A program made the position numbers and the translations under genes. Below, piece after piece: positions 1 through 64,000 of a DNA stretch of 64,000 nt. Positions within the stretch are counted from its first letter, which is position 1. Each line of letters begins with the position of its first letter. Source of the stretch: Lentisphaerae bacterium WC36 (GTDB lineage Bacteria; Verrucomicrobiota; Lentisphaeria; Victivallales; SZUA-371). The notes beneath the pieces were generated by a model that was not told the origin of the DNA, searched no databases, and saw only the letters and a program-made list of their open reading frames with translations. The stretch is from NCBI GenBank assembly GCA_020683205.1, contig CP085689.1:1488001-1552000 (forward strand), read 5' to 3'.

Positions 1-1284
1 ATATTTCAATAAATAATTATAACCATATCGTTTTAACATTTCAGGAGGTACAAAATTTGCAACTCCAGCATTTACCTTTAACTTTGTATTAAGAGCTAAC
101 GCCTTATCACTATTTAAAAATTTAATGTACTCCCAAGCCGCATCACGCACTGCTTTTGATTTCACGCCACTAAAAATTCCATACATTCTACTATTAAGTT
201 CTGCTCCACGCTTACCTGTCGGCCCCTTTGGCACTAGCGCAGTGCCGACTAATTGCGGGTTGATTAACTTAAAATTACGCTCACTAATATAATGAATAAA
301 CATACCAATTTTTCCTAATTCCCAATCTCTAGTGTCTTTAATATGATTTTTTATGGCATAACCACGCATCACGTTACCATTTTTATCAATCCATTTTTCA
401 GTTAGAAGTTTGATATAGAAATCCAACGCAATGGCCCCCTGTTCTGAATCGTATGCAAAATACCATCGTTGTCGTTCGGGGCTATATTTCATCAAATTCC
501 CTCCGCTTGACCACAAGAATGTAGTCCACTGCCAACCATTTAATCCCATAAATACGCCATAAACCCCATTATCTGGATCATGAATCTTTTTTGCGGCTTG
601 ATAAAAATCATCCCATGTCCAATTTTCATTTGGGTAAGGTATATTATTTTTTTGAAATAAATCTTTGCGATAAAGTAAAAAACGACTCAAAAGTTGCCCA
701 TAAGGCAATGCCCAGTAATGTTTTCTTTTTTTTACATCATTATCTTTTGCTCGATAAATAACAGGTATTACTCTTTTATCAATACGTCGTCTTAATTCAG
801 CTTGAGAAAACTCCGTAAAATATTCGTCAAGAGGATATAAGAAATTGCTATTTATATAGTTGTAGCTTTTATTGAAATTAACATACAAAATGTCTGGAGC
901 AACTCCGCCAGCAATCGCTAGCAAATCGCTTTCGACTCCAATAAAATAGATTCCGCTAAAGTTATGAAGTTGAATTTCAACATTATCCCAATTGTAATCA
1001 CCATAAACATTGGGGTTATTTTTATATTTTTTTGCGTATTTTTCTTTGAAAACTTTAGGAAAGTTTTTAATGAATAATTTTACTGTTTGATAATTTGCTT
1101 GAGTAAAAAAATCATCAGATTCAGGGTCAGGTAGGCGTTGTACTGTTACGTGAATAATTGTTTTGCCATCTTTATTTTGTTCAATATATCCAACCGCTTT
1201 AGAATTTTGAACAATGAAAAAGAATAACAATAATATAAAATGCGTTTTAAAAAACTTCAACAAAAATTTTATCAAATTATTCAT
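1..1284 (-). CDS. Sugar ABC transporter substrate-binding protein (family 1), C-terminus cut by window edge
   Basis: The frame is open for 428 codons from an ATG at 1284 to base 1 with no stop, so the C-terminus lies outside the window. The N-terminus has a basic start and a hydrophobic stretch (FILLLFFFIVQ) that looks like a signal peptide or membrane anchor, then a mature domain. Features typical of family 1 carbohydrate-binding lipoproteins and periplasmic proteins include an aspartate-rich segment ending in DILYVN, WALPYGQL, NWTWDDFYQAAKKI, a GLNGWQW-like loop and a late GIFSGVKSKA segment followed by AAWEYIKFL. It should bind a sugar or oligosaccharide outside the inner membrane and pass it to an ABC permease, but no permease or ATPase gene is in view. 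No lipobox cysteine is evident. Substrate is unknown. The family call is confident; completeness and specificity are not. Confidence 0.85.
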   Translation of the reverse strand, partial: MNNLIKFLLKFFKTHFILLLFFFIVQNSKAVGYIEQNKDGKTIIHVTVQRLPDPESDDFFTQANYQTVKLFIKNFPKVFKEKYAKKYKNNPNVYGDYNWDNVEIQLHNFSGIYFIGVESDLLAIAGGVAPDILYVNFNKSYNYINSNFLYPLDEYFTEFSQAELRRRIDKRVIPVIYRAKDNDVKKRKHYWALPYGQLLSRFLLYRKDLFQKNNIPYPNENWTWDDFYQAAKKIHDPDNGVYGVFMGLNGWQWTTFLWSSGGNLMKYSPERQRWYFAYDSEQGAIALDFYIKLLTEKWIDKNGNVMRGYAIKNHIKDTRDWELGKIGMFIHYISERNFKLINPQLVGTALVPKGPTGKRGAELNSRMYGIFSGVKSKAVRDAAWEYIKFLNSDKALALNTKLKVNAGVANFVPPEMLKRYGYNYLLKY

Positions 1285-1397
1285 CGCCTACCCTATATTG
1301 TATTTTATCAACTCGACTAAATACAATAGTTCTTATAGGACAAACTCGCAAGCAAAGAAAGAGGAAAATTAAGCAATATTTATCACACTAAAAAAAT

Positions 1398-1433
1398 AAA
1401 GACTTTTAAAGGAAATTTCTTTTAAAAGTCTTT
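1398..1433 (-). terminator. Rho-independent terminator of the DEAD-box helicase gene
   Basis: Arms of 13 bases (AAAGACTTTTAAA at 1398-1410 and its exact complement at 1421-1433) enclose a 10-base loop. On the minus strand the stem is followed by a T-rich run. It lies 18 bp beyond the helicase stop codon. Confidence 0.75.
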
Positions 1434-1450
1434 ATTGAAAATATTTTAAA

Positions 1451-3256
1451 TTAAGAATTACGTTTGCGCTTTTTTGCAGAACCTTTACGATCTGACTTTC
1501 TATCACGTTTACGTTTATCTTTCTTATTATTCTTATCAAAATCATCGCCAAACCTTTTACTACGTCGAGCACGAGATTTATCACGATTTTTTGATTTGTT
1601 TTTATCGTCTTTAGAGTCTTTAGCAATCTCTACAATTGGGCGATTGCTCTTATTGCCTGAATTTAAGCTCTCAATAATTTTTTCAGCGTCCGAAAATGAT
1701 ACCGTTACAAAAGAGAATGTATCAAAGCAGCTAACGCCATCAATTTTACGACCCTTAACACGGCTTTTCTGCTCAATATAGTCAACTAATTTGCGAGGCG
1801 AAAAATCATCCTTTTTGCCTTTAGCTATAAATAATCGTGCACGTTCTTCATTATCGTCAGCGCCGACAGCATCATAACCAAAATCGCGCCCTCTTTTTTT
1901 ATTGCGATCTTTACGGCGATCGTTGCGTTTTTTAGGTTTTAAGTCACTATAACTAGAAGGTAGTAAATCATTTTTGCAAACCATCTTTAATAGAGCAGAA
2001 ACTAACCAATCAGCATCATGCTTTACTAATAAATCACGACTAAATTTTAAATAATCGCTATGTTCATTTTCACTAATTAACTTACTAATATCTTGTTGCA
2101 ACTTAATTTTTTTATGTTCAACAATTTTTTCAGCATCAGGTAAATCTTCACGGCGAATATCAGTTTGAGCAATTTTTTGAATTAAATTTAGCTTACGATA
2201 TTCAGCTGGAGTTACAAATGTAATCGCAGTACCTTTACGCCCTGCTCGACCTGTACGACCGATACGGTGAACATATGCCTCAGCTTCTTGTGGAATAGAA
2301 TAATTAATGACATGCGTTAAATTTTGCACATCAATACCACGAGCTGCAACGTCAGTAGCAACTAAAACATTAAAACGAGCATTCTTAAAACGATTGATAA
2401 CTTTTGTTCTTTGAGCTTGAGAAATATCGCCATGCAATGCGTCAGCCATGTAGCCACGATTAACTAATTTTTCAGCGACTTCATCTACATCATTTTTTGT
2501 ACGGCAAAAAACCATCCCAAAGAAATCATGTTCTAAATCTAAAATACGACATAATGCTTCAAATTTACTCTCACGTCTAACTTCAAAATAAATTTGATCT
2601 GTTAAAGTTGTCGCTAATGTTTTCTTTTCGACTTTAACGATTTCATGATCACTCATAAAATTTTGTGCAATATTCATGATTTCTTTAGGCATTGTCGCAG
2701 AAAACATTAACATTTTACGATCTTCTTTAGTATGCTCTAAGATAAATTCAATATCCTCCACAAACCCCATTTGAAGCATTTCATCAGCTTCGTCAAGCAC
2801 TGCAAATGAAACATTATCTAGTTTCAATGTCCCACGGCGAATATGATCCATTACACGGCCAGGAGTACCAACAACTACATCTACACCTCGCTTAAGGTTT
2901 CTGATCTGAATTTCAATACTTTGCCCGCCATAAATAGGGGTCATTTTTAAATCTTTGTCACCTTTTAATGAATTTAACTCTTCAACAACTTGTAGTGTTA
3001 ATTCACGTGTTGGTGTTAAAATAATTGCTTGAACATGTTTTTTATGTCCTTCTAATCTTTCGATAATAGGCAAACCAAATGCTGCAGTTTTACCTGTTCC
3101 AGTTTGAGCTTGAGCAACTACGTCTTTTTCGCTATTCAAAAGCAACGGAATTGTTAAAGCTTGAATTTCAGAAGGTTCTTCAAAACCTTTCTTTACTAAG
3201 GCTTCTAATACTTTATCAGACAACCCTAGTTCTTTAAATTTTGGTAATTTTGTCAT
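1451..3256 (-). CDS. deaD: DEAD-box ATP-dependent RNA helicase with DbpA-type RNA-binding domain
   Basis: This cytoplasmic RNA helicase would unwind RNA in ribosome assembly or mRNA decay, commonly under cold stress. The 601-residue protein shows the full motif set in order: Q motif (GFEEPSEIQ), motif I AQTGTGKT, Ia PTREL, Ib TPGR, II DEAD, III SAT, and VI HRIGRTGR near residue 340. Residues about 475-560 (ARLFIAKGKKDDFSPRKLV to the VSFSDAEKI segment) resemble the DbpA RNA-binding domain used by DeaD/CsdA. The last 50 residues are almost entirely Lys, Arg, Asp and Ser, a basic RNA-binding tail common in cold-shock helicases. It stands alone between its own terminator and a 167-bp gap separating it from ftsB. 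The choice of DeaD over other DEAD paralogues rests on length, the C-terminal domain and the basic tail. Confidence 0.9.
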   Translation of the reverse strand: MTKLPKFKELGLSDKVLEALVKKGFEEPSEIQALTIPLLLNSEKDVVAQAQTGTGKTAAFGLPIIERLEGHKKHVQAIILTPTRELTLQVVEELNSLKGDKDLKMTPIYGGQSIEIQIRNLKRGVDVVVGTPGRVMDHIRRGTLKLDNVSFAVLDEADEMLQMGFVEDIEFILEHTKEDRKMLMFSATMPKEIMNIAQNFMSDHEIVKVEKKTLATTLTDQIYFEVRRESKFEALCRILDLEHDFFGMVFCRTKNDVDEVAEKLVNRGYMADALHGDISQAQRTKVINRFKNARFNVLVATDVAARGIDVQNLTHVINYSIPQEAEAYVHRIGRTGRAGRKGTAITFVTPAEYRKLNLIQKIAQTDIRREDLPDAEKIVEHKKIKLQQDISKLISENEHSDYLKFSRDLLVKHDADWLVSALLKMVCKNDLLPSSYSDLKPKKRNDRRKDRNKKRGRDFGYDAVGADDNEERARLFIAKGKKDDFSPRKLVDYIEQKSRVKGRKIDGVSCFDTFSFVTVSFSDAEKIIESLNSGNKSNRPIVEIAKDSKDDKNKSKNRDKSRARRSKRFGDDFDKNNKKDKRKRDRKSDRKGSAKKRKRNS

Positions 3257-3363
3257 TTATTTATTATTCACTTTATCTGCTTAATTAATGAAAATGTGCC
3301 ATAACATTCACTAATAATAATTTTTCAAAATATTTATTGCTAAATTTCTTGAATTTGATTGCT

Positions 3364-3426
3364 TAATTGCAAATTAAAATTCTTTTCTCAAATTAAGAAT
3401 ATTTTTGAGCTACAAATTTGCAATTA
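3364..3426 (-). repeat. Nested inverted repeats at the 3' end of the coaE-rho-ftsB operon
   Basis: A perfect 12-base outer pair (TAATTGCAAATT at 3364-3375, complement at 3415-3426) encloses an inner hairpin with 6-base arms CTCAAA/TTTGAG at 3387-3392 and 3404-3409. The right outer arm contains the ftsB stop codon. No clean T-tract follows on the minus strand, so it may be an mRNA 3' structure or a weak terminator. Confidence 0.4.
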
Positions 3427-3723
3427 CTCTTGTTTGTTCTTTTTTTCTTTTAAAATTATTTCACCTTCTTCACATAAATTAAAGCGTTCTCGAGCAACTC
3501 TGCTGATAACTTTTGGGTCATTTTTCAGCCCTTCTACTTCAGCATTAATCTCTTTTTGTTCTGCAACTACTTTAGCTAGTTCATCTGTTTTACTAGTTAA
3601 AAATTTTCGTGATTTATCACGATTTTTTCCAACCATCATACAATAAATGACCACGCCAGTACTTATCAACAAAAAAATCATAATAAATACAGTATAAACA
3701 ACGCTTTGCCCTTTGCGGTTCAT
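3424..3723 (-). CDS. ftsB: FtsB/DivIC-family septum formation initiator protein
   Basis: A 99-residue bitopic protein with a short cytoplasmic tail (MNRKGQS), one membrane segment (about residues 9-29), a periplasmic heptad-like coiled coil (DELAKVVAEQKEINAEVEGL) and a conserved tail DPKVISRVARERFNL followed by EEGEII. That tail, resembling DP-x-x-I-x-x-x-A-R-E-x-L-x-x-x-x-x-G-E, is the hallmark of FtsB/DivIC, which with FtsL and FtsQ forms the divisome activation complex. Length matches the family (about 90-120). It is last in the coaE-rho-ftsB series, 35 bp after rho. FtsB and DivIC are homologous, so the symbol is a convention; the assignment comes from topology plus the C-terminal motif. 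Confidence 0.75.
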   Translation of the reverse strand: MNRKGQSVVYTVFIMIFLLISTGVVIYCMMVGKNRDKSRKFLTSKTDELAKVVAEQKEINAEVEGLKNDPKVISRVARERFNLCEEGEIILKEKKNKQE

Positions 3724-3758
3724 AATTTTAACTCCATTTTGAATTTAATTTATATCAA

Positions 3759-5519
3759 TTAATTCAATCCTAATTGCAATAGAAATTCAGCATTTGAATA
3801 GGTCTTTTTCAACTTACCAAGTAGCAATTCCATTGCTTCAGGTCCTGGTACACCATTCATAGCACGGCGTAATGTCCAAATACGCTGCAACTCATCAGGG
3901 TGCATTAGTAATTCCTCTTTTCGAGTACCACTTTTCTCAATATTAATTGCTGGATAAATACGTTTTTGGCTTAACGTTCTATCAAGGTGCAATTCCATAT
4001 TACCAGTACCTTTAAACTCTTCGAAAATAACTTCATCCATTCTGCTTCCAGTATCAACTAATGCTGTTGCAATAATTGTTAAACTTCCATGATTTTCGAT
4101 ATTTCTTGCAGCGCCAAAGAAACGTTTTGGTTTATGTAGCGCATTAGCATCAACTCCGCCGGATAAAATTTTACCACTGTGAGGTTGAACTGTATTATAA
4201 GCACGTGCTAAACGTGTAATACTATCTAAAAGAATAACCACATCTTTGCCATACTCAACTAAACGTTTTGCTTTTTCAATAACCATTTCTGCAACTTGAA
4301 CATGACGTTCTGGTGGCTCGTCAAAAGTTGAGCTAACAACTTCCGCGTTAACAGAACGTTTCATATCAGTCACCTCTTCAGGGCGCTCATCAATTAACAA
4401 AATAATTAATTCGACTTCTGGGCTATTTTTAGTAATTGAATTAGCCATTTTTTGCATTAAAACAGTTTTTCCTGTTTTTGGAGGAGCAACAATCAGACCA
4501 CGTTGTCCTTTACCTATTGGTGAAACGATATCGACAACACGTCCTGAAAAATCTTTAGGATCATGTTCTAAGGCCAATCTTTCTGTTGGGAAGTATGGTG
4601 TTAAATTACCAAAAGGAATAATTCCCTTTTTACGCTCAGGTGAATCATGATTAATAGTCTCAACTTTTAACATTGCAAAGAAACGTTCTTTTTCACGAGG
4701 AGAACGAATTTGACCACCTACAAAATCACCTGTCTTTAGGGAAAAACGTCGGATTTGTGATGGGCTTAAATAAATATCTTCTGAGCTTGGCATATAGTTG
4801 TAACTTGATGAACGTAAAAAACCAAAACCATCATTAGTAATTTCTAGGAATCCACTACCATACATAATACCATTCTGTTCTGAGTTCGAGCGTAAAATTT
4901 CAAAAATTAATTTTGATTTCTCTAATGCACCAACACCTTCAACATTTAATTCATCAGCCATCTTAGTCAGCTCTTGCATGCTTTTCTCTTGCAACTCATG
5001 AATATTTAAACTGGGTGCAACTTGATCACGAATTACATCACGGCGGCGACCATTTCTGCCACCACTATTGCCATTGCGATTATTATTGTTATTATGACGA
5101 TTGTTGTAATTGCGATTGTTATTATGTCGCTGGTTATTATTGCGATTATTATTGTTTTGCTTCACAGCTACAGCTGAATCTTCATTATTTGCTTTATCAC
5201 ATTGTTGATTATTTTCAACATTTACTGCTTTTTGAGTAGGTTCTTTTGGAGGTAGTTCTTGACTAGTATCTTCTTTGTTTACAGTATTTACATCATCTGT
5301 TTTGCGAGGTCTACCACGACGTTTTGTTACTTCTGCTACGTCTTCATTTTTAGAATCAGACTTCTTTGCGCTTGTTTCAATATTAGTTTGATTGCTAGTA
5401 GTCTCTTCTTTGCGAGGTCTACCACGACGGCGAACTGCTTTCGCTTCAGTGTTTTGTTCAGCTTGAACCGCAGAGTTTTCTACAGCGCCATTCGCTTCAT
5501 TTTGTTTTTTTTCGGTCAT
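3759..5519 (-). CDS. rho: Transcription termination factor Rho with Asn-rich N-terminal extension
   Basis: Rho is a hexameric RNA-dependent ATPase that ends transcription. The C-terminal 400 residues are orthodox: RNA-binding OB fold with [20 protein letters not shown] near residue 225, Walker A APPKTGKT, Walker [17 protein letters not shown], and a secondary-site segment [20 protein letters not shown]. Total length is 586 residues against about 420 in E. coli; the excess is an N-terminal disordered region of about 165 residues. It has two AT-hook-like blocks (RRRGRPRK near 30, KRRGRPRK near 66) and an Asn/Arg/His-rich low-complexity tract at about 120-155, then GGRNGRRRD. Such insertions are known in Rho of Bacteroidota and some Clostridia, where condensation or prion-like behaviour has been described. 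The gene starts 22 bp inside the coaE 3' end, implying translational coupling. Confidence 0.97.
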
Positions 5520-6141
5520 ACTTAACTCTTAATTTTTTATCTATTATTTTACATTGTTCAACTAATTCATTTAACGAGCCATTATTAATTATAGCATAAT
5601 CTGCTAGCTCTAGTTTAATATCTGCAGATAATTGGGCTTTTTTTCTAAATTCGACTTCAGTTTTTGAGTAACCTCGTTTCAAAAGTCGTTGATTTTGTTT
5701 TTCTTTAGAACACCAAACGCCAATCACTGCCTCAAAATAAGTTTCTAAATTACTTTCAAATAGCAAAGGAATATCAAAAATAATAAATTTTTGACTCGCT
5801 GTAGCAATCCTTTCTTGAGCTTTTTTAAATATGTAAGGATTAAGCACAGCACTTAAAAAGCTTAATTCGGATAAATAATTCTCGTTTGCAAAAATTTTAT
5901 TTGCAATATCTTTACGGTTTATAACCCCTTCTTCATTAATAAAACTTTCATTCCAGTGTTTGATAAAATTTTTATTTAGTTCAGTGGCATAATCATAATA
6001 CACCTCGTGGCACAATTCATCGGCACATAAGAAAAAATATTTATCGGAAAATTTGTTTTTAAAAACATCAACTACCGTGCTTTTTCCACACCCGATGCCA
6101 CCTGTTAAACCAATTATAATTTTATCTGAGGGTAATTCCAT
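5497..6141 (-). CDS. coaE: Dephospho-CoA kinase
   Basis: Catalyses the final step of coenzyme A synthesis, phosphorylating the 3'-OH of the dephospho-CoA ribose with ATP. The P-loop [12 protein letters not shown] sits close to the N-terminus, followed by the CoaE lid and CoA-binding region ([12 protein letters not shown]), [11 protein letters not shown], and a C-terminal half with [15 protein letters not shown]. The open frame begins at a GTG at 6153. I prefer the ATG at 6141 (214 residues) because it places the P-loop at the usual distance from the start; neither start has a clear SD. The 3' end overlaps rho by 23 bp. The 284 bp upstream separate it from the divergent Nudix gene and should carry both promoters; I see no regulator site there. 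Confidence 0.93.
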
Positions 6142-6437
6142 ATCAAAGCGCACTATAATTAAATATTTATTTACTGAAATTAGCGAAACATTAACTATTA
6201 TTTTATAATAACCTAAACTTTTTCTATTTAAACACCTAAAATTTCAAAAAAAATACAATAAACAATATTACTATTTTAGGAAAATTAGATGTTGAAAATA
6301 TACTGAAATTTGTGTATCTTTTATAGTTTATAAAGTAGATTTTTGAATTATTCTGTATTACCTTATACTACTATATTAACAAATTTGCAATATTTTTTGC
6401 AAAAAAACTTTAAAAAAAGTAAATAATAGATTTAAAT

Positions 6438-7028
6438 ATGAAAAAAAACAGTAAAAATATCAGCAACACTAAAATTGCAAGCGGGAATTTTTTAAAACTA
6501 ACAAAAATAGAATACTCTGACAAAACTAGCCAAATCCGAAGCTGGGAGTCTGTTGAACGAGTAAATAGCCACGGCGCATCAATCATTATTGCGAAACTAC
6601 AACCAAGTAATCGTTTGATTTTAATTGAACAATTTCGTCCTCCAGCAAATAATTATGTTATAGAATTTCCAGCTGGTTTAATTGATGAAGGAGAAACCGC
6701 TTTGCAAAGCGCAATTCGTGAATTAAAAGAAGAGACAGGTTATATTTCCAAACCATGTAAAAATAATTTAGAAGCTAATTTTGACTTTGTTAGTATGCCC
6801 TTATACAGCTCTCCTGGAGTAACAGGCGAAACAATAACATTTGTTCAGCTTGAAATCGATGAAATAAACCATGGCGAAGTTATTCAAGAATTGGAACCCT
6901 CCGAAGATTTAACTGTGCATTTGGTTCCTTTACAAGACTTGCATCAGTTTTTGCTAGAAAAGGCAGCCAACAATGTAGCAATTGATGCAAAATTATATGC
7001 TTTTAGTTTAGCAAATTTAAAAAAATGA
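6438..7028 (+). CDS. Nudix hydrolase, ADP-ribose pyrophosphatase type
   Basis: A 196-residue Nudix hydrolase likely to cleave ADP-ribose or a related nucleoside diphosphate derivative into AMP and a sugar phosphate. The Nudix box reads GLIDEGETALQSAIRELKEETGY (first 20 residues are the G-x5-E-x7-R-E core), near residue 80, with catalytic REL-x-EE. Upstream FRPPANNYVIEFPAGL matches the ADPRase (NudF) subfamily, and SSPGVTGETITFVQL follows the box, as in that group. The start is ATG with a poor SD. It begins a plus-strand series with rimO and pgsA, though the 82-bp gap before rimO leaves room for a separate promoter. Substrate is inferred from subfamily resemblance only. Confidence 0.85.
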   Translation: MKKNSKNISNTKIASGNFLKLTKIEYSDKTSQIRSWESVERVNSHGASIIIAKLQPSNRLILIEQFRPPANNYVIEFPAGLIDEGETALQSAIRELKEETGYISKPCKNNLEANFDFVSMPLYSSPGVTGETITFVQLEIDEINHGEVIQELEPSEDLTVHLVPLQDLHQFLLEKAANNVAIDAKLYAFSLANLKK

Positions 7029-7110
7029 TTTTTTTGTTTTAACTATCGCAAAAAAGAGGTATATTATTTAACTAATAGTTTTATAGCTACATTTAATAAA
7101 AAATAACCAA

Positions 7111-8502
7111 TTGGTTTATCAAGTGAAAAATAAAGAAAATTATATATACATAGTTAGTTTAGGGTGTGCGAAAAATTTCGTTGACACCGAAGTTATGGCA
7201 GCATCTTTAATGATGGATAATATTTTTATTACTCCATACGAGGATGAGGCTAATATCTTTTTAATTAATAGTTGTGCTTTTATTCAGTCAGCTCGTGATG
7301 AAACAACCGAAATGATTCAGAATGCAATCAAGTGGAAAAATAGTACTAAATCAAAACGACATATTATAGTTAGTGGTTGTATCAACCAATGGGATACAGA
7401 TGGATCTTTTCGTGATAATTTTACTGATGTTGATTTATGGGTGGGCATTGATGAAGTTAAAAATATTGGCGATATTATTTTAAAATTAGTACGCAAAAAG
7501 TCATCAAATAAACAAATTGCTACCTCAAATCCGCAATTTTTGTATGATGAATCAACACCACGTTTACAATTGACTTCTCCACACTACGCTTATTTAAAAA
7601 TTTCCGACGGCTGCGTTAATAACTGTACATATTGTAGTATACCATTGATACGTGGTAAATTACGTAGCCGCTCAATTGATTCGATCGTTATTGAAGCACA
7701 AAATTTAATCAATAATAATGTAAAAGAATTATTATTAATAGGTCAAGATTTAACAGCTTTTGGTCATGATAAAAACGATAATGATGAAAATTTGGCGAAA
7801 TTATTGCTAGAGTTAGATAAATTAGATGGTGATTTTAAGATTAGAATTTTATATAATCATCCAGCTCATTTAACTAAAGAAGTTCTAGATATTATGGCAG
7901 CGTCAAAGCATATTTTACATTACTTTGATATTCCTTTACAACATATTAACAATGATATTTTAAATAATATGAATCGTAAAGTGACTAAAGAACGAATTAT
8001 TGAGTTATTAAATTATGCTCGTAAAATTATGCCTGATGTAGCAATAAGAACGACATTTATAGTTGGTTTTCCTGGAGAAACAGTGAAGCAATATGCTGAA
8101 TTAAAAGAATTTGTTGCTGAACAAAAATTTACTAGAATGGGTGTATTTGCCTATTGCGAAGAACCTAAAACAAAAGCAATATCTTTTGAAAATAAAGTTG
8201 ATAAAAAAATTGCTCTAGAACGTCAAGATGAATTAATGCATATGCAAGCAGAAATTTCATTTATTAATAACGAAGCGTGCATTGGAAAACGTTTGAAAGT
8301 GATTATTGATTCAATTGATGACGAGAGTAATGAAGCTATTTGTCGGAGTTATATGGATGCGCCTGAAGTTGATAATATTATTATTGTCGATCTGGCTGAT
8401 TTAACAGATAAACAATATGAAAAAATTCAACTTGGAGATTATATTGAAGTTGAAGTTTATGATTGTGAAACATATGAACTATTTGCCAAAGTTGTTCATT
8501 AA
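7111..8502 (+). CDS. rimO: Ribosomal protein uS12 methylthiotransferase RimO (radical SAM), non-ATG start
   Basis: Radical-SAM enzyme that methylthiolates an aspartate of ribosomal protein S12. Order: N-terminal UPF0004 domain starting YIVSLGCAKNFVDTEVM with cysteines at SLGC, NSCAF and SGCINQ for the auxiliary cluster; radical SAM motif CVNNCTYC near residue 168; C-terminal TRAM domain. The SLGCAKNFVDTE signature and the DIPLQHINNDIL segment distinguish RimO/MiaB, and S-x-G-C-A-K-N-x-V-D-x-E is RimO-like. There is no ATG before the first cysteine motif: possible starts are TTG at 7111 or GTG at 7123, neither with a strong SD. The first ATG (7195) lies past the essential SLGC motif and cannot be the start. 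Length of 463 is normal. Confidence 0.93.
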   Translation: MVYQVKNKENYIYIVSLGCAKNFVDTEVMAASLMMDNIFITPYEDEANIFLINSCAFIQSARDETTEMIQNAIKWKNSTKSKRHIIVSGCINQWDTDGSFRDNFTDVDLWVGIDEVKNIGDIILKLVRKKSSNKQIATSNPQFLYDESTPRLQLTSPHYAYLKISDGCVNNCTYCSIPLIRGKLRSRSIDSIVIEAQNLINNNVKELLLIGQDLTAFGHDKNDNDENLAKLLLELDKLDGDFKIRILYNHPAHLTKEVLDIMAASKHILHYFDIPLQHINNDILNNMNRKVTKERIIELLNYARKIMPDVAIRTTFIVGFPGETVKQYAELKEFVAEQKFTRMGVFAYCEEPKTKAISFENKVDKKIALERQDELMHMQAEISFINNEACIGKRLKVIIDSIDDESNEAICRSYMDAPEVDNIIIVDLADLTDKQYEKIQLGDYIEVEVYDCETYELFAKVVH

Positions 8503-8533
8503 AGATAATAAATTAAAGTAAAATAAAGGTTGA

Positions 8534-9148
8534 ATGATGAATTTACCAAACAAGTTGACAGTTGCTAGAATAGTGATGATTTTTTTATTTTTTGCATTAG
8601 CTAATGTTAGCGATAAAGTGTCAAAAATGATTTTTAAGAATGATAGTGATTTTAATTATATTCATTTAATTGCACTAATTATTGCAATTATGGCAGGGTT
8701 AACTGATTTTTTGGACGGATATTTAGCGAGAAAATTTAATTTGGTGACAACTTTTGGAAAATTGATGGATCCATTAGCAGACAAAATTTTTATTACTACA
8801 ACATTTATTTTCGCAGTACAGGTTGAGTTAATGCCTGCGTGGATTGCAGTGGTAGTTATCGCTCGAGAATTTTTAGTTACTGGTTTAAGAACTATAGCAA
8901 TTCAAAAGAACGTAGTGATTCAAGCAGATAAATGGGGTAAATTAAAAACATTTTCGCAAATGTTGATTATTTTTACTGCTGGTTTATCGTGGTTAAGATT
9001 TTTTGATCTGAGAGATGATAAGATTAATGGATTTCAAATCAATTATGTTTGGACTGGATTTTTATGGGCAATTGTTTTTATAACCTTATTTTCTGGTTTT
9101 AATTACTTCTATAAAAACAGAAAATTATTTTTAGATGGTGATATTTAA
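8534..9148 (+). CDS. pgsA: CDP-diacylglycerol--glycerol-3-phosphate 3-phosphatidyltransferase
   Basis: Integral membrane enzyme making phosphatidylglycerophosphate from CDP-diacylglycerol and glycerol-3-phosphate, the committed step to phosphatidylglycerol and cardiolipin. The CDP-alcohol phosphotransferase signature D-G-x2-A-R-x8-G-x3-D-x3-D is visible as DGYLARKFNLVTTFGKLMDPLAD around residues 62-84 (ending DPLAD). The opening NLPNKLTVARIVMI and later IAREFLVTGLR are PgsA-like. Several hydrophobic segments follow; length of 204 is slightly long, with an insertion after the first helix (KVSKMIFKNDSDFNYIH). AAAGG lies just upstream of tandem ATGs at 8534 and 8537. It is convergent with dinB, with only 17 bp between them. 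Confidence 0.93.
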   Translation: MMNLPNKLTVARIVMIFLFFALANVSDKVSKMIFKNDSDFNYIHLIALIIAIMAGLTDFLDGYLARKFNLVTTFGKLMDPLADKIFITTTFIFAVQVELMPAWIAVVVIAREFLVTGLRTIAIQKNVVIQADKWGKLKTFSQMLIIFTAGLSWLRFFDLRDDKINGFQINYVWTGFLWAIVFITLFSGFNYFYKNRKLFLDGDI

Positions 9149-9165
9149 ATACTACCAAATTAAAT

Positions 9166-10266
9166 CTAAAACGGCAAAGGTAATTCTGGCTGATAAAATA
9201 AACAATCAAACTTTATTTTATTTTTTTTGCCAATGTTATCACCATCTAGATTGCTAAAGGTTACACCTAGTAGTCGGACCGCTCGATGAGTTATTTCAGT
9301 TTTTTTAATTAATTTTGAAATCAAGTTAAAAGTATAGTTTAAGTCATTAAATGAGTCTTTTTCTGAAATTGACCTTGTAGAAATTGAGAAATCAGAGTAT
9401 TTAACTTTCAACGAAACAGTTCGGCCTGATAGATTTGCTTGTTTCATTAGCGTGCAGACTTCTTCGGTAATTTCAAATAATGTATCTTTAATAATGTTGA
9501 AATCTGCAATATCTTCATTAAACGTGGTTTCACGTCCAAAAGATTTGCGTTCTCGACTCGGATTTACTACTCTATTATCAATTCCACGCACTATGTCGAA
9601 TAAAAACAATCCGTTTTTACCAAACATTTCAAGCAGTTCAAACTTGGTATATTTCAGTAAATCTTTACCGTAGTAAATGTTTAAATTATGCATTTTTTGG
9701 GCAGTTCTTTTGCCGATACCATAAAATTTTTTAATTGGCAAATTTTCCATAAACCTATCGGCATCACTAGGTTTGATAACAGTCAGCCCTACAGGTTTTT
9801 TGATATCAGAAGCCGTTTTCGCTAAAAATTTATTATATGAAACACCAGCTGAACAAGTTAAGCGTGTTATATTATAAATTTGTTTTTGAATATATTGAGC
9901 TATAATTGTTGCAGAAGGACAATTAAATTTATTTTTAGTAACATCTAAATATGCTTCATCCAAAGAAAGTGGTTCAACTAAATCTGTACAACTTAAAAAA
10001 ATTTCACGAATTTGTTTACTAACCATACGATAAACATCTCCCCGAGGTTGAACAAAAATTGCTTGAGGGCATAGTCGATATGCTTTGCTACATGACATTG
10101 CTGAATGAATACCAAACTTCCTTGCCTCATAAGATGCCGTGCACACAACTCCTCTAGAATATGGGCTTCCACCAACAACGACTGGTTGGTTTCTATATTC
10201 AGGAAAATCACGTTGCTCAACTGATGCATAGAAGGCATCCATATCAATATGAATTATTTTTTTCAC
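9166..10266 (-). CDS. dinB: DNA polymerase IV (Y-family translesion polymerase)
   Basis: Error-prone polymerase that bypasses lesions and extends mismatched ends. Catalytic motifs are intact: HIDMDAFYASVEQRD at the N-terminus (metal-binding Asp) and LSLDEAYLDVT near residue 100 (Asp-Glu pair). The thumb helix-hairpin-helix is at YGIGKRTAQKMHNL, and the little-finger domain follows with SFGRETTF. The protein ends QPELPLPF, which fits the sliding-clamp-binding consensus Q-x-x-L-P-L-F at the extreme C-terminus, as expected for DinB. Length of 366 is normal. An inverted repeat lies about 10 bp upstream of the start codon. I saw no recognisable SOS box, but LexA sites differ greatly between phyla. 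Confidence 0.95.
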   Translation of the reverse strand: MKKIIHIDMDAFYASVEQRDFPEYRNQPVVVGGSPYSRGVVCTASYEARKFGIHSAMSCSKAYRLCPQAIFVQPRGDVYRMVSKQIREIFLSCTDLVEPLSLDEAYLDVTKNKFNCPSATIIAQYIQKQIYNITRLTCSAGVSYNKFLAKTASDIKKPVGLTVIKPSDADRFMENLPIKKFYGIGKRTAQKMHNLNIYYGKDLLKYTKFELLEMFGKNGLFLFDIVRGIDNRVVNPSRERKSFGRETTFNEDIADFNIIKDTLFEITEEVCTLMKQANLSGRTVSLKVKYSDFSISTRSISEKDSFNDLNYTFNLISKLIKKTEITHRAVRLLGVTFSNLDGDNIGKKNKIKFDCLFYQPELPLPF

Positions 10267-10275
10267 AAATTATCC

Positions 10276-10305
10276 GTCATAATTGAAATTAATAAAAATT
10301 ATGAC
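10276..10305. repeat. Inverted repeat upstream of dinB
   Basis: Perfect 9-base arms GTCATAATT (10276-10284) and AATTATGAC (10297-10305) enclose 12 bases. The repeat sits 10 bp before the dinB start and 38 bp beyond the last gene of the GTPase/GAP1 operon. It could be an operator for dinB or a weak terminator; no T-tract supports termination. Confidence 0.35.
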
Positions 10306-10342
10306 TAATTTAGCACCATTTCATGAAAAATAAATACTTTAA

Positions 10343-10957
10343 TTATTTTATTTTTTCAAAAACAACTTCATCTATTGCAGGTGCAATATATATTTCTTTT
10401 GAAAGTTGTTTTAAATAAATATTATACCGCAAAAAGTGTCTTTCGGAATCATCATTTTCAATAAGCATAGTTCCAGTAACATTAATTTTGTAAAAATCTT
10501 TATTTTTTTCTGTAATAACAAATTTATCATAGGTAATTTTTTTAAGAACAAAACCATCATTGAGTTTTGTTTTCATAATGACTTTTAAGCTGTCTTTTAT
10601 TTTCTCATAATTTAATTTTGCAAGTTCATTTTCATATTGATTTGTAAAATTTTGCGGGATTTGAGATACTTTATCATTGTTCTTTTCAGTTTTTTGTGAT
10701 ATTTTAACAGCGGCATTATTTCCATTAATATCATTTTGAGCTTCATTACTTCCCTTTATATTTGGTTTTTCATTATCCCCTTCTCTTTCACCATTTTTAT
10801 TTCCTTTATTTTTTGCCTCTTCTTGTAAAACTTGATCATTATCATTATTTTCTCCTTCTTCATTCCTCATGTTAAAATTACAACCACGACTCATGAATAT
10901 AATAATTAAAATTAATATAACTATAGTGAAAATTAATAAAGCTTGAATTTTTCTCAT
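10343..10957 (-). CDS. Small bitopic membrane protein, last gene of GTPase/GAP1 operon
   Basis: I do not recognise a family. The 204-residue protein has an N-terminal membrane segment of about 18 hydrophobic residues (ALLIFTIVILILIIIFM) followed by SRGCNFN. A low-complexity, hydrophilic linker rich in Glu, Asn, Gly and Lys then runs to about residue 90, followed by a compact C-terminal domain (about 95-204) with alternating hydrophobic pattern ending in IYIAPAIDEVVFEKIK. This topology suggests anchoring in the inner membrane with a domain held in the periplasm by a flexible tether. It starts 16 bp after the preceding gene and closes the seven-gene series. The C-terminal domain could be an envelope-binding or adaptor module; this is inference from position only. 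Confidence 0.7.
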   Translation of the reverse strand: MRKIQALLIFTIVILILIIIFMSRGCNFNMRNEEGENNDNDQVLQEEAKNKGNKNGEREGDNEKPNIKGSNEAQNDINGNNAAVKISQKTEKNNDKVSQIPQNFTNQYENELAKLNYEKIKDSLKVIMKTKLNDGFVLKKITYDKFVITEKNKDFYKINVTGTMLIENDDSERHFLRYNIYLKQLSKEIYIAPAIDEVVFEKIK

Positions 10958-10973
10958 TTTTCGATACCTGTTT

Positions 10974-11951
10974 CTAATATGATTTATAATCCTCTGTAGA
11001 CATATGAATTCTGAAATTTCTTTTTCGATTTGATGCTTCCCAGTTTAAATTCCAACCTTCTTCAGTAAAAATATTGAAATATTTACAAAAATTTTCTAAA
11101 GATTCATTATCAACTTTTATATTAATAAAAAATTGTTCAGCAGGAGTTTTCGTTTGATAATCGCGCAAAATTCTTTTTAGATCATGCTCATTTTTAATAA
11201 GAATTCCTGCTCCTTTTTTGGGAGAATATTCAGTATACCTTTTGTCTCCCGTAAAATCAAAATCAAAATCATTATGATTAAATCTTTTTGGGAACATAAA
11301 AATGCCATTGTGCAAATTTTTCCCTTCAGGATTTGAAACAAGGTAAATTTTATTATCTAAATAGTGCAAAAATATTGGATTTTTAAATGATGTTTTAAAT
11401 ACAGGTAATACTACAGTCTTTTTTGAACCAATTTTTTGATAATTGGCTAAAGCCTTTTTTAAGCGCAATTCTTTTGCTTTTAACTCTTCAATTTTTTTAC
11501 TATTAAGTAATAATTTATCTTGTTTTTCCTTTTTTTCGGTAATAAGTTGTTTTATTTTTAACTTTTTACTAACACCTTGAGTAATTAATAAATTAATTTT
11601 AATTTCTTTATCTTGAATTCTCTGCTTTCGTAGTTCATTTTCTTCGTTTTGTTTGAAAAATAAATTCATCTTCTCATTTTTCATTATGTTGTTAAGCATC
11701 TCTTTTTTTTGTGATAAAAGCATCTTTTTTTTAGTTTGAAACAATTCAATTTGAGCTTCTAAAGTATGAATATTTGTTGATAAATTTTTATCAATATCAT
11801 CTACTTCTTTATTTGCATCCTTTATGCTTAAACTCATTAAAACTAGCAATAAAGCAATAAACATTACACCGCCAAACGTATTGCACATAATATCTAAAAG
11901 AAGTTCTAAACTTCCCATGCCTTTATTTTTTTTTATAATAATTTTCTTCAT
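10974..11951 (-). CDS. MotB/ExbD-like bitopic protein with DIMCNTFGG membrane motif and coiled coil
   Basis: A 325-residue protein with a single N-terminal membrane segment beginning GSLELLLDIMCNTFGGVMF and continuing IALLLVLMSL (about residues 12-40). An Asp at the membrane entrance followed by C-N-T-F-G-G resembles proteins found beside MotA/TolQ/ExbB homologues in planctomycete and verrucomicrobial genomes, and the Asp is placed like the proton-carrying Asp of MotB, ExbD and TolR. A Lys/Glu-rich coiled coil covers about 45-185, then a globular C-terminal domain (about 190-325) with VVLPVF and a run of aromatic residues. It overlaps the preceding gene by ATGA. I infer a stator-like subunit partnering the channel protein at 12837-13700; the homology is motif-level only. 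Confidence 0.65.
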   Translation of the reverse strand: MKKIIIKKNKGMGSLELLLDIMCNTFGGVMFIALLLVLMSLSIKDANKEVDDIDKNLSTNIHTLEAQIELFQTKKKMLLSQKKEMLNNIMKNEKMNLFFKQNEENELRKQRIQDKEIKINLLITQGVSKKLKIKQLITEKKEKQDKLLLNSKKIEELKAKELRLKKALANYQKIGSKKTVVLPVFKTSFKNPIFLHYLDNKIYLVSNPEGKNLHNGIFMFPKRFNHNDFDFDFTGDKRYTEYSPKKGAGILIKNEHDLKRILRDYQTKTPAEQFFINIKVDNESLENFCKYFNIFTEEGWNLNWEASNRKRNFRIHMSTEDYKSY

Positions 11952-12826
11952 TTATAAATAACCTTTTTTCGTTCTTCAATTGGTTCAGCTCCATATTTGA
12001 ATGAAAAGTCAGTCATTATGCCTCTTAGAAAATCATAATAATTAACTCCGCTAGGTCTTATTAAATAATAAAAATATACATCACTGTTTTTTAAGGTTTT
12101 CAAATATTGAGCAAATTCTTTTTGAGCAAAATCAATGATTCCCCATTTGGGCTTAAAATCTTTTTTGTCTCCATTTGAAAATAACAATGTAATTCCTTTT
12201 TTGCTAACAATAGTTAAAATAGCCTCTTTTCCATCAGAACTTTTTTCAGCTTTTATTTCTAAAGGACTACCATAAACTTTTTCTAACTTAATATTTGCAT
12301 TACCAATATCTTTTTTCTTTTTTAAGAGCATATTGGTACTTTTTACTAATTTTTTATTTAGCTCCTTTTCCCCTTTGCTGGCTATCTCCAATTTTTTTGA
12401 TAACTCATTGTCAATAATTTGGTAACTATTTAGCTTTTTATCTAAAATTTTTTCAATTTTCATTTGTTCAGCATGTTCAAGCTCAATTTCAGTTAAACGG
12501 CGCTCAACTTCTTGTGGAGTTAACGATTTTATTGAATCTGGAATAATATCATTTTCATCAATTATCTTATCAAGTTGTCCGACTTCGAGTTGAAGTACTT
12601 TGAGTTGACGTTGTAAATTTTTAACAGCATCAAGGTCTTTTTTGCGTATTTTTTCAATATTTTGTTGCTTGGTTGGATCGCTAGCAAGCTCGCTATTAAT
12701 TAAATTAATAACCAGCAACAGTGTCACACATAACATAATTCCTGTAACACAACTAATTATGTCTTGAAATGAAAACAAATCTATACTTGAATCACCATTA
12801 TTTTTATTGCTTGAATATCTAGCCAC
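11948..12826 (-). CDS. Second MotB/ExbD-like bitopic protein with coiled coil
   Basis: This 292-residue protein has a layout matching its downstream neighbour: a short N-terminus, one membrane segment preceded by an Asp (SSIDLFSFQDIISCVTGIM then LCVTLLLVINLI), a long Lys/Glu/Leu coiled coil at about 50-170, and a C-terminal domain (about 175-292). Two Asp residues flank the membrane entrance; QDIISC corresponds in position to LDIMCN in the neighbour, so the two genes may be an ancient duplication. The start is GTG, with AGGA a short way upstream, 10 bp after the channel-protein gene. Two distinct stator-like subunits with one channel protein suggests a heteromeric complex, as with ExbB/ExbD-type units. 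That function is inferred from architecture. Confidence 0.6.
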   Translation of the reverse strand: MARYSSNKNNGDSSIDLFSFQDIISCVTGIMLCVTLLLVINLINSELASDPTKQQNIEKIRKKDLDAVKNLQRQLKVLQLEVGQLDKIIDENDIIPDSIKSLTPQEVERRLTEIELEHAEQMKIEKILDKKLNSYQIIDNELSKKLEIASKGEKELNKKLVKSTNMLLKKKKDIGNANIKLEKVYGSPLEIKAEKSSDGKEAILTIVSKKGITLLFSNGDKKDFKPKWGIIDFAQKEFAQYLKTLKNSDVYFYYLIRPSGVNYYDFLRGIMTDFSFKYGAEPIEERKKVIYK

Positions 12827-12836
12827 GGTTCACGTC

Positions 12837-13700
12837 CTAGTACTTTAAATCATCTTCTGAACCAATTGTTCTTAGTCTTGCAATGATATTTTTATGACAA
12901 TAATCAGAGCAACTATCTAAAAAATCTTCTTCATAATTATTGATAAAGGTTAATATGACCTGAATAAATAATGCCGCAACCAATGCTATTAATGTTGTTT
13001 CAAATGCTACAGCTAGACCTCCTGTTACCTCTGTTAATGAATCTTTTAATTTATCAGGAGAAAATTCGACACTCAAAACGGATCCAAAACCGCCAATCGC
13101 TACAGATAAACCTAAAACCGTTCCAATAAATCCCATAACTGGAATTGCCCAAATAAAACCTTTAGCAATTGTATAAGTTGATTCTGTATATTGCTCATCA
13201 ATAACAGCTTGACTTTCTAAAGTTTCTGCAACATCTGAAATTCGACCAATATTTTGTAAATTTGCAAGAGCTCGTTCCATACGATTTAATATTAAAAATC
13301 TGCGAGGATTATCAACCGCAGCATACAAATTGTTAATAATATCATTTGCAGTAGTTTGCGAAAGCACAAAATCATCACTATCACTAGGTAAAATATTTAA
13401 ATTTAAAGCTTTTTTCTGCAACTTAATTTTTTGAAATTTAATAAATAAAATAGCTAAAGTCCACATCGAAAAGAAAACTATGAAATATGGAATAATACTG
13501 CGTTGATATACCCCTCCATGAAAAAACATATTTATTAAATTAAACTTGCCAAGTGAATAAAAAGGAAAAAGAATTCCGTAAAATATAATGGTCAAAATAC
13601 CTCCAACAATAAAAGATAACACCATATTACATCCAGTATATTTTTTACTTCTAAAACCTAAAATACTTTCAATATCACCACGATTATGACTTAACCTCAT
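12837..13700 (-). CDS. MotA/TolQ/ExbB-family proton channel protein
   Basis: Residues about 180-270 carry the family core: IWAIPVMGFIGTVLGLSVAI, then a loop with DSLTEVTGGLAVAFETTLIAL and the last membrane helix. The Pro in the first core helix and AFETT in the second match TolQ/ExbB/MotA. Two further membrane segments lie at about 25-50 and 75-95, giving four in all. Such proteins surround MotB/ExbD-type partners and convert ion flow into movement. The open frame extends to a TTG at 13730, but AAAAGGAGAG lies 7 bp before the ATG at 13700, which also gives a 4-bp ATGA overlap with the upstream stop; I therefore use 13700 (287 residues). In this operon it is the presumed energy-transducing component. 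Confidence 0.85.
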   Translation of the reverse strand: MRLSHNRGDIESILGFRSKKYTGCNMVLSFIVGGILTIIFYGILFPFYSLGKFNLINMFFHGGVYQRSIIPYFIVFFSMWTLAILFIKFQKIKLQKKALNLNILPSDSDDFVLSQTTANDIINNLYAAVDNPRRFLILNRMERALANLQNIGRISDVAETLESQAVIDEQYTESTYTIAKGFIWAIPVMGFIGTVLGLSVAIGGFGSVLSVEFSPDKLKDSLTEVTGGLAVAFETTLIALVAALFIQVILTFINNYEEDFLDSCSDYCHKNIIARLRTIGSEDDLKY

Positions 13701-16700
13701 AAATTCTCTCCTTTTAAAATTATCGGCCAAAAATCATACTTTGGCATTTTTTTTACTTTAAATCTTCTAACTATTGATCTTTGAATATCCTTTGTTGACT
13801 CTCCATCCATCGGAGCAAAAAGCGGAGTCAAACTATTGATTTTTACATTATTAAAAACCATTTGACCAAAAGAATTTTTTTCTGCAACAATAATAAGTTT
13901 TGGTAAAGCGTTTTCTTTATCTGATTTTATCAAAGCCCATAATTCCTGACATTTGTTAAGGTCAGCATTACTTAAATTCAATAAAATTTTATTTTTCTTT
14001 GGAGCGATCATGCAACCAACAAATCTTGCTTTACGATTCACCGATTTAGCCATAACAAACTGAGTTAAAGCATCCTGATAAACTTCTTTGTAAAAACTAC
14101 GATATTTTGATTTAAACAATGAACTACGTAACACAGAATGTATTTGATTTACATTTGATAAAGGTACATTTGAAAAAATATATTTATCTGGAAGTTCATT
14201 TTCTTTAAGAATTCTAGCTAAATATTGATTTAAATCATCAGCAGCAACCAGTGAACTATCAAACATTGTATCTGAGCAGCTAGATGCTAATTGCTGTAGA
14301 AGTTGTAACTTCATTGTTGGGTTGATTTCATCATTCTTTAACAAACTTGTAAAATATTTTGCAAATACCATATTAACAGCAGTATCAAGTTTAGGACTTG
14401 CAGGCAAGTCATCACATAAGGAATCCCAAATGTCAATATAAGGAGCCAATTTAAAAGTATTTATGTCAGATACCAAACGCACTGTTGTCGGTAATTCATA
14501 AAAGCTTTTTGACGGTGTTTTATGAGTCAAAACCCAGTTATCCTCATAACCTGTAAATTCAGCATTTATAGAACCACTACTATTGCCTGGGTCAAATAAT
14601 TTTGCGTTGATTTTATAAGTACTATTACTAATGTTACAATTTGGTCTAATTGTTGAATAATATGGGATAATATTATTATCTTTATCAGCAAAAGTTATTT
14701 TGTAGAGCTTCATAACATCTTCTTTTTGCCAGTTTTTAATATTTTCAATAACTCTTTGATATTTTGTTTTCACTACGGAAGTATTAAAAGTTTTAAAATT
14801 ACCAATAACTTCATACCATAAATTATTTTCGATATCATTTAAATCTAATTGAGTTTCCTCAATGGCATGAAAGTCAACAATACTATAGTCAGCGAAAACA
14901 TTAAAATTACGATATAGTTTTTTATTAGCGATGATATGCTTGATACCCTTTGATACAGAACTAAGTTTTTTGCTATATTTTATTAGTTCATCAAGGTAAC
15001 TATCTAATGTAAAAGTTTTTCCTGCCAAAAGTTCTTTGAATTCACGTAAAATCAGCTCACGTTTGCCATAATCATCAACAATAGCACGAATGTTATCCAT
15101 TCTTTTTCGAGCAATTTTTAATTGTTGGCTGCTGTAATCAGTGGGAACATACATTAGACGTTCAGCTTGGTTTAGCAACTCCTCTGCTCGTGAGAATCGT
15201 TCTATCGCTTCATCTTGAAATTCAGGAACAACTTTGCTTAATTCATTAGAAAATTTTTCAAGAATTGCATTAAATTCTCCAATAACTTTTTTCTCAAGAA
15301 TTCTTTTTTGTTGAAAATATTTAATTTTTGCACTTTCTAAAACAGCTTTTTCTTCAGTTTTAACGCAAAGCTCTTTAATTTTATCAAATGTTGTTTCAAT
15401 ATTCCAAGTCTCTTGTAAACCATTTTTTGCAAATAAATTTAAATTTGAGCTAAGTTGCTTATGTAACAAATCTAATTTTTTTATACGGTCATTCTCTTCT
15501 TTTATTTTAGCAATTACATCGTTAACAACTTTTTTTAATTTTCGACTTTTATAAAGAGAGTTATTTTTTTTATTTTCAGTTATATAAATACTAGCTTTAT
15601 TAGGATCTTCTGCAAGAAGTTGTTCAAGTTGTTTAACTTCATTCCCAACTTGAATTTCATAGTGAATTTTATCAATCGCAAAATATAACGCAATAGCTGA
15701 AGCAATAATAAAAATCAATGCAAAAGAAACTTTTCTAATTCTTACAATGCGAACATTTGCATAATATTCTTCTTTGGCCTCTTGAAACAGTTGTTCAGTA
15801 TTTTTAGGAATAACAAAATTTACTGATTTTAAGTAACGATATAATTCATCGATTTTAAGAAAGTTTTTATGTTTTTTAAGCATTTCAGTTAAATCATCAA
15901 AAACTTGCTTTTGCTTTTCCGATTCAGCAACTTTTTCAAGTTCTTGATTAAGCCAACTTCGTGCTTCTTCCACTTGTATCAACCACTCTTCACGAAGTTG
16001 TGCATATTCGTTGTTTCTTAGAATATCCCATTCTTGCAAATAAGTTGAAATTCCTGCAATATCAAACGTAGAATACGCTTCATTGATTAAAGAAATTAAT
16101 GTTTCCAATTGTTTTTGAACTCTGACAGTATGCAGTTTTTTTAGCTCTCTGTTAAGTTTTGCAACTACTCTTTGGTCAACAACAGTCATCAAGCGCGCAT
16201 CAGTTAGCTTACGTAAAATATCATTCATAGCCACAAAATCATTACTAACAATAGCACATCTAGCTAATTCTGTTAAATCTGCAATATAAGTTTTTTCTAA
16301 CGCAATCAAATCTCTTTTTAAGCTATCATCATCTGAGATGTTTAATAAATGACGCAACAAAGAAATACGACGTTTAACAGAACCTTTTTTTATCGCTAGT
16401 TTACGATATTCATGGGTAAATAATTCAATTAATTGATCCGATTTATAGCTGTTTATAAGAATTTCAAAATTATTAAAATCAATTTGCTCAGGAACTTTCC
16501 ACCCACGTTCACAACAAATTCGATACCACTGATTTTGTTCAGGGAAATTAATTATTTCAAGTTGATCAACAAGGGATTCTCCGCCCTCCTCTGCGAGAGC
16601 AATAGCTTCTATAATTTTATCATTTTTAATAAGATTTAAGCATTCAAGGTATTTTTTATTAACAGAATCTACTTCTGATGCAAATTTTTTAGCTAAAATT

Positions 16701-16780
16701 TGCCACTTTGCATTGTTTGAAAAAACTCCCCTTAATAAGACATTTTTAACTTCATAAACAGTTCTTTCAATACTACTCAT
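13697..16780 (-). CDS. Large bitopic helical protein (1027 residues) of the GTPase/GAP1 operon
   Basis: No family recognised. The first 340 residues are soluble and helix-rich (repeated Leu/Glu/Lys patterns such as LIALEKTYIADLTELARC), suggesting an all-helical cytoplasmic domain. One membrane segment follows at about residues 350-368 (FALIFIIASAIALYFAI). Beyond it a long charged helical region, probably coiled coil (about 370-590), leads to a mixed alpha/beta C-terminal part rich in aromatic and beta-type segments (about 640-1027). The topology suggests a cytoplasmic head joined through the membrane to a long periplasmic stalk and domain. The ATG at 16780 has AAGGAGG 6 bp upstream, preferred over the TTG at 16783. 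It overlaps the GAP1-like gene by 8 bp and the channel gene by 4 bp. Confidence 0.8.
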   Translation of the reverse strand: MSSIERTVYEVKNVLLRGVFSNNAKWQILAKKFASEVDSVNKKYLECLNLIKNDKIIEAIALAEEGGESLVDQLEIINFPEQNQWYRICCERGWKVPEQIDFNNFEILINSYKSDQLIELFTHEYRKLAIKKGSVKRRISLLRHLLNISDDDSLKRDLIALEKTYIADLTELARCAIVSNDFVAMNDILRKLTDARLMTVVDQRVVAKLNRELKKLHTVRVQKQLETLISLINEAYSTFDIAGISTYLQEWDILRNNEYAQLREEWLIQVEEARSWLNQELEKVAESEKQKQVFDDLTEMLKKHKNFLKIDELYRYLKSVNFVIPKNTEQLFQEAKEEYYANVRIVRIRKVSFALIFIIASAIALYFAIDKIHYEIQVGNEVKQLEQLLAEDPNKASIYITENKKNNSLYKSRKLKKVVNDVIAKIKEENDRIKKLDLLHKQLSSNLNLFAKNGLQETWNIETTFDKIKELCVKTEEKAVLESAKIKYFQQKRILEKKVIGEFNAILEKFSNELSKVVPEFQDEAIERFSRAEELLNQAERLMYVPTDYSSQQLKIARKRMDNIRAIVDDYGKRELILREFKELLAGKTFTLDSYLDELIKYSKKLSSVSKGIKHIIANKKLYRNFNVFADYSIVDFHAIEETQLDLNDIENNLWYEVIGNFKTFNTSVVKTKYQRVIENIKNWQKEDVMKLYKITFADKDNNIIPYYSTIRPNCNISNSTYKINAKLFDPGNSSGSINAEFTGYEDNWVLTHKTPSKSFYELPTTVRLVSDINTFKLAPYIDIWDSLCDDLPASPKLDTAVNMVFAKYFTSLLKNDEINPTMKLQLLQQLASSCSDTMFDSSLVAADDLNQYLARILKENELPDKYIFSNVPLSNVNQIHSVLRSSLFKSKYRSFYKEVYQDALTQFVMAKSVNRKARFVGCMIAPKKNKILLNLSNADLNKCQELWALIKSDKENALPKLIIVAEKNSFGQMVFNNVKINSLTPLFAPMDGESTKDIQRSIVRRFKVKKMPKYDFWPIILKGENL

Positions 16781-19154
16781 CAATACCTCCTTCTCGTGTA
16801 AAAATCACTTTTAATGCTTCTTCGCTTGCTATTAAACTATCTTTTTCTTTTAAAAATAATGTAATTTTTAATTTATCTGGAACTTCTAAAACTGATTGTC
16901 TTAAAAAATAAAATGCTTTTAAATATTTTTTTGTACTATCCTTGTATTCTTCATGCGGTCCATTTATTAAGTTATCATAGACTGAAACTATTTTCCACCA
17001 ATCTAAAGCGTTGTCAATAACTACTAAATCTTTTCGCTCTTTTTTAACAATTTGTTGTAATGCAACAAATTGATTCCAGTGCTTTTTTACCAATTCATCC
17101 TCAAGAATTGCTACTTTTAGATCAAGAATATTTTGCTGATCTTTAACAATAAATTCTTTATTATCAATTGTTAATTTATTTTGTGCTACCTGAGCATTAT
17201 TTAAGTCAAAAGTAGATGAAACGTTATTGATTACACTATCAAACTGATATGGAAAAATTAAACTTGAATTTTTCTCATCAAAAATTGTACCTTGTATACT
17301 AATTTTAACTGGGTTATTTGATATAGTAATTTGATCATCATTAATAAAAAAATCAAAATCATTTTGTAACGATTTTTCAATATAATCCCTTAGTCCAGCT
17401 AATTTATTATTTGTTTTATTAAAACTAATTTCACTAATAAGGCGTTTCCCAGTAGCAGGTGATTTTCGAAATATTTTAAAAGTTAAAATTTTATTAGCAG
17501 GTTCTCTTTCAACAATTAATGATGAATTTTCGCTACTTGCTTTCTTTACAATTTTAATTGCTACAACACCAATATTTTCAGGAATAACTATCTCATTTTT
17601 AGTTGCCAAATTCACTAATATATTTAGTGAATCAAGGTCTTCTGAAGTTAACGGAGGTACTTTAAATAAATTTAGTTTATCAAGGTTTTTTTTTCTTTTA
17701 ACTGAAAATCTTTCATCACTTTTTGCTAATTGAGAAACTTGCTTGTTGTTCTTTTTTCCTTCAAGCTCAGATTTTTTTTGAGTTTTGGGTAAATTATTTT
17801 TATTTGTTATAACTTTATCGCTTAAGCTATTTATTTTTTTATTTAATCCATCTATTTTCTTATTATCTTTTGATATATTTTGACTAGCATCATTGTTTTT
17901 TAAATTATCTTTTTTATTGAAATCAGGTTGAATAAACTTTATAGCCAACCACGCCACAAACGCACCAATTATTAATAAAGAAACTGCAGCTCCTGTTATT
18001 GTTAAGGTTAACCAAAGACGTAATTTTTTATGATATTTATCAAAAACATCTTTATTATTATTTATTGGAACAGAATTTTTTTCTAACTCTTCTAAAAATT
18101 TATCATGATCATCATTATTGATGTCGGAATTTTTACTTATAATTTTATTAGTGAAATTTTCTATTCTCTGCTGATAATTCTCATTTTTTTTATCAATACT
18201 ACTTTCGTTAATAATACTGCTATGTACAGGAACCTCACGATGAATTTTTCCATGCTTAGTTAAATCGCTTTCATTTTTTGGCAATTCAAATAAAAACTTA
18301 TCTCTATCTTCGACATAATCTTTTAAAGCACTTACAACCAATGGCATATTTAAGTATGGTTCACACAACTGATTTATTTTATAGCATTTTTGATCAAAAT
18401 CAGATTCACTTAAATCAATAATTAAAGAGTTTGTGCTCATTCGTGCCTTTACTAGTGTTGACGAATTATTCGTACAAAATCTTAAAAAACATTCCAAGCT
18501 TTGAGGAACACTTTCAGCGTATGTGTTAAATGTAAAAGCCCACCGTTCTTCTGGTGTTAAAAGTGCAAATATTTCATAAACTAATGGCAAATTATCTTCA
18601 AAATTCTTATTAATAACATAAATATTTTGCTTTAACTTATCTCTAAAAACTTGAGCTATAACACCTGCCGTTGCTTTAGTCCCGCTATATTTTTTCCATA
18701 AAGAAATCTTCGTAGGTAATTCAAAATTGACTTCTGGAATTTGAGGCTGGCGTTGAATTAAATGCGGCTCCATATCCCATTGTGTTATGAAAAAACCACT
18801 CTCAAAAACAGAACCAACTCCACAACCACGACCAAGAAGGTCCCTATCATGCTCTAAAACCAAATGATGCGCTAATTTATTATCTCTTTTTGTATAATCT
18901 AGTCCAGCAAAAGCTATTCTTGAAACAATGCTATATTTCTTACCGTTTCCATTCCATAAATAATGACTATATACGGTTGGATTTTCGTTGGCTTGATCGC
19001 TATGTGCAGGATATAACGCTTTATAGCCGCTACAACTAATCAAGGTATTGGCTACATTTGCAACTAGCCCTTCAGTGTGTGCAACAATACAAAAGCCACT
19101 ACTACTTGGCACTAAACCTTTTGGTGCTGAGGTATATATTAGTTCATAACTCAT
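16773..19154 (-). CDS. GAP1-like GTPase-associated protein with transmembrane segment and extracytoplasmic domain
   Basis: The N-terminal 130 residues (MSYELIYTSAPKGLVPSSSG, then FCIVAHTEG, NPTVYSHYLW, YSIVSRIAFAGLDYTKRDNK and LAHHLVLE) match, from memory, the GAP1-N2 domain of GTPase-associated protein 1, encoded beside double-GTPase-type proteins. A middle region to about 260 (LLTPEERWAFTFNTY) resembles the GAP1 middle domain. Then comes a hydrophilic linker, a membrane segment at about 380-403 (LTLTITGAAVSLLIIGAFVA), a Lys/Asn-rich tether, and a C-terminal domain of about 280 residues that should be periplasmic. GAP1 proteins as I know them are soluble, so this fusion is unusual. The ATG at 19154 has GGAG upstream and gives the expected MSYELIYTSA start; a TTG at 19169 is the alternative. 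It follows the GTPase gene by 33 bp. Confidence 0.75.
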   Translation of the reverse strand: MSYELIYTSAPKGLVPSSSGFCIVAHTEGLVANVANTLISCSGYKALYPAHSDQANENPTVYSHYLWNGNGKKYSIVSRIAFAGLDYTKRDNKLAHHLVLEHDRDLLGRGCGVGSVFESGFFITQWDMEPHLIQRQPQIPEVNFELPTKISLWKKYSGTKATAGVIAQVFRDKLKQNIYVINKNFEDNLPLVYEIFALLTPEERWAFTFNTYAESVPQSLECFLRFCTNNSSTLVKARMSTNSLIIDLSESDFDQKCYKINQLCEPYLNMPLVVSALKDYVEDRDKFLFELPKNESDLTKHGKIHREVPVHSSIINESSIDKKNENYQQRIENFTNKIISKNSDINNDDHDKFLEELEKNSVPINNNKDVFDKYHKKLRLWLTLTITGAAVSLLIIGAFVAWLAIKFIQPDFNKKDNLKNNDASQNISKDNKKIDGLNKKINSLSDKVITNKNNLPKTQKKSELEGKKNNKQVSQLAKSDERFSVKRKKNLDKLNLFKVPPLTSEDLDSLNILVNLATKNEIVIPENIGVVAIKIVKKASSENSSLIVEREPANKILTFKIFRKSPATGKRLISEISFNKTNNKLAGLRDYIEKSLQNDFDFFINDDQITISNNPVKISIQGTIFDEKNSSLIFPYQFDSVINNVSSTFDLNNAQVAQNKLTIDNKEFIVKDQQNILDLKVAILEDELVKKHWNQFVALQQIVKKERKDLVVIDNALDWWKIVSVYDNLINGPHEEYKDSTKKYLKAFYFLRQSVLEVPDKLKITLFLKEKDSLIASEEALKVIFTREGGIDE

Positions 19155-19187
19155 ATTAGTTAACTCCAATGCTTTATTGTATATAAA

Positions 19188-21491
19188 TTACTCATCCCAA
19201 AAATCATCTTCTTGTGGTAATTTTTGATTTAAAGTATTATTATCATCGAGGTCAAAACTATACTTATAGTCATTGTATTCCTCTTTATTTTTTTGCGAAG
19301 CTGTTTTTCTACTCTTTAGGGGCTTAGTTGAATAATTAATTTCACCAGGGATTTTAATAAAACAATTGTTATAGTAATCGTAAATTTCACATCCAAAAAA
19401 TGACTTAGGTAATTGCTCCATAGAATCACTTCTTTCGTTATAATAAATAATTGCATCTCCAGTTTTATTATAATCATTAAGCTCAATTACTTCGATTTGT
19501 TCATCACATAAAGTACGGTCTTCATGATAATATTTACCAATAAAACCTTGTTGAGCTAATAACAGCATTAGTGGCAATTCACTAAACAAAGGTTTAATAT
19601 CTTTTGGTTTTATACCGATATTACCTGTTGTTGGATCAAATTCAGCATGGTTTCCCGTTGAACTAGTAAAAACATAATAGACATCGCAGCAGAAACCTTC
19701 AACCACCTGAATGAAGTCAGGGCAATATTTTTGAAGCAAACTTCTTGCATGAAATGACATATCAATTACTTTGCAAAAATCAAGTTTAAATTCTTTTGAT
19801 TCTGGATCTCGATAGTAATAATTTTCTTCAAAAATTTTATCATCAAATAAGTTCTGTAAAAGATCACATTTTACTAGATTAATGATTAAAGTTTTATCAA
19901 ATTTATCACTTGAGCTCATATTGCGAAACTTCCTCATACGAGATGCCATTTCAGTGAACAGTGTCGTTTGATTGCTAAAGTCAGCATTATTTAATTGAGG
20001 GTCATCAACATTAAGTTGATTAACAATTCTCAATTCTTTTGATACATCAAAACAGAACATAATTCCTTCTGAGTTTCCTAAATGCTTAGTACCCGGATTG
20101 AAATAATCATCCATTCCAGGTTGAAAATGCTCACCAGCATTATCGTAAAAGGTTACATTAATTGGCAAATCATAACGTTTATTACGTTCAGTAATTGAAC
20201 TTTGCAGTGTGAAAACAAATGGTATCGGTAAATTTATTAATGACCCGTGCCAATTGATTTGGTTATACAAATTCCCTTGAATTTCTGTTTTAGGTAAGGA
20301 TACTAATTTATCAGGCATTGAATTATAAAATAATGTTTCAATATAATTATTAATTGTCATATTATTTTTTGCATCAGCATCAGTGAATGTCATTGCGAAT
20401 TTTTTGCTTAATAAATCTCTAAATTGATAAATCATTGATGATAAAAGGTATGATTTTCCACATGCGGGAGCACCCACAATTGAGTAGAAAACATTATCTA
20501 AATCCAAATTTGAATCCAAAATTTTAAGATGACAAACTGGACACGCTTTTTCGTCACAAGCTATTCCATTATGATCAAGAGCTCTCCCTAAATTATCAAA
20601 CGAACTAGGTTTAAATCTATTTCGTGCTCCTGCTCCTGCTATTGGGTCACCTAAATTATTGTAATCTTGAGAAATAAATAGTAAATCTTCAATTGGAAAT
20701 TTATTCCAGCAGTGTGAACAAACAATCATTTCTGATTCGCTAATGTGAAATGCCCCCAAATCACCACCTAAATATGAATAATGCTCTTGCTGTTCTTGAA
20801 CATAACCAGTATTATTTTCAATGTTTTGAGATGTTGTATTGTATTGTTGCACATTTTGAGATGAAGTTACTGGTATAGGCGGAGGTGTTAGCTTCGCTTC
20901 ATTTTGCATATCTGCTTCATGTTGAGCATTTAAGTCATCAATATGCTTATAACCATTACGTTTTTTGCGAAAATTAATGCTAATTTTGCCTTTTTTCTTG
21001 ACTTTAGAAGATTCCTGTTTTTTATTTTCAGCTGGTGCATCATCATTAATTGCATTACTTGCCGCCATTGCAGTAGCAACCTCTATTGTAGGTTTCTGAA
21101 TTTCTTTTTGAGGTGCTACATTCACCGTCGTAGTATCAATGTTTCCTAAATCAGCAACTTGATTAGCGTATTTAATTCCAGTAGCACTATGCGCTTCAGT
21201 AACTTTTACAGGTTCTTGATTATAGTATTGATCTTGATAACTAAAAGGTACATCATTATCGTTTGAATCATCAGAATTTACTTGGTTAAAACTTGTATTA
21301 TTAGTAGTATCATCATCCATAGGTAAGGAGTTACCACAAAATTCAGCCAAACTATACTCTATAGGAGGGGTGTCTTCAGTCAGAACACTATACTCAAGGT
21401 TAATTTTTTTATTTTCATATAATTCAAAAATTTTTTCTTTAGAAATTGGACCAAGTTTTGAATTGCCTTTTCTTAAATAAAAAACACTCAT
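19188..21491 (-). CDS. GYF/zinc-ribbon TRAFAC-type GTPase (double-GTPase family), first gene of operon
   Basis: A 767-residue cytoplasmic protein. Residues 1-50 (MSVFYLRKGNSKLGPISKEK onward) resemble the GYF_2 peptide-binding domain. A disordered Asn/Gln-rich linker with a basic patch (KKKGKISINFRKKRNG) follows to about 240. Four Cys/His pairs, CSHC near 257 and CPVC near 317, form a split zinc ribbon. The GTPase core has P-loop GAPACGKSY near 340, a D-N-A-G-E switch II-like motif near 447 (FYDNAGEH) and NLVKCDLL as the base-specificity motif near 540. This combination resembles the DO-GTPase2 families encoded with GAP1. The ATG at 21491 is preceded by GGGGA; the longer frame from a TTG at 21506 is unlikely. 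Its position first in the operon suggests it is the nucleotide-dependent controller. Confidence 0.78.
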   Translation of the reverse strand: MSVFYLRKGNSKLGPISKEKIFELYENKKINLEYSVLTEDTPPIEYSLAEFCGNSLPMDDDTTNNTSFNQVNSDDSNDNDVPFSYQDQYYNQEPVKVTEAHSATGIKYANQVADLGNIDTTTVNVAPQKEIQKPTIEVATAMAASNAINDDAPAENKKQESSKVKKKGKISINFRKKRNGYKHIDDLNAQHEADMQNEAKLTPPPIPVTSSQNVQQYNTTSQNIENNTGYVQEQQEHYSYLGGDLGAFHISESEMIVCSHCWNKFPIEDLLFISQDYNNLGDPIAGAGARNRFKPSSFDNLGRALDHNGIACDEKACPVCHLKILDSNLDLDNVFYSIVGAPACGKSYLLSSMIYQFRDLLSKKFAMTFTDADAKNNMTINNYIETLFYNSMPDKLVSLPKTEIQGNLYNQINWHGSLINLPIPFVFTLQSSITERNKRYDLPINVTFYDNAGEHFQPGMDDYFNPGTKHLGNSEGIMFCFDVSKELRIVNQLNVDDPQLNNADFSNQTTLFTEMASRMRKFRNMSSSDKFDKTLIINLVKCDLLQNLFDDKIFEENYYYRDPESKEFKLDFCKVIDMSFHARSLLQKYCPDFIQVVEGFCCDVYYVFTSSTGNHAEFDPTTGNIGIKPKDIKPLFSELPLMLLLAQQGFIGKYYHEDRTLCDEQIEVIELNDYNKTGDAIIYYNERSDSMEQLPKSFFGCEIYDYYNNCFIKIPGEINYSTKPLKSRKTASQKNKEEYNDYKYSFDLDDNNTLNQKLPQEDDFWDE

Positions 21492-21585
21492 AATACATCC
21501 CCACAAGAGTAATTGTTAAAATAATTAAATTGTCTAATAATTTAACATAACTATATATTAAACATTATACAAATTTTTTTTAAAT

Positions 21586-21627
21586 AAAAAAAGCGACAAA
21601 ATAACATTTTGTTACTTTATCGCTTTT
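21586..21627 (-). terminator. Rho-independent terminator after the DUF1097 gene
   Basis: Arms at 21593-21605 and 21611-21623 pair over 13 bases with two mismatches around a 5-base loop. The flanks add A7 on the left and T4 on the right, so the minus-strand transcript ends in a T-run. It separates the DUF1097 gene from the GTPase/GAP1 operon, whose promoter must lie in 21492-21585. Confidence 0.75.
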
Positions 21628-21679
21628 CGTAAAAGTTGAATAAAATTCAACTAACATATTCTATAAAATTAATTCAATT

Positions 21680-22288
21680 TTATTCAGCTGCCGCTTCTGT
21701 TTCTTCTGCACCTTCACCAACCATTTTACCGTAAGCAGTTCTTAATACAACTGTTAACCAGCCATAGAAAAGTCCAGCAAAACCTGATAAAAAGACTGTT
21801 AATGCCAGCCACCACAAGCCTGTTTGAGTAGATGCAGGATTTCCTGTATACGCAAACGTTGCTGCAGCACCAATGAACCATGCAGGAATAAAGTTAAGTC
21901 CCTTAACTTTTTCAAATAAAATAACCGTAAATGATAAAATACCTACTGCAATTGGGAAACCAAAAAATTTAAATCCTTCGCATCCTGATAAATGATTTCC
22001 AGCAATAATAATACCGATTGCAATTAACTCGCCAGCACCCCAACCAGCTAAAGCCTTTGCACCTTCTTTTACTGTACAGCCAGCTAAGAAATATAAAGCC
22101 CAACCTAGAAACAATGCCCACGCAATAATTGGGTCAAATGTAACTGCAGCCTTAATTGTTTCGCCATTTTCAATAACAGGCTTTGCAACATTAATTGTCA
22201 CCTGGTCAAGAATCTGCGATGTTGATGCTAAAATTCCAATAATAATACAATGTGGTAGAAACTTCAACGAATTTTTAAATGTGTCCAT
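21680..22288 (-). CDS. DUF1097-family inner-membrane protein
   Basis: A 202-residue polytopic membrane protein with about six hydrophobic segments. The segment LNFIPAWFIGAAATFAYTGN closely resembles the equivalent stretch of E. coli YcdZ (DUF1097), a conserved membrane protein with no established activity that I know of. Another segment (ALAGWGAGELIAIGIIIAG) fits the same family. The N-terminus carries an unusual hydrophilic loop (DQVTINVAKPVIENGETIKA) absent from short DUF1097 members, and the C-terminus ends in an acidic tail (EGAEETEAAAE). The start codon has AGGAT a few bases upstream. It appears monocistronic, with its own terminator downstream and a 111-bp gap from the glycosyltransferase gene. 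No function is proposed. Confidence 0.72.
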   Translation of the reverse strand: MDTFKNSLKFLPHCIIIGILASTSQILDQVTINVAKPVIENGETIKAAVTFDPIIAWALFLGWALYFLAGCTVKEGAKALAGWGAGELIAIGIIIAGNHLSGCEGFKFFGFPIAVGILSFTVILFEKVKGLNFIPAWFIGAAATFAYTGNPASTQTGLWWLALTVFLSGFAGLFYGWLTVVLRTAYGKMVGEGAEETEAAAE

Positions 22289-22399
22289 TTAGATAATCCT
22301 CCAAACCTTTTAACTTTTGTTATAAATACTAACCTATATTTAATGTAAAATCATTACCAGCTACAGTAATCAATCACAAAAAATCAAAATCTATCGACA

Positions 22400-23362
22400 T
22401 TAACTAATGTCTTTATTGTCACTGTACTCATTTATAAAATAGAGCGGACGATTTTTTGTTTCATTAAAAATTCGCCCTAAATATTCTCCTATAATCCCCA
22501 AGCTAAACAATTGAATTCCTCCTAAAAATAAAATAACTGTCATTGTTGAAGGATAACCCGGTGGAATTTTGGCATTCCCAAATAATTTTTGGTAAATTAT
22601 CACTAGCATGAAAATAAACGAAAAAAATGAGACTGATAACCCTAAAAATATAGCTAACCTTAATGGAACAGTGGTAAAGCAACAAATTCCTTCTACTGCC
22701 AAATCAATTAATTTAAGGTAATTCCATTTAGTAGTCCCTGCAATTCTTGGGTCTCTTTCGTAAAGAAGTTCTTTCTTTTTGTGTCCTATTAAACTAAATA
22801 ATCCTTTAGTATAACGTTGAGTTTCACGCAACTCTCGTAATGAAATCAATGCCTTTTTACTTAAAAATCTAAAATCACCAGTATCTTTTTGAATTGGCAC
22901 TTTTGAACTAAATTGCAAAACGCGATAAAACATTTTAGAAGTAAATTTTTTCATAAAAGTTTCGCCCTTACGACTAATTCTTTTTGCGTAAACATCATCA
23001 TAACCTGCTTCCCAATATTTAATCATATCAAGTATTAGCTCTGGAGGATCTTGTAAGTCAGCATCAATTACGACTGCGGCATCACCTTGAGCATAATCAA
23101 AACCTGCAGACATTGCTAATTCTTTACCAAAATTTCTTGATAAATCAACGTATTTAATACGTTCATCACCTTTTTGAAGATTGCGAACAATGTTTAATGA
23201 ATTATCACTACTACCATCATTAACAAATAATAATTCGACGCTATATTCAATTTTACTGATAACTTCTTTCACTCGCTTGTAAAATGACTCAAGAACTTCT
23301 TCCTCATTATACATTGGAACAATTATTGAAATCAATTTGTCTTTTTTATCTTTATTATCCAA
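22400..23362 (-). CDS. Family 2 glycosyltransferase with two C-terminal membrane helices (GtrB/dolichol-phosphate-type)
   Basis: Transfers a sugar from a nucleotide donor to a polyprenyl phosphate on the cytoplasmic face of the inner membrane, judging from its family. The GT-A fold signatures are SIIVPMYNEEEVL, FVNDGSSDNS and the D-x-D containing VIDADLQDPPELI near residue 95. Residues about 225-320 contain two membrane helices and the closing GIIGEYLGRIFNETKNRPLY, the GtrB/YfdH/DpmA-like arrangement. Length of 320 is typical. The start is a TTG at 23362 with AAGGA 8 bp upstream; no ATG lies between it and the first beta strand. It stands alone (gaps of 111 and 150 bp), so the acceptor and pathway (O-antigen decoration, lipid A modification or similar) cannot be told. 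Confidence 0.85.
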   Translation of the reverse strand: MDNKDKKDKLISIIVPMYNEEEVLESFYKRVKEVISKIEYSVELLFVNDGSSDNSLNIVRNLQKGDERIKYVDLSRNFGKELAMSAGFDYAQGDAAVVIDADLQDPPELILDMIKYWEAGYDDVYAKRISRKGETFMKKFTSKMFYRVLQFSSKVPIQKDTGDFRFLSKKALISLRELRETQRYTKGLFSLIGHKKKELLYERDPRIAGTTKWNYLKLIDLAVEGICCFTTVPLRLAIFLGLSVSFFSFIFMLVIIYQKLFGNAKIPPGYPSTMTVILFLGGIQLFSLGIIGEYLGRIFNETKNRPLYFINEYSDNKDIS

Positions 23363-23512
23363 TTAAAAAATCCTTATTTTTTAGCGGTGTTTTTTTTTAA
23401 CAGTTACTCTAAATTTCTTTTTATTATAAACTAATAAATTGTCCTTTTCAACTTTTTTATTAGCATAACATTAGAATTTTTATTATATTATGTTGTTTAC
23501 CATACTGTTTTT

Positions 23513-24211
23513 CTAAATAATAACTCCGTCTTTCAAATTTATAACTCTATCGGACATTTCTGCGATATAATTATCATGAGTAACCAGTAAAATTGTTTTA
23601 GAATTTTGCTGATTATTTAATTTCTGAAAAATTTCTAAAATATCAAGTCCTGTTTTAGTATCTAAATTACCAGTTGGTTCATCAGCTAAAATAATATCAG
23701 GGTCATTAATTAATGCTCGAGCAATTGCAACACGTTGGCGCTCTCCGCCAGATAATTCTGCAGGTCGGTGCTTTAAGCGATGTCCTAACCCAACTTCATT
23801 AAGTAAAGCTTTACCGCGCTCCCGCAAATTTTTAGAGAAGAGACCGAAACCAAATGTTTGAGAAATAGTAACATTCTCAATCACATTTAACTCTGGAAAC
23901 AAGTGAAACGATTGAAACACAAAACCAACGTTGTGCCGGCGAAATAAAGTTGCTTCTTTTCGCTTAGGCTTTGCGAAATTTTTACCATTAAACAATAATT
24001 TCCCTGTGTCTGGCGTTGATAACATCCCAAAAATATCTAACAATGTAGTTTTTCCGCTGCCTGAAGCTCCTAGCATTGTTGTCCACGAACCGCGTTCAAT
24101 TTGACAATTTACTCCTCGTAAAACTTTGATTTCACTTCTACCTAATTTAAAGGTCTTATGAATATCTTGTGCCTCTAAAATAATATCTTTATTGCTATTT
24201 TCTAAATTCAT
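23513..24211 (-). CDS. lolD: Lipoprotein-release ABC transporter ATP-binding protein LolD
   Basis: Cytoplasmic ATPase of the LolCDE complex that extracts lipoproteins from the inner membrane for delivery to the outer membrane. Walker A GASGSGKTT, Q-loop VFQSFHLFPEL, signature LSGGERQRVAIARAL, Walker B IILADEPTGNLD and H-loop VTHD are all present. Length of 232 is right for the LolD/MacB-type subgroup, and SFHLFPELNVIENV matches it. It lies 11 bp after the single LolC/E permease gene, with which it would form the complex. MacB- and FtsE-like ATPases are close relatives; the neighbouring permease settles the assignment. Confidence 0.92.
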   Translation of the reverse strand: MNLENSNKDIILEAQDIHKTFKLGRSEIKVLRGVNCQIERGSWTTMLGASGSGKTTLLDIFGMLSTPDTGKLLFNGKNFAKPKRKEATLFRRHNVGFVFQSFHLFPELNVIENVTISQTFGFGLFSKNLRERGKALLNEVGLGHRLKHRPAELSGGERQRVAIARALINDPDIILADEPTGNLDTKTGLDILEIFQKLNNQQNSKTILLVTHDNYIAEMSDRVINLKDGVII

Positions 24212-24222
24212 AATATTTCCTC

Positions 24223-25518
24223 CTACTCACAACGCAACGATTTTGCTGGATCTAAACTTGCTGCTCTTAAAGCGGGAATAACCGCACCAAATGTACACAA
24301 TACAATCGATAATACAACAATAATTGAAATATCATGATAATTAATTTGTGCTGGCAACCCTTTCATATAATAAAGCTCTGGAGGAAAAACATTAAGACCT
24401 CTATTGCGTAGAAACTCTAGTAAATCATTACGATACTCCAGTGCTGTTAAAGCAAAAATCACTCCAGACAGAGATCCAATTATACCAACAAAAAAACCTT
24501 GTAAAACAAATACAAAACTAATTGAAAATGAATTCGCCCCTAACGCTTTCATTAAACCAATTTCACTTGTTTTCTGAATAACCATTGTGATTAATGTATT
24601 TGTAATACTAAATGCAGCGATTAAGACCAAGAAGAACATCAAGAAAAACATCATTGTTTTTTCCATTTGCACAGCTTGAAGCAGTGTTCCGTTGACGGTT
24701 TTCCATGAACCATAGTCATATCGATACCCTTCTGGGTCCTTTAGTTGGATTTTTAATTTATCTAAATATGAATCAACTTTAAATGGTTTTTCAACCCAGC
24801 CATAAATGAAATTTGAACTACCCCACGGGTAATCAAATAATTCATTAGCATCGTCAATGTTAGTAAAAATAAAATTGCTATCAAATTTATACTGATCAAA
24901 ATTATAAATACCGCTAACAGTTAATTCCGTCGGCAAATACATATCTGAATTTTTATTAATTGTTACTTTGCCATCATCTTCTACTTCAAAAAGCTTTGTT
25001 AAGCGCCTTGGAGAATGAACTAAAATTTTATCGCCAATTGTAACACCTAGTTCACTTGAAATTTGGGGACTAATTAGCACCTCATTGCGATTAAATGGCA
25101 GTTTCCCATATTTAAGGTATTCCTTACGCTTTTTTATATTAAAAATTCCAGTATTAGAAGTCGGGTCAAATCCAATTAACCCCTTAGGCTCAAACCTTTT
25201 TTTACTTTGAATTAACGCCTGCCCCATCGTTATTGGAGTGGCATTAATGCCTACTTTTTCTGCGTCATTGATAATTTTTACTGGATTACGAAAACAGCTA
25301 TAAACATTATTTCTGAGGATAACATGAGAGCCTGTATCAATAAATCGTTTTTGCATTTCATATGAAAACCCACCCATTACAGACAAAACAATAATCAAAA
25401 TCCCAACCCCAAGCATAACCCCAATGATTGAAATTAAGGTGATTATCGATACAGCGTTTCTTTTTGGCGTAAAATAACGCCATGCTAAGAAAAACTCTGC
25501 TCCTAATTTTTTAATCAT
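24223..25518 (-). CDS. lolC: Lipoprotein-releasing ABC transporter permease LolC/LolE
   Basis: Membrane subunit of the Lol export system. The protein begins EFFLAWRYFTPKRN, the conserved entry to the first membrane helix, then has a large periplasmic MacB-type core (about 50-265) and three C-terminal membrane helices with the FtsX-like core ending ALRAASLDPAKSLR. It belongs to a single-permease arrangement: only one LolC/E gene accompanies lolD, so the complex may be a homodimer or a second gene may be elsewhere. The ATG at 25548 gives a TAATG coupling with acpS, but the ATG at 25518 is preceded by AAGGAAG at 7 bp and gives the family-standard N-terminus, so 25518 (431 residues) is used. Confidence 0.9.
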   Translation of the reverse strand: MIKKLGAEFFLAWRYFTPKRNAVSIITLISIIGVMLGVGILIIVLSVMGGFSYEMQKRFIDTGSHVILRNNVYSCFRNPVKIINDAEKVGINATPITMGQALIQSKKRFEPKGLIGFDPTSNTGIFNIKKRKEYLKYGKLPFNRNEVLISPQISSELGVTIGDKILVHSPRRLTKLFEVEDDGKVTINKNSDMYLPTELTVSGIYNFDQYKFDSNFIFTNIDDANELFDYPWGSSNFIYGWVEKPFKVDSYLDKLKIQLKDPEGYRYDYGSWKTVNGTLLQAVQMEKTMMFFLMFFLVLIAAFSITNTLITMVIQKTSEIGLMKALGANSFSISFVFVLQGFFVGIIGSLSGVIFALTALEYRNDLLEFLRNRGLNVFPPELYYMKGLPAQINYHDISIIVVLSIVLCTFGAVIPALRAASLDPAKSLRCE

Positions 25519-25547
25519 AACTTCTTCCTTTTTTACATATTTATACA

Positions 25548-25997
25548 TTAATTAAATACTTCAATAACAGCCATTGCTGTTGCATAATTTTTTTCATGAC
25601 TAATTGAAACGGTTACAAAAATGCTTTGCTCATCAATTTTAGGACTATTGAATTTATTTTGAGCAATTTCACAACAATACTTTTGAGCTCGACCATCTAA
25701 TTGAGCTCGAGGGCAATTGAATTGATCATTCAATACAGTGATATCATGAAATGAACAATTTTCACTAATTCCACAACCCAAACTCTTAGCAACTGCCTCC
25801 TTTACAGCCCAACGCCCAGCAACAAAAGTTATTAATTTACTCAAATTATCAATATTTGCATTAGCAATTTTTTCACTATAAAAAGTTAGTTCATCTTTAT
25901 TGAAAATTCTTTCAAGAAATTGCTGTTTATTTTTCCCAGAAATAATTTTTTCAATGCGACAAATTTCAATAATATCTGTACCAATGCCAATAATCAT
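25548..25997 (-). CDS. acpS: Holo-[acyl-carrier-protein] synthase
   Basis: Transfers the 4'-phosphopantetheine group from CoA to apo-ACP, activating fatty acid synthesis. The small AcpS fold is evident: IIGIGTDIIEICRIEKII at the N-terminus (Asp for Mg2+), FAGRWAVKEAVAKSLG in the middle (catalytic Glu-Lys) and VSISHEKNYATAMAVIE at the C-terminus. Length of 149 is slightly above the usual 120-130 because of an insertion around residues 90-115 (NDQFNCPRAQLDGRAQKYC), which includes extra Cys residues. It follows pyrD by 23 bp and precedes the lol genes. Confidence 0.95.
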   Translation of the reverse strand: MIIGIGTDIIEICRIEKIISGKNKQQFLERIFNKDELTFYSEKIANANIDNLSKLITFVAGRWAVKEAVAKSLGCGISENCSFHDITVLNDQFNCPRAQLDGRAQKYCCEIAQNKFNSPKIDEQSIFVTVSISHEKNYATAMAVIEVFN

Positions 25998-26020
25998 AAA
26001 TTTAAACCATTTATTATTAA

Positions 26021-26938
26021 TTAATAATTAACTTGACCAATAATTTCGCTGACCGAATTACACCCGTGACGCTCTAAATATTCATCAATTCCTTCAATAA
26101 TCTTAATTGGAGCATGTGGATCAGTAAAAATTGCGGTCCCTACAGCAACTGCATCAGCACCAGCTAATAAAAATTCTATGGCATCGTCAGCGGTCATAAT
26201 TCCCCCCATGCCAATAACTGGAACATCTACAGCCTTTGCCACATCATGAACCATTTTAATTGCTACAGGTTTTATAGCTGGACCACTTAATCCACCAGTA
26301 ATATTCGCAATTTTTGGTTTACGAGTATGAATATCAATAGCCATGCCGCTTAAAGTATTAATTAATGAAACCATATCGCTACCAGCATCTACAACAGTTT
26401 TAGCAAAATCAGCAATACAAGTTACATTTGGGCTTAATTTTGTAATCAGGGGTAATTTTGTAGCGGCACGAACTTTACTAATTACAGTATTGGCCATTTT
26501 TAAATCTGTACCAAAAGCAACCCCACCTTCTTTTACATTTGGGCATGAAATATTTACTTCAAGAGCCGCAATGCCATCTACACCATCCATTGCCGCAGCA
26601 ACTTCAGCATACTCTTCAATTGATTTACCCCAAATATTAACAATAGTAGTTGCGCCACTTTTACGCAAAAATGGTAAATATTGTTCTCCGTTTAAAAATT
26701 TATCAACTCCAGGCCCCTGTAGTCCAATTGCATTTAACATTCCACTGCTAACTTCCGCTACACGTGGTGTTGGATTACCATGACTTGGGTTCATGCAAAT
26801 TCCTTTTACCACCACTGCACCCAAATCACTTAAAGGGTAAAAGTCTGCGTATTCAACACCATAACCAAAAGTTCCAGATGCCGTCATTACTGGATTTTTT
26901 AGCGTTAATGAACCTAATTTTGTTGTTAAGTCTGCCAT
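26021..26938 (-). CDS. pyrD: Dihydroorotate dehydrogenase, class 1B catalytic subunit
   Basis: Oxidises dihydroorotate to orotate in pyrimidine synthesis, passing electrons from FMN to PyrK. Diagnostic segments are NPVMTASGTFGYG (FMN contact), VNIWGKSIEEYAEVA, EVNISCPNVKEGG (the catalytic Cys of class 1 in NISCPN), TKLSPNVT, and GLSGPAIKPVAIKMV followed by PVIGMGGIMTADDAIEFLLAGADAVAVGT for the phosphate site (first 20 residues cited as motif core). Class 1B is supported by the adjacent pyrK gene. Length of 305 is typical. The gap to pyrK is 38 bp. Confidence 0.96.
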   Translation of the reverse strand: MADLTTKLGSLTLKNPVMTASGTFGYGVEYADFYPLSDLGAVVVKGICMNPSHGNPTPRVAEVSSGMLNAIGLQGPGVDKFLNGEQYLPFLRKSGATTIVNIWGKSIEEYAEVAAAMDGVDGIAALEVNISCPNVKEGGVAFGTDLKMANTVISKVRAATKLPLITKLSPNVTCIADFAKTVVDAGSDMVSLINTLSGMAIDIHTRKPKIANITGGLSGPAIKPVAIKMVHDVAKAVDVPVIGMGGIMTADDAIEFLLAGADAVAVGTAIFTDPHAPIKIIEGIDEYLERHGCNSVSEIIGQVNY

Positions 26939-26976
26939 TTTTATATCTATCTCTTATATTATTTTAAATTATTAAT

Positions 26977-27765
26977 TTAACCGTAGTAAACATCTTTTGA
27001 ATTGAATACTGGACCTTCGTTACAGGTTCGAGCATAGCGCCAACCATCCTCATTATTAGCTTTTACTTTTACAACACACGCAAAGCACGCCCCTACTCCA
27101 CAGCACATTAAATGGTCTAAACTTAATTCACATTCATAACCTTTATCTTCAAGCATTTTTCCTAACGCCATTAACATTGGAGTTGGTCCACAGCCATAAA
27201 AGCGTAATTTTTTATTGTCAGTATTTTCTGCAATGATTTGTTCAACTAATTCAGTAACTAAGCCTTGATGTCCTACCGAACCATCATTTGTTGATAATCT
27301 TACTTCAAAATTAGCTTCTTCAAATTTATCCATTAAAATTAGGTCATCTTCACTACGCGCCCCTAATAATAACACTCCTTTTGTAACGCATTGTTTTGCT
27401 AAAATATGCGTCGCAGCAGAACCATAACCTCCCGCAACAATTACTGGAAATTCATCATCTTTAGTTGGGGTAAATGAAACACCCAATGGACCCATTAAAT
27501 CACAAACTGTGCCTACCTCTAATGTTGCCAAAACCTTAGTTCCTTCACCAACAATTTTATATGCAACCGTCAATTCTCCAGTCTCAACATCCACATCACA
27601 AATACTAAATGGTCGACGCAAAATTCTGTCACGTAAATTAGCTATTTTTACATGAACAAATTGTCCTGGCTTAGTATTTTTGCAAATTTCTGGCACATAG
27701 AAAACGACTTTATAATAATCGCCTTTTAAAACTTCATTTTTTAAAATTTCACCTACTTCAGGCAT
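26977..27765 (-). CDS. pyrK: Dihydroorotate dehydrogenase electron-transfer subunit PyrK
   Basis: FAD and [2Fe-2S] subunit that carries electrons from PyrD to NAD+. The ferredoxin-reductase fold shows GQFVHVKI, RRPFSICDVD (FAD binding), a GYGSAATH nucleotide loop, and FYGCGPTPMLMAL. The C-terminal cysteine cluster reads CCGVGACFACVV followed about 20 residues later by RTCNEGPVF, as needed for the [2Fe-2S] centre. Length of 262 matches the family. The N-terminus (MPEVGEILKNEVLKGDYYKV) is a usual start. It is read before pyrD in the operon, the order often seen for class 1B enzymes. Confidence 0.95.
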   Translation of the reverse strand: MPEVGEILKNEVLKGDYYKVVFYVPEICKNTKPGQFVHVKIANLRDRILRRPFSICDVDVETGELTVAYKIVGEGTKVLATLEVGTVCDLMGPLGVSFTPTKDDEFPVIVAGGYGSAATHILAKQCVTKGVLLLGARSEDDLILMDKFEEANFEVRLSTNDGSVGHQGLVTELVEQIIAENTDNKKLRFYGCGPTPMLMALGKMLEDKGYECELSLDHLMCCGVGACFACVVKVKANNEDGWRYARTCNEGPVFNSKDVYYG

Positions 27766-27848
27766 ATTTTTTATCCTTAATTTAATTTTTTATTTCATTA
27801 TTTTTCTTTAATATACTTGCTGCATTTCTATTTTTGCTCTTTTTAACG

Positions 27849-28592
27849 TCAATTTTGTTGCATTAACCCATTCTGTCTAAAACTATAAAAATCATTTTTA
27901 CTAACAATAATATGGTCTAAAACAGCAACATCACATGTATCTGCAGAAGCAACAATACGCTCTGTTAAATTTATATCATTAATAGATGGCTCGCAAACAC
28001 CAGTTGGATGATTATGAACTAAAATTATTCCAGTAGCACTGTTCGTCAATGCCATACGCATAATATCTCTCGGATATGCGACAGTCCTGTCAACAGTACC
28101 TTTTGACATAATTTCACAACAAATTACATGATGCTTAATATTTAGAAAAATCACTAAAAATTGCTCAATGTTAGAATTTCCCAGTTTCATTCTTGCGAAA
28201 TCATAAACTTTTTTAGGAGAACGCAGCACATCGACATCAAGAGCTTGTTGCTCTAAATACATTGTGGCAATATTTCTTAGTAAAGAAATTAAAATCGCAC
28301 TGTTTTCAGCAATTCCTTTGACTTTTACTAGCTCCTTAATATCCGCGTCAAAAACATTAGCAATTGACCCAAATTCAGCCAATAAACGTTTTGCTAATGG
28401 CTTCACATCTCGCCGTGGAATTGAGTATGTTAACAACAATTCTAGAACTTCATAATCATGCATCCCTGCTAAATTATTGCTCAAAAATCGCTGTTTTAAG
28501 CGTTGGCGATGACCTGCAGGGTTATTTTCTGGTGTTAAATTTTCACTCAATGTGGAATTTAATTTTTTTTCTTTATCATCAATTATTGACAT
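27849..28592 (-). CDS. radC: RadC-family JAB/MPN domain protein
   Basis: RadC-like protein of uncertain biochemical role despite its historic DNA-repair name. The N-terminal region has the helix-hairpin-helix segment (GHRQRLKQRFL, then LLTYSIPRRDVKPLAKRLL and VKGIAENSAILI). The C-terminal JAMM/MPN-like domain carries a Glu in EIMSKGTVDRT and the metal-binding H-N-H-P-x-G signature in ILVHNHPTGVCEPS with a downstream D in TCDVAVLDHIIV. All expected JAMM ligands appear present. Length of 247 is normal. It begins 28 bp after the rRNA methyltransferase gene, probably in the same transcript, and an 83-bp gap separates it from pyrK. Confidence 0.93.
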   Translation of the reverse strand: MSIIDDKEKKLNSTLSENLTPENNPAGHRQRLKQRFLSNNLAGMHDYEVLELLLTYSIPRRDVKPLAKRLLAEFGSIANVFDADIKELVKVKGIAENSAILISLLRNIATMYLEQQALDVDVLRSPKKVYDFARMKLGNSNIEQFLVIFLNIKHHVICCEIMSKGTVDRTVAYPRDIMRMALTNSATGIILVHNHPTGVCEPSINDINLTERIVASADTCDVAVLDHIIVSKNDFYSFRQNGLMQQN

Positions 28593-28620
28593 ATTTCGTT
28601 ATTAATCTGATTATTTTTAA

Positions 28621-29883
28621 TTAACATGGTTCTAAAACTGTTAATGATTCAAAATGCCCTGTCCTTGGGAACATATCATAAACACCTGTTTGAGCAATTT
28701 TCCAACCTTTTTTAGAAAACACTTTTAAATCTCGACACAACGTATCAGGCGCACACGAAATGTAGATAATTTTAGCAAATGGCAATTCACTTAAAACTTC
28801 ACGAACATTACGATGTAATCCATTTCGAGGAGGATCAACTATTAAAATTGTTTTGCTTAAATCGTTGAATCTTTTAAAGTTTTTTAATGATTTTTCAACT
28901 TTTCCAGTTAAAAATTTAACATTATCCTGTAAATCATAATCTTTTAGATTAAACGTTGCAGCAACAACAGCTTTTTCATCAGCTTCAATTCCAGTAATAT
29001 TTTTAATTCCAGCTTCAGCTGCAGCCATTGCAAACAAACCAGAACCACAATATAAATCAACACAACTATCAACATTACTTTGAGTTTTAGTTTCCTTAAT
29101 AATATCATGAACTTTTTTCATTAACTTATCGGTCACCGATTGATTAATTTGCTGAAAACTACCTAGCGGAGTTGAAAAATTTCCATAAATTGTTTGCTGG
29201 CGTACCCATGAAGCATTTTCTTTTGGATTGTTGCGCCAAAACAAAACTTCATCTTCACCTTTTTTATTGGTAATTTTCTTTAATGTTACACTCATTTCAC
29301 GATGTAAAGAATGATAAAATCCTTTATTTGAGCGTAAATCAGCTAATTTTTTATTAATTAATTTATCAGCAATCGCACATTGCTCAATATCAACCACATT
29401 TTCATTATCACTTTTAATATAACCTAAAAAGCGTTCACGTCCTTCTAGTTGAGCATGTAATGTGATTTTATTGCGATAGTATAATTCACTATCACTACCA
29501 ACAATATCATTAACTTTTTCAATATCATTGTTAATGTCAAATTTACCATTACGCTCTAACATTTCAATAAATTGTTGATGCTTCATGCGAAGCTCTTCAT
29601 TGTAAGAAGCATGCATGTAAGCACATCCAGGACAAAAATCAGCACCTTTATTTGCAGTTGGTATTACCGCATATGGGCAGACAATATCAATTCGCTCTGG
29701 TGAGGCTTCAATAACTTTTAATAATTTGGCTCTTAAATAATTATGTTTCTCTTTAGTTATTTTTACTTCGACAAATTCACCCTGTAACGTTCCAGGTACG
29801 AAGCAAACTAAATTATTTACACGCCCTACTCCATCGCCACCAAAGGCTACATTATCAATTTTTATTTTAAATATTTGTTGCAT
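28621..29883 (-). CDS. rlmD: 23S rRNA (uracil-5-)-methyltransferase, RlmD/TrmA family
   Basis: SAM-dependent RNA m5U methyltransferase. The N-terminal TRAM domain is MQQIFKIKIDNVAFGGDGVG onward; an iron-sulfur cluster is suggested by VCPYA..., FCPGC and QCAIAD. The methyltransferase core shows FQQINQ, VDLYCGSGLFAMAAA, IVDPPRNGLH, and the catalytic-Cys loop YISCAPDTLCRDL (usual form YVSCNPATLARDL, so A-P-D replaces N-P-A). The first two cluster Cys are separated by more residues than in E. coli RlmD, because an 8-9 residue stretch (VIPTANKGAD) is inserted. RlmC, RlmD and the RlmCD group cannot be told apart by eye, so the symbol is provisional. Confidence 0.82.
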   Translation of the reverse strand: MQQIFKIKIDNVAFGGDGVGRVNNLVCFVPGTLQGEFVEVKITKEKHNYLRAKLLKVIEASPERIDIVCPYAVIPTANKGADFCPGCAYMHASYNEELRMKHQQFIEMLERNGKFDINNDIEKVNDIVGSDSELYYRNKITLHAQLEGRERFLGYIKSDNENVVDIEQCAIADKLINKKLADLRSNKGFYHSLHREMSVTLKKITNKKGEDEVLFWRNNPKENASWVRQQTIYGNFSTPLGSFQQINQSVTDKLMKKVHDIIKETKTQSNVDSCVDLYCGSGLFAMAAAEAGIKNITGIEADEKAVVAATFNLKDYDLQDNVKFLTGKVEKSLKNFKRFNDLSKTILIVDPPRNGLHRNVREVLSELPFAKIIYISCAPDTLCRDLKVFSKKGWKIAQTGVYDMFPRTGHFESLTVLEPC

Positions 29884-30077
29884 AAATTTCCTAAACTTAT
29901 TTTTTTCGTAAATATATTTTCGTTAAATATATAATCTATTTAGTAATTTTTAAATTGATTTAGCTAAAAAATTATCTTTTTTCCTTTTATTTTACAATAA
30001 ATAGATGATTTTTTATGGATTGAGTTTATTTTATATGATTAACGAATAAAAAATATCATATGGAGTTTATTATAAAA

Positions 30078-31202
30078 ATGAAAGTACCTTTATTAGATTT
30101 AAAGAGTCAATATCAGGATATTAAAGAAGAAGTTTTAGCAGAAGTTAGTGAACTTTGTGATTCACAGATGTTTATTCTTGGCGCTAAAGTTGAAAAATTA
30201 GAAGAGGAAATTGCTGAATACTGCCAAACTCCAGGTTCAGTTGGAGTTTCAAGTGGTTCTGATGCTTTAATTATTGCATTAATGGCCGAAAATGTTGGTG
30301 TTGGAGATGAAGTAATTACAACTCCTTTTACGTTTTTTGCAACAGCTGGTGCAATTTGTCGTGTCGGCGCTACTCCTGTGTTTGTAGATATTGATCCAAA
30401 AACTTTCAATATTAATCCTGAATTAATTGAGGAAAAAATTACAAATAAAACTAAAGCAATTATGCCTGTTCATTTATTTGGCCAACCATGTGATATGAAT
30501 CCAATTATGGAAATTGCAAATAAATATAACTTGGTAGTAATTGAAGATGCTTGCCAAGCTATTGGAACAGAATATAAGGGTCGCCGTGTTGGATCCATTG
30601 GTGATTATGGTGCATTTTCATTCTTCCCTAGCAAAAACTTAGGCTGTTTTGGAGATGGTGGAATTGTTTCAGTCCGTGACGAAGAAAAAATACAACGTAT
30701 GAAAATTTTCCGTAACCACGGAATGGATCCAAAATATTATCATAAATACATTGGTGGTAACTTTAGAATTGATGCTCTTCAAGCGGCAATTTTGTCGATT
30801 AAATTACGTCACTTAGATGATTGGTCAGCACAAAGATCAGTTAATGCAGAAGAATACAATCAACTATTTGCAAATTCAAAGATCGCTGATAAAATTACTC
30901 TTCCGTATAAAGCAGATTACACAACACGTCACATTTATAATCAATATTCAATTTTAGTTAAAAACGGCAAACGTGATGAACTAAAAGATTATTTATGGGC
31001 TAACGGCGTCGGTTGCGACGTTTATTACCCAGTACCACTGCATATGCAGGAATGCTTTGCTGACTTAGGTTACAAAGTTGGTGACTTACCAGTTAGTGAA
31101 CAGGTTGCAAAAGAAATCATTTCTATTCCAATCTATCCAGAAACTACTACTGAACAACGTGAAATTGTCGTTAAAACAATTGAAGACTTCTTATTAAAAT
31201 AA
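30078..31202 (+). CDS. DegT/DnrJ/EryC1/StrS-family PLP-dependent aminotransferase
   Basis: Sugar aminotransferase of the type acting on keto-sugar nucleotides in surface polysaccharide or lipid synthesis. Characteristic points are the N-terminus KVPLLDLKSQYQDIKEEV, SGSDALIIALMA (PLP phosphate binding), DACQAIGTEYKG (Asp to the pyridine N) and FSFFPSKNLGCFGDGG, where the Lys forms the Schiff base, followed by GGNFRIDALQAAIL. I use ATG 30078 because GGAG lies 12 bp upstream and the family N-terminus begins MKVPLLDLK; an in-frame ATG at 30060 would add six residues. A strong terminator follows, so it is probably transcribed separately from the exporter downstream. Substrate is unknown. Confidence 0.88.
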   Translation: MKVPLLDLKSQYQDIKEEVLAEVSELCDSQMFILGAKVEKLEEEIAEYCQTPGSVGVSSGSDALIIALMAENVGVGDEVITTPFTFFATAGAICRVGATPVFVDIDPKTFNINPELIEEKITNKTKAIMPVHLFGQPCDMNPIMEIANKYNLVVIEDACQAIGTEYKGRRVGSIGDYGAFSFFPSKNLGCFGDGGIVSVRDEEKIQRMKIFRNHGMDPKYYHKYIGGNFRIDALQAAILSIKLRHLDDWSAQRSVNAEEYNQLFANSKIADKITLPYKADYTTRHIYNQYSILVKNGKRDELKDYLWANGVGCDVYYPVPLHMQECFADLGYKVGDLPVSEQVAKEIISIPIYPETTTEQREIVVKTIEDFLLK

Positions 31203-31216
31203 TCGTTAATTTGAAC

Positions 31217-31254
31217 TTAGGGTATTACAAGGCAACTTTTAATACCCTAATTTT
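31217..31254 (+). terminator. Rho-independent terminator after the DegT aminotransferase gene
   Basis: Perfect 10-base arms TTAGGGTATT (31217-31226) and AATACCCTAA (31241-31250) enclose a 14-base loop and are followed by TTTT. The ATG at 31255 abuts the T-tract, which argues against it being the start of the next gene. Confidence 0.8.
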
Positions 31255-31281
31255 ATGCAAATCGGAGTGATATATATTACT

Positions 31282-33447
31282 ATGGGGCGTAAAGATAAAG
31301 AGAAAGAAACATTAAATTTAGGAACGTATTTTCGTTTACTAGGTTATGCAAAACCATACTGGGGACGCTTAACAATAGGAGTTGTAGCAGGTTTTTTAGT
31401 TGGTGGATCGCTATTAGGATCGTTATTAGTACTACCAAAGCTATTAACAGCCATTGATCCAGTTCCAGATAATGAAATTCTCAAAGAAAAAGTTGTTAAA
31501 ATTTGTGATGAAAAAAATTTAAGTAACAAACTAAACGATAAAGAATTAAAGCAAAAAATATTACAAATCATTAGTGACAAACAACTCAAAGAACAAGTTG
31601 CACTGCAAGCAGATGCAATTGTTCCAATTGTTAAAAATACTTCTTTAACACCAAAACAACGTGAAAAACAAATTTCTCTAATTTTAAACCCTAAAGAGAA
31701 AGACCCTCGCTTAGCAAAAGAAGTAGAACAGCTTAATGAGTATATCACAAAATATAAGTTACCTGTTGAATTAGATACCAAAAATATTAAGTTAACCAAA
31801 GGTTTTGACTTACAAATTCCAATCGCTAACGAAGAAGGCTTGATGTCTTGGCAATTCTTTTCAATTTATATTTTCTTTTTTGTATTTGCCTGGTTAATGA
31901 AAAATATTTTTACATATATCAATCGCTATTATACACGTTGGGTGGGAGCTCGAGTTGTAGCCGATTTACGTAATTTTGTATTCGAACGAATGCTCGGGCA
32001 ATCACTAAAATTCTATGGAAAAATGGATACAGGACAATTAATAAGTCGTGCTACTAATGATACTAGCTCAATTGAGTCAGCAATTGCAAATACTATTGCC
32101 GATTTCACTCGTTGTCCAATTGAAATTTTATCGTGCTTGACGGCAATTATCATTTTTAGTTTTCAACTTCCTTCTATTTCAGATAATCTTTTTGTTATTA
32201 TGATTTTATTAACTGGATTGCCAGTAGCAATTTTACCAATTGTCATTTTAGGTAAAAAAATTCGTAAAGTTTATCGTAGCTCTTTCAAATACATTGCTGA
32301 AGTTTTAAGCAGAATGCACGAAGTTTTTTCTGGTATTATTGTTGTAAAAGCATATCATACAGAAAAACGTGAGCAAAAACGTTTTGAAAGTATCAATAAA
32401 AAATATTTTAAACGAGTTGTTAGAGCATTGCGTTTACAATTATTAATGGCTCCATTAATGGAAACAGTTGCAGTTACAATGACATTAATATTCTTAGTTT
32501 ATAGTTACAGCAAAGGTATTACGCTTACTCAGTTAGCAGTGCTAATGGCTCCTGCATTTTTAGCATATCAACCGATTAAAAGTTTAGCAAAAGTAACCAC
32601 TTATTTACAGCGTAGTGCGGCAGCAGCAGATCGTTATTTTGAATTAATGGATATGGACAATTCTATTAAGCAGCCAGAAAATCCAATTCCATTAAAAGAA
32701 TTTAACGATAAAATTGCTTTTGAGAACGCATCTTTTTACTACGAAAAAGAAAAAATGATTCTTGATAAAGTGAATTTTGATATTCAAAAAGGTTCATTAG
32801 TAGCTGTTGTTGGTGAAACAGGTTCAGGCAAAAGCACCATTGCTAGCTTAATCGCACGTTTTTACGATGTAACAGATGGTGCTGTAAAAATTGATGGAAT
32901 CAATGTAAAAGACCTTAATGTAGCAGATTTAAGAAACCTAATTGGCATTGTTACTCAAGAAGCAATTTTATTCAATGATAGTGTTGCAAATAATATTGCA
33001 TACGGGGTTGAAAATGCTACAGAAGAGCAAATTGTAGAAGCTGCAAAACAAGCAAATGCTCATGAATTCATTACTGGGGGACGCCATGTTGATGGTTATC
33101 AATCTAACGTGGGAGAACGTGGGTGCAAACTTAGTGGAGGAGAAAAACAGCGTGTAGCAATTGCACGAGCGATTTTAAAGAATCCTCCAATTTTAATTCT
33201 CGATGAAGCAACAAGTGCACTTGATACAGTAACTGAAAAATTGGTTCAAGAAGCTCTGAATAATGTTATGGAGAACCGTACAGTTTTTGCTATTGCCCAT
33301 CGTCTAAGCACAATCAAACATGCTGATACAATTATGGTTATTGAAAATGGTAAAATTGTTGAAAGTGGCTCTCATGACGAATTATTAGCGCATTCAGGAC
33401 GTTATCGTAAACTTCATGACACTCAATTTGATTTAGATCATGCTTAA
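31282..33447 (+). CDS. msbA: MsbA-type ABC exporter with large extracytoplasmic insertion
   Basis: Half-transporter with membrane and ATPase domains fused, 721 residues from ATG 31282 (GGAG 14 bp upstream; the ATG at 31255 abuts a terminator). The first membrane helix (about 30-52) is followed by a hydrophilic, mostly helical segment of about 130 residues (KEKVVKICDEKNLSNKLND to about 185) before helix two, which is unusual for MsbA. The rest is standard: VVADLRNFVFERML and coupling helices, Walker A GETGSGKST near 510, Q-loop VTQEAILFN, LSGGEKQRVAIARAIL, Walker B ILILDEATSALD and AHRLST. The insertion should face the periplasm. Lipid A core or another lipid is the likely cargo, but multidrug export cannot be excluded. 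It precedes murC by 20 bp. Confidence 0.82.
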   Translation: MGRKDKEKETLNLGTYFRLLGYAKPYWGRLTIGVVAGFLVGGSLLGSLLVLPKLLTAIDPVPDNEILKEKVVKICDEKNLSNKLNDKELKQKILQIISDKQLKEQVALQADAIVPIVKNTSLTPKQREKQISLILNPKEKDPRLAKEVEQLNEYITKYKLPVELDTKNIKLTKGFDLQIPIANEEGLMSWQFFSIYIFFFVFAWLMKNIFTYINRYYTRWVGARVVADLRNFVFERMLGQSLKFYGKMDTGQLISRATNDTSSIESAIANTIADFTRCPIEILSCLTAIIIFSFQLPSISDNLFVIMILLTGLPVAILPIVILGKKIRKVYRSSFKYIAEVLSRMHEVFSGIIVVKAYHTEKREQKRFESINKKYFKRVVRALRLQLLMAPLMETVAVTMTLIFLVYSYSKGITLTQLAVLMAPAFLAYQPIKSLAKVTTYLQRSAAAADRYFELMDMDNSIKQPENPIPLKEFNDKIAFENASFYYEKEKMILDKVNFDIQKGSLVAVVGETGSGKSTIASLIARFYDVTDGAVKIDGINVKDLNVADLRNLIGIVTQEAILFNDSVANNIAYGVENATEEQIVEAAKQANAHEFITGGRHVDGYQSNVGERGCKLSGGEKQRVAIARAILKNPPILILDEATSALDTVTEKLVQEALNNVMENRTVFAIAHRLSTIKHADTIMVIENGKIVESGSHDELLAHSGRYRKLHDTQFDLDHA

Positions 33448-33467
33448 TATATTTTTAAAGTAACATT

Positions 33468-34799
33468 ATGAAATTAAATAGTTTTAAGAAAATACATTTT
33501 ATTGGCTGCGGTGGAGCGGGAATGTTCCCGTTAGCTGCCATAATGCAACAGCGTGGCTTTGAAGTCAGTGGCAGCGATTTAAATTCTAATGAGAAGACTA
33601 CAAAATTATCAAGTTTAGGCGTTAATGTCTTTATAGGTCATAATGAAACGAATTTGCCTAAAGTTAATGATAAAAATGAAATTCTAGTTGTTTTTAGTTC
33701 AGCTGTAAACAAACAAAATATCGAATTTAAATTAGCAAAAGAATTAAATTACATTATGTTACGTCGTGGCGAATTTTTAGCACTGATGGCTTCAACATAT
33801 CAGAATGTAATATCCGTTAGTGGTTCACACGGAAAAACCTCGATTACTGCAATGACTGTGTTCTTATTTAATTATTTTAAAATTAATGCATCATGGGTAA
33901 TTGGTGGCGAAGTTGTTGATTCAATTACATCATTTAATTGCGCAAATGACAATAATATTTTCATTACAGAAGTTGATGAAAGTGACGGAACTCATACTTT
34001 TATTAATTCGAGTATTGCCCTAATTCCGAACATTGAAGACGACCATAGCTGGAGCGTGGGTGGAAGTAAAGCATTGATGAAAAATTTTAAAAAGTATGCT
34101 AATCAAGCCACCAAAATTTTTACAATTAAAAATAAATATCCTAAAGGTTTCTGGAATAACTTTTGTGGTAATTTGAATGTTTTAAATGCAATTAATAATA
34201 TTGATAATGCAAAAAAATATCAATTTGGTGCTGAAATAATTAATTCATGGGGTTTTTATCAAATGGAAAATGCACTATTAGCGGCATACGCTGTTAATGA
34301 GTTTGGTGTGTGCATAAAAGATGCGATAAAAGCATTGGAAAATTTCTCTGGAATTAAACGACGTGCTATCAAACATTTTCAAAGTGACAAGTTAACTATC
34401 ATTGAGGATTATGCTCATCACCCTACGGAAGTTCATTCAATAGTTAGCACAGTTAAGCGTTGTAACCCAAACAAAGAAATTTGGATAATTTTTCAGCCAC
34501 ACCGTTACGCACGTTTAGAAAAATATCTTAATGAATTTGCTAAAGAGTTAAGTTGTGCAAATAGAGTATTTATTGCTGAAGTTTTTGCGGCTTGGGTCGA
34601 AAAAAATGATGTAGATTCTTCAACTTTATGCAAATTAATTACTGTACCTAGTGAAAATATAACAATAAATTTTGATTTAGAATCTAAAAAAATTATTCAA
34701 AAAATTGATAAAAGTGACAATGAAAAAATTATATTAATTTTAGGTGCAGGTGATATTGATAAACTGTTAAATAAAATTTTAGAACATTATCAAAAATGA
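33468..34799 (+). CDS. murC: UDP-N-acetylmuramate--L-alanine ligase (MurC/Mpl family)
   Basis: Mur ligase of peptidoglycan synthesis, adding the first amino acid to UDP-MurNAc. The N-terminal Rossmann domain opens IHFIGCGGAGMFPLAAIMQQ, the ATP loop is VSGSHGKTSITAM near residue 122, and the third domain has IEDYAHHPTEVHSIV and FQPHRYARLEKYL, characteristic of MurC/Mpl. The loop reads G-S-H-G-K-T-S where most MurC have G-T-H-G-K-T-T, keeping the Lys and first Thr. Length of 443 fits MurC, a little short. It is not in a mur/ftsZ cluster, so a Mpl-like recycling role or a second MurC paralogue is possible. It overlaps the PHP gene by ATGA. Confidence 0.8.
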   Translation: MKLNSFKKIHFIGCGGAGMFPLAAIMQQRGFEVSGSDLNSNEKTTKLSSLGVNVFIGHNETNLPKVNDKNEILVVFSSAVNKQNIEFKLAKELNYIMLRRGEFLALMASTYQNVISVSGSHGKTSITAMTVFLFNYFKINASWVIGGEVVDSITSFNCANDNNIFITEVDESDGTHTFINSSIALIPNIEDDHSWSVGGSKALMKNFKKYANQATKIFTIKNKYPKGFWNNFCGNLNVLNAINNIDNAKKYQFGAEIINSWGFYQMENALLAAYAVNEFGVCIKDAIKALENFSGIKRRAIKHFQSDKLTIIEDYAHHPTEVHSIVSTVKRCNPNKEIWIIFQPHRYARLEKYLNEFAKELSCANRVFIAEVFAAWVEKNDVDSSTLCKLITVPSENITINFDLESKKIIQKIDKSDNEKIILILGAGDIDKLLNKILEHYQK

Positions 34800-35521
34800 T
34801 TGAACAAAATAATGGCAAAAAAATTTATAAATGTGATTTTCATATTCATGTTAAAGGTGACCCTAAAGATTGCGACTTAAAGTATACCATTAAAGAATTA
34901 ATTTTGGAAGCTGAAAAACAAAACTTTGATATTTTGGCAATTACCAATCACAACCAAATTTTTGATATTTCACGCTATAACAGATTTGCAAAAGCACATA
35001 ATATTTTATTAATACCAGGTGTTGAAATTAATCTTGGTAGAAATCATGTTGTCATATTATTTGCACAAAAAAGCGCCTTGCAAATTAAAACATTTGCAGA
35101 TTTAGCAAAATACCGCAAAAACCATCCTAAATCAATAATAATTGCTCCTCACCCATTCTACAAGGCACCAAGCTGTTTAGGCCGTCACTTAGAAAATAAT
35201 ATTGATTTATTTGACAGTATTGAATATTGTCATTTTCATATGAAACTCTTTAACTTTCCTAATTTAAAAGCAGTGAGGTTAGCTAAAAAACATCATAAAA
35301 CCATTGTGGGCAGTTCTGATGTTCATAAAATAAAGTTTTTTGGTACAACTTATACTCTGCTTGAAATGAAAAAATTCACTACTGAGGAAATTCACAAAAG
35401 CTTAAGAAATATAAGCAAAGTTAATTATAAAAGTTCACAACTTCCTTTTTTTACAGCAATTTATTACATTAGTAAAAGTGTCTTCTTCTATATACTTCAA
35501 CATATTTTTCGAATAAAATAG
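34796..35521 (+). CDS. PHP-domain metal-dependent phosphoesterase
   Basis: A 241-residue protein of the polymerase-and-histidinol-phosphatase fold. Metal ligands appear in order: FHIHVKGD (H-x-H), ITNHNQI, IPGVEINLG (Glu), IIAPHPFY and VGSSDVHKI. Family members hydrolyse phosphoesters such as nucleoside 3',5'-bisphosphates or sugar phosphates; the substrate is not readable here. The C-terminus (TAIYYISKSVFFYILQHIF) is hydrophobic and could be amphipathic or membrane-associated. The start overlaps the murC stop by 4 bp, so the two are translationally coupled, a pairing whose logic I cannot explain. Length is typical of the short PHP proteins. Confidence 0.8.
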   Translation: MIEQNNGKKIYKCDFHIHVKGDPKDCDLKYTIKELILEAEKQNFDILAITNHNQIFDISRYNRFAKAHNILLIPGVEINLGRNHVVILFAQKSALQIKTFADLAKYRKNHPKSIIIAPHPFYKAPSCLGRHLENNIDLFDSIEYCHFHMKLFNFPNLKAVRLAKKHHKTIVGSSDVHKIKFFGTTYTLLEMKKFTTEEIHKSLRNISKVNYKSSQLPFFTAIYYISKSVFFYILQHIFRIK

Positions 35522-35632
35522 TACTCTTAATCAAAAAATATTATTTTTTGTCAATTGAATATTTTTTTAAACTCAGTTAATTTAAAGTATCTAAAAACAA
35601 AAATCAAAAGTTATTAATTAACGAGGTTAGAG

Positions 35633-37822
35633 ATGAAAACAAAACAAAAAAATGCTAAATTTTTCTTTAAATTATCAATGGCAACTGCCATTTTTTTAGG
35701 ATTAACAGCGAATGCAAAGGATGCTAAAATGCTTGATAATGAATTAGATGTTTATTCAACGAAGTTCTCAATGAAAAAATTTCTAAGATCATTATCTTTA
35801 GAGGAAAAAATTAATTTTCTTGGCGGTGGCGGTTTTACTATTAGAGGAAATAAGAGGCTTGGTATCCCTGAAGTTTTAATGGCAGATGGCCCAATGGGAG
35901 TGAAAAAAGTTAAAGATCCAACCGCATTAATTGCCAATATTGGTTTAGCAGCTTCGTGGAATAGAGAATTATCAGCACTTTATGGTAATATTTTAGGTAA
36001 TGAAGCATATCATGGTAATGTTGCAATTGTTTTAGCTCCTGGAGTAAATATTTACCGTTTGCCTCAGAATGGTCGAAATTTTGAATACTTAGGTGAAGAT
36101 CCATTTTTAGTGTCTGAATTAGTTGTACCATACATCCAGAATATTCAAAAATATGATGTTATGGCAACTGTTAAGCATTATATTGCAAACAACCAAGACT
36201 TCAACCGCCACCGTGGTAACAGTGTCGTTAGTGAACGTGCATTACGGGAAATTTATATGCCAGCATTTAAAGCGTCTGTCCAAAAGGGGAAAGTGGCAGC
36301 ACTAATGACTGCTTATGGAGCTATTAATGGTGTTCATGCAGCAGAAAATAATTACTTAATTAATGATGTTTTACGCAAGGAATGGGGATTTGAGGGCATT
36401 GTTATGAGTGATTGGAATTCGGTTTACAACACAGTAAATAGTTTAAAATTTGGTATAGATTTAGAAATGCCAACTGGGAAATATTTTAATCAGAAGGCAA
36501 TAAAAAAAGCGTTAAATGAAAACTTAATCACAGAAGAAATGATTAACAAAAAAATTGCAACAATCGTTAGCACATGTCGGCGCTTTAATACCTACATTTT
36601 AATGACAAAGCCTAAGCAAGATTTTGATCGAAAACAACACGCCTTAGATGCAAAAAAAATTGCTGATGAAAGTATTGTGTTACTAAAAAATGATAATTTT
36701 TTGCCTTTAGAGAAAAACCCCGCAATCAAGAAAAAAGTTGTTTTTGTCGGTCCTAATGCAAAATATACGCCTAAAAGTGGTGGTGGCGCGGCTAATGTTC
36801 CGACAAAATTAGGCAATGATTACTATATGTCATTTAAAAAGATGGCAAACAATGAAAAATATGATGTAAGTTTTGTCAATTTATTTCCTAAAAAAGATAA
36901 GCGTTATCAACCTATTACAGACTACAATAATCCATTATATCAACAAATTAAAAATGCTGATATTGTGATTGCATGTGTGGGTTTTTCAGGTGCTCAAGGC
37001 CAACTTCGTGAAGGTGAAGGTGGTGACAGAAAATTCACAATGCCAATAAAACAGCAGGAAATCTTAACAAAAATTACAGAATTAAATGATAATACAGTTG
37101 TAGTAATTATTGCTGGTGGAGGCGTTAAAATGAATCCATGGCTACAAAAATCTAAGGCCGTTCTTCACAGTTGGTACCAAGGTCAAGTTGGTGGATCTTC
37201 AGTAGGTGATATTATTTTTGGTAATGTTAATCCATCTGCTAAATTGCCTATTTCTATTGAAAAAGAATGGAAAGATTCCGCCGCATATAAATTTTATAAT
37301 GAAGATAAAAATGCTATAGGATTTACAGGTTGGAGCCTAGGAGGCCGTCATCATCAATTAGAGGATGACTACTACGGTGAAGATATTTTTGTTGGTTATC
37401 GTCATTTTGATAAAAATAAAATTGATCCACAGTTCGAATTTGGCTATGGGTTAAGCTACACTACGTTCAAATATAGCAACGTAAAGTTAAGCTGCAACAA
37501 AATTAATAGAAATTCAAAAATAACTATTTCAGTTGATGTCACAAACACTGGTAAATATACAGGCAAAGAAATCATTCAGCTGTATATCAATGAAGTAAAA
37601 CCAACTGTTGCACGCCCACCAAAAGAACTTAAGGGATTTGAAAAAATTGCTTTGAAGCCAAATGAAACAAAAACAGTTACCTTTACTATTACAAAGGATT
37701 CACTAAAATACTATGATGGCTTATATCGTCGTTGGATTGTAAATAATGGTGAATTTAAAATATTAATTGGCGCTAGCTCCCGAGATATAAAATTCACGAA
37801 AACATTTAGTTACAAAAACTAA
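35633..37822 (+). CDS. bglX: Secreted glycoside hydrolase family 3 (beta-glucosidase type)
   Basis: Exported GH3 enzyme of 729 residues. A signal peptide is plausible at residues 1-28 (LSMATAIFLGLTANA before KDAKM). The catalytic (beta/alpha)8 domain shows LMADGPMGVK, a VKHYIANNQ motif, EWGFEGIVMSDWNSV, where the Asp in SDW is the nucleophile, and then the sandwich domain with GGGAANVPT. The C-terminal fibronectin-III-like domain contains FGYGLSYTTFKYSNVKL and ends about residue 728. Substrates could be beta-glucosides, xylosides or others; bglX is used as a family label. GAGGT lies upstream of the start, 111 bp after the PHP gene. It converges on the XylR-type regulator across a shared terminator. 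Confidence 0.88.
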   Translation: MKTKQKNAKFFFKLSMATAIFLGLTANAKDAKMLDNELDVYSTKFSMKKFLRSLSLEEKINFLGGGGFTIRGNKRLGIPEVLMADGPMGVKKVKDPTALIANIGLAASWNRELSALYGNILGNEAYHGNVAIVLAPGVNIYRLPQNGRNFEYLGEDPFLVSELVVPYIQNIQKYDVMATVKHYIANNQDFNRHRGNSVVSERALREIYMPAFKASVQKGKVAALMTAYGAINGVHAAENNYLINDVLRKEWGFEGIVMSDWNSVYNTVNSLKFGIDLEMPTGKYFNQKAIKKALNENLITEEMINKKIATIVSTCRRFNTYILMTKPKQDFDRKQHALDAKKIADESIVLLKNDNFLPLEKNPAIKKKVVFVGPNAKYTPKSGGGAANVPTKLGNDYYMSFKKMANNEKYDVSFVNLFPKKDKRYQPITDYNNPLYQQIKNADIVIACVGFSGAQGQLREGEGGDRKFTMPIKQQEILTKITELNDNTVVVIIAGGGVKMNPWLQKSKAVLHSWYQGQVGGSSVGDIIFGNVNPSAKLPISIEKEWKDSAAYKFYNEDKNAIGFTGWSLGGRHHQLEDDYYGEDIFVGYRHFDKNKIDPQFEFGYGLSYTTFKYSNVKLSCNKINRNSKITISVDVTNTGKYTGKEIIQLYINEVKPTVARPPKELKGFEKIALKPNETKTVTFTITKDSLKYYDGLYRRWIVNNGEFKILIGASSRDIKFTKTFSYKN

Positions 37823-37840
37823 TAATATTATTAAACTATA

Positions 37841-37874
37841 AAAACACCTAATCTCAAAATTGTTTAGGTGTTTT
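37841..37874. terminator. Bidirectional terminator between GH3 and XylR-type regulator
   Basis: An 11-base perfect stem (AAAACACCTAA at 37841-37851, complement at 37864-37874) encloses 12 bases. T-rich runs follow on both strands; the right arm abuts the stop codon of the minus-strand regulator at 37875. Confidence 0.85.
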
Positions 37875-39026
37875 TTAATTTTTATTGCGATACTCGCTCG
37901 GAGTCATTGAAGTAGCAGTCTTAAACACTTCAGTAAAGCTACGAGTCGAATTAAATCCACACATAGCGGAAACTTCTTGAATTGTTTTATTGTTTTCACG
38001 TAAAATATTTTTTGCCAATGAAATCTGAGAACTTCTAATTTCTGTATGAATTGACCTTCCGATGTCTCTGCGAAATTTACGCTCTAATTGACGACGTGAA
38101 ATTCCAACCTTGTCACAAACCTCTTCAACTAAAATTCTACGATTTATATTTGTCCTAATAAATGATAACGCTGTCGCAACATCACCGTCTTCAACAGCTA
38201 AAATGTCACTCGAACGACGAGCAATAATTTGTCCTGGAGGTAGCGAAATATCATTACTAACAATTTTATCATGAAGCATTTTATCAAGCAGTTCGGCTGC
38301 TTGATAGCCAATTTCTTGAGCTGGAACTTCAATGCTAGAGATAGGTGGAGTTGCAAGTGTACATTCCATCAGGTTATTATCAACTCCTAAAATGGCTACA
38401 TCGTCAGGAATTTTAATATTTAATTGTTGGCAAATTTCAGATAAGTATCGAGCAGGTGTATCGTTAGAAGCCAGAACAGCTGCTGGCTTACGCAGTGATT
38501 TTAACCATTGTTCAATATTTTTATCAAACTTAACCCAGCTATCTTCAATTTGTAATCGTGGTAAAAAATTTCCATAGAAAGTTTTAATTTCATAATTATT
38601 TTGCCGTAGTGTATCTGAAAAACCTTGTAAACGCAATTGTGAAAACACAGCTAATTTACTCCCAAAATAACCATAGTCAGCAAAATTTTTCTGTAATAAA
38701 TAGTTCGCAGCCAATCGTCCAACTTCATAATGATCAACATCAATGGTCGTTAATGAACAGTCGGGGATAGTTTTTGTTGTATTAACAATTGGAATAGATA
38801 ATTTTTGAAGTTCATTGGCTAAATTTTTATCAAAAATATGACCAATAATTCCATCGGGTTGCCACTCGAGTAGTGGTTTTAATACTTTCCTGTCGCTAAC
38901 TCCATTGCGAAAAATCCAATTTGAATTTTCTAAATAAAATTCCTGAATTCCAAATAAAACTTCACGACAGTAACCAATATCTTGATTAAAAATTAAAGCT
39001 ATCTTCTTCTTTGTCTTTACTTTCAT
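37875..39026 (-). CDS. XylR-type regulator: sugar-binding domain with C-terminal AraC HTH
   Basis: Transcriptional regulator of 383 residues. The N-terminal half is a periplasmic-binding-protein-like ligand domain as in LacI/XylR (IALIFNQDIGYCREVLFGI, TIDVDHYEVGRLAANYLL, VAILGVDNNLMECTLATPPI then SSIEVPAQEIGYQAAELL). The N-terminal LacI helix-turn-helix is absent. The C-terminal 100 residues are an AraC/XylS domain with NINRRILVEEVCDKVGISRR and IQEVSAMCGFNSTRSFTEVF. This is the arrangement of E. coli XylR and is abundant in Lentisphaerota and Verrucomicrobia. It likely senses a carbohydrate; convergence with GH3 suggests, but does not prove, a carbohydrate regulon. Confidence 0.88.
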   Translation of the reverse strand: MKVKTKKKIALIFNQDIGYCREVLFGIQEFYLENSNWIFRNGVSDRKVLKPLLEWQPDGIIGHIFDKNLANELQKLSIPIVNTTKTIPDCSLTTIDVDHYEVGRLAANYLLQKNFADYGYFGSKLAVFSQLRLQGFSDTLRQNNYEIKTFYGNFLPRLQIEDSWVKFDKNIEQWLKSLRKPAAVLASNDTPARYLSEICQQLNIKIPDDVAILGVDNNLMECTLATPPISSIEVPAQEIGYQAAELLDKMLHDKIVSNDISLPPGQIIARRSSDILAVEDGDVATALSFIRTNINRRILVEEVCDKVGISRRQLERKFRRDIGRSIHTEIRSSQISLAKNILRENNKTIQEVSAMCGFNSTRSFTEVFKTATSMTPSEYRNKN

Positions 39027-39119
39027 ATAACCGTATCATTTATTTACAATATTCGCAAAACATAACATACTTTTATCTTAGTCAAAATACAAACACTAAA
39101 AAAGAATTTCTTAATCTTT

Positions 39120-39782
39120 CTAGGTTATGGCAACCATTTTAGATTCAATTAAAGACTTTTGAGTAATCAAATTTATAATATTAATAAAGTTTGAAAAGTA
39201 GTCTTGGCTTTGAATCATCTCTTGACTTTGTATGTCTTCAAAACCAACAATCATACAAAAACGGTAATCATCATTTTGTTTTTTATTAATATCTTTTTTA
39301 AAACAGCCATAGTTAAGGCAACTTTTCTCATTGGTTAAATTGTCTATAAAAAAAGATAAAGAGTCGCCGAAAATTGTTGAATAATCGCTATTAATAATAC
39401 ACTCAAGCAATATTTTACATTCATTTTTTTTACGATTTTTAAGATTATAATCAATCATTATATCCCAAATTGAAAATTCTATATTAGTTATAATATTTTT
39501 ATATTGCAGTGCTAAAAAATCAGCGGTATGTTTATTGTTAATATGTTTTGCATAGGACTCATTGCAATCCCAAATTTCGTGAACAGCGAAATCAAAATTA
39601 ATATCATCACTTTTATTCAAAATTTTGTAAGAGTCATATATAAAAAGGCCAGCTTCCGCTTGAGTTTCATTAGTCAATTTGACTAGCTTATCTTCCAAAA
39701 ATAGATTATCATCTAAATTATCTTGACCATTAATTTTCACAAGTAATGCTATTCTTTTATCATTTTTATCATCCAAATTCAT
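39120..39782 (-). CDS. Divergent tandem ABM-like (antibiotic biosynthesis monooxygenase fold) protein, third of trio
   Basis: A 220-residue protein without clear sequence motifs. Its pattern (RIALLVKING..., a helix DNLFLEDKLVKLTNETQAEA, GLFIYDSYKI, then FAVHEIWDCNESYAKH and a helical end) resembles an ABM half-domain, and the second half (KNECKILLECIINSDY, later FCMIVGFEDIQSQEMI) repeats it. It is more diverged than the two upstream proteins. The ABM fold contains quinol monooxygenases such as YgiN, but no catalytic residue can be assigned here. A 202-bp AT-rich gap without an obvious gene separates it from the preceding gene. Its function is unknown. Confidence 0.5.
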   Translation of the reverse strand: MNLDDKNDKRIALLVKINGQDNLDDNLFLEDKLVKLTNETQAEAGLFIYDSYKILNKSDDINFDFAVHEIWDCNESYAKHINNKHTADFLALQYKNIITNIEFSIWDIMIDYNLKNRKKNECKILLECIINSDYSTIFGDSLSFFIDNLTNEKSCLNYGCFKKDINKKQNDDYRFCMIVGFEDIQSQEMIQSQDYFSNFINIINLITQKSLIESKMVAIT

Positions 39783-39984
39783 TACAAATGTCGCCTCACA
39801 TTACTCAATCATTACTAATAAATTTCACGTATTATATTTACCCTTATCTTGATTAAATATAAATTTCTTTAAATAAAAAAACAAATAAAATATAAAAAAA
39901 AATAGTGATATATTAAATTAAGAAAATTATTTAAATATAACAGGTTAGATATTGTTCAGTATTTTTATCTAAATATTTAATCAA

Positions 39985-40602
39985 CTAAACTTCTTTAAAT
40001 AGCATAATATTGATATTACCATTAATATATTTACTTAATTTGCCCTTTAAAGCAATGAAGCTTGGATCATTAATAGCTTCTTCTCGAAGCTCAGCACTTT
40101 TCCAAATAATTTTAAGCAAAACATAGTCTAATTCACCTTCATTCGGAATACTTAAAGAACAACCTAAAATACCTTTATATTTTTTAATATTGCTAATTAA
40201 AGTCTCAAATAGATCAAATAAACCACTAATAGCATCCGACTTTAAACTTGCTTCTGAAATAGAAACAACATTGCCTTTATGTCTATCAATAGTGTCAAAC
40301 CCCTTTGTAGTGTACAGCTCATTCCATATGACAGTTTTAAGAATATTATTTTCTAAAAGTTCATCCGAAAGGTGCTTCAAGGTTTCTTGATTTAAAAGAA
40401 CTCCTTCGTCTACACTTGAAACGTACCATTTTTCATAAAGTAAATAATGCTCGTCATGAATAATATCTTTATACAACAAACTATGAATACATTTTTTGTG
40501 CTTGATATTTTTAGAGTTTATTTTTTTTATAACATTTTCGGTTATATTTGACTCATGGTCGCGAGCCAATAAGAAATATAAAAAGATATTTTTCTTTTTC
40601 AT
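39985..40602 (-). CDS. Tandem ABM-like protein, second of trio
   Basis: A 205-residue cytoplasmic protein with two repeats of an ABM-like pattern: N-terminal beta strand (NIFLYFLLAR), helix (ITENVIKKINSKNI), strands (CIHSLLYKDI, HYLLYEKWYV), then helix. The second copy (NVVSISEASLKSDAISGLFD, LGCSLSIPNE, YVLLKIIWKS) follows at about 110-200. The E-K-W and I-I-W-K segments correspond to the conserved W strand of ABM domains. The start overlaps the stop of the upstream trio member by 4 bp (ATGA), so the two are translated together and may form a heteromeric dimer. No predicted substrate. Confidence 0.6.
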   Translation of the reverse strand: MKKKNIFLYFLLARDHESNITENVIKKINSKNIKHKKCIHSLLYKDIIHDEHYLLYEKWYVSSVDEGVLLNQETLKHLSDELLENNILKTVIWNELYTTKGFDTIDRHKGNVVSISEASLKSDAISGLFDLFETLISNIKKYKGILGCSLSIPNEGELDYVLLKIIWKSAELREEAINDPSFIALKGKLSKYINGNINIMLFKEV

Positions 40603-41234
40603 AGAACTCGTTGTACCTCTTTAATTGTTGGTTTTTGCACATTCATAATTAGCGATAATTCTTCACAAAAAATAAAATTTTGCATATATTCAGCATGATG
40701 ATGTCTTTGCCATGAATTTTTATCTAACCATGTTCCAAGTAATAAAAACTTATCCATTTCGCCTAAAGAATTAATATATAAACAGTAACTCAAACACTCT
40801 GTTTCAATCATAGAAATATCAATAATTTTTTCAAACAATAACCTAATTTCCTTTTCTCGCCCTTTTTTGGCTGTGCGCTCCAATAGGAATGAAAAATGAT
40901 TTTCACTATTTCTAAATTTTGGTGGAATATCACTGGCTAAAAACCACGTTGAAACCTCAAAATCTTGTTGTAAAATAGCCCCTTTTGCCATTTCTACCAG
41001 ATAGTCAATATGAAGTTGAGCTATTTGCGTTTCTGAAGCTTGGCTTATTGAATTCCATGATTCTTGAAAAAGAATCATTTTTCCATCGTTGCTAGTTTTT
41101 AAGCATTCACAATCCAAACACCCGTCTTCAAGCTTTATTGCTGAAACAAAATTTCTGATTAAAGATAAAAATTTATCGTCAAGGTCATTTTTTAATTTAA
41201 CCATAACTACAAAGTTTAATGAGCTTTTATCCAT
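40599..41234 (-). CDS. Tandem ABM-domain protein, first of trio
   Basis: The clearest member. First half: NFVVMVKLKNDLDDKFLSLI, GCLDCECLKTSNDGKMILFQ, ESWNSISQASETQIAQLHID, which follows the ABM (YgiN-like) layout including the E-x-W strand and A-x-x-H-x-x-x helix. Second half, from about residue 118: FSFLLERTAKKGREKEIRLL, ETECLSYCLYIN, LLGTWLDKNSWQRHHHAEYM. Such domains act on quinol-like or aromatic substrates without cofactor, or serve as structural dimers. A TTG at 41249 begins the open frame; I choose the ATG at 41234, although neither has a strong SD. The gene opens a run of three homologous genes, which suggests duplication. Confidence 0.65.
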   Translation of the reverse strand: MDKSSLNFVVMVKLKNDLDDKFLSLIRNFVSAIKLEDGCLDCECLKTSNDGKMILFQESWNSISQASETQIAQLHIDYLVEMAKGAILQQDFEVSTWFLASDIPPKFRNSENHFSFLLERTAKKGREKEIRLLFEKIIDISMIETECLSYCLYINSLGEMDKFLLLGTWLDKNSWQRHHHAEYMQNFIFCEELSLIMNVQKPTIKEVQRVL

Positions 41235-41338
41235 AACATTTTTAACCAAAATTAAATTTTATTCATTTTATTTTTGAGCACCCCTTTATATAATATTAAT
41301 ATGACTACTCAAAAATAGCAAGTCTTAGGACACTTTTC

Positions 41339-41764
41339 TTAAATTTTTAATTTACTAAGAATTTTTTCGGCAATTTCACACATTGACTCTTCACCATTGT
41401 CACTGTATTCCACGTGACGCCAATTCCAATGAAAATTATCTTCAACGCCACGGGGCACAACGTGTAAATGGGCATGCATAACCACCTGTCCTGCACATGT
41501 TCCATCAGATAAATGTAAATTAAAACCGTCGTAATCTAAAGTTCTTTTCGCAGCTACACCAATTTTAGTTGCAACTTTAAACATTCTTCCCGAAACATCT
41601 TCTGGGATCGAAGTTGCTCCAGTATGGTGATCTTTCGGAATAACTAAAGCGTGACCATAATTGATTGGTGATATATCCATGAATGCTAAAACTAAATCAT
41701 CTTCATATAATTTTACAGCTGGTAATTCACCTTTAATAATTTTACAAAAAATACAATCTTCCAT
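41339..41764 (-). CDS. HIT-family nucleotide hydrolase
   Basis: A 141-residue HIT protein: CIFCKIIKGELPAVKLYEDD at the N-terminus (Cys pair typical of HINT-like zinc binding) and the histidine triad VMHAHLHVVPR near residue 100 (H-x-H-x-H-x-x type). HIT hydrolases cleave nucleoside phosphoramidates or dinucleoside polyphosphates. It is the last gene of the two-component operon, 16 bp after the response-regulator gene, with no obvious functional link. Length and motif are typical; the second half (GRMFKVATKIGVAAKRTL) also matches. Confidence 0.93.
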   Translation of the reverse strand: MEDCIFCKIIKGELPAVKLYEDDLVLAFMDISPINYGHALVIPKDHHTGATSIPEDVSGRMFKVATKIGVAAKRTLDYDGFNLHLSDGTCAGQVVMHAHLHVVPRGVEDNFHWNWRHVEYSDNGEESMCEIAEKILSKLKI

Positions 41765-41780
41765 TGTAGAGTCTTCCTAT

Positions 41781-43238
41781 TTAATTTGTTAAGTTATATT
41801 TATTAATTTTTCGATGTAAAGTTCTACGACTAATGCCAAGCAGTTCTGCAGCTTTTGTTTTGTTGTTATTTGCCTGCTGAAGCGCTTTAATAACTAAATC
41901 TTTTTCATTTGAATCGATTGATAACCCATTTGTGCAACCTTCAATTACGGCTGAACCAGCACTATTATTTACATTATCAATAATATTGACATTATTAATA
42001 TTGTCAACATTGTCATTATTAATAGTTTTGAATTCCAACAGTTTTTGGTTACGATTTTCTCGAATTGCAACCGGAATATCTTCAACTTGAAGTACCTCAT
42101 TTTGAGTCAAAACAACCATGCGTTCAACACAATTTCTCAGTTCACGAATATTTCCTGGCCAAGAATAATAAATTAAGACATCAATAGCATTTTCAGAAAT
42201 AGATAACGTTGATTTACTATTTTCATGAGCAAACTGTGTTAAATAGTGTTTTAATAGTAATGGAATATCTTCAATACGTTCACGCAACGGCGGTAAATGA
42301 ATTGTCACCACATCAAGGCGGTAAAACAAATCTTCACGGAAATCACCATCTACCACCATCTGTTTCAGATCACGGTTAGTAGCACTAACCAAACGTGCAT
42401 TAGTTTGCACCGATTCCATCCCCCCTACTCTCTCAAAAGTTTGCGATTCAAGAGCTCTTAATAATTTAACTTGAATCTGTGGATCTATCTCGCCAATTTC
42501 ATCTAAAAATAGCGTTCCATTATTTGCCAACTCAAATCGCCCTAACCTCTGCTCAACTGCGCCAGTGAATGCCCCTTTCTCATACCCGAACAATTCACTT
42601 TCTAAAAGATTTGCAGATAATGCGGCACAATGTACTGGCATAAATTTTCCATCACGATTACTATAATCGTGCAGTGCTTGAGCAATCAACTCTTTACCTG
42701 TACCACTTTCTCCTGTTATTAACACTGTCGTTTTTGATGGCGCAATCTGCTCAACTGTTTGTAAAACTTTTTTCATCGCTACTGATTTTGCAATAACTTT
42801 AAAATTATTATGTTGTTGTTTTAATTGCTGTTTTAAGGCGATATTTTCCTGTTTCAAGTTGCTTTGTTCAGCAGCACGCTTTAATAACACTTCTAAATTT
42901 TTAATATCAATTGGTTTGGTGATGTAATAAAATGCGCCTGATTTTGTAGCGGTTATGGCATCTTCAATGCTACCAAACGCAGTCATCATTATAACTACTG
43001 GACGTGCTTTACTTGGCAATTTTTTAACAGCTGACAACAGTTCCATGCCATCTGCTTCTGGCATTCTAATATCACTAAGCACGAGGTCAAAATGCTCTTT
43101 TTTTATCATTTCGATGCCCTCTAAACCGTTACTAGCAGTCGAAACGTCATATTTGCGTTTTAATAAACGAGCAATAACGTCACGTGAATTACGTTCATCA
43201 TCAACAATTAATAATCTTAATTTACTGGTATTTTTCAT
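41781..43238 (-). CDS. NtrC-family sigma-54-dependent response regulator
   Basis: Activator with receiver, AAA+ and DNA-binding domains (485 residues). The receiver has acidic pocket VDDE, phosphoacceptor Asp in LVLSDIRMPEADGM and Lys in YITKPID. The central domain has Walker A GESGTGKE, the GAFTGA sigma-54 contact loop in YEKGAFTGAVEQR, Walker B TLFLDEIGEI, and the arginine-finger region. Between it and the HTH lies a short Asn/Asp/Val-rich linker (NNDNVDNINNVNI). The Fis-type HTH ends the protein (KAAELLGISRRTLHRKINKY). It should drive sigma-54 promoters after phosphorylation, presumably by the kinase at 44229-45374. It overlaps the TIM-barrel gene by 17 bp. Confidence 0.93.
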   Translation of the reverse strand: MKNTSKLRLLIVDDERNSRDVIARLLKRKYDVSTASNGLEGIEMIKKEHFDLVLSDIRMPEADGMELLSAVKKLPSKARPVVIMMTAFGSIEDAITATKSGAFYYITKPIDIKNLEVLLKRAAEQSNLKQENIALKQQLKQQHNNFKVIAKSVAMKKVLQTVEQIAPSKTTVLITGESGTGKELIAQALHDYSNRDGKFMPVHCAALSANLLESELFGYEKGAFTGAVEQRLGRFELANNGTLFLDEIGEIDPQIQVKLLRALESQTFERVGGMESVQTNARLVSATNRDLKQMVVDGDFREDLFYRLDVVTIHLPPLRERIEDIPLLLKHYLTQFAHENSKSTLSISENAIDVLIYYSWPGNIRELRNCVERMVVLTQNEVLQVEDIPVAIRENRNQKLLEFKTINNDNVDNINNVNIIDNVNNSAGSAVIEGCTNGLSIDSNEKDLVIKALQQANNNKTKAAELLGISRRTLHRKINKYNLTN

Positions 43239-44196
43239 ATTCTCTTAAGTATTTTACAAACTGCATTATATCACTTTTACGGCCATGGCGTACTTCTAAA
43301 ACAAAATGTTTTACGCCATATTTTAAACATTTAATGGCAAATTCTTTTACGGGCATTTCACAATCTGTAGTTAAAGGTAAATGACCATCACTCCACTCCT
43401 TAATAGGATTATTTTTAGTATATTTAGATGCGTGTAAATGAACCATTTTAACTTGATTTGTTTTAAGAAATTTTTCAGTTTCTTCAATAAAATCTTTACC
43501 GTATAAAAATGCTGAAAACCATAAATGGCTACTATCTAAACAAAAATTCATAGGATAATTTTTAAAACATTTTGCCAATAAATTACCCGCTGAATAAATT
43601 GGCAAATCATTTTCAATAACAAATTCAATATCGGGGTATTTCTCAATTAAAATATGTTGACGTTCAACAACTCGTTGCTGGCGCATTATAAATTCATCAG
43701 TATTAAAAAAATCTGTACAAACAGTGGTATTTGGTAACGAATACTCTTCACGGTAACTATTTTGCATGACGCGATAAAAACTTTCTACATCTGTAAAACA
43801 TTCAATTGGCAAATCAGTCATATTAAAACCATGAAAAACTGCAATATTATAATCATCATTATACGGCGTATTACGCTTTTTTATATCACGAATTAACTTG
43901 ACAGTCTTTTCAAAACTATCTAACGCATATTCAAAACTATCTGAAGCTAAATTCATTTGATATTTACTTAAATTTGGTGCATGAAATGATAGTGGCACCT
44001 GTAATTTCAATAAATCTTCAACTTCTTTTTCTGAAGCCATGTTATGGATTTGAACGCCAAAATCAATATTTGCATCATTGCAAACCTCTTGACATTCAGC
44101 AACTAAATCTTTATGACTTTCAGCTTTCCAAAATGAAGTTGAAGTTAATTCAACTCGCACTTTATCTAAACTTGGATATTTAATATTTTTCTTCAT
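43222..44196 (-). CDS. TIM-barrel protein of the sugar phosphate isomerase/epimerase (AP endonuclease 2) superfamily
   Basis: A 324-residue protein placed between a sensor kinase and its likely regulator. Metal-ligand-like positions appear in the order expected for the Nfo/xylose-isomerase fold: LSFHAPN, AVFHGFNMTD, FVIENDLP (Glu), FCLDSSHLWFS (Asp/His), MVHLHASKY and FVLEVRHGR (Glu/His). The substrate is unknown; isomerase, epimerase and endonuclease members share these ligands. The start ATG has an SD-like AGAG. Its 3' end overlaps the response-regulator gene by 17 bp, so it is translated in a coupled manner. It may work on a compound related to the signal sensed, but this is only positional inference. 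Confidence 0.72.
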   Translation of the reverse strand: MKKNIKYPSLDKVRVELTSTSFWKAESHKDLVAECQEVCNDANIDFGVQIHNMASEKEVEDLLKLQVPLSFHAPNLSKYQMNLASDSFEYALDSFEKTVKLIRDIKKRNTPYNDDYNIAVFHGFNMTDLPIECFTDVESFYRVMQNSYREEYSLPNTTVCTDFFNTDEFIMRQQRVVERQHILIEKYPDIEFVIENDLPIYSAGNLLAKCFKNYPMNFCLDSSHLWFSAFLYGKDFIEETEKFLKTNQVKMVHLHASKYTKNNPIKEWSDGHLPLTTDCEMPVKEFAIKCLKYGVKHFVLEVRHGRKSDIMQFVKYLREYEKYQ

Positions 44197-44228
44197 ATTT
44201 AAAATTTCTCTTTAAGTTTTTTCATTAA

Positions 44229-45374
44229 TTATGCCGACAACACTCTAATTCTACGACCTGCTGGATAAAATTTAATAATAACGGATGTACCTTTCCCTTC
44301 CTCAGATACAATTGATAGATCTCCTCCATGTTCACGAATTATACGATCAACAATCATTAATCCTAAGCCGCTACCATTTTCTTTTGAAGTACTAAATGGT
44401 TCAAAAATTGTAGTAAAATTTTTACTATTAATTCCAGTGCCCGTATCTGTAAATGTTAATTCAATTTCGCCATTTTCATAACGGCAATCAATGGTTAATT
44501 TACCGCCATCGGTCATTGCCTGAATGGCATTTTTTAAAATATTATAAAAGGCTTGTTTTAGCGCGTTTTTATCACCTTTAATGCTAGGAATTGTTTCAGC
44601 AAAATTACAACTGACCACAACTTTTTTATTTTCAATTTCATGACGCATGAAATGTAATGCTTCGCCTAAAACTTTAGTCAACTTTAAACATTCTAAATGC
44701 AGTGAACCTGGGCGAATTGCTTTTAAAAATTGATTAATAATGACATCAAGACGTTCAATTTCGCTTTTAGAAATTCTTATGATATTTAAAGCATCTTCCT
44801 TATCGAATGAATCTTCAAGTATCTCCTGCTCCAAAAGTTGTAAATGCAACGATAAACTATTCAAAGGATTGCCTATTTCATGTGCAACACTCGCGGCTAA
44901 CATAGAAATTACTTGTAATTTTTGACTTTCAATTTGATCTATAGTTTGCTGCTTGTTTTCGGTCACATCAAGTAAAATAACGGATGCTAAGCTATGATCT
45001 TGTTCATGTGGAACTAAATAAAATTGTAAAATTCTCTTTTCTGGATACAAAATTTCAATCTCTGAACGTGCTAATTTCTGCCACTCTTGAGCATCATTAT
45101 CAAGTACTTTTTGCCAATTGATTTCTTTAAGAAACTGTGAAATTCTGACATGCTGCAAATCATCAGGCAACCCTAAAAGTTTAATAGCCGCTCGATTACA
45201 GTAATTAATTTTTAGTTGTTTATCAACAATTAAAATTCCTTCATTAATGGTGTTGAAAATCGCCTCTAGAAAGCCCTTCTCGCGTGCTAATTTCATAATA
45301 AAAGCCTGCACACTATTAGTATCCATAACATTTAAACGTTGAATTAACCTTTCTAGAAAATCTTCATGTCCCAT
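44229..45374 (-). CDS. NtrB-like PAS-domain sensor histidine kinase
   Basis: Cytoplasmic kinase with no membrane segment. A PAS domain (AIFNTINEGILIVDKQLKIN and YCNRAAIKLLGLP) precedes the HisKA domain, with the H-box VAHEIGNPLNSLSLHLQLLE containing the phosphorylated His. The HATPase domain has the N-box NILKNAIQAM, G1 box DTGTGI and G2 box GSGLGL. The layout resembles NtrB or AtoS-type soluble kinases. The frame begins at a GTG at 45386; I use ATG 45374 (381 residues) because AAGG lies at a compatible spacing. It starts a four-gene operon with the TIM-barrel, regulator and HIT genes. The stimulus is unknown. Confidence 0.9.
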   Translation of the reverse strand: MGHEDFLERLIQRLNVMDTNSVQAFIMKLAREKGFLEAIFNTINEGILIVDKQLKINYCNRAAIKLLGLPDDLQHVRISQFLKEINWQKVLDNDAQEWQKLARSEIEILYPEKRILQFYLVPHEQDHSLASVILLDVTENKQQTIDQIESQKLQVISMLAASVAHEIGNPLNSLSLHLQLLEQEILEDSFDKEDALNIIRISKSEIERLDVIINQFLKAIRPGSLHLECLKLTKVLGEALHFMRHEIENKKVVVSCNFAETIPSIKGDKNALKQAFYNILKNAIQAMTDGGKLTIDCRYENGEIELTFTDTGTGINSKNFTTIFEPFSTSKENGSGLGLMIVDRIIREHGGDLSIVSEEGKGTSVIIKFYPAGRRIRVLSA

Positions 45375-45614
45375 TAATAATTTCACCTTATGCTTTGATA
45401 TTGAACTTTTTACAATTTAATTATGTATTTCACTAAGAAATTGAACTTAACTGCGCCATTATGTCTCATCTTTAAAATAACAGCAGTTATTAAATTTTGC
45501 AATTGTCTTTATGAATATTAATCAAATAATTATGCTATATTATAATTTAATTTAACTTTTTTATTGCTTTTTATGAAAAAAGTATTAAATTGAATATTGT
45601 AATAAAAAATTGAA

Positions 45615-45758
45615 GATTTCTTCAGGGCAAGGTGATTTTCACTTCTACAGCAATGTGAAAAAATTCCTGACCGGCGGTGATAGTCCGCGAGTTCGCTATT
45701 AAGAGCTGAAATGGTGCAATTCCATTACCGACAGTATAGTCTGGATGAGAGAAGAATC
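45615..45758 (+). promoter_or_regulatory. FMN riboswitch (RFN element)
   Basis: The sequence contains the conserved RFN landmarks in order: CAGGGCAAGGTG near 45623-45634, TCCTGACCGGCGGT near 45665-45678, AGTCCGCGA at 45682-45690, then GGTGCAATTCC, ACCGACAGT and TATAGTCTGGATG near 45735-45747. A closing helix pairs GATTTCTTC (45615-45623) with GAGAAGAATC (45748-45757). FMN binding should favour the terminator at 45807-45849, lowering expression of the downstream riboflavin genes. Confidence 0.95.
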
Positions 45759-45806
45759 ATTATTAAATTAAATATCTTAGTTTAATATGATTAATTAATA
45801 GAGTAT

Positions 45807-45849
45807 ACCCTGAACTTAAATATTATAAGTTTGGGGTTTATTATTTTAT
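45807..45849 (+). terminator. Expression-platform terminator of the FMN riboswitch
   Basis: Arms of 12 bases (ACCCTGAACTTA at 45807-45818 and TAAGTTTGGGGT at 45826-45837, with two G-T pairs) enclose 7 bases and are followed by TTATTATTTTAT. It lies 15 bp before the ribBA start and after the FMN aptamer, the right place for conditional termination. Confidence 0.75.
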
Positions 45850-45864
45850 AAGAATAAGGTATAA

Positions 45865-47067
45865 ATGGTTATGGCTATCAAATTTGATAAAATTGAAGAT
45901 GTAGTAAAAGCACTTCAAAATGGTGAAGTAGTTATTATTTCTGATGATGAAGATCGTGAGAATGAAGGTGATTTAGTTGCGGCTGCAGCTAAAGTTAATG
46001 ATCAAATGATTAACTTTATGGTAACAAACGCTCGTGGTTTGGTATGCGTACCGTTACATAAGTCAATAGGTGATCGTATTGGTTTAGAAAATCAAGCAAC
46101 TGATGCTGACCCCTTTAAAACAGCATTTACACAAAGTGTCGATGTTATCAACGGGACGACAACTGGTATATCAGCATCGGATCGTGCAAATACAATTCAA
46201 GCTTTAATTAACCCTGAGTCAACATTGAGTGATTTTGCAAGTCCTGGACATATGTTTCCTTTAATTTCAAAAAAAGGCGGAGTATTACGTCGCGCTGGAC
46301 ATACAGAAGCAGCTGTCGATTTAGCTACAATGGCAGGATTAGCACCAGCCGGAGTTATCTGTGAAATCATGAATGAAGATGGCTCAATGGCTCGCACTCC
46401 TGATTTGGAAAAATTTAGAGAAAAACACAATTTAAAATGGTGTACTATTAAAGATTTAATCGAATATCGCCGTAATACAGAACAATTAGTTCAAAAATGC
46501 CAAACAGCTAAGTTGCCAACAAAATATGGTCCTTTTAATATTACTGTTTACAAATCATTAGTTGACGGTCATGAACACGTCGCAATGGTTTATGGAGATG
46601 TTACTGGTAAAGAAAATGTACCAGTGCGTGTTCATAGCGAATGTTTAACTGGTGATGTTTTCGGATCAGCACGTTGCGACTGCGGAGATCAATTGGCAGC
46701 AGCAATGCAGCACGTTGCAGAAAATGGCTATGGAATGATTGTCTATATGCGCCAAGAGGGGCGTGGTATTGGTTTAGCAAATAAAATTCACGCATATAAA
46801 CTTCAGGATCAAGGTTTTGATACAGTTGAAGCAAATGAAGAATTAGGTTTTGCCGCTGATCTACGCGATTATGGTATTGGAGCTCAAATTATTGCAGATC
46901 AAAATGTTAAGAGTATTCAATTAATGACCAATAACCCACGAAAAGTTGTTGGCATTGAAGGTTATGGTTTTTCAGTTAATGGTCGTATCCCAGTAATCAT
47001 TGAACCTCAAGAGCATAACGAATTTTATTTAAATACAAAAAAAGAACGCATGGGACACATGTTTTAA
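45865..47067 (+). CDS. ribBA: Bifunctional DHBP synthase / GTP cyclohydrolase II
   Basis: Supplies both precursors of riboflavin: 3,4-dihydroxy-2-butanone 4-phosphate from ribulose 5-phosphate (residues 1-205) and the pyrimidine from GTP (residues 206-400). RibB motifs include SDDEDRENEGDLVAAA, GHMFPLI and RRAGHTEAAVDLA. RibA carries HSECLTGDVFGSARCDCGDQ with its zinc-binding Cys residues, then YMRQEGRGIGLANKI and DTVEANEELGFAADLRDYGI. All look intact. It is the first gene after the riboswitch. Starts at 45865 and 45871 are both ATG; GG at 45858 suits either. Confidence 0.97.
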   Translation: MVMAIKFDKIEDVVKALQNGEVVIISDDEDRENEGDLVAAAAKVNDQMINFMVTNARGLVCVPLHKSIGDRIGLENQATDADPFKTAFTQSVDVINGTTTGISASDRANTIQALINPESTLSDFASPGHMFPLISKKGGVLRRAGHTEAAVDLATMAGLAPAGVICEIMNEDGSMARTPDLEKFREKHNLKWCTIKDLIEYRRNTEQLVQKCQTAKLPTKYGPFNITVYKSLVDGHEHVAMVYGDVTGKENVPVRVHSECLTGDVFGSARCDCGDQLAAAMQHVAENGYGMIVYMRQEGRGIGLANKIHAYKLQDQGFDTVEANEELGFAADLRDYGIGAQIIADQNVKSIQLMTNNPRKVVGIEGYGFSVNGRIPVIIEPQEHNEFYLNTKKERMGHMF

Positions 47068-47157
47068 AATTAACTAATTATTATTTTTAAAAATTTGTAA
47101 AAAAGCTAATAGAGTGTTAATTTTAATGTGATTATATAAAAATAGGATAAATATACA

Positions 47158-47646
47158 ATGATTAATAGAACAGTTAAAAATATTTTCGAGGGCACAATCG
47201 AAGCTAAAGGATTAAAATTTGGTATCGTGTGCGGCCGTTTTAATGAATTTTTTGTTAGTAAACTTCTTGACGGTGCAGTTGATGCAATTGTTCGCCATGG
47301 TGGTAATGCTGATAATGTTGAGGTAGCATGGGTTCCAGGTGCATATGAAATCCCATTCACAGCAAAGAGAATGGCTGCTAGTGGTCGTTATGATGCAGTT
47401 TTAGCTCTTGGCGTTGTTATTCAAGGAGGAACTCCACACGCTGGGTATATTAATTCAGAAGTTGCTAAATCTTTAGCACAAATTTCAATGGAAGAAAATC
47501 TACCTGTGACATATGGTATGGTTACAGCAAATAATATTGAGCAAGCTATTGAGCGTAGTGGCACAAAAGCTGGAAACAAAGGCGCTGATGCTGCTTTAGC
47601 TGCAATTGAAATGGCTAATTTATCAAGCATTTTACCAAATAAATAG
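47158..47646 (+). CDS. ribH: 6,7-dimethyl-8-ribityllumazine synthase
   Basis: Condenses the butanone phosphate with the pyrimidine to make lumazine. Visible features are [33 protein letters not shown], and [20 protein letters not shown], where the catalytic His lies in TPHAGY. The common form I-R-G-D-T-x-H is I-Q-G-G-T-P-H here, so the Arg is replaced by Gln in a normally conserved loop. The 162-residue length is usual. AGGA upstream fits ATG 47158. The 90-bp gap after ribBA shows no terminator. It lies directly before nusB (25 bp), a widely conserved pairing. Confidence 0.95.
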
Positions 47647-47671
47647 TTAAAAAGAGTTTATAGAGTTTTAT

Positions 47672-48172
47672 ATGGCAACAACAAATAACAATAGCAATAA
47701 TATTCACTACAAACGTTTAGGTCGTGAATTTGCATTACAGTTCCTTTTTCAACATGAAGTTTTAGAGAATAAAGAAGATTTAAACTCTGATAACTTACAT
47801 ATTTTTTGGCAACAAGTTAGTGACTCAGAAGATGTTACAAGTGTTGATCAAAAAAATATTCGCAAAGGACAAAATTTTGCTAAAAAATTAATCACTGGTA
47901 TTTTAGAAAATTTTAAAGTTATAAATGATAAAATCGCAGAATATTCGATTGATTGGTCTATTGACAGAATGGCAATCATTGACCGAAATGTTTTGCGTTT
48001 GGCGATTTTTGAAATGCTTTTTATGGATGATATCCCACCAATTGTTAGTATTGACGAGGCAGTAACTATTGCTAAAGAGTTTAGTTCTGCAAAGGCAGCG
48101 ACATTTATTAATGGAGTTTTAAATAGCATTAAAGATAACTTAGATCGCCCTCCAAGGGAGGCTAATAAGTAA
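47672..48172 (+). CDS. nusB: Transcription antitermination factor NusB
   Basis: All-helical protein that joins NusE, NusA and NusG in antitermination on rRNA operons. The N-terminus is an unusual Asn-rich leader (MATTNNNSNNIHYKRLGREF), then ALQFLFQHEVLENKED, DWSIDRMAIIDRNVLRLAIF and IVSIDEAVTIAKEFSSAKAA followed by FINGVLNSI, which are standard NusB segments. Length of 166 is normal. It is followed by ftsY after one base, indicating tight coupling. ribH-nusB pairing is common, nusB-ftsY less so. Confidence 0.95.
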   Translation: MATTNNNSNNIHYKRLGREFALQFLFQHEVLENKEDLNSDNLHIFWQQVSDSEDVTSVDQKNIRKGQNFAKKLITGILENFKVINDKIAEYSIDWSIDRMAIIDRNVLRLAIFEMLFMDDIPPIVSIDEAVTIAKEFSSAKAATFINGVLNSIKDNLDRPPREANK

Positions 48173-48173
48173 A

Positions 48174-49097
48174 ATGAAATCAATTTTTTCAGTATTTAAG
48201 AAAGGTTTAAAGAAAACTAAAACATCGTTAAGCAGAACTATTAGTGGTGCTATTACTGGTAATAAGGCATGGAATGATGAAGTTTACGAAGAACTTGAAG
48301 CAGCATTAATCCAAGCTGATTTTGGAGTTCAAACAGCTTTAGGTTTAGTTGAAGATATTCGTGATCGCTATAAATGTGGTGATATTGCTACTTCTGCTGA
48401 AATAATTGATGTTATCAAAGAAGATTTAGAGAAACGCCTAACTTCTGACAGCCGTGAGATTAATTTTCAAAGAGATGGAAAACTAACGGTAATTATGTTT
48501 ATTGGTGTAAATGGCAGCGGAAAAACAACCACAATTGGTAAGTTGGCACACCATTTAAAAAGCGAAGGCAAAAAAGTTATGTTAGCCGCATGTGATACAT
48601 TCCGAGCGGCTGCTGTTGAACAGTTAAAATTATGGGGTGAAAGAACAGATTGCCCTGTGGTCGCGGCTCAGCATGGAGCCGACCCTTCGGCGGTAGTATT
48701 TGATGCGGTTAGTTCTGCATTAGCTAAAGAAGCTGATGTATTATTAATTGACACGGCTGGGCGCCAACATACAAGTAAAGGCTTAATGGATGAACTAGGT
48801 AAGATATGCCGAACAATTTCAAAAGTATATCCAAATGCGCCTCATGAAGTTTGGTTAACTGTTGACTCTACATTAGGTAGCAATGCAGTGACTCAAGCAA
48901 AAGAATTTACTAAAGTGGCGAATATTACTGGTCTAGCATTAACAAAGTTAGATGGTACAGGGAAAGGCGGTATGGCTGTTGCAATTCATGAGCAATTACA
49001 ATTACCTGTATTTTTTGCAGGTTTTGGTGAACAAGTTAGCGATTTACAACCGTTTAATGCTGATTACTACATTTCAGCAATTTTTGATAAAGAATAA
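48174..49097 (+). CDS. ftsY: Signal recognition particle receptor FtsY
   Basis: SRP GTPase receptor that targets ribosomes to the Sec translocon. The NG domain is complete: N-domain helices (LSRTISGAITGNKAWNDEVY, EELEAALIQADFGVQTALGL), G1 GVNGSGKTTTIGKLAHHL, G2 LAACDTFRAAAVEQL, G3 LLIDTAGRQ, and G4 LTKLDGTGKGGMAV, ending PVFFAGFGEQVSDLQPF. The acidic A domain seen in E. coli FtsY is absent, so membrane attachment relies on the short N-terminal basic helix (FKKGLKKTKTSL). Length of 307 matches A-less members. It sits inside the riboflavin operon, between nusB and ribD (10 bp). Confidence 0.96.
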   Translation: MKSIFSVFKKGLKKTKTSLSRTISGAITGNKAWNDEVYEELEAALIQADFGVQTALGLVEDIRDRYKCGDIATSAEIIDVIKEDLEKRLTSDSREINFQRDGKLTVIMFIGVNGSGKTTTIGKLAHHLKSEGKKVMLAACDTFRAAAVEQLKLWGERTDCPVVAAQHGADPSAVVFDAVSSALAKEADVLLIDTAGRQHTSKGLMDELGKICRTISKVYPNAPHEVWLTVDSTLGSNAVTQAKEFTKVANITGLALTKLDGTGKGGMAVAIHEQLQLPVFFAGFGEQVSDLQPFNADYYISAIFDKE

Positions 49098-49107
49098 ATT
49101 ATAGTTT

Positions 49108-50238
49108 ATGAGTATTAAAGACCATAAATATTTTATGCAACAAGCGCTTAATGAAGCATTGAAAGGTTGGGGAAAAGTGAGCCCTAATCCATTGGTTGGT
49201 GCAGTTGTAGTTGATGAAAACAATCAAATAATTGGTCGCGGTCATCATGAATACGCGACGAAATATCACGCTGAAATTAATGCCCTAAATAGTGCTATTA
49301 ATAATTTGTTAAATCGCAATTTAAATTATCACAATTTTGATGATAAAAATCAATTGCTTAATAATAAAGATGAAAAGTTATTAAAAAATTGCACGGTATA
49401 TGTTACATTAGAACCATGTTCATCTTTTGGTAGAACAGCTCCATGTACCGAAGCATTAAAAAGTTGCAATGTAAAAAAAGTGGTAATAGGCTGCGAAGAT
49501 GATAACAGTTTACATTTAAATAAAGCTGAAAAAATTCTTCAAGCAGCAAGTATTAAGGTTATTAGTAATATTGAAGAACAGCAGTGCCGAAATGTAAATG
49601 AAACATTTTTTAAATGGATCAAGACTAAAAAACCATTTGTCATTTTGAAAATGGCTATGACTTTAGATGGGAAAATCGCTACTAAAGAAGGTCAATCAAA
49701 GTGGATTACGGGCGCAGTTGCTCGTCAACGAGTTCAAGAATTACGTAAATGGAGCGATGCTATTTTAGTTGGAGCTGAAACTGCACGATTAGATAAACCT
49801 TCTTTAACAATTCGTGATGTAAACAATAATATTTTAGACCATTGGACACAGCCTAAAAGAATAATTTTATCAAATAATCAAGACAAAAAGTTTTATGAAA
49901 ATATTTTATCGGCAAACGGTGGAGAAATTAGCGTTGCATCACTAAATAATAGAAACGATTGGAATCTTTTTTTAACTGAGTTAGGAGCACAAAATATTAC
50001 ATCTCTTTTAATAGAAGGAGGAGGTAGTGTCGCCGCTGCTGCATTAAATGCTCAAATTGTTGACAAAATTGAATTTCATGTCGCTCCAAAGATTTTAGGT
50101 GGCAAAGAATCGCGCCCTGTAGTTAGCGGAGAAAATCCTTTAAGTTTAGCTGAGGCTCATAATCTTAAAGATATTAAAATTATTAAATATGGAAATGACA
50201 TTGCTATAAGTGGTTATTGCGATGATAAAAAATTATAG
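49108..50238 (+). CDS. ribD: Riboflavin biosynthesis protein RibD (deaminase/reductase)
   Basis: Deaminates and reduces the pyrimidine intermediate of riboflavin synthesis. The deaminase domain has SPNPLVGAVVV, HAEINAL (residues 54-60, catalytic Glu) and the zinc motif PCSSFGRTAPC (about 103-113). Between them, an Asn-rich insertion of roughly 25 residues (NLLNRNLNYHNFDDKNQLLN, about 66-92) enlarges the domain relative to B. subtilis RibG. The reductase domain begins about 165 (PFVILKMAMTLDGKIA) with LLIEGGGSVAAAAL and KILGGKESRPVVSG. Both halves look functional. It follows ftsY by 10 bp and precedes ribE by 11 bp. Confidence 0.95.
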   Translation: MSIKDHKYFMQQALNEALKGWGKVSPNPLVGAVVVDENNQIIGRGHHEYATKYHAEINALNSAINNLLNRNLNYHNFDDKNQLLNNKDEKLLKNCTVYVTLEPCSSFGRTAPCTEALKSCNVKKVVIGCEDDNSLHLNKAEKILQAASIKVISNIEEQQCRNVNETFFKWIKTKKPFVILKMAMTLDGKIATKEGQSKWITGAVARQRVQELRKWSDAILVGAETARLDKPSLTIRDVNNNILDHWTQPKRIILSNNQDKKFYENILSANGGEISVASLNNRNDWNLFLTELGAQNITSLLIEGGGSVAAAALNAQIVDKIEFHVAPKILGGKESRPVVSGENPLSLAEAHNLKDIKIIKYGNDIAISGYCDDKKL

Positions 50239-50249
50239 TTGAGAAAATT

Positions 50250-50918
50250 ATGTTTACAGGACTTGTAGAACGAACTGGAAAAATTATTAAAGCTGATGCT
50301 AATGGTGCAACTAAAGAGCTTGATATTTCATTGAATAAGCCATTCAAAGATTTAATTTATGGCGAAAGTATTGCAATTAATGGCATATGTTTAACACTAG
50401 TTGAAGAGCTAGCAGGAGGAGTGTTGCGTTTTCATGCTTTAGAGGAAACTTTAAAACGTACTAATTTAGAGGAAATTATCAATAAAAATAGCAGTGTCAA
50501 CTTAGAACGAGCAATGCAAGCAAATGCGCGTTTCGGCGGTCATATTGTAAGCGGTCATGTTGATTGTGTTGCAAAAATTCTAGAAATTAATGATGTGAGT
50601 GGTGATTTTGAGTATAAAATTGAAATGCCTAAATCGATTACACCATACCTTGTTGAAAAGGGCTCAATAACTATTGATGGCATTTCTTTAACAATTGTTG
50701 AAGTTGGTAGTGATTTTTTCACTGTTCACTTAATTCCAGTAACTAGATCTGAAACAGCTATTGGAGAACGTAAAGTTGCGGATAAAGTCAATTTAGAGGC
50801 CGACATTTTAGGTAAATATATTGAGCGACAATTAAGTTTAAGGTTTTCTCAAGATACACAAAATGACAATAAATCAAATAGTCTATCAATGACAGATCTT
50901 TTTAATGCGGGTTTTTAA
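50250..50918 (+). CDS. ribE: Riboflavin synthase alpha chain
   Basis: Dismutates two lumazines into riboflavin and the pyrimidine. It opens with MFTGLVERTGKI, has the first repeat ending near ANARFGGHIVSGHVDCVAKI, and the second repeat with ITIDGISLTIVEV and LIPVTRSETAIGER. This internal duplication is diagnostic. Length of 222 is normal, with a short Ser/Asn/Asp-rich tail (SQDTQNDNKSNSL). AGAAAA upstream of the ATG is a weak SD. It completes the set of riboflavin enzymes in this operon; FAD/FMN-making RibF is not in view. Confidence 0.96.
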   Translation: MFTGLVERTGKIIKADANGATKELDISLNKPFKDLIYGESIAINGICLTLVEELAGGVLRFHALEETLKRTNLEEIINKNSSVNLERAMQANARFGGHIVSGHVDCVAKILEINDVSGDFEYKIEMPKSITPYLVEKGSITIDGISLTIVEVGSDFFTVHLIPVTRSETAIGERKVADKVNLEADILGKYIERQLSLRFSQDTQNDNKSNSLSMTDLFNAGF

Positions 50919-50937
50919 AAACTAGGACTAATATTTT

Positions 50938-51756
50938 ATGCTTAAATATCAAAAACAACCACTAATTTGCAATTTTGCACTTCGCATTGATTCAGTAGAC
51001 ATGTTAAATATCATAAGCACATATCCAATGGATTTTTTTGAAAGCATTGAGTTAAGTTTTGATCTTTTTGATGACTTTATAGCCACACTACAAAGCAAAT
51101 TTGATCATTTTTCAAACTTAAAAAATGTTATTATTGACATGAATATCAATCAAGCTTTAATCAATAATATTGTATCCCAGACTAAAGCAATTAAAGATAA
51201 CTTTTGCTATGAATTAGCTAATCAACTAGATCAACTTCCATCAAAGTTTAATAAAATTGTCCTAAAATTTGATTTTGATGAAGCTATGCGCAATAAACAA
51301 TATAGCAATAACTTACATAAACTACTAAAAAATATTATTTCTCTAACTTCAATAAAAAGACAAATTATTATCCCTTTAACAATACCTGCTAATGACAACA
51401 ATGTTTTTAATTTTGCTCATAATTTTGTTAAAAACTTTGAACTTCCACTGATGCTTTCTTTGGATATTTCACCGCAAAAACTGATTAATGAACAAAGTGA
51501 TTATTTGGCATACTTTCAAACTTTAAAATATTATTTTTCTTTAGTTACAATAACCTATGATCATTCATTTACTCAACGACTAAAGAAAAAAAATTTAATC
51601 CCAATTATTGAAGAACTTCAGAGTCAGCAATACTCCGAAACAATTTCTCTAGCTGTTGCAAACACTAATAAAGATGAATTAGAAAATATTATTTCAAAAT
51701 ATCAAAGTAATTTTTCAAAAGTTTTAACTGAATTAAACACAAAAAACTGTCTATGA
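50938..51756 (+). CDS. Unknown protein at the end of the riboflavin operon (possible TIM-barrel-like fold)
   Basis: I do not recognise the family. The 272-residue protein has alternating hydrophobic strands and amphipathic helices (LICNFALRIDSVDMLNII, IELSFDLFDDFIATLQSK, KNVIIDMNIN, NKIVLKFDFDEAM, IIIPLTIPAN, LPLMLSLDI, LVTITYDHSFT), a spacing compatible with a beta/alpha barrel. There is no signal peptide or membrane segment, and no catalytic motif is evident. It lies 19 bp after ribE in the same direction and overlaps the convergent nuclease gene by 6 bp. Cotranscription with the riboswitch operon is likely, which would make it flavin-regulated; its role is unknown. Confidence 0.7.
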   Translation: MLKYQKQPLICNFALRIDSVDMLNIISTYPMDFFESIELSFDLFDDFIATLQSKFDHFSNLKNVIIDMNINQALINNIVSQTKAIKDNFCYELANQLDQLPSKFNKIVLKFDFDEAMRNKQYSNNLHKLLKNIISLTSIKRQIIIPLTIPANDNNVFNFAHNFVKNFELPLMLSLDISPQKLINEQSDYLAYFQTLKYYFSLVTITYDHSFTQRLKKKNLIPIIEELQSQQYSETISLAVANTNKDELENIISKYQSNFSKVLTELNTKNCL

Positions 51757-52527
51757 GGTAGGCTTAAGCTCTTTTTTTTGCTCTTTTTTTTCTTCTGGTT
51801 TAACTTTTTTTGTATTATTATCTTGTTTTTTTTCTTTGACCTCGGACTTTTTCTTTTTACTATAACGATAAGTTTCTGGGTAGATAGGATTTTTTTGCAC
51901 CCATAGCCCTAGCTTATCTTTACATGCCTGTTCTTGAGCTTGAGCTAAATCTGTATCATTAGGAGCATAACGTTTATAATGCCATGCATAGCCATTTTTA
52001 ACCTGTTCTAAATTGATATACTTTTTCTCTTTTATATTATTTTTCTCTTCAATAAAGTACACCTTTGAAACATATCTTTTATATTTATCTAGCGTAATTG
52101 GCTTTATATACACTTGCTTATCTTTAACTAACTTCATAAGGTTTTGCAAAGATTTTTTACCAAAAGGTTGCTTCGATTCAGGCGCATCAATTCCATAAAG
52201 ACGAACCATTAAGACTCTCTTTCCGCTTTGTACTTTTATTGAATCTCCATCATATACCCACTTAACTTGAGCCTTAAACGGAGAATAGCTTGCTTTATAA
52301 TTAGTTTTACCTCCGAATTCATTTTTATTGATATTAATATCTGTGGATATTTCTCCATTCTTATTAACTTTAGGCTTAGTTTGAAAACCAATTCCAATAT
52401 TAACTTTTTGAAAATTGCGAGGTTTTGGACCTACAATTATAACATTATTTTTTGCCAATAGCCATGTAGAAATAAATAGACAAACACTCAAAGGTAAAAA
52501 ATATAATATAATTTTATTCTTTTTCAT
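51751..52527 (-). CDS. Secreted or membrane-anchored thermonuclease (SNase) protein
   Basis: Staphylococcal-nuclease-like protein of 258 residues with an N-terminal hydrophobic signal or anchor (ILYFLPLSVCLFISTWLLA). The nuclease domain (about 85-220) starts AQVKWVYDGDSIKVQSGKRV, has VRLYGIDAPESKQPFGKKSL with the catalytic Arg and Glu, and DKYKRYVSKVYFI with the second catalytic Arg. These match SNase Arg35, Glu43 and Arg87 by motif. A Lys/Glu-rich tail follows (residues about 225-258). It would hydrolyse nucleic acid outside the cytoplasm, for nutrient scavenging or envelope function. It overlaps the convergent riboflavin-operon gene by 6 bp. The 230-bp region upstream is shared with the EF-hand gene. 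Confidence 0.88.
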   Translation of the reverse strand: MKKNKIILYFLPLSVCLFISTWLLAKNNVIIVGPKPRNFQKVNIGIGFQTKPKVNKNGEISTDININKNEFGGKTNYKASYSPFKAQVKWVYDGDSIKVQSGKRVLMVRLYGIDAPESKQPFGKKSLQNLMKLVKDKQVYIKPITLDKYKRYVSKVYFIEEKNNIKEKKYINLEQVKNGYAWHYKRYAPNDTDLAQAQEQACKDKLGLWVQKNPIYPETYRYSKKKKSEVKEKKQDNNTKKVKPEEKKEQKKELKPTS

Positions 52528-52589
52528 AAAATTCTCCTATTGATTGTAATATCTTGATTATAACCTTAATTTTTAAATAATTCAAATTT

Positions 52590-52642
52590 TTTGCATTTTT
52601 TGCACATGAAAAATGACTTTTAAAGTGCAAAATTTGCACTTT
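52590..52642 (+). promoter_or_regulatory. Candidate upstream activator sites for the sigma-54 promoter
   Basis: A palindrome at 52622-52642 has perfect 10-base arms AAAGTGCAAA and TTTGCACTTT around one A, centred about 87 bp before the predicted transcription start. Further TTTGCAT and TTTGCAC copies lie at 52590-52596 and 52599-52605. This placement fits an NtrC-type enhancer. Since the palindrome has no loop, it is unlikely to be a terminator. Confidence 0.55.
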
Positions 52643-52692
52643 TTATCTAATAAAACCTAGACTTTATGTTAATTTTACCTAAAATATAAAAA

Positions 52693-52708
52693 TGGCATAG
52701 CATTTGCT
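52693..52708 (+). promoter_or_regulatory. Sigma-54 (-24/-12) promoter of the EF-hand gene
   Basis: TGGCATAGCATTTGCT matches the sigma-54 consensus TGGCAC-R-N4-TTGCW with the invariant GG (52694-52695) and GC (52706-52707) 12 bases apart. The transcript would start near 52719, giving a 39-base leader that ends in an AGGAG SD at about 52744. RpoN itself is not in the window; an NtrC-class activator is encoded at 41781-43238. Confidence 0.75.
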
Positions 52709-52757
52709 TTAACTTTATTTAATTACTAACCTCAACTTTAAATAGGAGTTTAAAAAA

Positions 52758-53537
52758 ATGAAAAACTTATTAACTAAATCAATTTTATTGGCTGCTTTGA
52801 CAGTTTCTGTAAATGCTTTTGCTCAATCTGAAGAAGCGGATTTTCAACCTAAAGAGAAAAATTCACAAGAAAAATCAGAAAAAAAATGTGATGGCAAAAA
52901 GGGTCAAAAAGGCGGCCCTATGAAAATGGACAAAAATAATGATGGAGCTGTTTCTTTTGGGGAATTCAAAAAAGCTCATGAAGATGGTTTAAAAAAACGT
53001 TTTAATCAATTAGATGCAAATAAAGATGGCAAAATCACTCAAGATGAATTTGCCAAAGCACATAAGAAAAAAGGAAATGATAAATCGAAAAGTTTCATGA
53101 AAAAAGCTGATAAAAACAATGATGGTAAAATCAGCTATGATGAATTGAAATCAACTTTCCCAAATTTGAAAAAAGAGCAGTTTAAGCGCATGGATAAAAA
53201 TGATGACGGTTTCATTTCAAAAGATGAAATGGAAAAAATGCGAAACAGTCATAAAGGCAACATGAAAAGATCCTTAAAAAATGCTGATAAAAACAATGAT
53301 GGTAAAATTAGCTTTGAAGAATTAAAAAAAGCTAATCCTAAAGTGACTAAAAAAGTTTTTGATAAACTAGATGCAAATAAGGATGGTTTCATAACTCAAA
53401 AAGAATTAGAAAAAATGCGTAGCAAAAGAGGTCGCAACGGTGAAAAAGGTCGTAATGGCGACAAAGCGCGCAATGAAGAAAGAGGTCGCAAGGGAGAAAA
53501 ATCTCATCAAGGCGATAAAGATCAAGATCAAAGTTAA
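52758..53537 (+). CDS. Secreted protein with six EF-hand calcium-binding loops
   Basis: A 259-residue protein with a signal peptide (MKNLLTKSILLAALTVSVNA, cleaved near FAQ/SEE). Six 12-residue loops fit D-x-N-x-D-G-x-I-x-x-x-E: about residues 58-69, 86-97, 118-129, 146-157, 177-188 and 205-216, for instance DKNNDGKISYDE and DANKDGFITQKE. All calcium ligands look present. Loops three and five share nearly identical DNA, suggesting recent duplication. A Lys/Arg/Gly-rich tail (RGRNGEKGRNGDKARNEERG) ends it. It should act outside the cytoplasm as a calcium buffer or sensor. Expression likely depends on the sigma-54 promoter upstream; AGGAG precedes the ATG. Confidence 0.9.
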   Translation: MKNLLTKSILLAALTVSVNAFAQSEEADFQPKEKNSQEKSEKKCDGKKGQKGGPMKMDKNNDGAVSFGEFKKAHEDGLKKRFNQLDANKDGKITQDEFAKAHKKKGNDKSKSFMKKADKNNDGKISYDELKSTFPNLKKEQFKRMDKNDDGFISKDEMEKMRNSHKGNMKRSLKNADKNNDGKISFEELKKANPKVTKKVFDKLDANKDGFITQKELEKMRSKRGRNGEKGRNGDKARNEERGRKGEKSHQGDKDQDQS

Positions 53538-53567
53538 TAATTAAATATTCATCTCAAATTATAAAAT

Positions 53568-53598
53568 AATGGCATTTAGAATTATTCTAAATGCCATT
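53568..53598. terminator. Bidirectional terminator between EF-hand gene and ECF sigma operon
   Basis: A perfect 13-base stem (AATGGCATTTAGA at 53568-53580, complement at 53586-53598) with a 5-base loop lies between the stop codons of two converging genes. AT-rich runs flank both sides. Confidence 0.85.
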
Positions 53599-53618
53599 TA
53601 TCTATCTAAAATTTAAAA

Positions 53619-54047
53619 TTATTTTTTTTGTGTATTTACACTATCTAAAAAATCTCTACTACTTCTTCCTGTAGACATTTGAATTAATTTTTTAGTTTGT
53701 TCGTCATTTAAATATTGAACTAAATCTTTGCGATACTTTAGTAAAAGGTTTTCAACAGCACCCTTATGACTTCTTTTTAAGGCATAATAATCAGCAAACA
53801 TATTGTGGACGACAGGTGTTATGTCTTTTTGTTGTTGCTCATTTAATGCTAAACTTTTATTCAACGATTTCATGACAAAGGATTCAAGTTCAGAAATACT
53901 TTTAAACTGATAGTTACCATGAACTCTATTAAAACCAAACTTCATATTTGAAAAAATTTTTCCAGCAGAAAAGCCTAATAAAAACATTGCTACTGCTACA
54001 ATTACAACGGAAATTATCAATCTATTTTTGCACTGATTATTCTCCAT
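53619..54047 (-). CDS. Membrane-anchored periplasmic protein of the sigma operon (ZraP/CnrR-like architecture)
   Basis: A 142-residue protein with an N-terminal membrane segment (LIISVVIVAVAMFLLGFSAG) and a helical periplasmic domain (LESFVMKSLNKSLALNEQQQ, then ITPVVHNMFADYYALKRSHK, LKYRKDLVQYLNDEQTKKL). Such helical domains with a LNEQQ...D motif resemble periplasmic Spy/CpxP/ZraP/CnrR-type sensors, which bind unfolded proteins or metals. No obvious metal site is visible beyond one His in VVHNMF. It overlaps the preceding gene by 11 bp and is the last of three genes with an ECF sigma factor. A sensing or regulatory role is inferred from architecture and context. Confidence 0.6.
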   Translation of the reverse strand: MENNQCKNRLIISVVIVAVAMFLLGFSAGKIFSNMKFGFNRVHGNYQFKSISELESFVMKSLNKSLALNEQQQKDITPVVHNMFADYYALKRSHKGAVENLLLKYRKDLVQYLNDEQTKKLIQMSTGRSSRDFLDSVNTQKK

Positions 54048-54405
54048 TAAGGTTTACTCCCAAATAATCATTCAGAACAACCTCATCATTTTTCTCAGAA
54101 TGCTCCAAGACTGTGCTATAAATATTGCTATCATCAATACTATTTATCGAAGAATTTGTTTCAAAATAAACTACCACTGTTACAATCATTATAGCAACAG
54201 CAGCTACGCCTACTGCAAAATTCCATAGCCAATTATGGCCAAAAACATTTTGCTGGTTACTCATAGCATCTAATCTTATTTGACGCATTACATTACTTTG
54301 CCACGAACTTGCAATAACTTTGTCAACCTCATCATACCTTTGAGAATTCAAACAATACTTTGCAGCATTAATTGTCTGTTCTAAAATTTGTTCACTGTTC
54401 TTCAT
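54037..54405 (-). CDS. Putative anti-sigma factor (single-pass membrane protein)
   Basis: A 122-residue protein with a cytoplasmic N-terminus of about 65 residues (ILEQTINAAKYCLNSQRYDE onward), a membrane segment at about 68-88 (WLWNFAVGVAAVAIMIVTVV) and a short periplasmic tail. Size, topology and position directly after an ECF sigma gene, with a 4-bp ATGA overlap, are those of membrane-bound anti-sigma factors. No zinc-binding H-x3-C-x2-C motif is visible, so it would be a non-ZAS type. The next gene, which overlaps it, encodes a periplasmic domain that could relay the signal. The call rests on context more than sequence. Confidence 0.6.
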   Translation of the reverse strand: MKNSEQILEQTINAAKYCLNSQRYDEVDKVIASSWQSNVMRQIRLDAMSNQQNVFGHNWLWNFAVGVAAVAIMIVTVVVYFETNSSINSIDDSNIYSTVLEHSEKNDEVVLNDYLGVNLNGE

Positions 54406-55007
54406 ATAACACCTTGCTCCATTAGTTTTTCCACAATCTTTCGCATTTTTTTTCGAGCTCGCATTGCTCTAACCTTTGTTTTAGACTCCCCCCAGCCTAA
54501 AATATTAGCAACCTCTTTCAATGATTTTTCTTCAAAGTAATACAACTCAATTAAAAGTCGATCATCCTCTGCTAAAGAGGAATTAATATTTTTCATAATA
54601 ATAGTGAAATCCTCTTGAGTAAATTCACTCAGTGATCCACTTGATAACATATTATTTGCTAAATCTATAACAGAAAAATCCTCATCCTTTGAAAGAGACG
54701 TTTCGTTCATTTCTTTACTACGAGAAATATTTCTCCAATAGTTACAGCACTTACGATAGGCTATTCCAGATAACCAACTACTAAATGGATATTCATTTGA
54801 GTAATTTTTTAGTGATTGAAACGCACTAATAAATGTCTCTTGCAACATCGCATCATATTCACTAGGAGGAACGCGGTTGGCTATTACAGAAAAAACTTTT
54901 TGTTTATATTTGGTCATCAAAAGTTCATATTGCTCGATATCGCCATCAATGACACTATTTATAATTTGAAGATCATTATCTAATTCTTCAATCTTTTTTT
55001 TATTCAC
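54402..55007 (-). CDS. ECF-type RNA polymerase sigma factor
   Basis: A 201-residue extracytoplasmic-function sigma factor. Region 2 comprises YELLMTKYKQKVFSVIANRV, AMLQETFISAFQSLKNYSNE and YPFSSWLSGIAYRKCCNYWR, which carries the -10 recognition helix. Region 4 is DDRLLIELYYFEEKSLKEVA, then NILGWGESKTKVRAMRARKK with the -35 recognition helix. The GTG start at 55007 has AGGTGA 7 bp upstream. It is transcribed with the putative anti-sigma and periplasmic genes. Target genes are unknown; autoregulation is usual for the family. Confidence 0.9.
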   Translation of the reverse strand: MNKKKIEELDNDLQIINSVIDGDIEQYELLMTKYKQKVFSVIANRVPPSEYDAMLQETFISAFQSLKNYSNEYPFSSWLSGIAYRKCCNYWRNISRSKEMNETSLSKDEDFSVIDLANNMLSSGSLSEFTQEDFTIIMKNINSSLAEDDRLLIELYYFEEKSLKEVANILGWGESKTKVRAMRARKKMRKIVEKLMEQGVI

Positions 55008-55337
55008 ATTTATTCACCTAAACGTTTTATGAAAACGCTCTTGTATATTGTTCGCAATTATTACACAGAAAGTTACAATGTTTCAGTATTTAATTTAACT
55101 GCCACCAAATCTTTTTTCAATTACATTACAGCAATTATACCAAAAAACATATAAAAACCATTATTCAAATATTAATAAAGAATACGCTATTGATTTTAAT
55201 TTTAATTGTGTTTTTTATATTTTTTCAATTGATTTTTTAATAAATCATACTACTATATCGCAACAAAATAAATTGTTTTATCATTTTATAAATTAATGAT
55301 TTAAAATTATATTTATCAAAAAAAAGGCTTTAATATT
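55008..55337. other. Intergenic region between ECF sigma operon and GH35 gene
   Basis: About 330 bp without a gene, between divergent coding regions. A short inverted repeat CGTTTT/AAAACG (55023-55037) lies just upstream of the sigma gene start. On the minus strand, TGTAACTTTC near 55070 resembles a -35 of ECF promoters (GGAACTTT type), so autoregulation is possible. The rest is AT-rich with no recognisable structure. Confidence 0.4.
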
Positions 55338-57125
55338 ATGATTAAAATAACAAAAGGAAAGTTTCTTATTGATAATGCTGATTTTAAAATATATTCTGGA
55401 GCAATACACTATTTTAGAGTCGTTCCAGAATACTGGGAAAATCGCCTTATAAAACTGAAAGAAATGGGTTTAAACACCATTGAAACCTATATGCCATGGA
55501 ATTTACATGAATTAAACAGAGGTGAATTTAACTTCTCAGGCAATTTAGATTTGAAAAAATTTATTTTAACTGCTCACGAGCTAGAACTTAAAGTTATTTT
55601 GCGTCCTGGTCCATATATTTGTGCTGAATGGGAATTTGGAGGACTACCTTATTGGTTATTAAAAGATCGCTCAATGCAAATAAGATGTATGAATAAAAAT
55701 TTTATTGATGCAGCAACTCCATATTTAATAAAAACCTATCAAGAAATTGTTGATTTACAACACGATAATGGCGGACCGATTATTGCATTGCAAATAGAGA
55801 ATGAATATGGTAGCTTCGGCAACGATAAAGAATATCTTCGTTATTTAAAAAACCTTGCATTAGACAACGAAATAACAGTACCATTATTTACCTCTGACGG
55901 CACAAATGAAGACATGTTACGTGGTGGAAGCCTACTAGAAAAAGATGATAATGTTTGGGCAACTTGTAATTTTGGATCTCGTGCTACTGAACATTTTTCT
56001 AAATTAAAAGAAAAACAACCTAATAAACCATTGATGTGTATGGAATTTTGGAATGGTTGGTTTGATTACTGGGGTGGTAAACATCACACTCGTGATAGTA
56101 AAGATGTTGCTAATGCCTTAGAAGAAATTTTACAAAACGGTGATTTTTTTAATTTTTACATGTTTCACGGTGGCACTAACTTTGGCTTTATGAATGGCGC
56201 TAATTGCCGCTTTGAAACAGGCTATGAGCCTACTATTAATAGTTATGACTACGACAGCCCTCTAAATGAGGTGGGCAATGTAACTAATAAATATTTTAAA
56301 TGCCAAAAAGTTATTGCAAAGTATAATAAAGATTTAGACTTAACTACACCATTAAGTCCTAATAATAAAATTTCTTCATATGGAGAAATTGCTTTAACCA
56401 AGAAGAAAACACTCTTTTCAGCTTTAAATATGCTTGTACCAGAGCCAATTAAAGCAAAGAACCCATTGTCAATGGAAGATATAGATTGCCCATACGGTTA
56501 TATTTTGTATCAAACAAAGGTTTGGGGACCCCGAACAAAAGTCAAGCTTAGTTTAATGGACGTTCGTGATCGAGCTGAAATATTTGTTAATGGCAAAAGT
56601 GTTGCAGTATTATATCGTAATGATCAAAGCACAATGATTGAAATTGATATTCCGACAAAAGAAGCAACATTAAGCATCTTAGTGGAAAACATGGGTCGGG
56701 TTAATTACGGTTACTATATGCCGTTAGAACGCAAAGGCATTGATAAAGGAGTTACTTTAGATGAAATCTTTATTAATAATTGGGAAATTTTTCCACTACC
56801 AATGACTAATTTATTTGATAATTTAAAGTTTGATAATGCTAAAGATGTTACTGAAAACGAACCAGCATTCTATTATGGAGAATTAGACCTAACTAATCAA
56901 AAAATTAATGACACCTTTTTTTCGATGGAGAATATTGGCTCGAAAGGAGTTGTTTTAATTAATGATCACAATCTAAGTCGTTACTGGGAAAAAGGACCTC
57001 AAGTAACAATGTACTGCCCTGCACCATTTCTAAGAAAAGGCATTAATAAAATCATTGTTTTTGAACAACACTTATTAAAAGAGTTAAAGATAAAATCTGT
57101 CGATAAAATTAAACTCTCATTATAA
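55338..57125 (+). CDS. Glycoside hydrolase family 35 beta-galactosidase
   Basis: A 595-residue GH35 enzyme without a signal peptide, thus cytoplasmic unless otherwise exported. The catalytic barrel shows FKIYSGAIHYFRVVPEYWEN, NTIETYMPWNLHE, ILRPGPYICAEWEFGGLPYW, ALQIENEYGSFGND (acid/base Glu) and MCMEFWNGWFDYWGG (nucleophile Glu). The C-terminal part (about 330-595) contains jelly-roll domains with NGKSVAVLYR and LENMGRVNYG-like segments and ends WEKGPQVTMYCPAPFLR. It should release terminal beta-galactose from oligosaccharides. It has its own terminator downstream. A nearby GH20 enzyme suggests use of host or algal glycans. Confidence 0.93.
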   Translation: MIKITKGKFLIDNADFKIYSGAIHYFRVVPEYWENRLIKLKEMGLNTIETYMPWNLHELNRGEFNFSGNLDLKKFILTAHELELKVILRPGPYICAEWEFGGLPYWLLKDRSMQIRCMNKNFIDAATPYLIKTYQEIVDLQHDNGGPIIALQIENEYGSFGNDKEYLRYLKNLALDNEITVPLFTSDGTNEDMLRGGSLLEKDDNVWATCNFGSRATEHFSKLKEKQPNKPLMCMEFWNGWFDYWGGKHHTRDSKDVANALEEILQNGDFFNFYMFHGGTNFGFMNGANCRFETGYEPTINSYDYDSPLNEVGNVTNKYFKCQKVIAKYNKDLDLTTPLSPNNKISSYGEIALTKKKTLFSALNMLVPEPIKAKNPLSMEDIDCPYGYILYQTKVWGPRTKVKLSLMDVRDRAEIFVNGKSVAVLYRNDQSTMIEIDIPTKEATLSILVENMGRVNYGYYMPLERKGIDKGVTLDEIFINNWEIFPLPMTNLFDNLKFDNAKDVTENEPAFYYGELDLTNQKINDTFFSMENIGSKGVVLINDHNLSRYWEKGPQVTMYCPAPFLRKGINKIIVFEQHLLKELKIKSVDKIKLSL

Positions 57126-57180
57126 AATTATCCTTTTCTTGACATATCATCTTGATTTTATCAATTAACTATTTAAATTA

Positions 57181-57226
57181 ATATTTGAGCATGAGATTAT
57201 TTTGTGCTCAAATATTTTTATTTTAT
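57181..57226 (+). terminator. Rho-independent terminator after GH35
   Basis: Perfect 11-base arms ATATTTGAGCA (57181-57191) and TGCTCAAATAT (57205-57215) with a 13-base loop are followed by TTTTTATTTTAT. It covers the first codons of the longest open frame of the next gene, so that gene must start further downstream. Confidence 0.85.
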
Positions 57227-57265
57227 AAACCATTTGTAATTTTTAATAGAGAGCTGACTGTGATA

Positions 57266-59569
57266 ATGTTACGATTCAATAATCTCAAAAATTTTTTAAT
57301 AACAACAGTTTTTTTTCTAGTTTTTATCTGTGGCAATAACATGATGCTTGCCAACAAAAAGCAGACTACAACTATTAAAAAAGGTAACAAAAAAATCATT
57401 CGTACAGACCAATATGTTGTGCCAGGTCAAAATTATCGCCCTATTCATCTGAAGTCAGACTATGAATATCTTGAAGAACAATTCTATGCAAGATTAACTG
57501 AAGCAATAATACAAGATCTAACAAATACAGATAAAACCGTTAAAAAAGTTGATAAAAAAGCAACAAAAATTAACATTAGCAACATTAATAAAGTTTTTAT
57601 TGAAAATTGCATTGACGCGCTTTTTATTAATAAGCGTGCAAGTCGCTTAAAATATACATACAAAAAAGGGCTTGACTTATATCGTCTAAAAAAATTAGAC
57701 AATGCTATTTCTTACATTTTTTTAGCATATCTTGCAAGTGAGTGCAATGATAAAAACACTGCAATTAAACTATTAGGTCTAAGTGATAAAAAATTTCCTA
57801 ATTATCATGAAAAAATCACATCAAAATTTTTAAAGTTTTTAAGAGCGGCGACTTTAGCTCGTATATTTCCTAGTGATGAGAATATTCAAAAAAAAGCTGT
57901 TGCCGATTTTTTCGCATATAGTGATACCAAACAACCAAACCTTTTAAACGTACGCCTGGGGCTGCAAATTATAAAAAAATGCTCAGTAGGTGTTTTTACT
58001 GCAGACAAATGGTTAATATTTTATAATGGATTAACAAAAAAATCTAGTTTTTGGTTGAGAAATATGATTACGGGATATTACAATTTATATCGTGCTAAGT
58101 TAGCAGAACAGGGTAAAATAAAAGGTAAAACCACCAAAGAAAGCTCCGATGCTTATTACTTAGCTTTAGCTGGTCACAATTTCAAGAATGCTATCGAAAT
58201 TTATCAAAGTGCGCCTGAATCATTTTCTGAAATGATTTTTGTTTGTAATAGTGGATCAATGACTCACCGTCATAATCCTCGCTTCTATTTTGACCAAGCA
58301 GTTATGGCTTCATTTGACTTTCAAGATGCCTATAAATATATGTTGGAAGCAGCTTTAAAATCAACCAATTTAATGAATGTTATTAGATTTGGAGACGAAT
58401 GTTTGAAAACAAAGCGTTTTGACACAAACATACCATTATACTATGCAAGTTCATTAGCTTTATCGGGTTATTATATGCCAGCATTTGACTGGCGCAGACC
58501 TTTTCATTTAAAATCAGTTAAAGAAAAGTTAGCTAATTTACTCAATGGCTATAAAGAAAATAACAAAGATAACCGCTTTACTAACGATGAAATTGCCACT
58601 TTAGAATTATTATTTAGTTTTTGGACTAGTGACTATAAAAAAGCGCAAGAAATTTTAAATAAAAATCTTAATATACCACAATATGAGAAAAATTTACGAA
58701 TACCTTTTATTGCTGGCAAAAAATTTTATGAGCTCTCCAGAGGTGAGTTCAGAGATATTTTAGAGCTTTACACTTCTGAAAAATATGCCAAAGAACTAAT
58801 TTCCATAGATAAACTTTTAAATTTAAATAAATTCAAAATGGCAATTGATAAATTAGACTCATTACAGCAAAAAGTTAACGAACCAAAATTTATCATCTAC
58901 TTAGCACGCAAATCAATATATTTAAAAAATAATTACAGCGCAAATAGAATGAATTTAGATAAGCGTGAACTACTAGAATTTGTAGTCGATAAAGGCGGCA
59001 TAATTGAATTAAACAATTTATTAAAGATTCTTTTTAATCCGAATATTACCAATGAAATTAAATCACAAATCAGTAGCAATAAACGCTCTGTTATTGTACC
59101 AGCAATTGAGTCTAACCAAAGCAAAGCGTTGAAAATATTACTAAAGTATTACTCGCCTAAAAATATGGCTGGCTACCAAGAAAATGCTCTATTCTACGCA
59201 ATCGAAAATGATAATGTCAATGCAGTAGAAATATTACTAAAAGATAGAAATATTCTATCATCAATTAATGAAAAATATCAGCTAAATGGATTAACAGCAT
59301 TAACATATGCGACACTTTTAAACAATGTAAAAATTGTATCATTACTTCTAGATTTACCAAATATTGATATAAATAAGACTGCAGGACTTGGCAAAGATAC
59401 AGCGCTACATATTGCTGCATCTCTAGGTTATTTTCAAATTGTAATGAAATTACTAAATAAAGAAGCAGATCGAAATATTAAAAACAGTGCAAGCTTGACA
59501 GCGATGGATATTGCGAAAAATGAAGACATTAGAAATTTTATCAAAAATTATTATTACAAAAAAAAGTAA
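57266..59569 (+). CDS. Exported protein with C-terminal ankyrin repeats
   Basis: A 767-residue protein from ATG 57266; the longer frame begins at TTG 57185 inside the GH35 terminator and is rejected. A signal peptide or anchor (FLITTVFFLVFICGNNMMLA) leads into a large helical domain (about 50-630) with TPR-like patterns (GLDLYRLKKLDNAISYIFLA and YKYMLEAALKSTNLM) but no repeat I can name with certainty. Residues about 635-765 carry four ankyrin-type units, e.g. ENALFYAIENDNVNAVEILL, LTALTYATLLNNVKIVSLLL and DTALHIAASLGYFQIVMKLL. Together they suggest an extracytoplasmic scaffolding protein. Its 3' end overlaps the following lipoprotein gene by 50 bp. Confidence 0.75.
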   Translation: MLRFNNLKNFLITTVFFLVFICGNNMMLANKKQTTTIKKGNKKIIRTDQYVVPGQNYRPIHLKSDYEYLEEQFYARLTEAIIQDLTNTDKTVKKVDKKATKINISNINKVFIENCIDALFINKRASRLKYTYKKGLDLYRLKKLDNAISYIFLAYLASECNDKNTAIKLLGLSDKKFPNYHEKITSKFLKFLRAATLARIFPSDENIQKKAVADFFAYSDTKQPNLLNVRLGLQIIKKCSVGVFTADKWLIFYNGLTKKSSFWLRNMITGYYNLYRAKLAEQGKIKGKTTKESSDAYYLALAGHNFKNAIEIYQSAPESFSEMIFVCNSGSMTHRHNPRFYFDQAVMASFDFQDAYKYMLEAALKSTNLMNVIRFGDECLKTKRFDTNIPLYYASSLALSGYYMPAFDWRRPFHLKSVKEKLANLLNGYKENNKDNRFTNDEIATLELLFSFWTSDYKKAQEILNKNLNIPQYEKNLRIPFIAGKKFYELSRGEFRDILELYTSEKYAKELISIDKLLNLNKFKMAIDKLDSLQQKVNEPKFIIYLARKSIYLKNNYSANRMNLDKRELLEFVVDKGGIIELNNLLKILFNPNITNEIKSQISSNKRSVIVPAIESNQSKALKILLKYYSPKNMAGYQENALFYAIENDNVNAVEILLKDRNILSSINEKYQLNGLTALTYATLLNNVKIVSLLLDLPNIDINKTAGLGKDTALHIAASLGYFQIVMKLLNKEADRNIKNSASLTAMDIAKNEDIRNFIKNYYYKKK

Positions 59570-59978
59570 ATCTTTTATAATTTTAACCACAATTTTATTG
59601 AATAGTGTTCTATTTGCCATAATCGGTTGCCAAGGTAATAAACAAAATTTTAAAAGCAATATGGTGATTTCAGAGCTTGATAGCACCTTAGAAATACCAA
59701 TTTACAAGGGAAAAATTCTTGAAGTTAAGCTTGATGAAGGAAAAATTAGCCTTAAAGGCAAAACGTGGCAAATTGACCGCTATGATAGCTCAATGATAAA
59801 GTTAATTAAAACCGAATATGATACAACAAACAAAAAAAGAATTTTTTTATTTTTAACTCTACAAGAAGGTGGTAGTGAATTAGTTTTTCGTCAACAAAAA
59901 ATATGGCAACAAAACAACTCATTAAATAATTTTAAAACAGAAAAATTATTTTATAAAATTTTAACAATTAACAAATAG
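59520..59978 (+). CDS. Small putative lipoprotein overlapping the ankyrin gene
   Basis: A 152-residue protein from ATG 59520; a TTG at 59511 is a longer option. A signal-like hydrophobic segment (FIILTTILLNSVLFAIIGC) ends in a Cys that fits a lipobox (I-I-G-C). The mature part is a beta-rich domain of about 110 residues with IPIYKGKILEVKLDEGKISL and LTLQEGGSELVFRQQKIWQQ. The G-G-S-E-L-V-F...I-W pattern faintly recalls chagasin-like (I42) inhibitors, but the hallmark N-P-T-T-G-Y motif is missing, so this is only a suggestion. The gene starts 50 bp before the ankyrin stop in another frame and is followed 7 bp later by folB. Confidence 0.6.
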   Translation: MKTLEILSKIIITKKSKSFIILTTILLNSVLFAIIGCQGNKQNFKSNMVISELDSTLEIPIYKGKILEVKLDEGKISLKGKTWQIDRYDSSMIKLIKTEYDTTNKKRIFLFLTLQEGGSELVFRQQKIWQQNNSLNNFKTEKLFYKILTINK

Positions 59979-59985
59979 TAGAATT

Positions 59986-60339
59986 ATGGATAAAATTTTT
60001 ATTAGAGACCTAAGATTAAAAACGATTATTGGTACCTTCCCTCATGAGCGTAAAGCAAAACAAGAAGTACTAATTAACATTACTCTTGAATGTAATTTAC
60101 AAAACGCAATGCAAAGCGATGAACTCTCTGACACAGTAAACTATAAACAAATTAAACTTGATATTAAAGAAATTGTTGAAAATTCACAGTTTTTTTTAAT
60201 TGAAAGACTGGCAGGCGCAATTGTTGACAAAGTTTTATTAACAAAAGGTGTTTTAAGGTGTACTGTTACAGTTGATAAACCAAATGCTTTAAGATTTTCT
60301 CGTAGCGTAGCTGTCGAGATTACCCGTAGCAACAGATAA
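59986..60339 (+). CDS. folB: Dihydroneopterin aldolase-family protein (FolB)
   Basis: A 117-residue protein of the FolB/FolX fold for folate synthesis, cleaving dihydroneopterin to hydroxymethyl-dihydropterin. The N-terminus DKIFIRDLRLKTIIGTFPHE (with Glu after PH) and the KQEVLINITLE, DTVNYKQI and FLIERLAGAIVDKVL segments align with E. coli FolB (FALVERVAEE). A Lys in TVDKPNALRFSR corresponds to the catalytic Lys region. The homologue FolX (epimerase) cannot be excluded. A hairpin terminator lies just after it. The gene follows the lipoprotein gene by 7 bp and may be part of the same transcript. Confidence 0.85.
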   Translation: MDKIFIRDLRLKTIIGTFPHERKAKQEVLINITLECNLQNAMQSDELSDTVNYKQIKLDIKEIVENSQFFLIERLAGAIVDKVLLTKGVLRCTVTVDKPNALRFSRSVAVEITRSNR

Positions 60340-60340
60340 A

Positions 60341-60390
60341 ATAATAAGGAATAATACCAAGTTTAAAAAGCATTATTCCATATTATTTAT
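60341..60390. terminator. Possible bidirectional terminator between folB and lipoprotein gene
   Basis: GGAATAAT (60348-60355) and ATTATTCC (60372-60379) pair perfectly around 16 bases, with AT-rich flanks extending the pairing. It lies between convergent genes. Confidence 0.5.
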
Positions 60391-60403
60391 TACAAAAAAT
60401 ATT

Positions 60404-60802
60404 TTATTTTACAGCATTCGCCGAAGCTTGCACCCTTTTAAACCAGATTAAACCTTCTCCTGGAGCATGAGTTGAAGTTAAATTTATTACTGAATCTGCT
60501 CCCATTTTACGAGCCTTGCGAGTAATCGCCTTAGTTGCTTCTTTTACTGAAATATCATCGCTAAAAAATGTCACGCTACCCATTTTTTCAAAATTTCCTG
60601 TAATTAATGGGAATTTCAAAAAATATAATCCATAACCAGCTACAGAAATGTGAGCAACATCAATTTCCCCATTATTTTGTAGCTTCATACCATTTAATTC
60701 ATTACCTTTTACAACTTCCATTGATGAACAAGATGAAAAAATAACTGCAGAAGAGATTAAAGTCCCAAATAAAAACATTTTATTAATTTTTTTTATCATC
60801 AT
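60404..60802 (-). CDS. Small putative lipoprotein of unknown function
   Basis: A 132-residue protein with a type II signal (MFLFGTLISSAVIFSSC, Cys about residue 25) and a compact mature domain. The C-terminal half (VTFFSDDISVKEATKAITRK and MGADSVINLTSTHAPG) resembles small lipoprotein domains with an A-x-x-x-G-A-D-S-V pattern related to YbjQ-like or heavy-metal-binding families, but I cannot name it. It should sit at the outer or inner membrane after Lol sorting. A preceding Met (MM start) leaves one residue of uncertainty. A folB terminator follows on the opposite strand. No neighbour suggests a function. Confidence 0.7.
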   Translation of the reverse strand: MMIKKINKMFLFGTLISSAVIFSSCSSMEVVKGNELNGMKLQNNGEIDVAHISVAGYGLYFLKFPLITGNFEKMGSVTFFSDDISVKEATKAITRKARKMGADSVINLTSTHAPGEGLIWFKRVQASANAVK

Positions 60803-60985
60803 TTTATACTCCTATGATAAATAATTATGAAAACTGCTATATAATTGATACTAAAAAATATTTAATTTTGATCAATTGATAAAAATAAACTTTCTTCAGT
60901 CGCAATTATGTAAAATTATTGATTTTACAATCTTAATATGCCATAACACCTTATAAAATACAACTATTTTAGCATCAAAACACAT

Positions 60986-61020
60986 AAAAGGGACTTTTTA
61001 GTATTAAAAAAGCCCCTTTT
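60986..61020 (-). terminator. Terminator after the GH20 hexosaminidase gene
   Basis: A 14-base stem with one mismatch pairs 60986-60999 with 61007-61020 around a 7-base loop. It lies 24 bp beyond the minus-strand hexosaminidase stop codon at 61045; the sequence beyond is moderately T-rich on that strand. Confidence 0.65.
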
Positions 61021-61044
61021 ATTGCATATTTATATATCTAAATA

Positions 61045-62736
61045 CTATTTTTTATCATGACGCCGATAATTCACCCCTAATGTATCAAAACGCTTATAAT
61101 GTTTTTCTAAACGCTTCTTAAAATCATCATAATTTTTCTTTTCCATTGGAGTCCACACTGCTTCACTTAAAGCTAATAGACGAGGGAAAATCATGTATTC
61201 GCGATATTTTTGATCACGAATATATTCATGCCAAACATTAGCTTGTCCGCCTTGAATAAATTTAGCTTCCTCTTTATTTAAGCCATTTGTAGGATTAAAT
61301 TGGTAAACTTTTGCAACATTTGTAAAACCACCAATTGCTAAGGGTTCATTAGCTTTATTTTTACTTTGATAATGGTCAAAATAGCAATGAGAGCCTGGTG
61401 TCATTACAACATTATGTCCCATTTTTGCGGCTTTTATACCACCACGAGTACCTCTCCAGCTCATGACCATTGCACCCTCTGCTAAACCGCCCTCTAAAAT
61501 TTCATCCCAACCAATAATTTCACGACCCTTACTTTGAACAAATTTATTAATGCGTTTAATAAAGTAGCTTTGTAACTCATGCTCATCTTTTAAGTTATTA
61601 TCTTTAATGCGTTTTTGACATAATTGGCACTTTTTCCATTTATTCTTTTTAGCTTCATCACCCCCAATATGAATAATCTTACTTGGGAAAATATCCATTG
61701 TTTCAGTTAAAACATCTTCGAGAAACTTAAACGTTGACTCTTTACCAGCACAATAAATATCATCACTAATACCCCAGCGTGTCCATACAGCTTTATCTTT
61801 ACCCTCACATGATAACCATGGATAAGCATGAACTGCAGCGACTGAGTGACCTGGTAATTCAATTTCAGGAATTACTGTTATAAATCTTTCAGCAGCATAC
61901 TTAACGATATCTTTTGCTTCTTCTTTACTATAAAAATTACCGTATGATTTACCTGCCCATTTAGCATCTTTTTTTCCTAGCGTACGATTATGCGTTAACA
62001 AGGTATCCTTACGAAAAGCACCTTTTTCTGTTAGCAATGGATATTTATCAATAGCTAAGCGCCAACCTTGATCCTCAGTTAAATGCCAATGAAATGTATT
62101 CATTTTATACATTGCCATCAAATCAATAATTTTCTTGATATCACTAACTTCAGTAAAATGGCGGCATGAATCAAGCATCATTCCGCGCCACTTAAAGCGT
62201 GGTTCATCAGCAATTTTTACAGCTGGAATCTTAATGGCTGTGATATTCAGAACTTCTTTTTCCATACTTACAGGTAACATTTGACGCAGTGACTGAGTCG
62301 CATAAAATGCCCCCTTGGCTGTACTAGCTTTTATAACAACGTTTTTTGGAGTAACTTCTAAAATGTAACCTTCTTCGCCAATTGCATTATCAACAGCAAA
62401 AACAACACTATTATTTTCTACAGTTGTACAACTTGTTACTACCGCAGGTGTAAATCCTGCATTTGAAACACGGTTCACAAAAAACTTCGCACCATCATAC
62501 AAAGATTTATCGATCTTGATTTTTGTTGAAGCATCAAGAATAAAAAATTCTTCTCTAGCTGTAGCCATTGCTGTAGGCTGTGGAATAATTGATAAATCTG
62601 CAGTAGCAATATTACATTTCTTAGCACTTTGAGCTACTGAACATTTTTGTTTTGACGTATTTGAGCAACCACTTACTAAACTTATAACTGAACCTGTTAA
62701 GGCCATGCAAGTAAGAGCAAAAAACTTCCTAGGCAT
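61045..62736 (-). CDS. Exported beta-N-acetylhexosaminidase (GH20), lipoprotein
   Basis: Releases terminal beta-linked GlcNAc or GalNAc. A lipobox signal (ALTGSVISLVSGC, Cys about residue 24) suggests anchoring in the envelope. The N-terminal GH20b domain (LSIIPQPTAMATAREEFFIL and VVIKASTAKGAFYATQSLRQ) precedes the barrel with RFKWRGMMLDSCRHF, HWHLTEDQGWRLAI, IPEIELPGHSVAAVH and the catalytic Asp-Glu in IIHIGGDEAKKNKW. The C-terminus has AVWTPMEKK. Length of 563 is typical. GGAGAAGAG precedes the ATG. It is probably monocistronic, with a terminator after it. Together with GH35 it fits breakdown of host or mucin-like glycans. Confidence 0.95.
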   Translation of the reverse strand: MPRKFFALTCMALTGSVISLVSGCSNTSKQKCSVAQSAKKCNIATADLSIIPQPTAMATAREEFFILDASTKIKIDKSLYDGAKFFVNRVSNAGFTPAVVTSCTTVENNSVVFAVDNAIGEEGYILEVTPKNVVIKASTAKGAFYATQSLRQMLPVSMEKEVLNITAIKIPAVKIADEPRFKWRGMMLDSCRHFTEVSDIKKIIDLMAMYKMNTFHWHLTEDQGWRLAIDKYPLLTEKGAFRKDTLLTHNRTLGKKDAKWAGKSYGNFYSKEEAKDIVKYAAERFITVIPEIELPGHSVAAVHAYPWLSCEGKDKAVWTRWGISDDIYCAGKESTFKFLEDVLTETMDIFPSKIIHIGGDEAKKNKWKKCQLCQKRIKDNNLKDEHELQSYFIKRINKFVQSKGREIIGWDEILEGGLAEGAMVMSWRGTRGGIKAAKMGHNVVMTPGSHCYFDHYQSKNKANEPLAIGGFTNVAKVYQFNPTNGLNKEEAKFIQGGQANVWHEYIRDQKYREYMIFPRLLALSEAVWTPMEKKNYDDFKKRLEKHYKRFDTLGVNYRRHDKK

Positions 62737-62891
62737 CTCTCTTCTCCTGTGTAAAATTAATTTTAGAAGTTCAAAAAATTTATTAAACTTAATATTCTCT
62801 CATTTTATACTTTAATTCACATTATAAAATTATCAAGCAAAAACAAAACTTAATCCCAAAATGATTGAAAAAAAGTTTTATTTTAAAATAT

Positions 62892-64000
62892 TTAGTTTTG
62901 ACGATTATCAATAACTCTCTTAGCTTTACCTTCACTTCTAGTAATAGTATGTGGTGCAACCAAAATCACTTTAACACGCAAGCCAATTGTTTCCTCTATG
63001 GAACTCGTCAATTGGTGTTGTAAATTTTCCATCATTCTAACTTTATCACTAAACACCTCTGGTGTAACTTCAATTTCTACTTGAATGTTGTCGCGACCAT
63101 TATCTGAATAAAGAGTTATTTGGTAATGAGGTACAGTTCCTTCAACCGCTAAAATTGCAGCTTCAATTTGCGATGGGAAAACATTTACGCCACGAATAAT
63201 CATCATATCATCACTACGGCGTCCAATACGATGAATTTTTCTAATTGTTCGACCGCAAGAGCATTTCTCAGTCATAATACTAGTAATATCACGCGTACGA
63301 TAACGAATCATCGGAAACGCTTCTTTAGTTAATGTTGTAATAACCAATTCACCTTCTTGACCATCTGGAAGAACTTCACCTGTTTCAGGGTTAATAATTT
63401 CTGGGTAAAAATGATCTTCAAATATATGTAGACCATTTTGTTCCTTACATTCAATTCCGACTCCTGGCCCAATAATTTCACTTAAGCCATAAATATCAAA
63501 AGCTTTAACTCCAGTCATGTTTTCGATCTGTATACGCATCTCTTCAGTCCAAGGTTCAGCGCCAAAAATACCAGCGCGAATCGGCAAATCTTTCATATCA
63601 ATCCCCATCTCTTCACACTGCTCAGCAATGAAGCAGAAATAACTAGGCGTACAACAAATAGCAGTCACTCCAAAATCTTTCATCACCATAATTTGTCGTG
63701 CGGTATTACCTCCAGAAATAGGTACAACTGTTGCACCAATAGCTTCAGCCCCATAATGAGCTCCAAGTCCACCAGTAAATAATCCATACCCATATGCATT
63801 TTGAATAACATCATTTAAATGAAGTCCACAACAAGCAAAAGAACGCTGCATAACACTAGCCCAAGTATCAATATCATTTGCAGTATAACCAACAACAATT
63901 GGTTTACCAGTGGTCCCACTTGATGCATGTAATCGCACAACATTACTTAAAGGTTCAGCAAAGAGTCCATAAGGATAAGTATCACGCAAATCAGTTTTCA
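62892..64000 (-). CDS. paaK: Phenylacetate-CoA ligase family protein, N-terminus cut by window edge
   Basis: AMP-forming acyl-CoA ligase (PaaK type) that activates phenylacetate or a related aryl acid. The frame stays open to the window end; codons before the apparent TTG at 63989 read K-T-D-L, giving the family motif [14 protein letters not shown], so the true start is outside. Motifs include [15 protein letters not shown] (ATP binding), [22 protein letters not shown] and the C-terminal [20 protein letters not shown]. About 65-70 N-terminal residues are missing. In many anaerobes this family works in indole-pyruvate or aryl acid metabolism, so the substrate is not certain. Confidence 0.9.

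What the first reader, a model, noticed from the sequence alone, without database searches (positions are those of the whole stretch)
10343..21491. Seven-gene GTPase/GAP1 operon fused to a MotA/ExbB-type membrane motor
A GYF/zinc-ribbon GTPase and a GAP1-like protein are cotranscribed (overlaps of 4-8 bp, gaps of at most 33 bp) with a MotA/TolQ/ExbB channel protein, two Asp-bearing MotB/ExbD-like proteins, a 1027-residue bitopic protein and a small bitopic protein. GTPase/GAP1 cassettes are known from computational surveys of NTPase-based bacterial systems. Coupling one to an ion-driven stator and membrane-spanning stalks suggests a nucleotide-controlled trans-envelope machine. I cannot tell whether this exact set has been described; its role (defence, envelope maintenance, cell-cell interaction) is open.
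Basis: partly seen in the sequence, partly recalled or inferred. Interest (0 to 1): 0.88.

Follow-up and report, generated by a model that had tools for sequence, protein, structure and literature searches.

The report
GTPase-coupled ion-motor operon in PVC bacteria
This bacterial operon couples a molecular on/off switch (a GTPase with its partner GAP1) to an ion-driven membrane motor; the same six core genes stay together across several phyla, and no description of this switch-plus-motor combination was found, though its cellular role is still unknown.

Summary
Seven tightly packed genes (10343-21491, minus strand) encode a GYF/zinc-ribbon DO-GTPase, a GAP1-N2/GAP1-M protein, a 1027-aa bitopic protein (BIG), a 4-TM MotA_ExbB channel, two Asp-bearing single-TM stalk proteins and a small bitopic protein. 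The system is real and ancient. Profile searches found the first six genes in the same order on one strand in 31 of 38 adequately long public loci, in Lentisphaerota, Planctomycetota and Verrucomicrobiota, with a few in other phyla. In 288 genomes of the phylum, 20 of 23 close MotA orthologues have a GAP1-N2 gene within about 11 kb; the other 3 sit at contig ends. The membrane Asp is invariant in 67/67 and 63/63 stalk proteins that are otherwise about 20% identical. Relatives insert GYF-tagged trypsin, PrsW, VWA or multi-TM proteins and often end with a periplasmic VWA protein. The GTPase/GAP1 pair is a known class (Kaur et al. 2020); that paper noticed planctomycete GYF partners, but its text does not mention the motor. 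Best reading: a GTPase-gated, ion-driven envelope machine with exchangeable GYF-docked effectors, probably for envelope surveillance or conflict. It works like Myxococcus Agl-Glt or Zorya but belongs to neither. Coupling and role are inferred.

The parts
19188..21491 (-). GYF + zinc-ribbon DO-GTPase (767 aa); GYF-like 1-55, Cys motifs 258-261 and 317-321, P-loop G340-S347, DNAGE 450-454, KxD 541-543
   Evidence: invariant columns; DO-GTPase2 in 14/16 members, GYF_2 in 10/16
16773..19154 (-). GAP1 protein (793 aa): GAP1-N2 + GAP1-M, one TM about residue 390-410, periplasmic C-terminal part
   Evidence: 5.5e-21, 8.2e-7; TM in relatives; alignment
13697..16780 (-). BIG, 1027-aa bitopic protein: cytosolic helical domain 1-330, TM about 355, long periplasmic helices and two beta domains (692-768, 918-988)
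   Evidence: alignments; AlphaFold2 model pLDDT 81.8; in 31/38 loci between GAP1 and MotA
12837..13700 (-). MotA/TolQ/ExbB-family channel, 287 aa from ATG, 4 TM
   Evidence: Pfam 1.7e-9; 42-63% identity over phyla; start by SD and relatives
11948..12826 (-). stalk protein A (ExbD-like topology): Asp22 at N-terminal TM, coiled coil 51-185, alpha/beta domain 200-283
   Evidence: Asp22 67/67; model pLDDT 87.9; TolR 5by4 Z 7.6; coiled-coil matches
10974..11951 (-). stalk protein B (ExbD-like topology): Asp20 in LLLDxMCNTFGG TM, coiled coil, C-terminal domain; homologous to stalk A
   Evidence: Asp20 63/63; hhalign A vs B P 5.5e-25
10343..10957 (-). small bitopic protein (204 aa); sits where relatives carry an N-terminal-TM protein, often with a VWA domain
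   Evidence: (no clear family)
21588..21628 (-). terminator-like hairpin that ends the upstream transcript
   Evidence: consensus match only

Best explanation
A membrane machine made of two modules that recur apart in other genomes: (1) a GTPase-GAP1-BIG switch and (2) a MotA plus two Asp-stalk ion motor. Shown: the six genes form one conserved gene cluster; the channel belongs to MotA_ExbB; the Asp at the stalk TM helix is invariant; the stalks are coiled coils with an ExbD/TolR-like terminal domain (model). Inferred: five MotA subunits surround a dimer of stalks A and B and pass ions. BIG and GAP1 carry the GTPase state across the membrane through their single TM helices. GTP binding on the cytosolic DO-GTPase engages or releases the motor, whose stalks then pull or twist something in the periplasm. 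In most relatives GYF domains tether exchangeable membrane or periplasmic effectors (trypsin-like protease, PrsW protease, VWA, multi-TM) to this core. The likely job is envelope surveillance or conflict response: damage or contact in the envelope is converted to effector activation by a GTPase-timed, ion-driven motion. The window's operon is a minimal version, with GYF on the GTPase itself and no separate GYF effector.
For: Synteny: 31/38 long loci share the six-gene order on one strand. 20/23 close MotA orthologues in a 288-genome phylum sample have GAP1-N2 within about 11 kb and the remaining 3 are at contig ends. Two genomes with an unlinked motor (a planctomycete and a Desulfamplus bin) still hold a GAP1-N2 gene elsewhere. 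Asp22 67/67 and Asp20 63/63 invariant while the proteins are about 20% identical. MotA TM3-TM4 motifs GFIGTVLGL / AFETT nearly invariant. Stalk model and TolR/ExbD similarity. DO-GTPase2/GYF/Zn ribbon and GAP1-N2/M hits. GYF-tagged trypsin, PrsW, VWA and SQHop-like partners in relatives. Kaur et al. classify GAP1-N2 systems as membrane-proximal conflict systems with variable effectors. A PSP survey calls a DO-GTPase family protein predicted to act in membrane-related stress.
Against: No experiment. No direct evidence that the GTPase contacts the motor; the switch triad exists without motor (L051, L058, L183, L186, L188), so linkage could mean shared regulation only. Stalks are not ExbD by sequence, and the TolR match ties with ribosomal S11 and RNase H-like folds. 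The tree of MotA mostly follows phyla, which is less like a fast-moving defence gene. The window variant lacks a recognisable effector.
Confidence: 0.55

Rival explanations
1. An Agl-Glt-like force machine: the GTPase switch positions or assembles an ion-driven motor that moves or anchors envelope proteins for adhesion, gliding, secretion or cell-cell contact, with no role in conflict.
For: Same logic and gene numbers as Myxococcus: GTPase and GAP (MglA/MglB), one MotA-like AglR and two ExbD-like AglQ/AglS, plus TM and periplasmic proteins (PMC3169522; PMC9389320; PMC9481161). Mostly vertical MotA tree. Periplasmic VWA protein as possible adhesin.
Against: GTPase is a DO-GTPase, not a small Ras-like MglA; no outer-membrane or TonB-like partners in the operon; exchangeable protease partners fit effectors better; patchy presence.
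Confidence: 0.25
2. A Zorya-like anti-phage system in which the ion motor senses envelope perturbation and triggers cytosolic effectors.
For: MotA plus Asp-stalk motor; weak ZorA profile matches (1.3e-4) through the shared MotA domain; Kaur conflict classification.
Against: No long ZorA cytoplasmic tail, no OmpA-type ZorB domain by Pfam, no ZorC/D/E nuclease or helicase (Zorya features from PMC11890865). Window genes lie among housekeeping genes.
Confidence: 0.1
3. Two independent membrane modules that merely share a promoter: a GTPase/GAP1/BIG stress switch and an Exb-like energiser.
For: Each module occurs alone: switch without motor and distant motor genes without switch (L174, L175, L182, L190). 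Distance-matrix correlations are higher within BIG-MotA-stalks than with GTPase/GAP1.
Against: Order kept over phyla; the close MotA clade is almost never found away from the switch; correlations link BIG to the motor more strongly than to the GTPase, so the modules are not cleanly separate.
Confidence: 0.1

Closest known systems
[quoted passage not shown] 2020, eLife, PMC7159879)
   Same: DO-GTPase with Walker B Glu and zinc ribbon, GAP1-N2 and GAP1-M, GAP1 with TM, variable membrane partners; the paper mentions planctomycete partners with GYF fused to trypsin or a TM-rich region, which match the variable gene next to MotA in relatives
   Different: The paper's three themes are tubulin, HSP70 and kinase. 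MotA, ExbB, TolQ and proton channel occur zero times in its main text. BIG and the motor triad are not described there; its supplement could not be read
Myxococcus xanthus Agl-Glt gliding machine with MglA/MglB
   Same: GTPase and GAP controlling a motor of one MotA-like and two ExbD-like proteins with single-pass envelope proteins; GYF/zinc-finger domains on GltJ are recalled from memory only
   Different: Other GTPase class, no Glt outer-membrane proteins, all genes in one operon, protease-type partners
Zorya (ZorAB)
   Same: MotA-like channel with Asp stalk in a putative conflict system
   Different: No ZorA tail, no ZorB-type peptidoglycan-binding domain found, no ZorC/D/E; GTPase control instead
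ExbBD / TolQR
   Same: MotA_ExbB family channel, single-TM Asp partner, similar predicted periplasmic fold
   Different: Four-TM channel; two different stalks with long (about 130 aa) coiled coils; Pfam ExbD not matched

Membership tests
GAP1-N2-type GTPase-centric system | DO-GTPase of TRAFAC class with conserved Walker B Glu | tested here: met
   DO-GTPase2 in 14/16 members; GxxxxGKS, DNAGE and KxD invariant. Window protein alone is sub-threshold
GAP1-N2-type GTPase-centric system | GAP1 with N2 and M domains encoded next to the GTPase | tested here: met
   adjacent gene, 33 bp gap
GAP1-N2-type GTPase-centric system | FNIII-repeat partner protein | tested here: inconclusive
   No FN3 hit by Pfam in the seven proteins; BIG has two predicted beta domains that were not searched alone
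GAP1-N2-type GTPase-centric system | lineage-variable effector components | tested here: met
   GYF-trypsin, PrsW, VWA, TM-rich, SQHop-like in relatives; none recognised in the window itself
MotA/TolQ/ExbB channel family | PF01618 domain over cut-off | tested here: met
   37.9 bits vs cut-off 22.9
ExbD/TolR family (PF02472) | sequence match to ExbD profile | tested here: not met
   No match by Pfam or genome search at the locus; hhalign not significant
ExbD/TolR family (PF02472) | N-terminal TM helix with conserved Asp | tested here: met
   Asp invariant 67/67 and 63/63; essentiality not tested
ExbD/TolR family (PF02472) | ExbD/TolR periplasmic fold | tested here: inconclusive
   TolR 5by4 Z 7.6 over 85 residues, rmsd 3.6; ExbD 8pek Z 6.8; tied with S11/RNase H-like folds
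Zorya | ZorA long cytoplasmic tail | tested here: not met
   channel ends at residue 287, shortly after TM4
Zorya | ZorC/ZorD or ZorE effector genes | tested here: not met
   none among the seven proteins in PADLOC or Pfam
Agl-Glt | one AglR-like and two AglQ/S-like motor genes | tested here: met
   by type, not by orthology
Agl-Glt | small Ras-like GTPase MglA and Roadblock GAP MglB | tested here: not met
   GTPase is DO-GTPase, partner is GAP1
5:2 rotary motor | pentamer around dimer, rotation | not testable with these tools
   needs structure or multimer prediction

The most novel reading that the evidence does not exclude
A new class of GTPase-controlled ion-driven (5:2-type) trans-envelope motor, with two distinct coiled-coil stalks, a 1000-residue BIG coupler and plug-in GYF-docked effectors, conserved across the PVC bacteria.
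Probability: 0.45. Interest if true: 0.9.

Novelty: new variant of a known kind. Interest (0 to 1): 0.72.

Why it matters
Only a few ion-driven membrane motors of the MotA/ExbB kind are known, and Myxococcus gliding is the only case I know of where a GTPase controls one. A second, unrelated GTPase-motor pairing, fixed over several phyla, would show a general design for nucleotide-gated envelope force. It would also give the GTPase-centric conflict systems a first concrete output. PVC cell envelopes are unusual, so a conserved envelope motor there is of direct interest.

Tried and rejected
ExbD membership of the stalks by sequence: rejected. Zorya membership: rejected. Phage origin: no PHROG match. 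Fold search for BIG: no Foldseek match at E <= 0.001 and only helical look-alikes at Z about 8-9; beta domains not searched alone. The PDB sequence search with the MotA profile gave nothing; with the GTPase profile, weak similarity to Der/EngA. Phylum searches centred on a locus id failed, then one worked with a genome handle. Distance-matrix correlations are confounded by species descent and prove little alone. A flank survey for defence islands was set up but not run, as there was no control set. The MotA query patterns (GL[AS][VIT]AFETT, G[FL]IWAIPV) select the locus set, so counts refer to close MotA relatives only.
Full report
WHAT IS THERE. Seven ORFs on the minus strand, 21491 down to 10343, are packed with junctions of +33, -8, -4, +10, -4 and +16 bp. 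BIG and MotA have strong Shine-Dalgarno sites in front of ATG 16780 and ATG 13700. The first gene is preceded by a terminator-like hairpin. The surroundings (rho, coaE, rimO, pgsA-like, dinB, Lol-like ABC genes; named by reading the sequences) are ordinary chromosome.

FAMILIES. GAP1-N2 and GAP1-M are clear (5.5e-21 and 8e-7), as is MotA_ExbB (1.7e-9). The GTPase needs its family: 14 of 16 members hit DO-GTPase2, 10 hit GYF_2, 5 a zinc ribbon. The P-loop, the DNAGE motif with the Glu described by Kaur et al., the KxD motif and the CxHCW/CPxCH cysteines are invariant. BIG and the two stalk proteins match no Pfam family.

IS IT ONE SYSTEM. Among 60 genomes of the order, 14 (own included) have GAP1 and 14 have a close MotA orthologue; in intact contigs they lie a few kb apart as GTPase-GAP1-BIG-(variable)-MotA-stalk A-stalk B. 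A scan of public genomes with the MotA alignment gave 234 relatives, of which the best 80 were read. They come mainly from Lentisphaerota, Planctomycetota and Verrucomicrobiota, with a few from other bins. Of 38 loci with enough flank, 31 keep all six genes in order on one strand, 2 are rearranged with all six (L096, L140), and the other 5 miss one or more. In a sample of 288 genomes of the window's phylum, 23 loci score over 240 bits; 20 have GAP1-N2 on the same contig within about 11 kb and 3 are at contig ends. A rough chance estimate is 0.7% per locus. In a Planctomycetota sample of 244 genomes, about 11 carry the close MotA. The MotA tree puts the window with Lentisphaerota and mostly follows phyla, so the system looks old and often lost.

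MODULES. The GTPase-GAP1-BIG triad also occurs without the motor (L051, L058, L183, L186, L188; L185 similar). A distant MotA clade of 400-530 aa, some with an N-terminal zinc ribbon, forms motor gene sets without the switch (L174, L175, L182, L190). So the operon joins two modules that exist apart.

THE MOTOR. MotA has four predicted TM helices and near-invariant TM3/TM4 motifs. Stalk A has Asp22 in 67/67 and stalk B Asp20 in 63/63 sequences, while overall identity to the window is about 20%. In stalk A, Asp22 is the only invariant residue. The stalks are homologous to one another (hhalign P 5.5e-25) but not detectably to ExbD. Their middle 130 residues show heptad periodicity of 3.5, and those of stalk A match coiled coils. 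The AlphaFold2 model of stalk A (pLDDT 87.9) shows TM 17-49, helices to 185 and an alpha/beta domain. This domain is close to TolR 5by4 (Z 7.6, 85 residues, 3.6 A) and ExbD 8pek (Z 6.8), tied with unrelated folds. This fits a motor stalk but does not prove it.

BIG. The model (pLDDT 81.8, pTM 0.50) has a cytosolic all-helical domain, a TM at about 355, long periplasmic helices and two beta domains. No strong known fold was found.

VARIABLE PARTS. Between BIG and MotA, or MotA and stalk A, most relatives carry one or more GYF proteins: with trypsin-like, PrsW, VWA, SQHop-like or TM2 parts, or five TM helices. After stalk B often comes an N-terminal-TM protein, in many with VWA. The window lacks the GYF gene; its GTPase carries the GYF-like segment. 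Its last gene is a 204-aa bitopic protein of unknown type.

READING. The pattern of a constant switch-plus-motor core with exchangeable, GYF-tagged membrane effectors fits a GTPase-gated envelope machine. Kaur et al. (PMC7159879) predict GAP1-N2 systems to be membrane-proximal conflict systems and noted GYF-trypsin and GYF-TM-rich partners in planctomycetes, so they saw part of this neighbourhood; their main text does not mention MotA, ExbB or TolQ. Functionally the nearest analogue is Agl-Glt of Myxococcus, where MglA-GTP stimulates assembly of the Agl/Glt complex, which holds AglR and two ExbD-like proteins. Zorya shares the motor idea but not the parts. Shown: gene set, conservation, domains, invariant Asp, topology by prediction. 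Inferred: pentamer-dimer assembly, ion flow, nucleotide control, role.

LIMITS. Many loci come from MAGs with bin errors; TM calls are simple hydropathy; the locus set was chosen by MotA; the Kaur supplement and bioRxiv were not readable here.

Noticed in passing
L051, L058, L183, L185, L186, L188: GTPase-GAP1-BIG triads without a MotA motor; in L185 no GAP1 was called but PF20013 hits at that place.
   Followed up: partly
L174:7062-10403, L175:8828-12791, L182:7623-10289, L190:144-2316: Motor genes with a 400-510 aa MotA (zinc ribbon N-terminus in some) and one or two stalk-like proteins, without GTPase/GAP1; partner function unknown.
   Followed up: partly
L067:337-1485, L068:300-1418, L079:821-1879 and eight more: A conserved, probably secreted 320-380 aa protein without Pfam match directly upstream of the GTPase in a Lentisphaerota subgroup; absent in the window.
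   Followed up: partly
L068:12632-13675, L110:12668-13708, L112:12372-13532: Periplasmic (N-terminal TM) or GYF-tagged VWA proteins at the end of, or inside, the operon.
   Followed up: partly
L099:4907-6748: An HSP70 gene directly after the motor operon in a planctomycete MAG; HSP70 is one of the themes of GAP1-N2 systems.
   Followed up: no
L137 (Neorhodopirellula pilleata), L107 (Desulfamplus): Motor genes without the switch next to them, yet the genome holds a GAP1-N2 gene on another contig.
   Followed up: partly
own genome, contig positions 82086-82352 and 1662236-1662514: Two weak ExbD matches in frames with an internal TAA, perhaps broken genes.
   Followed up: no
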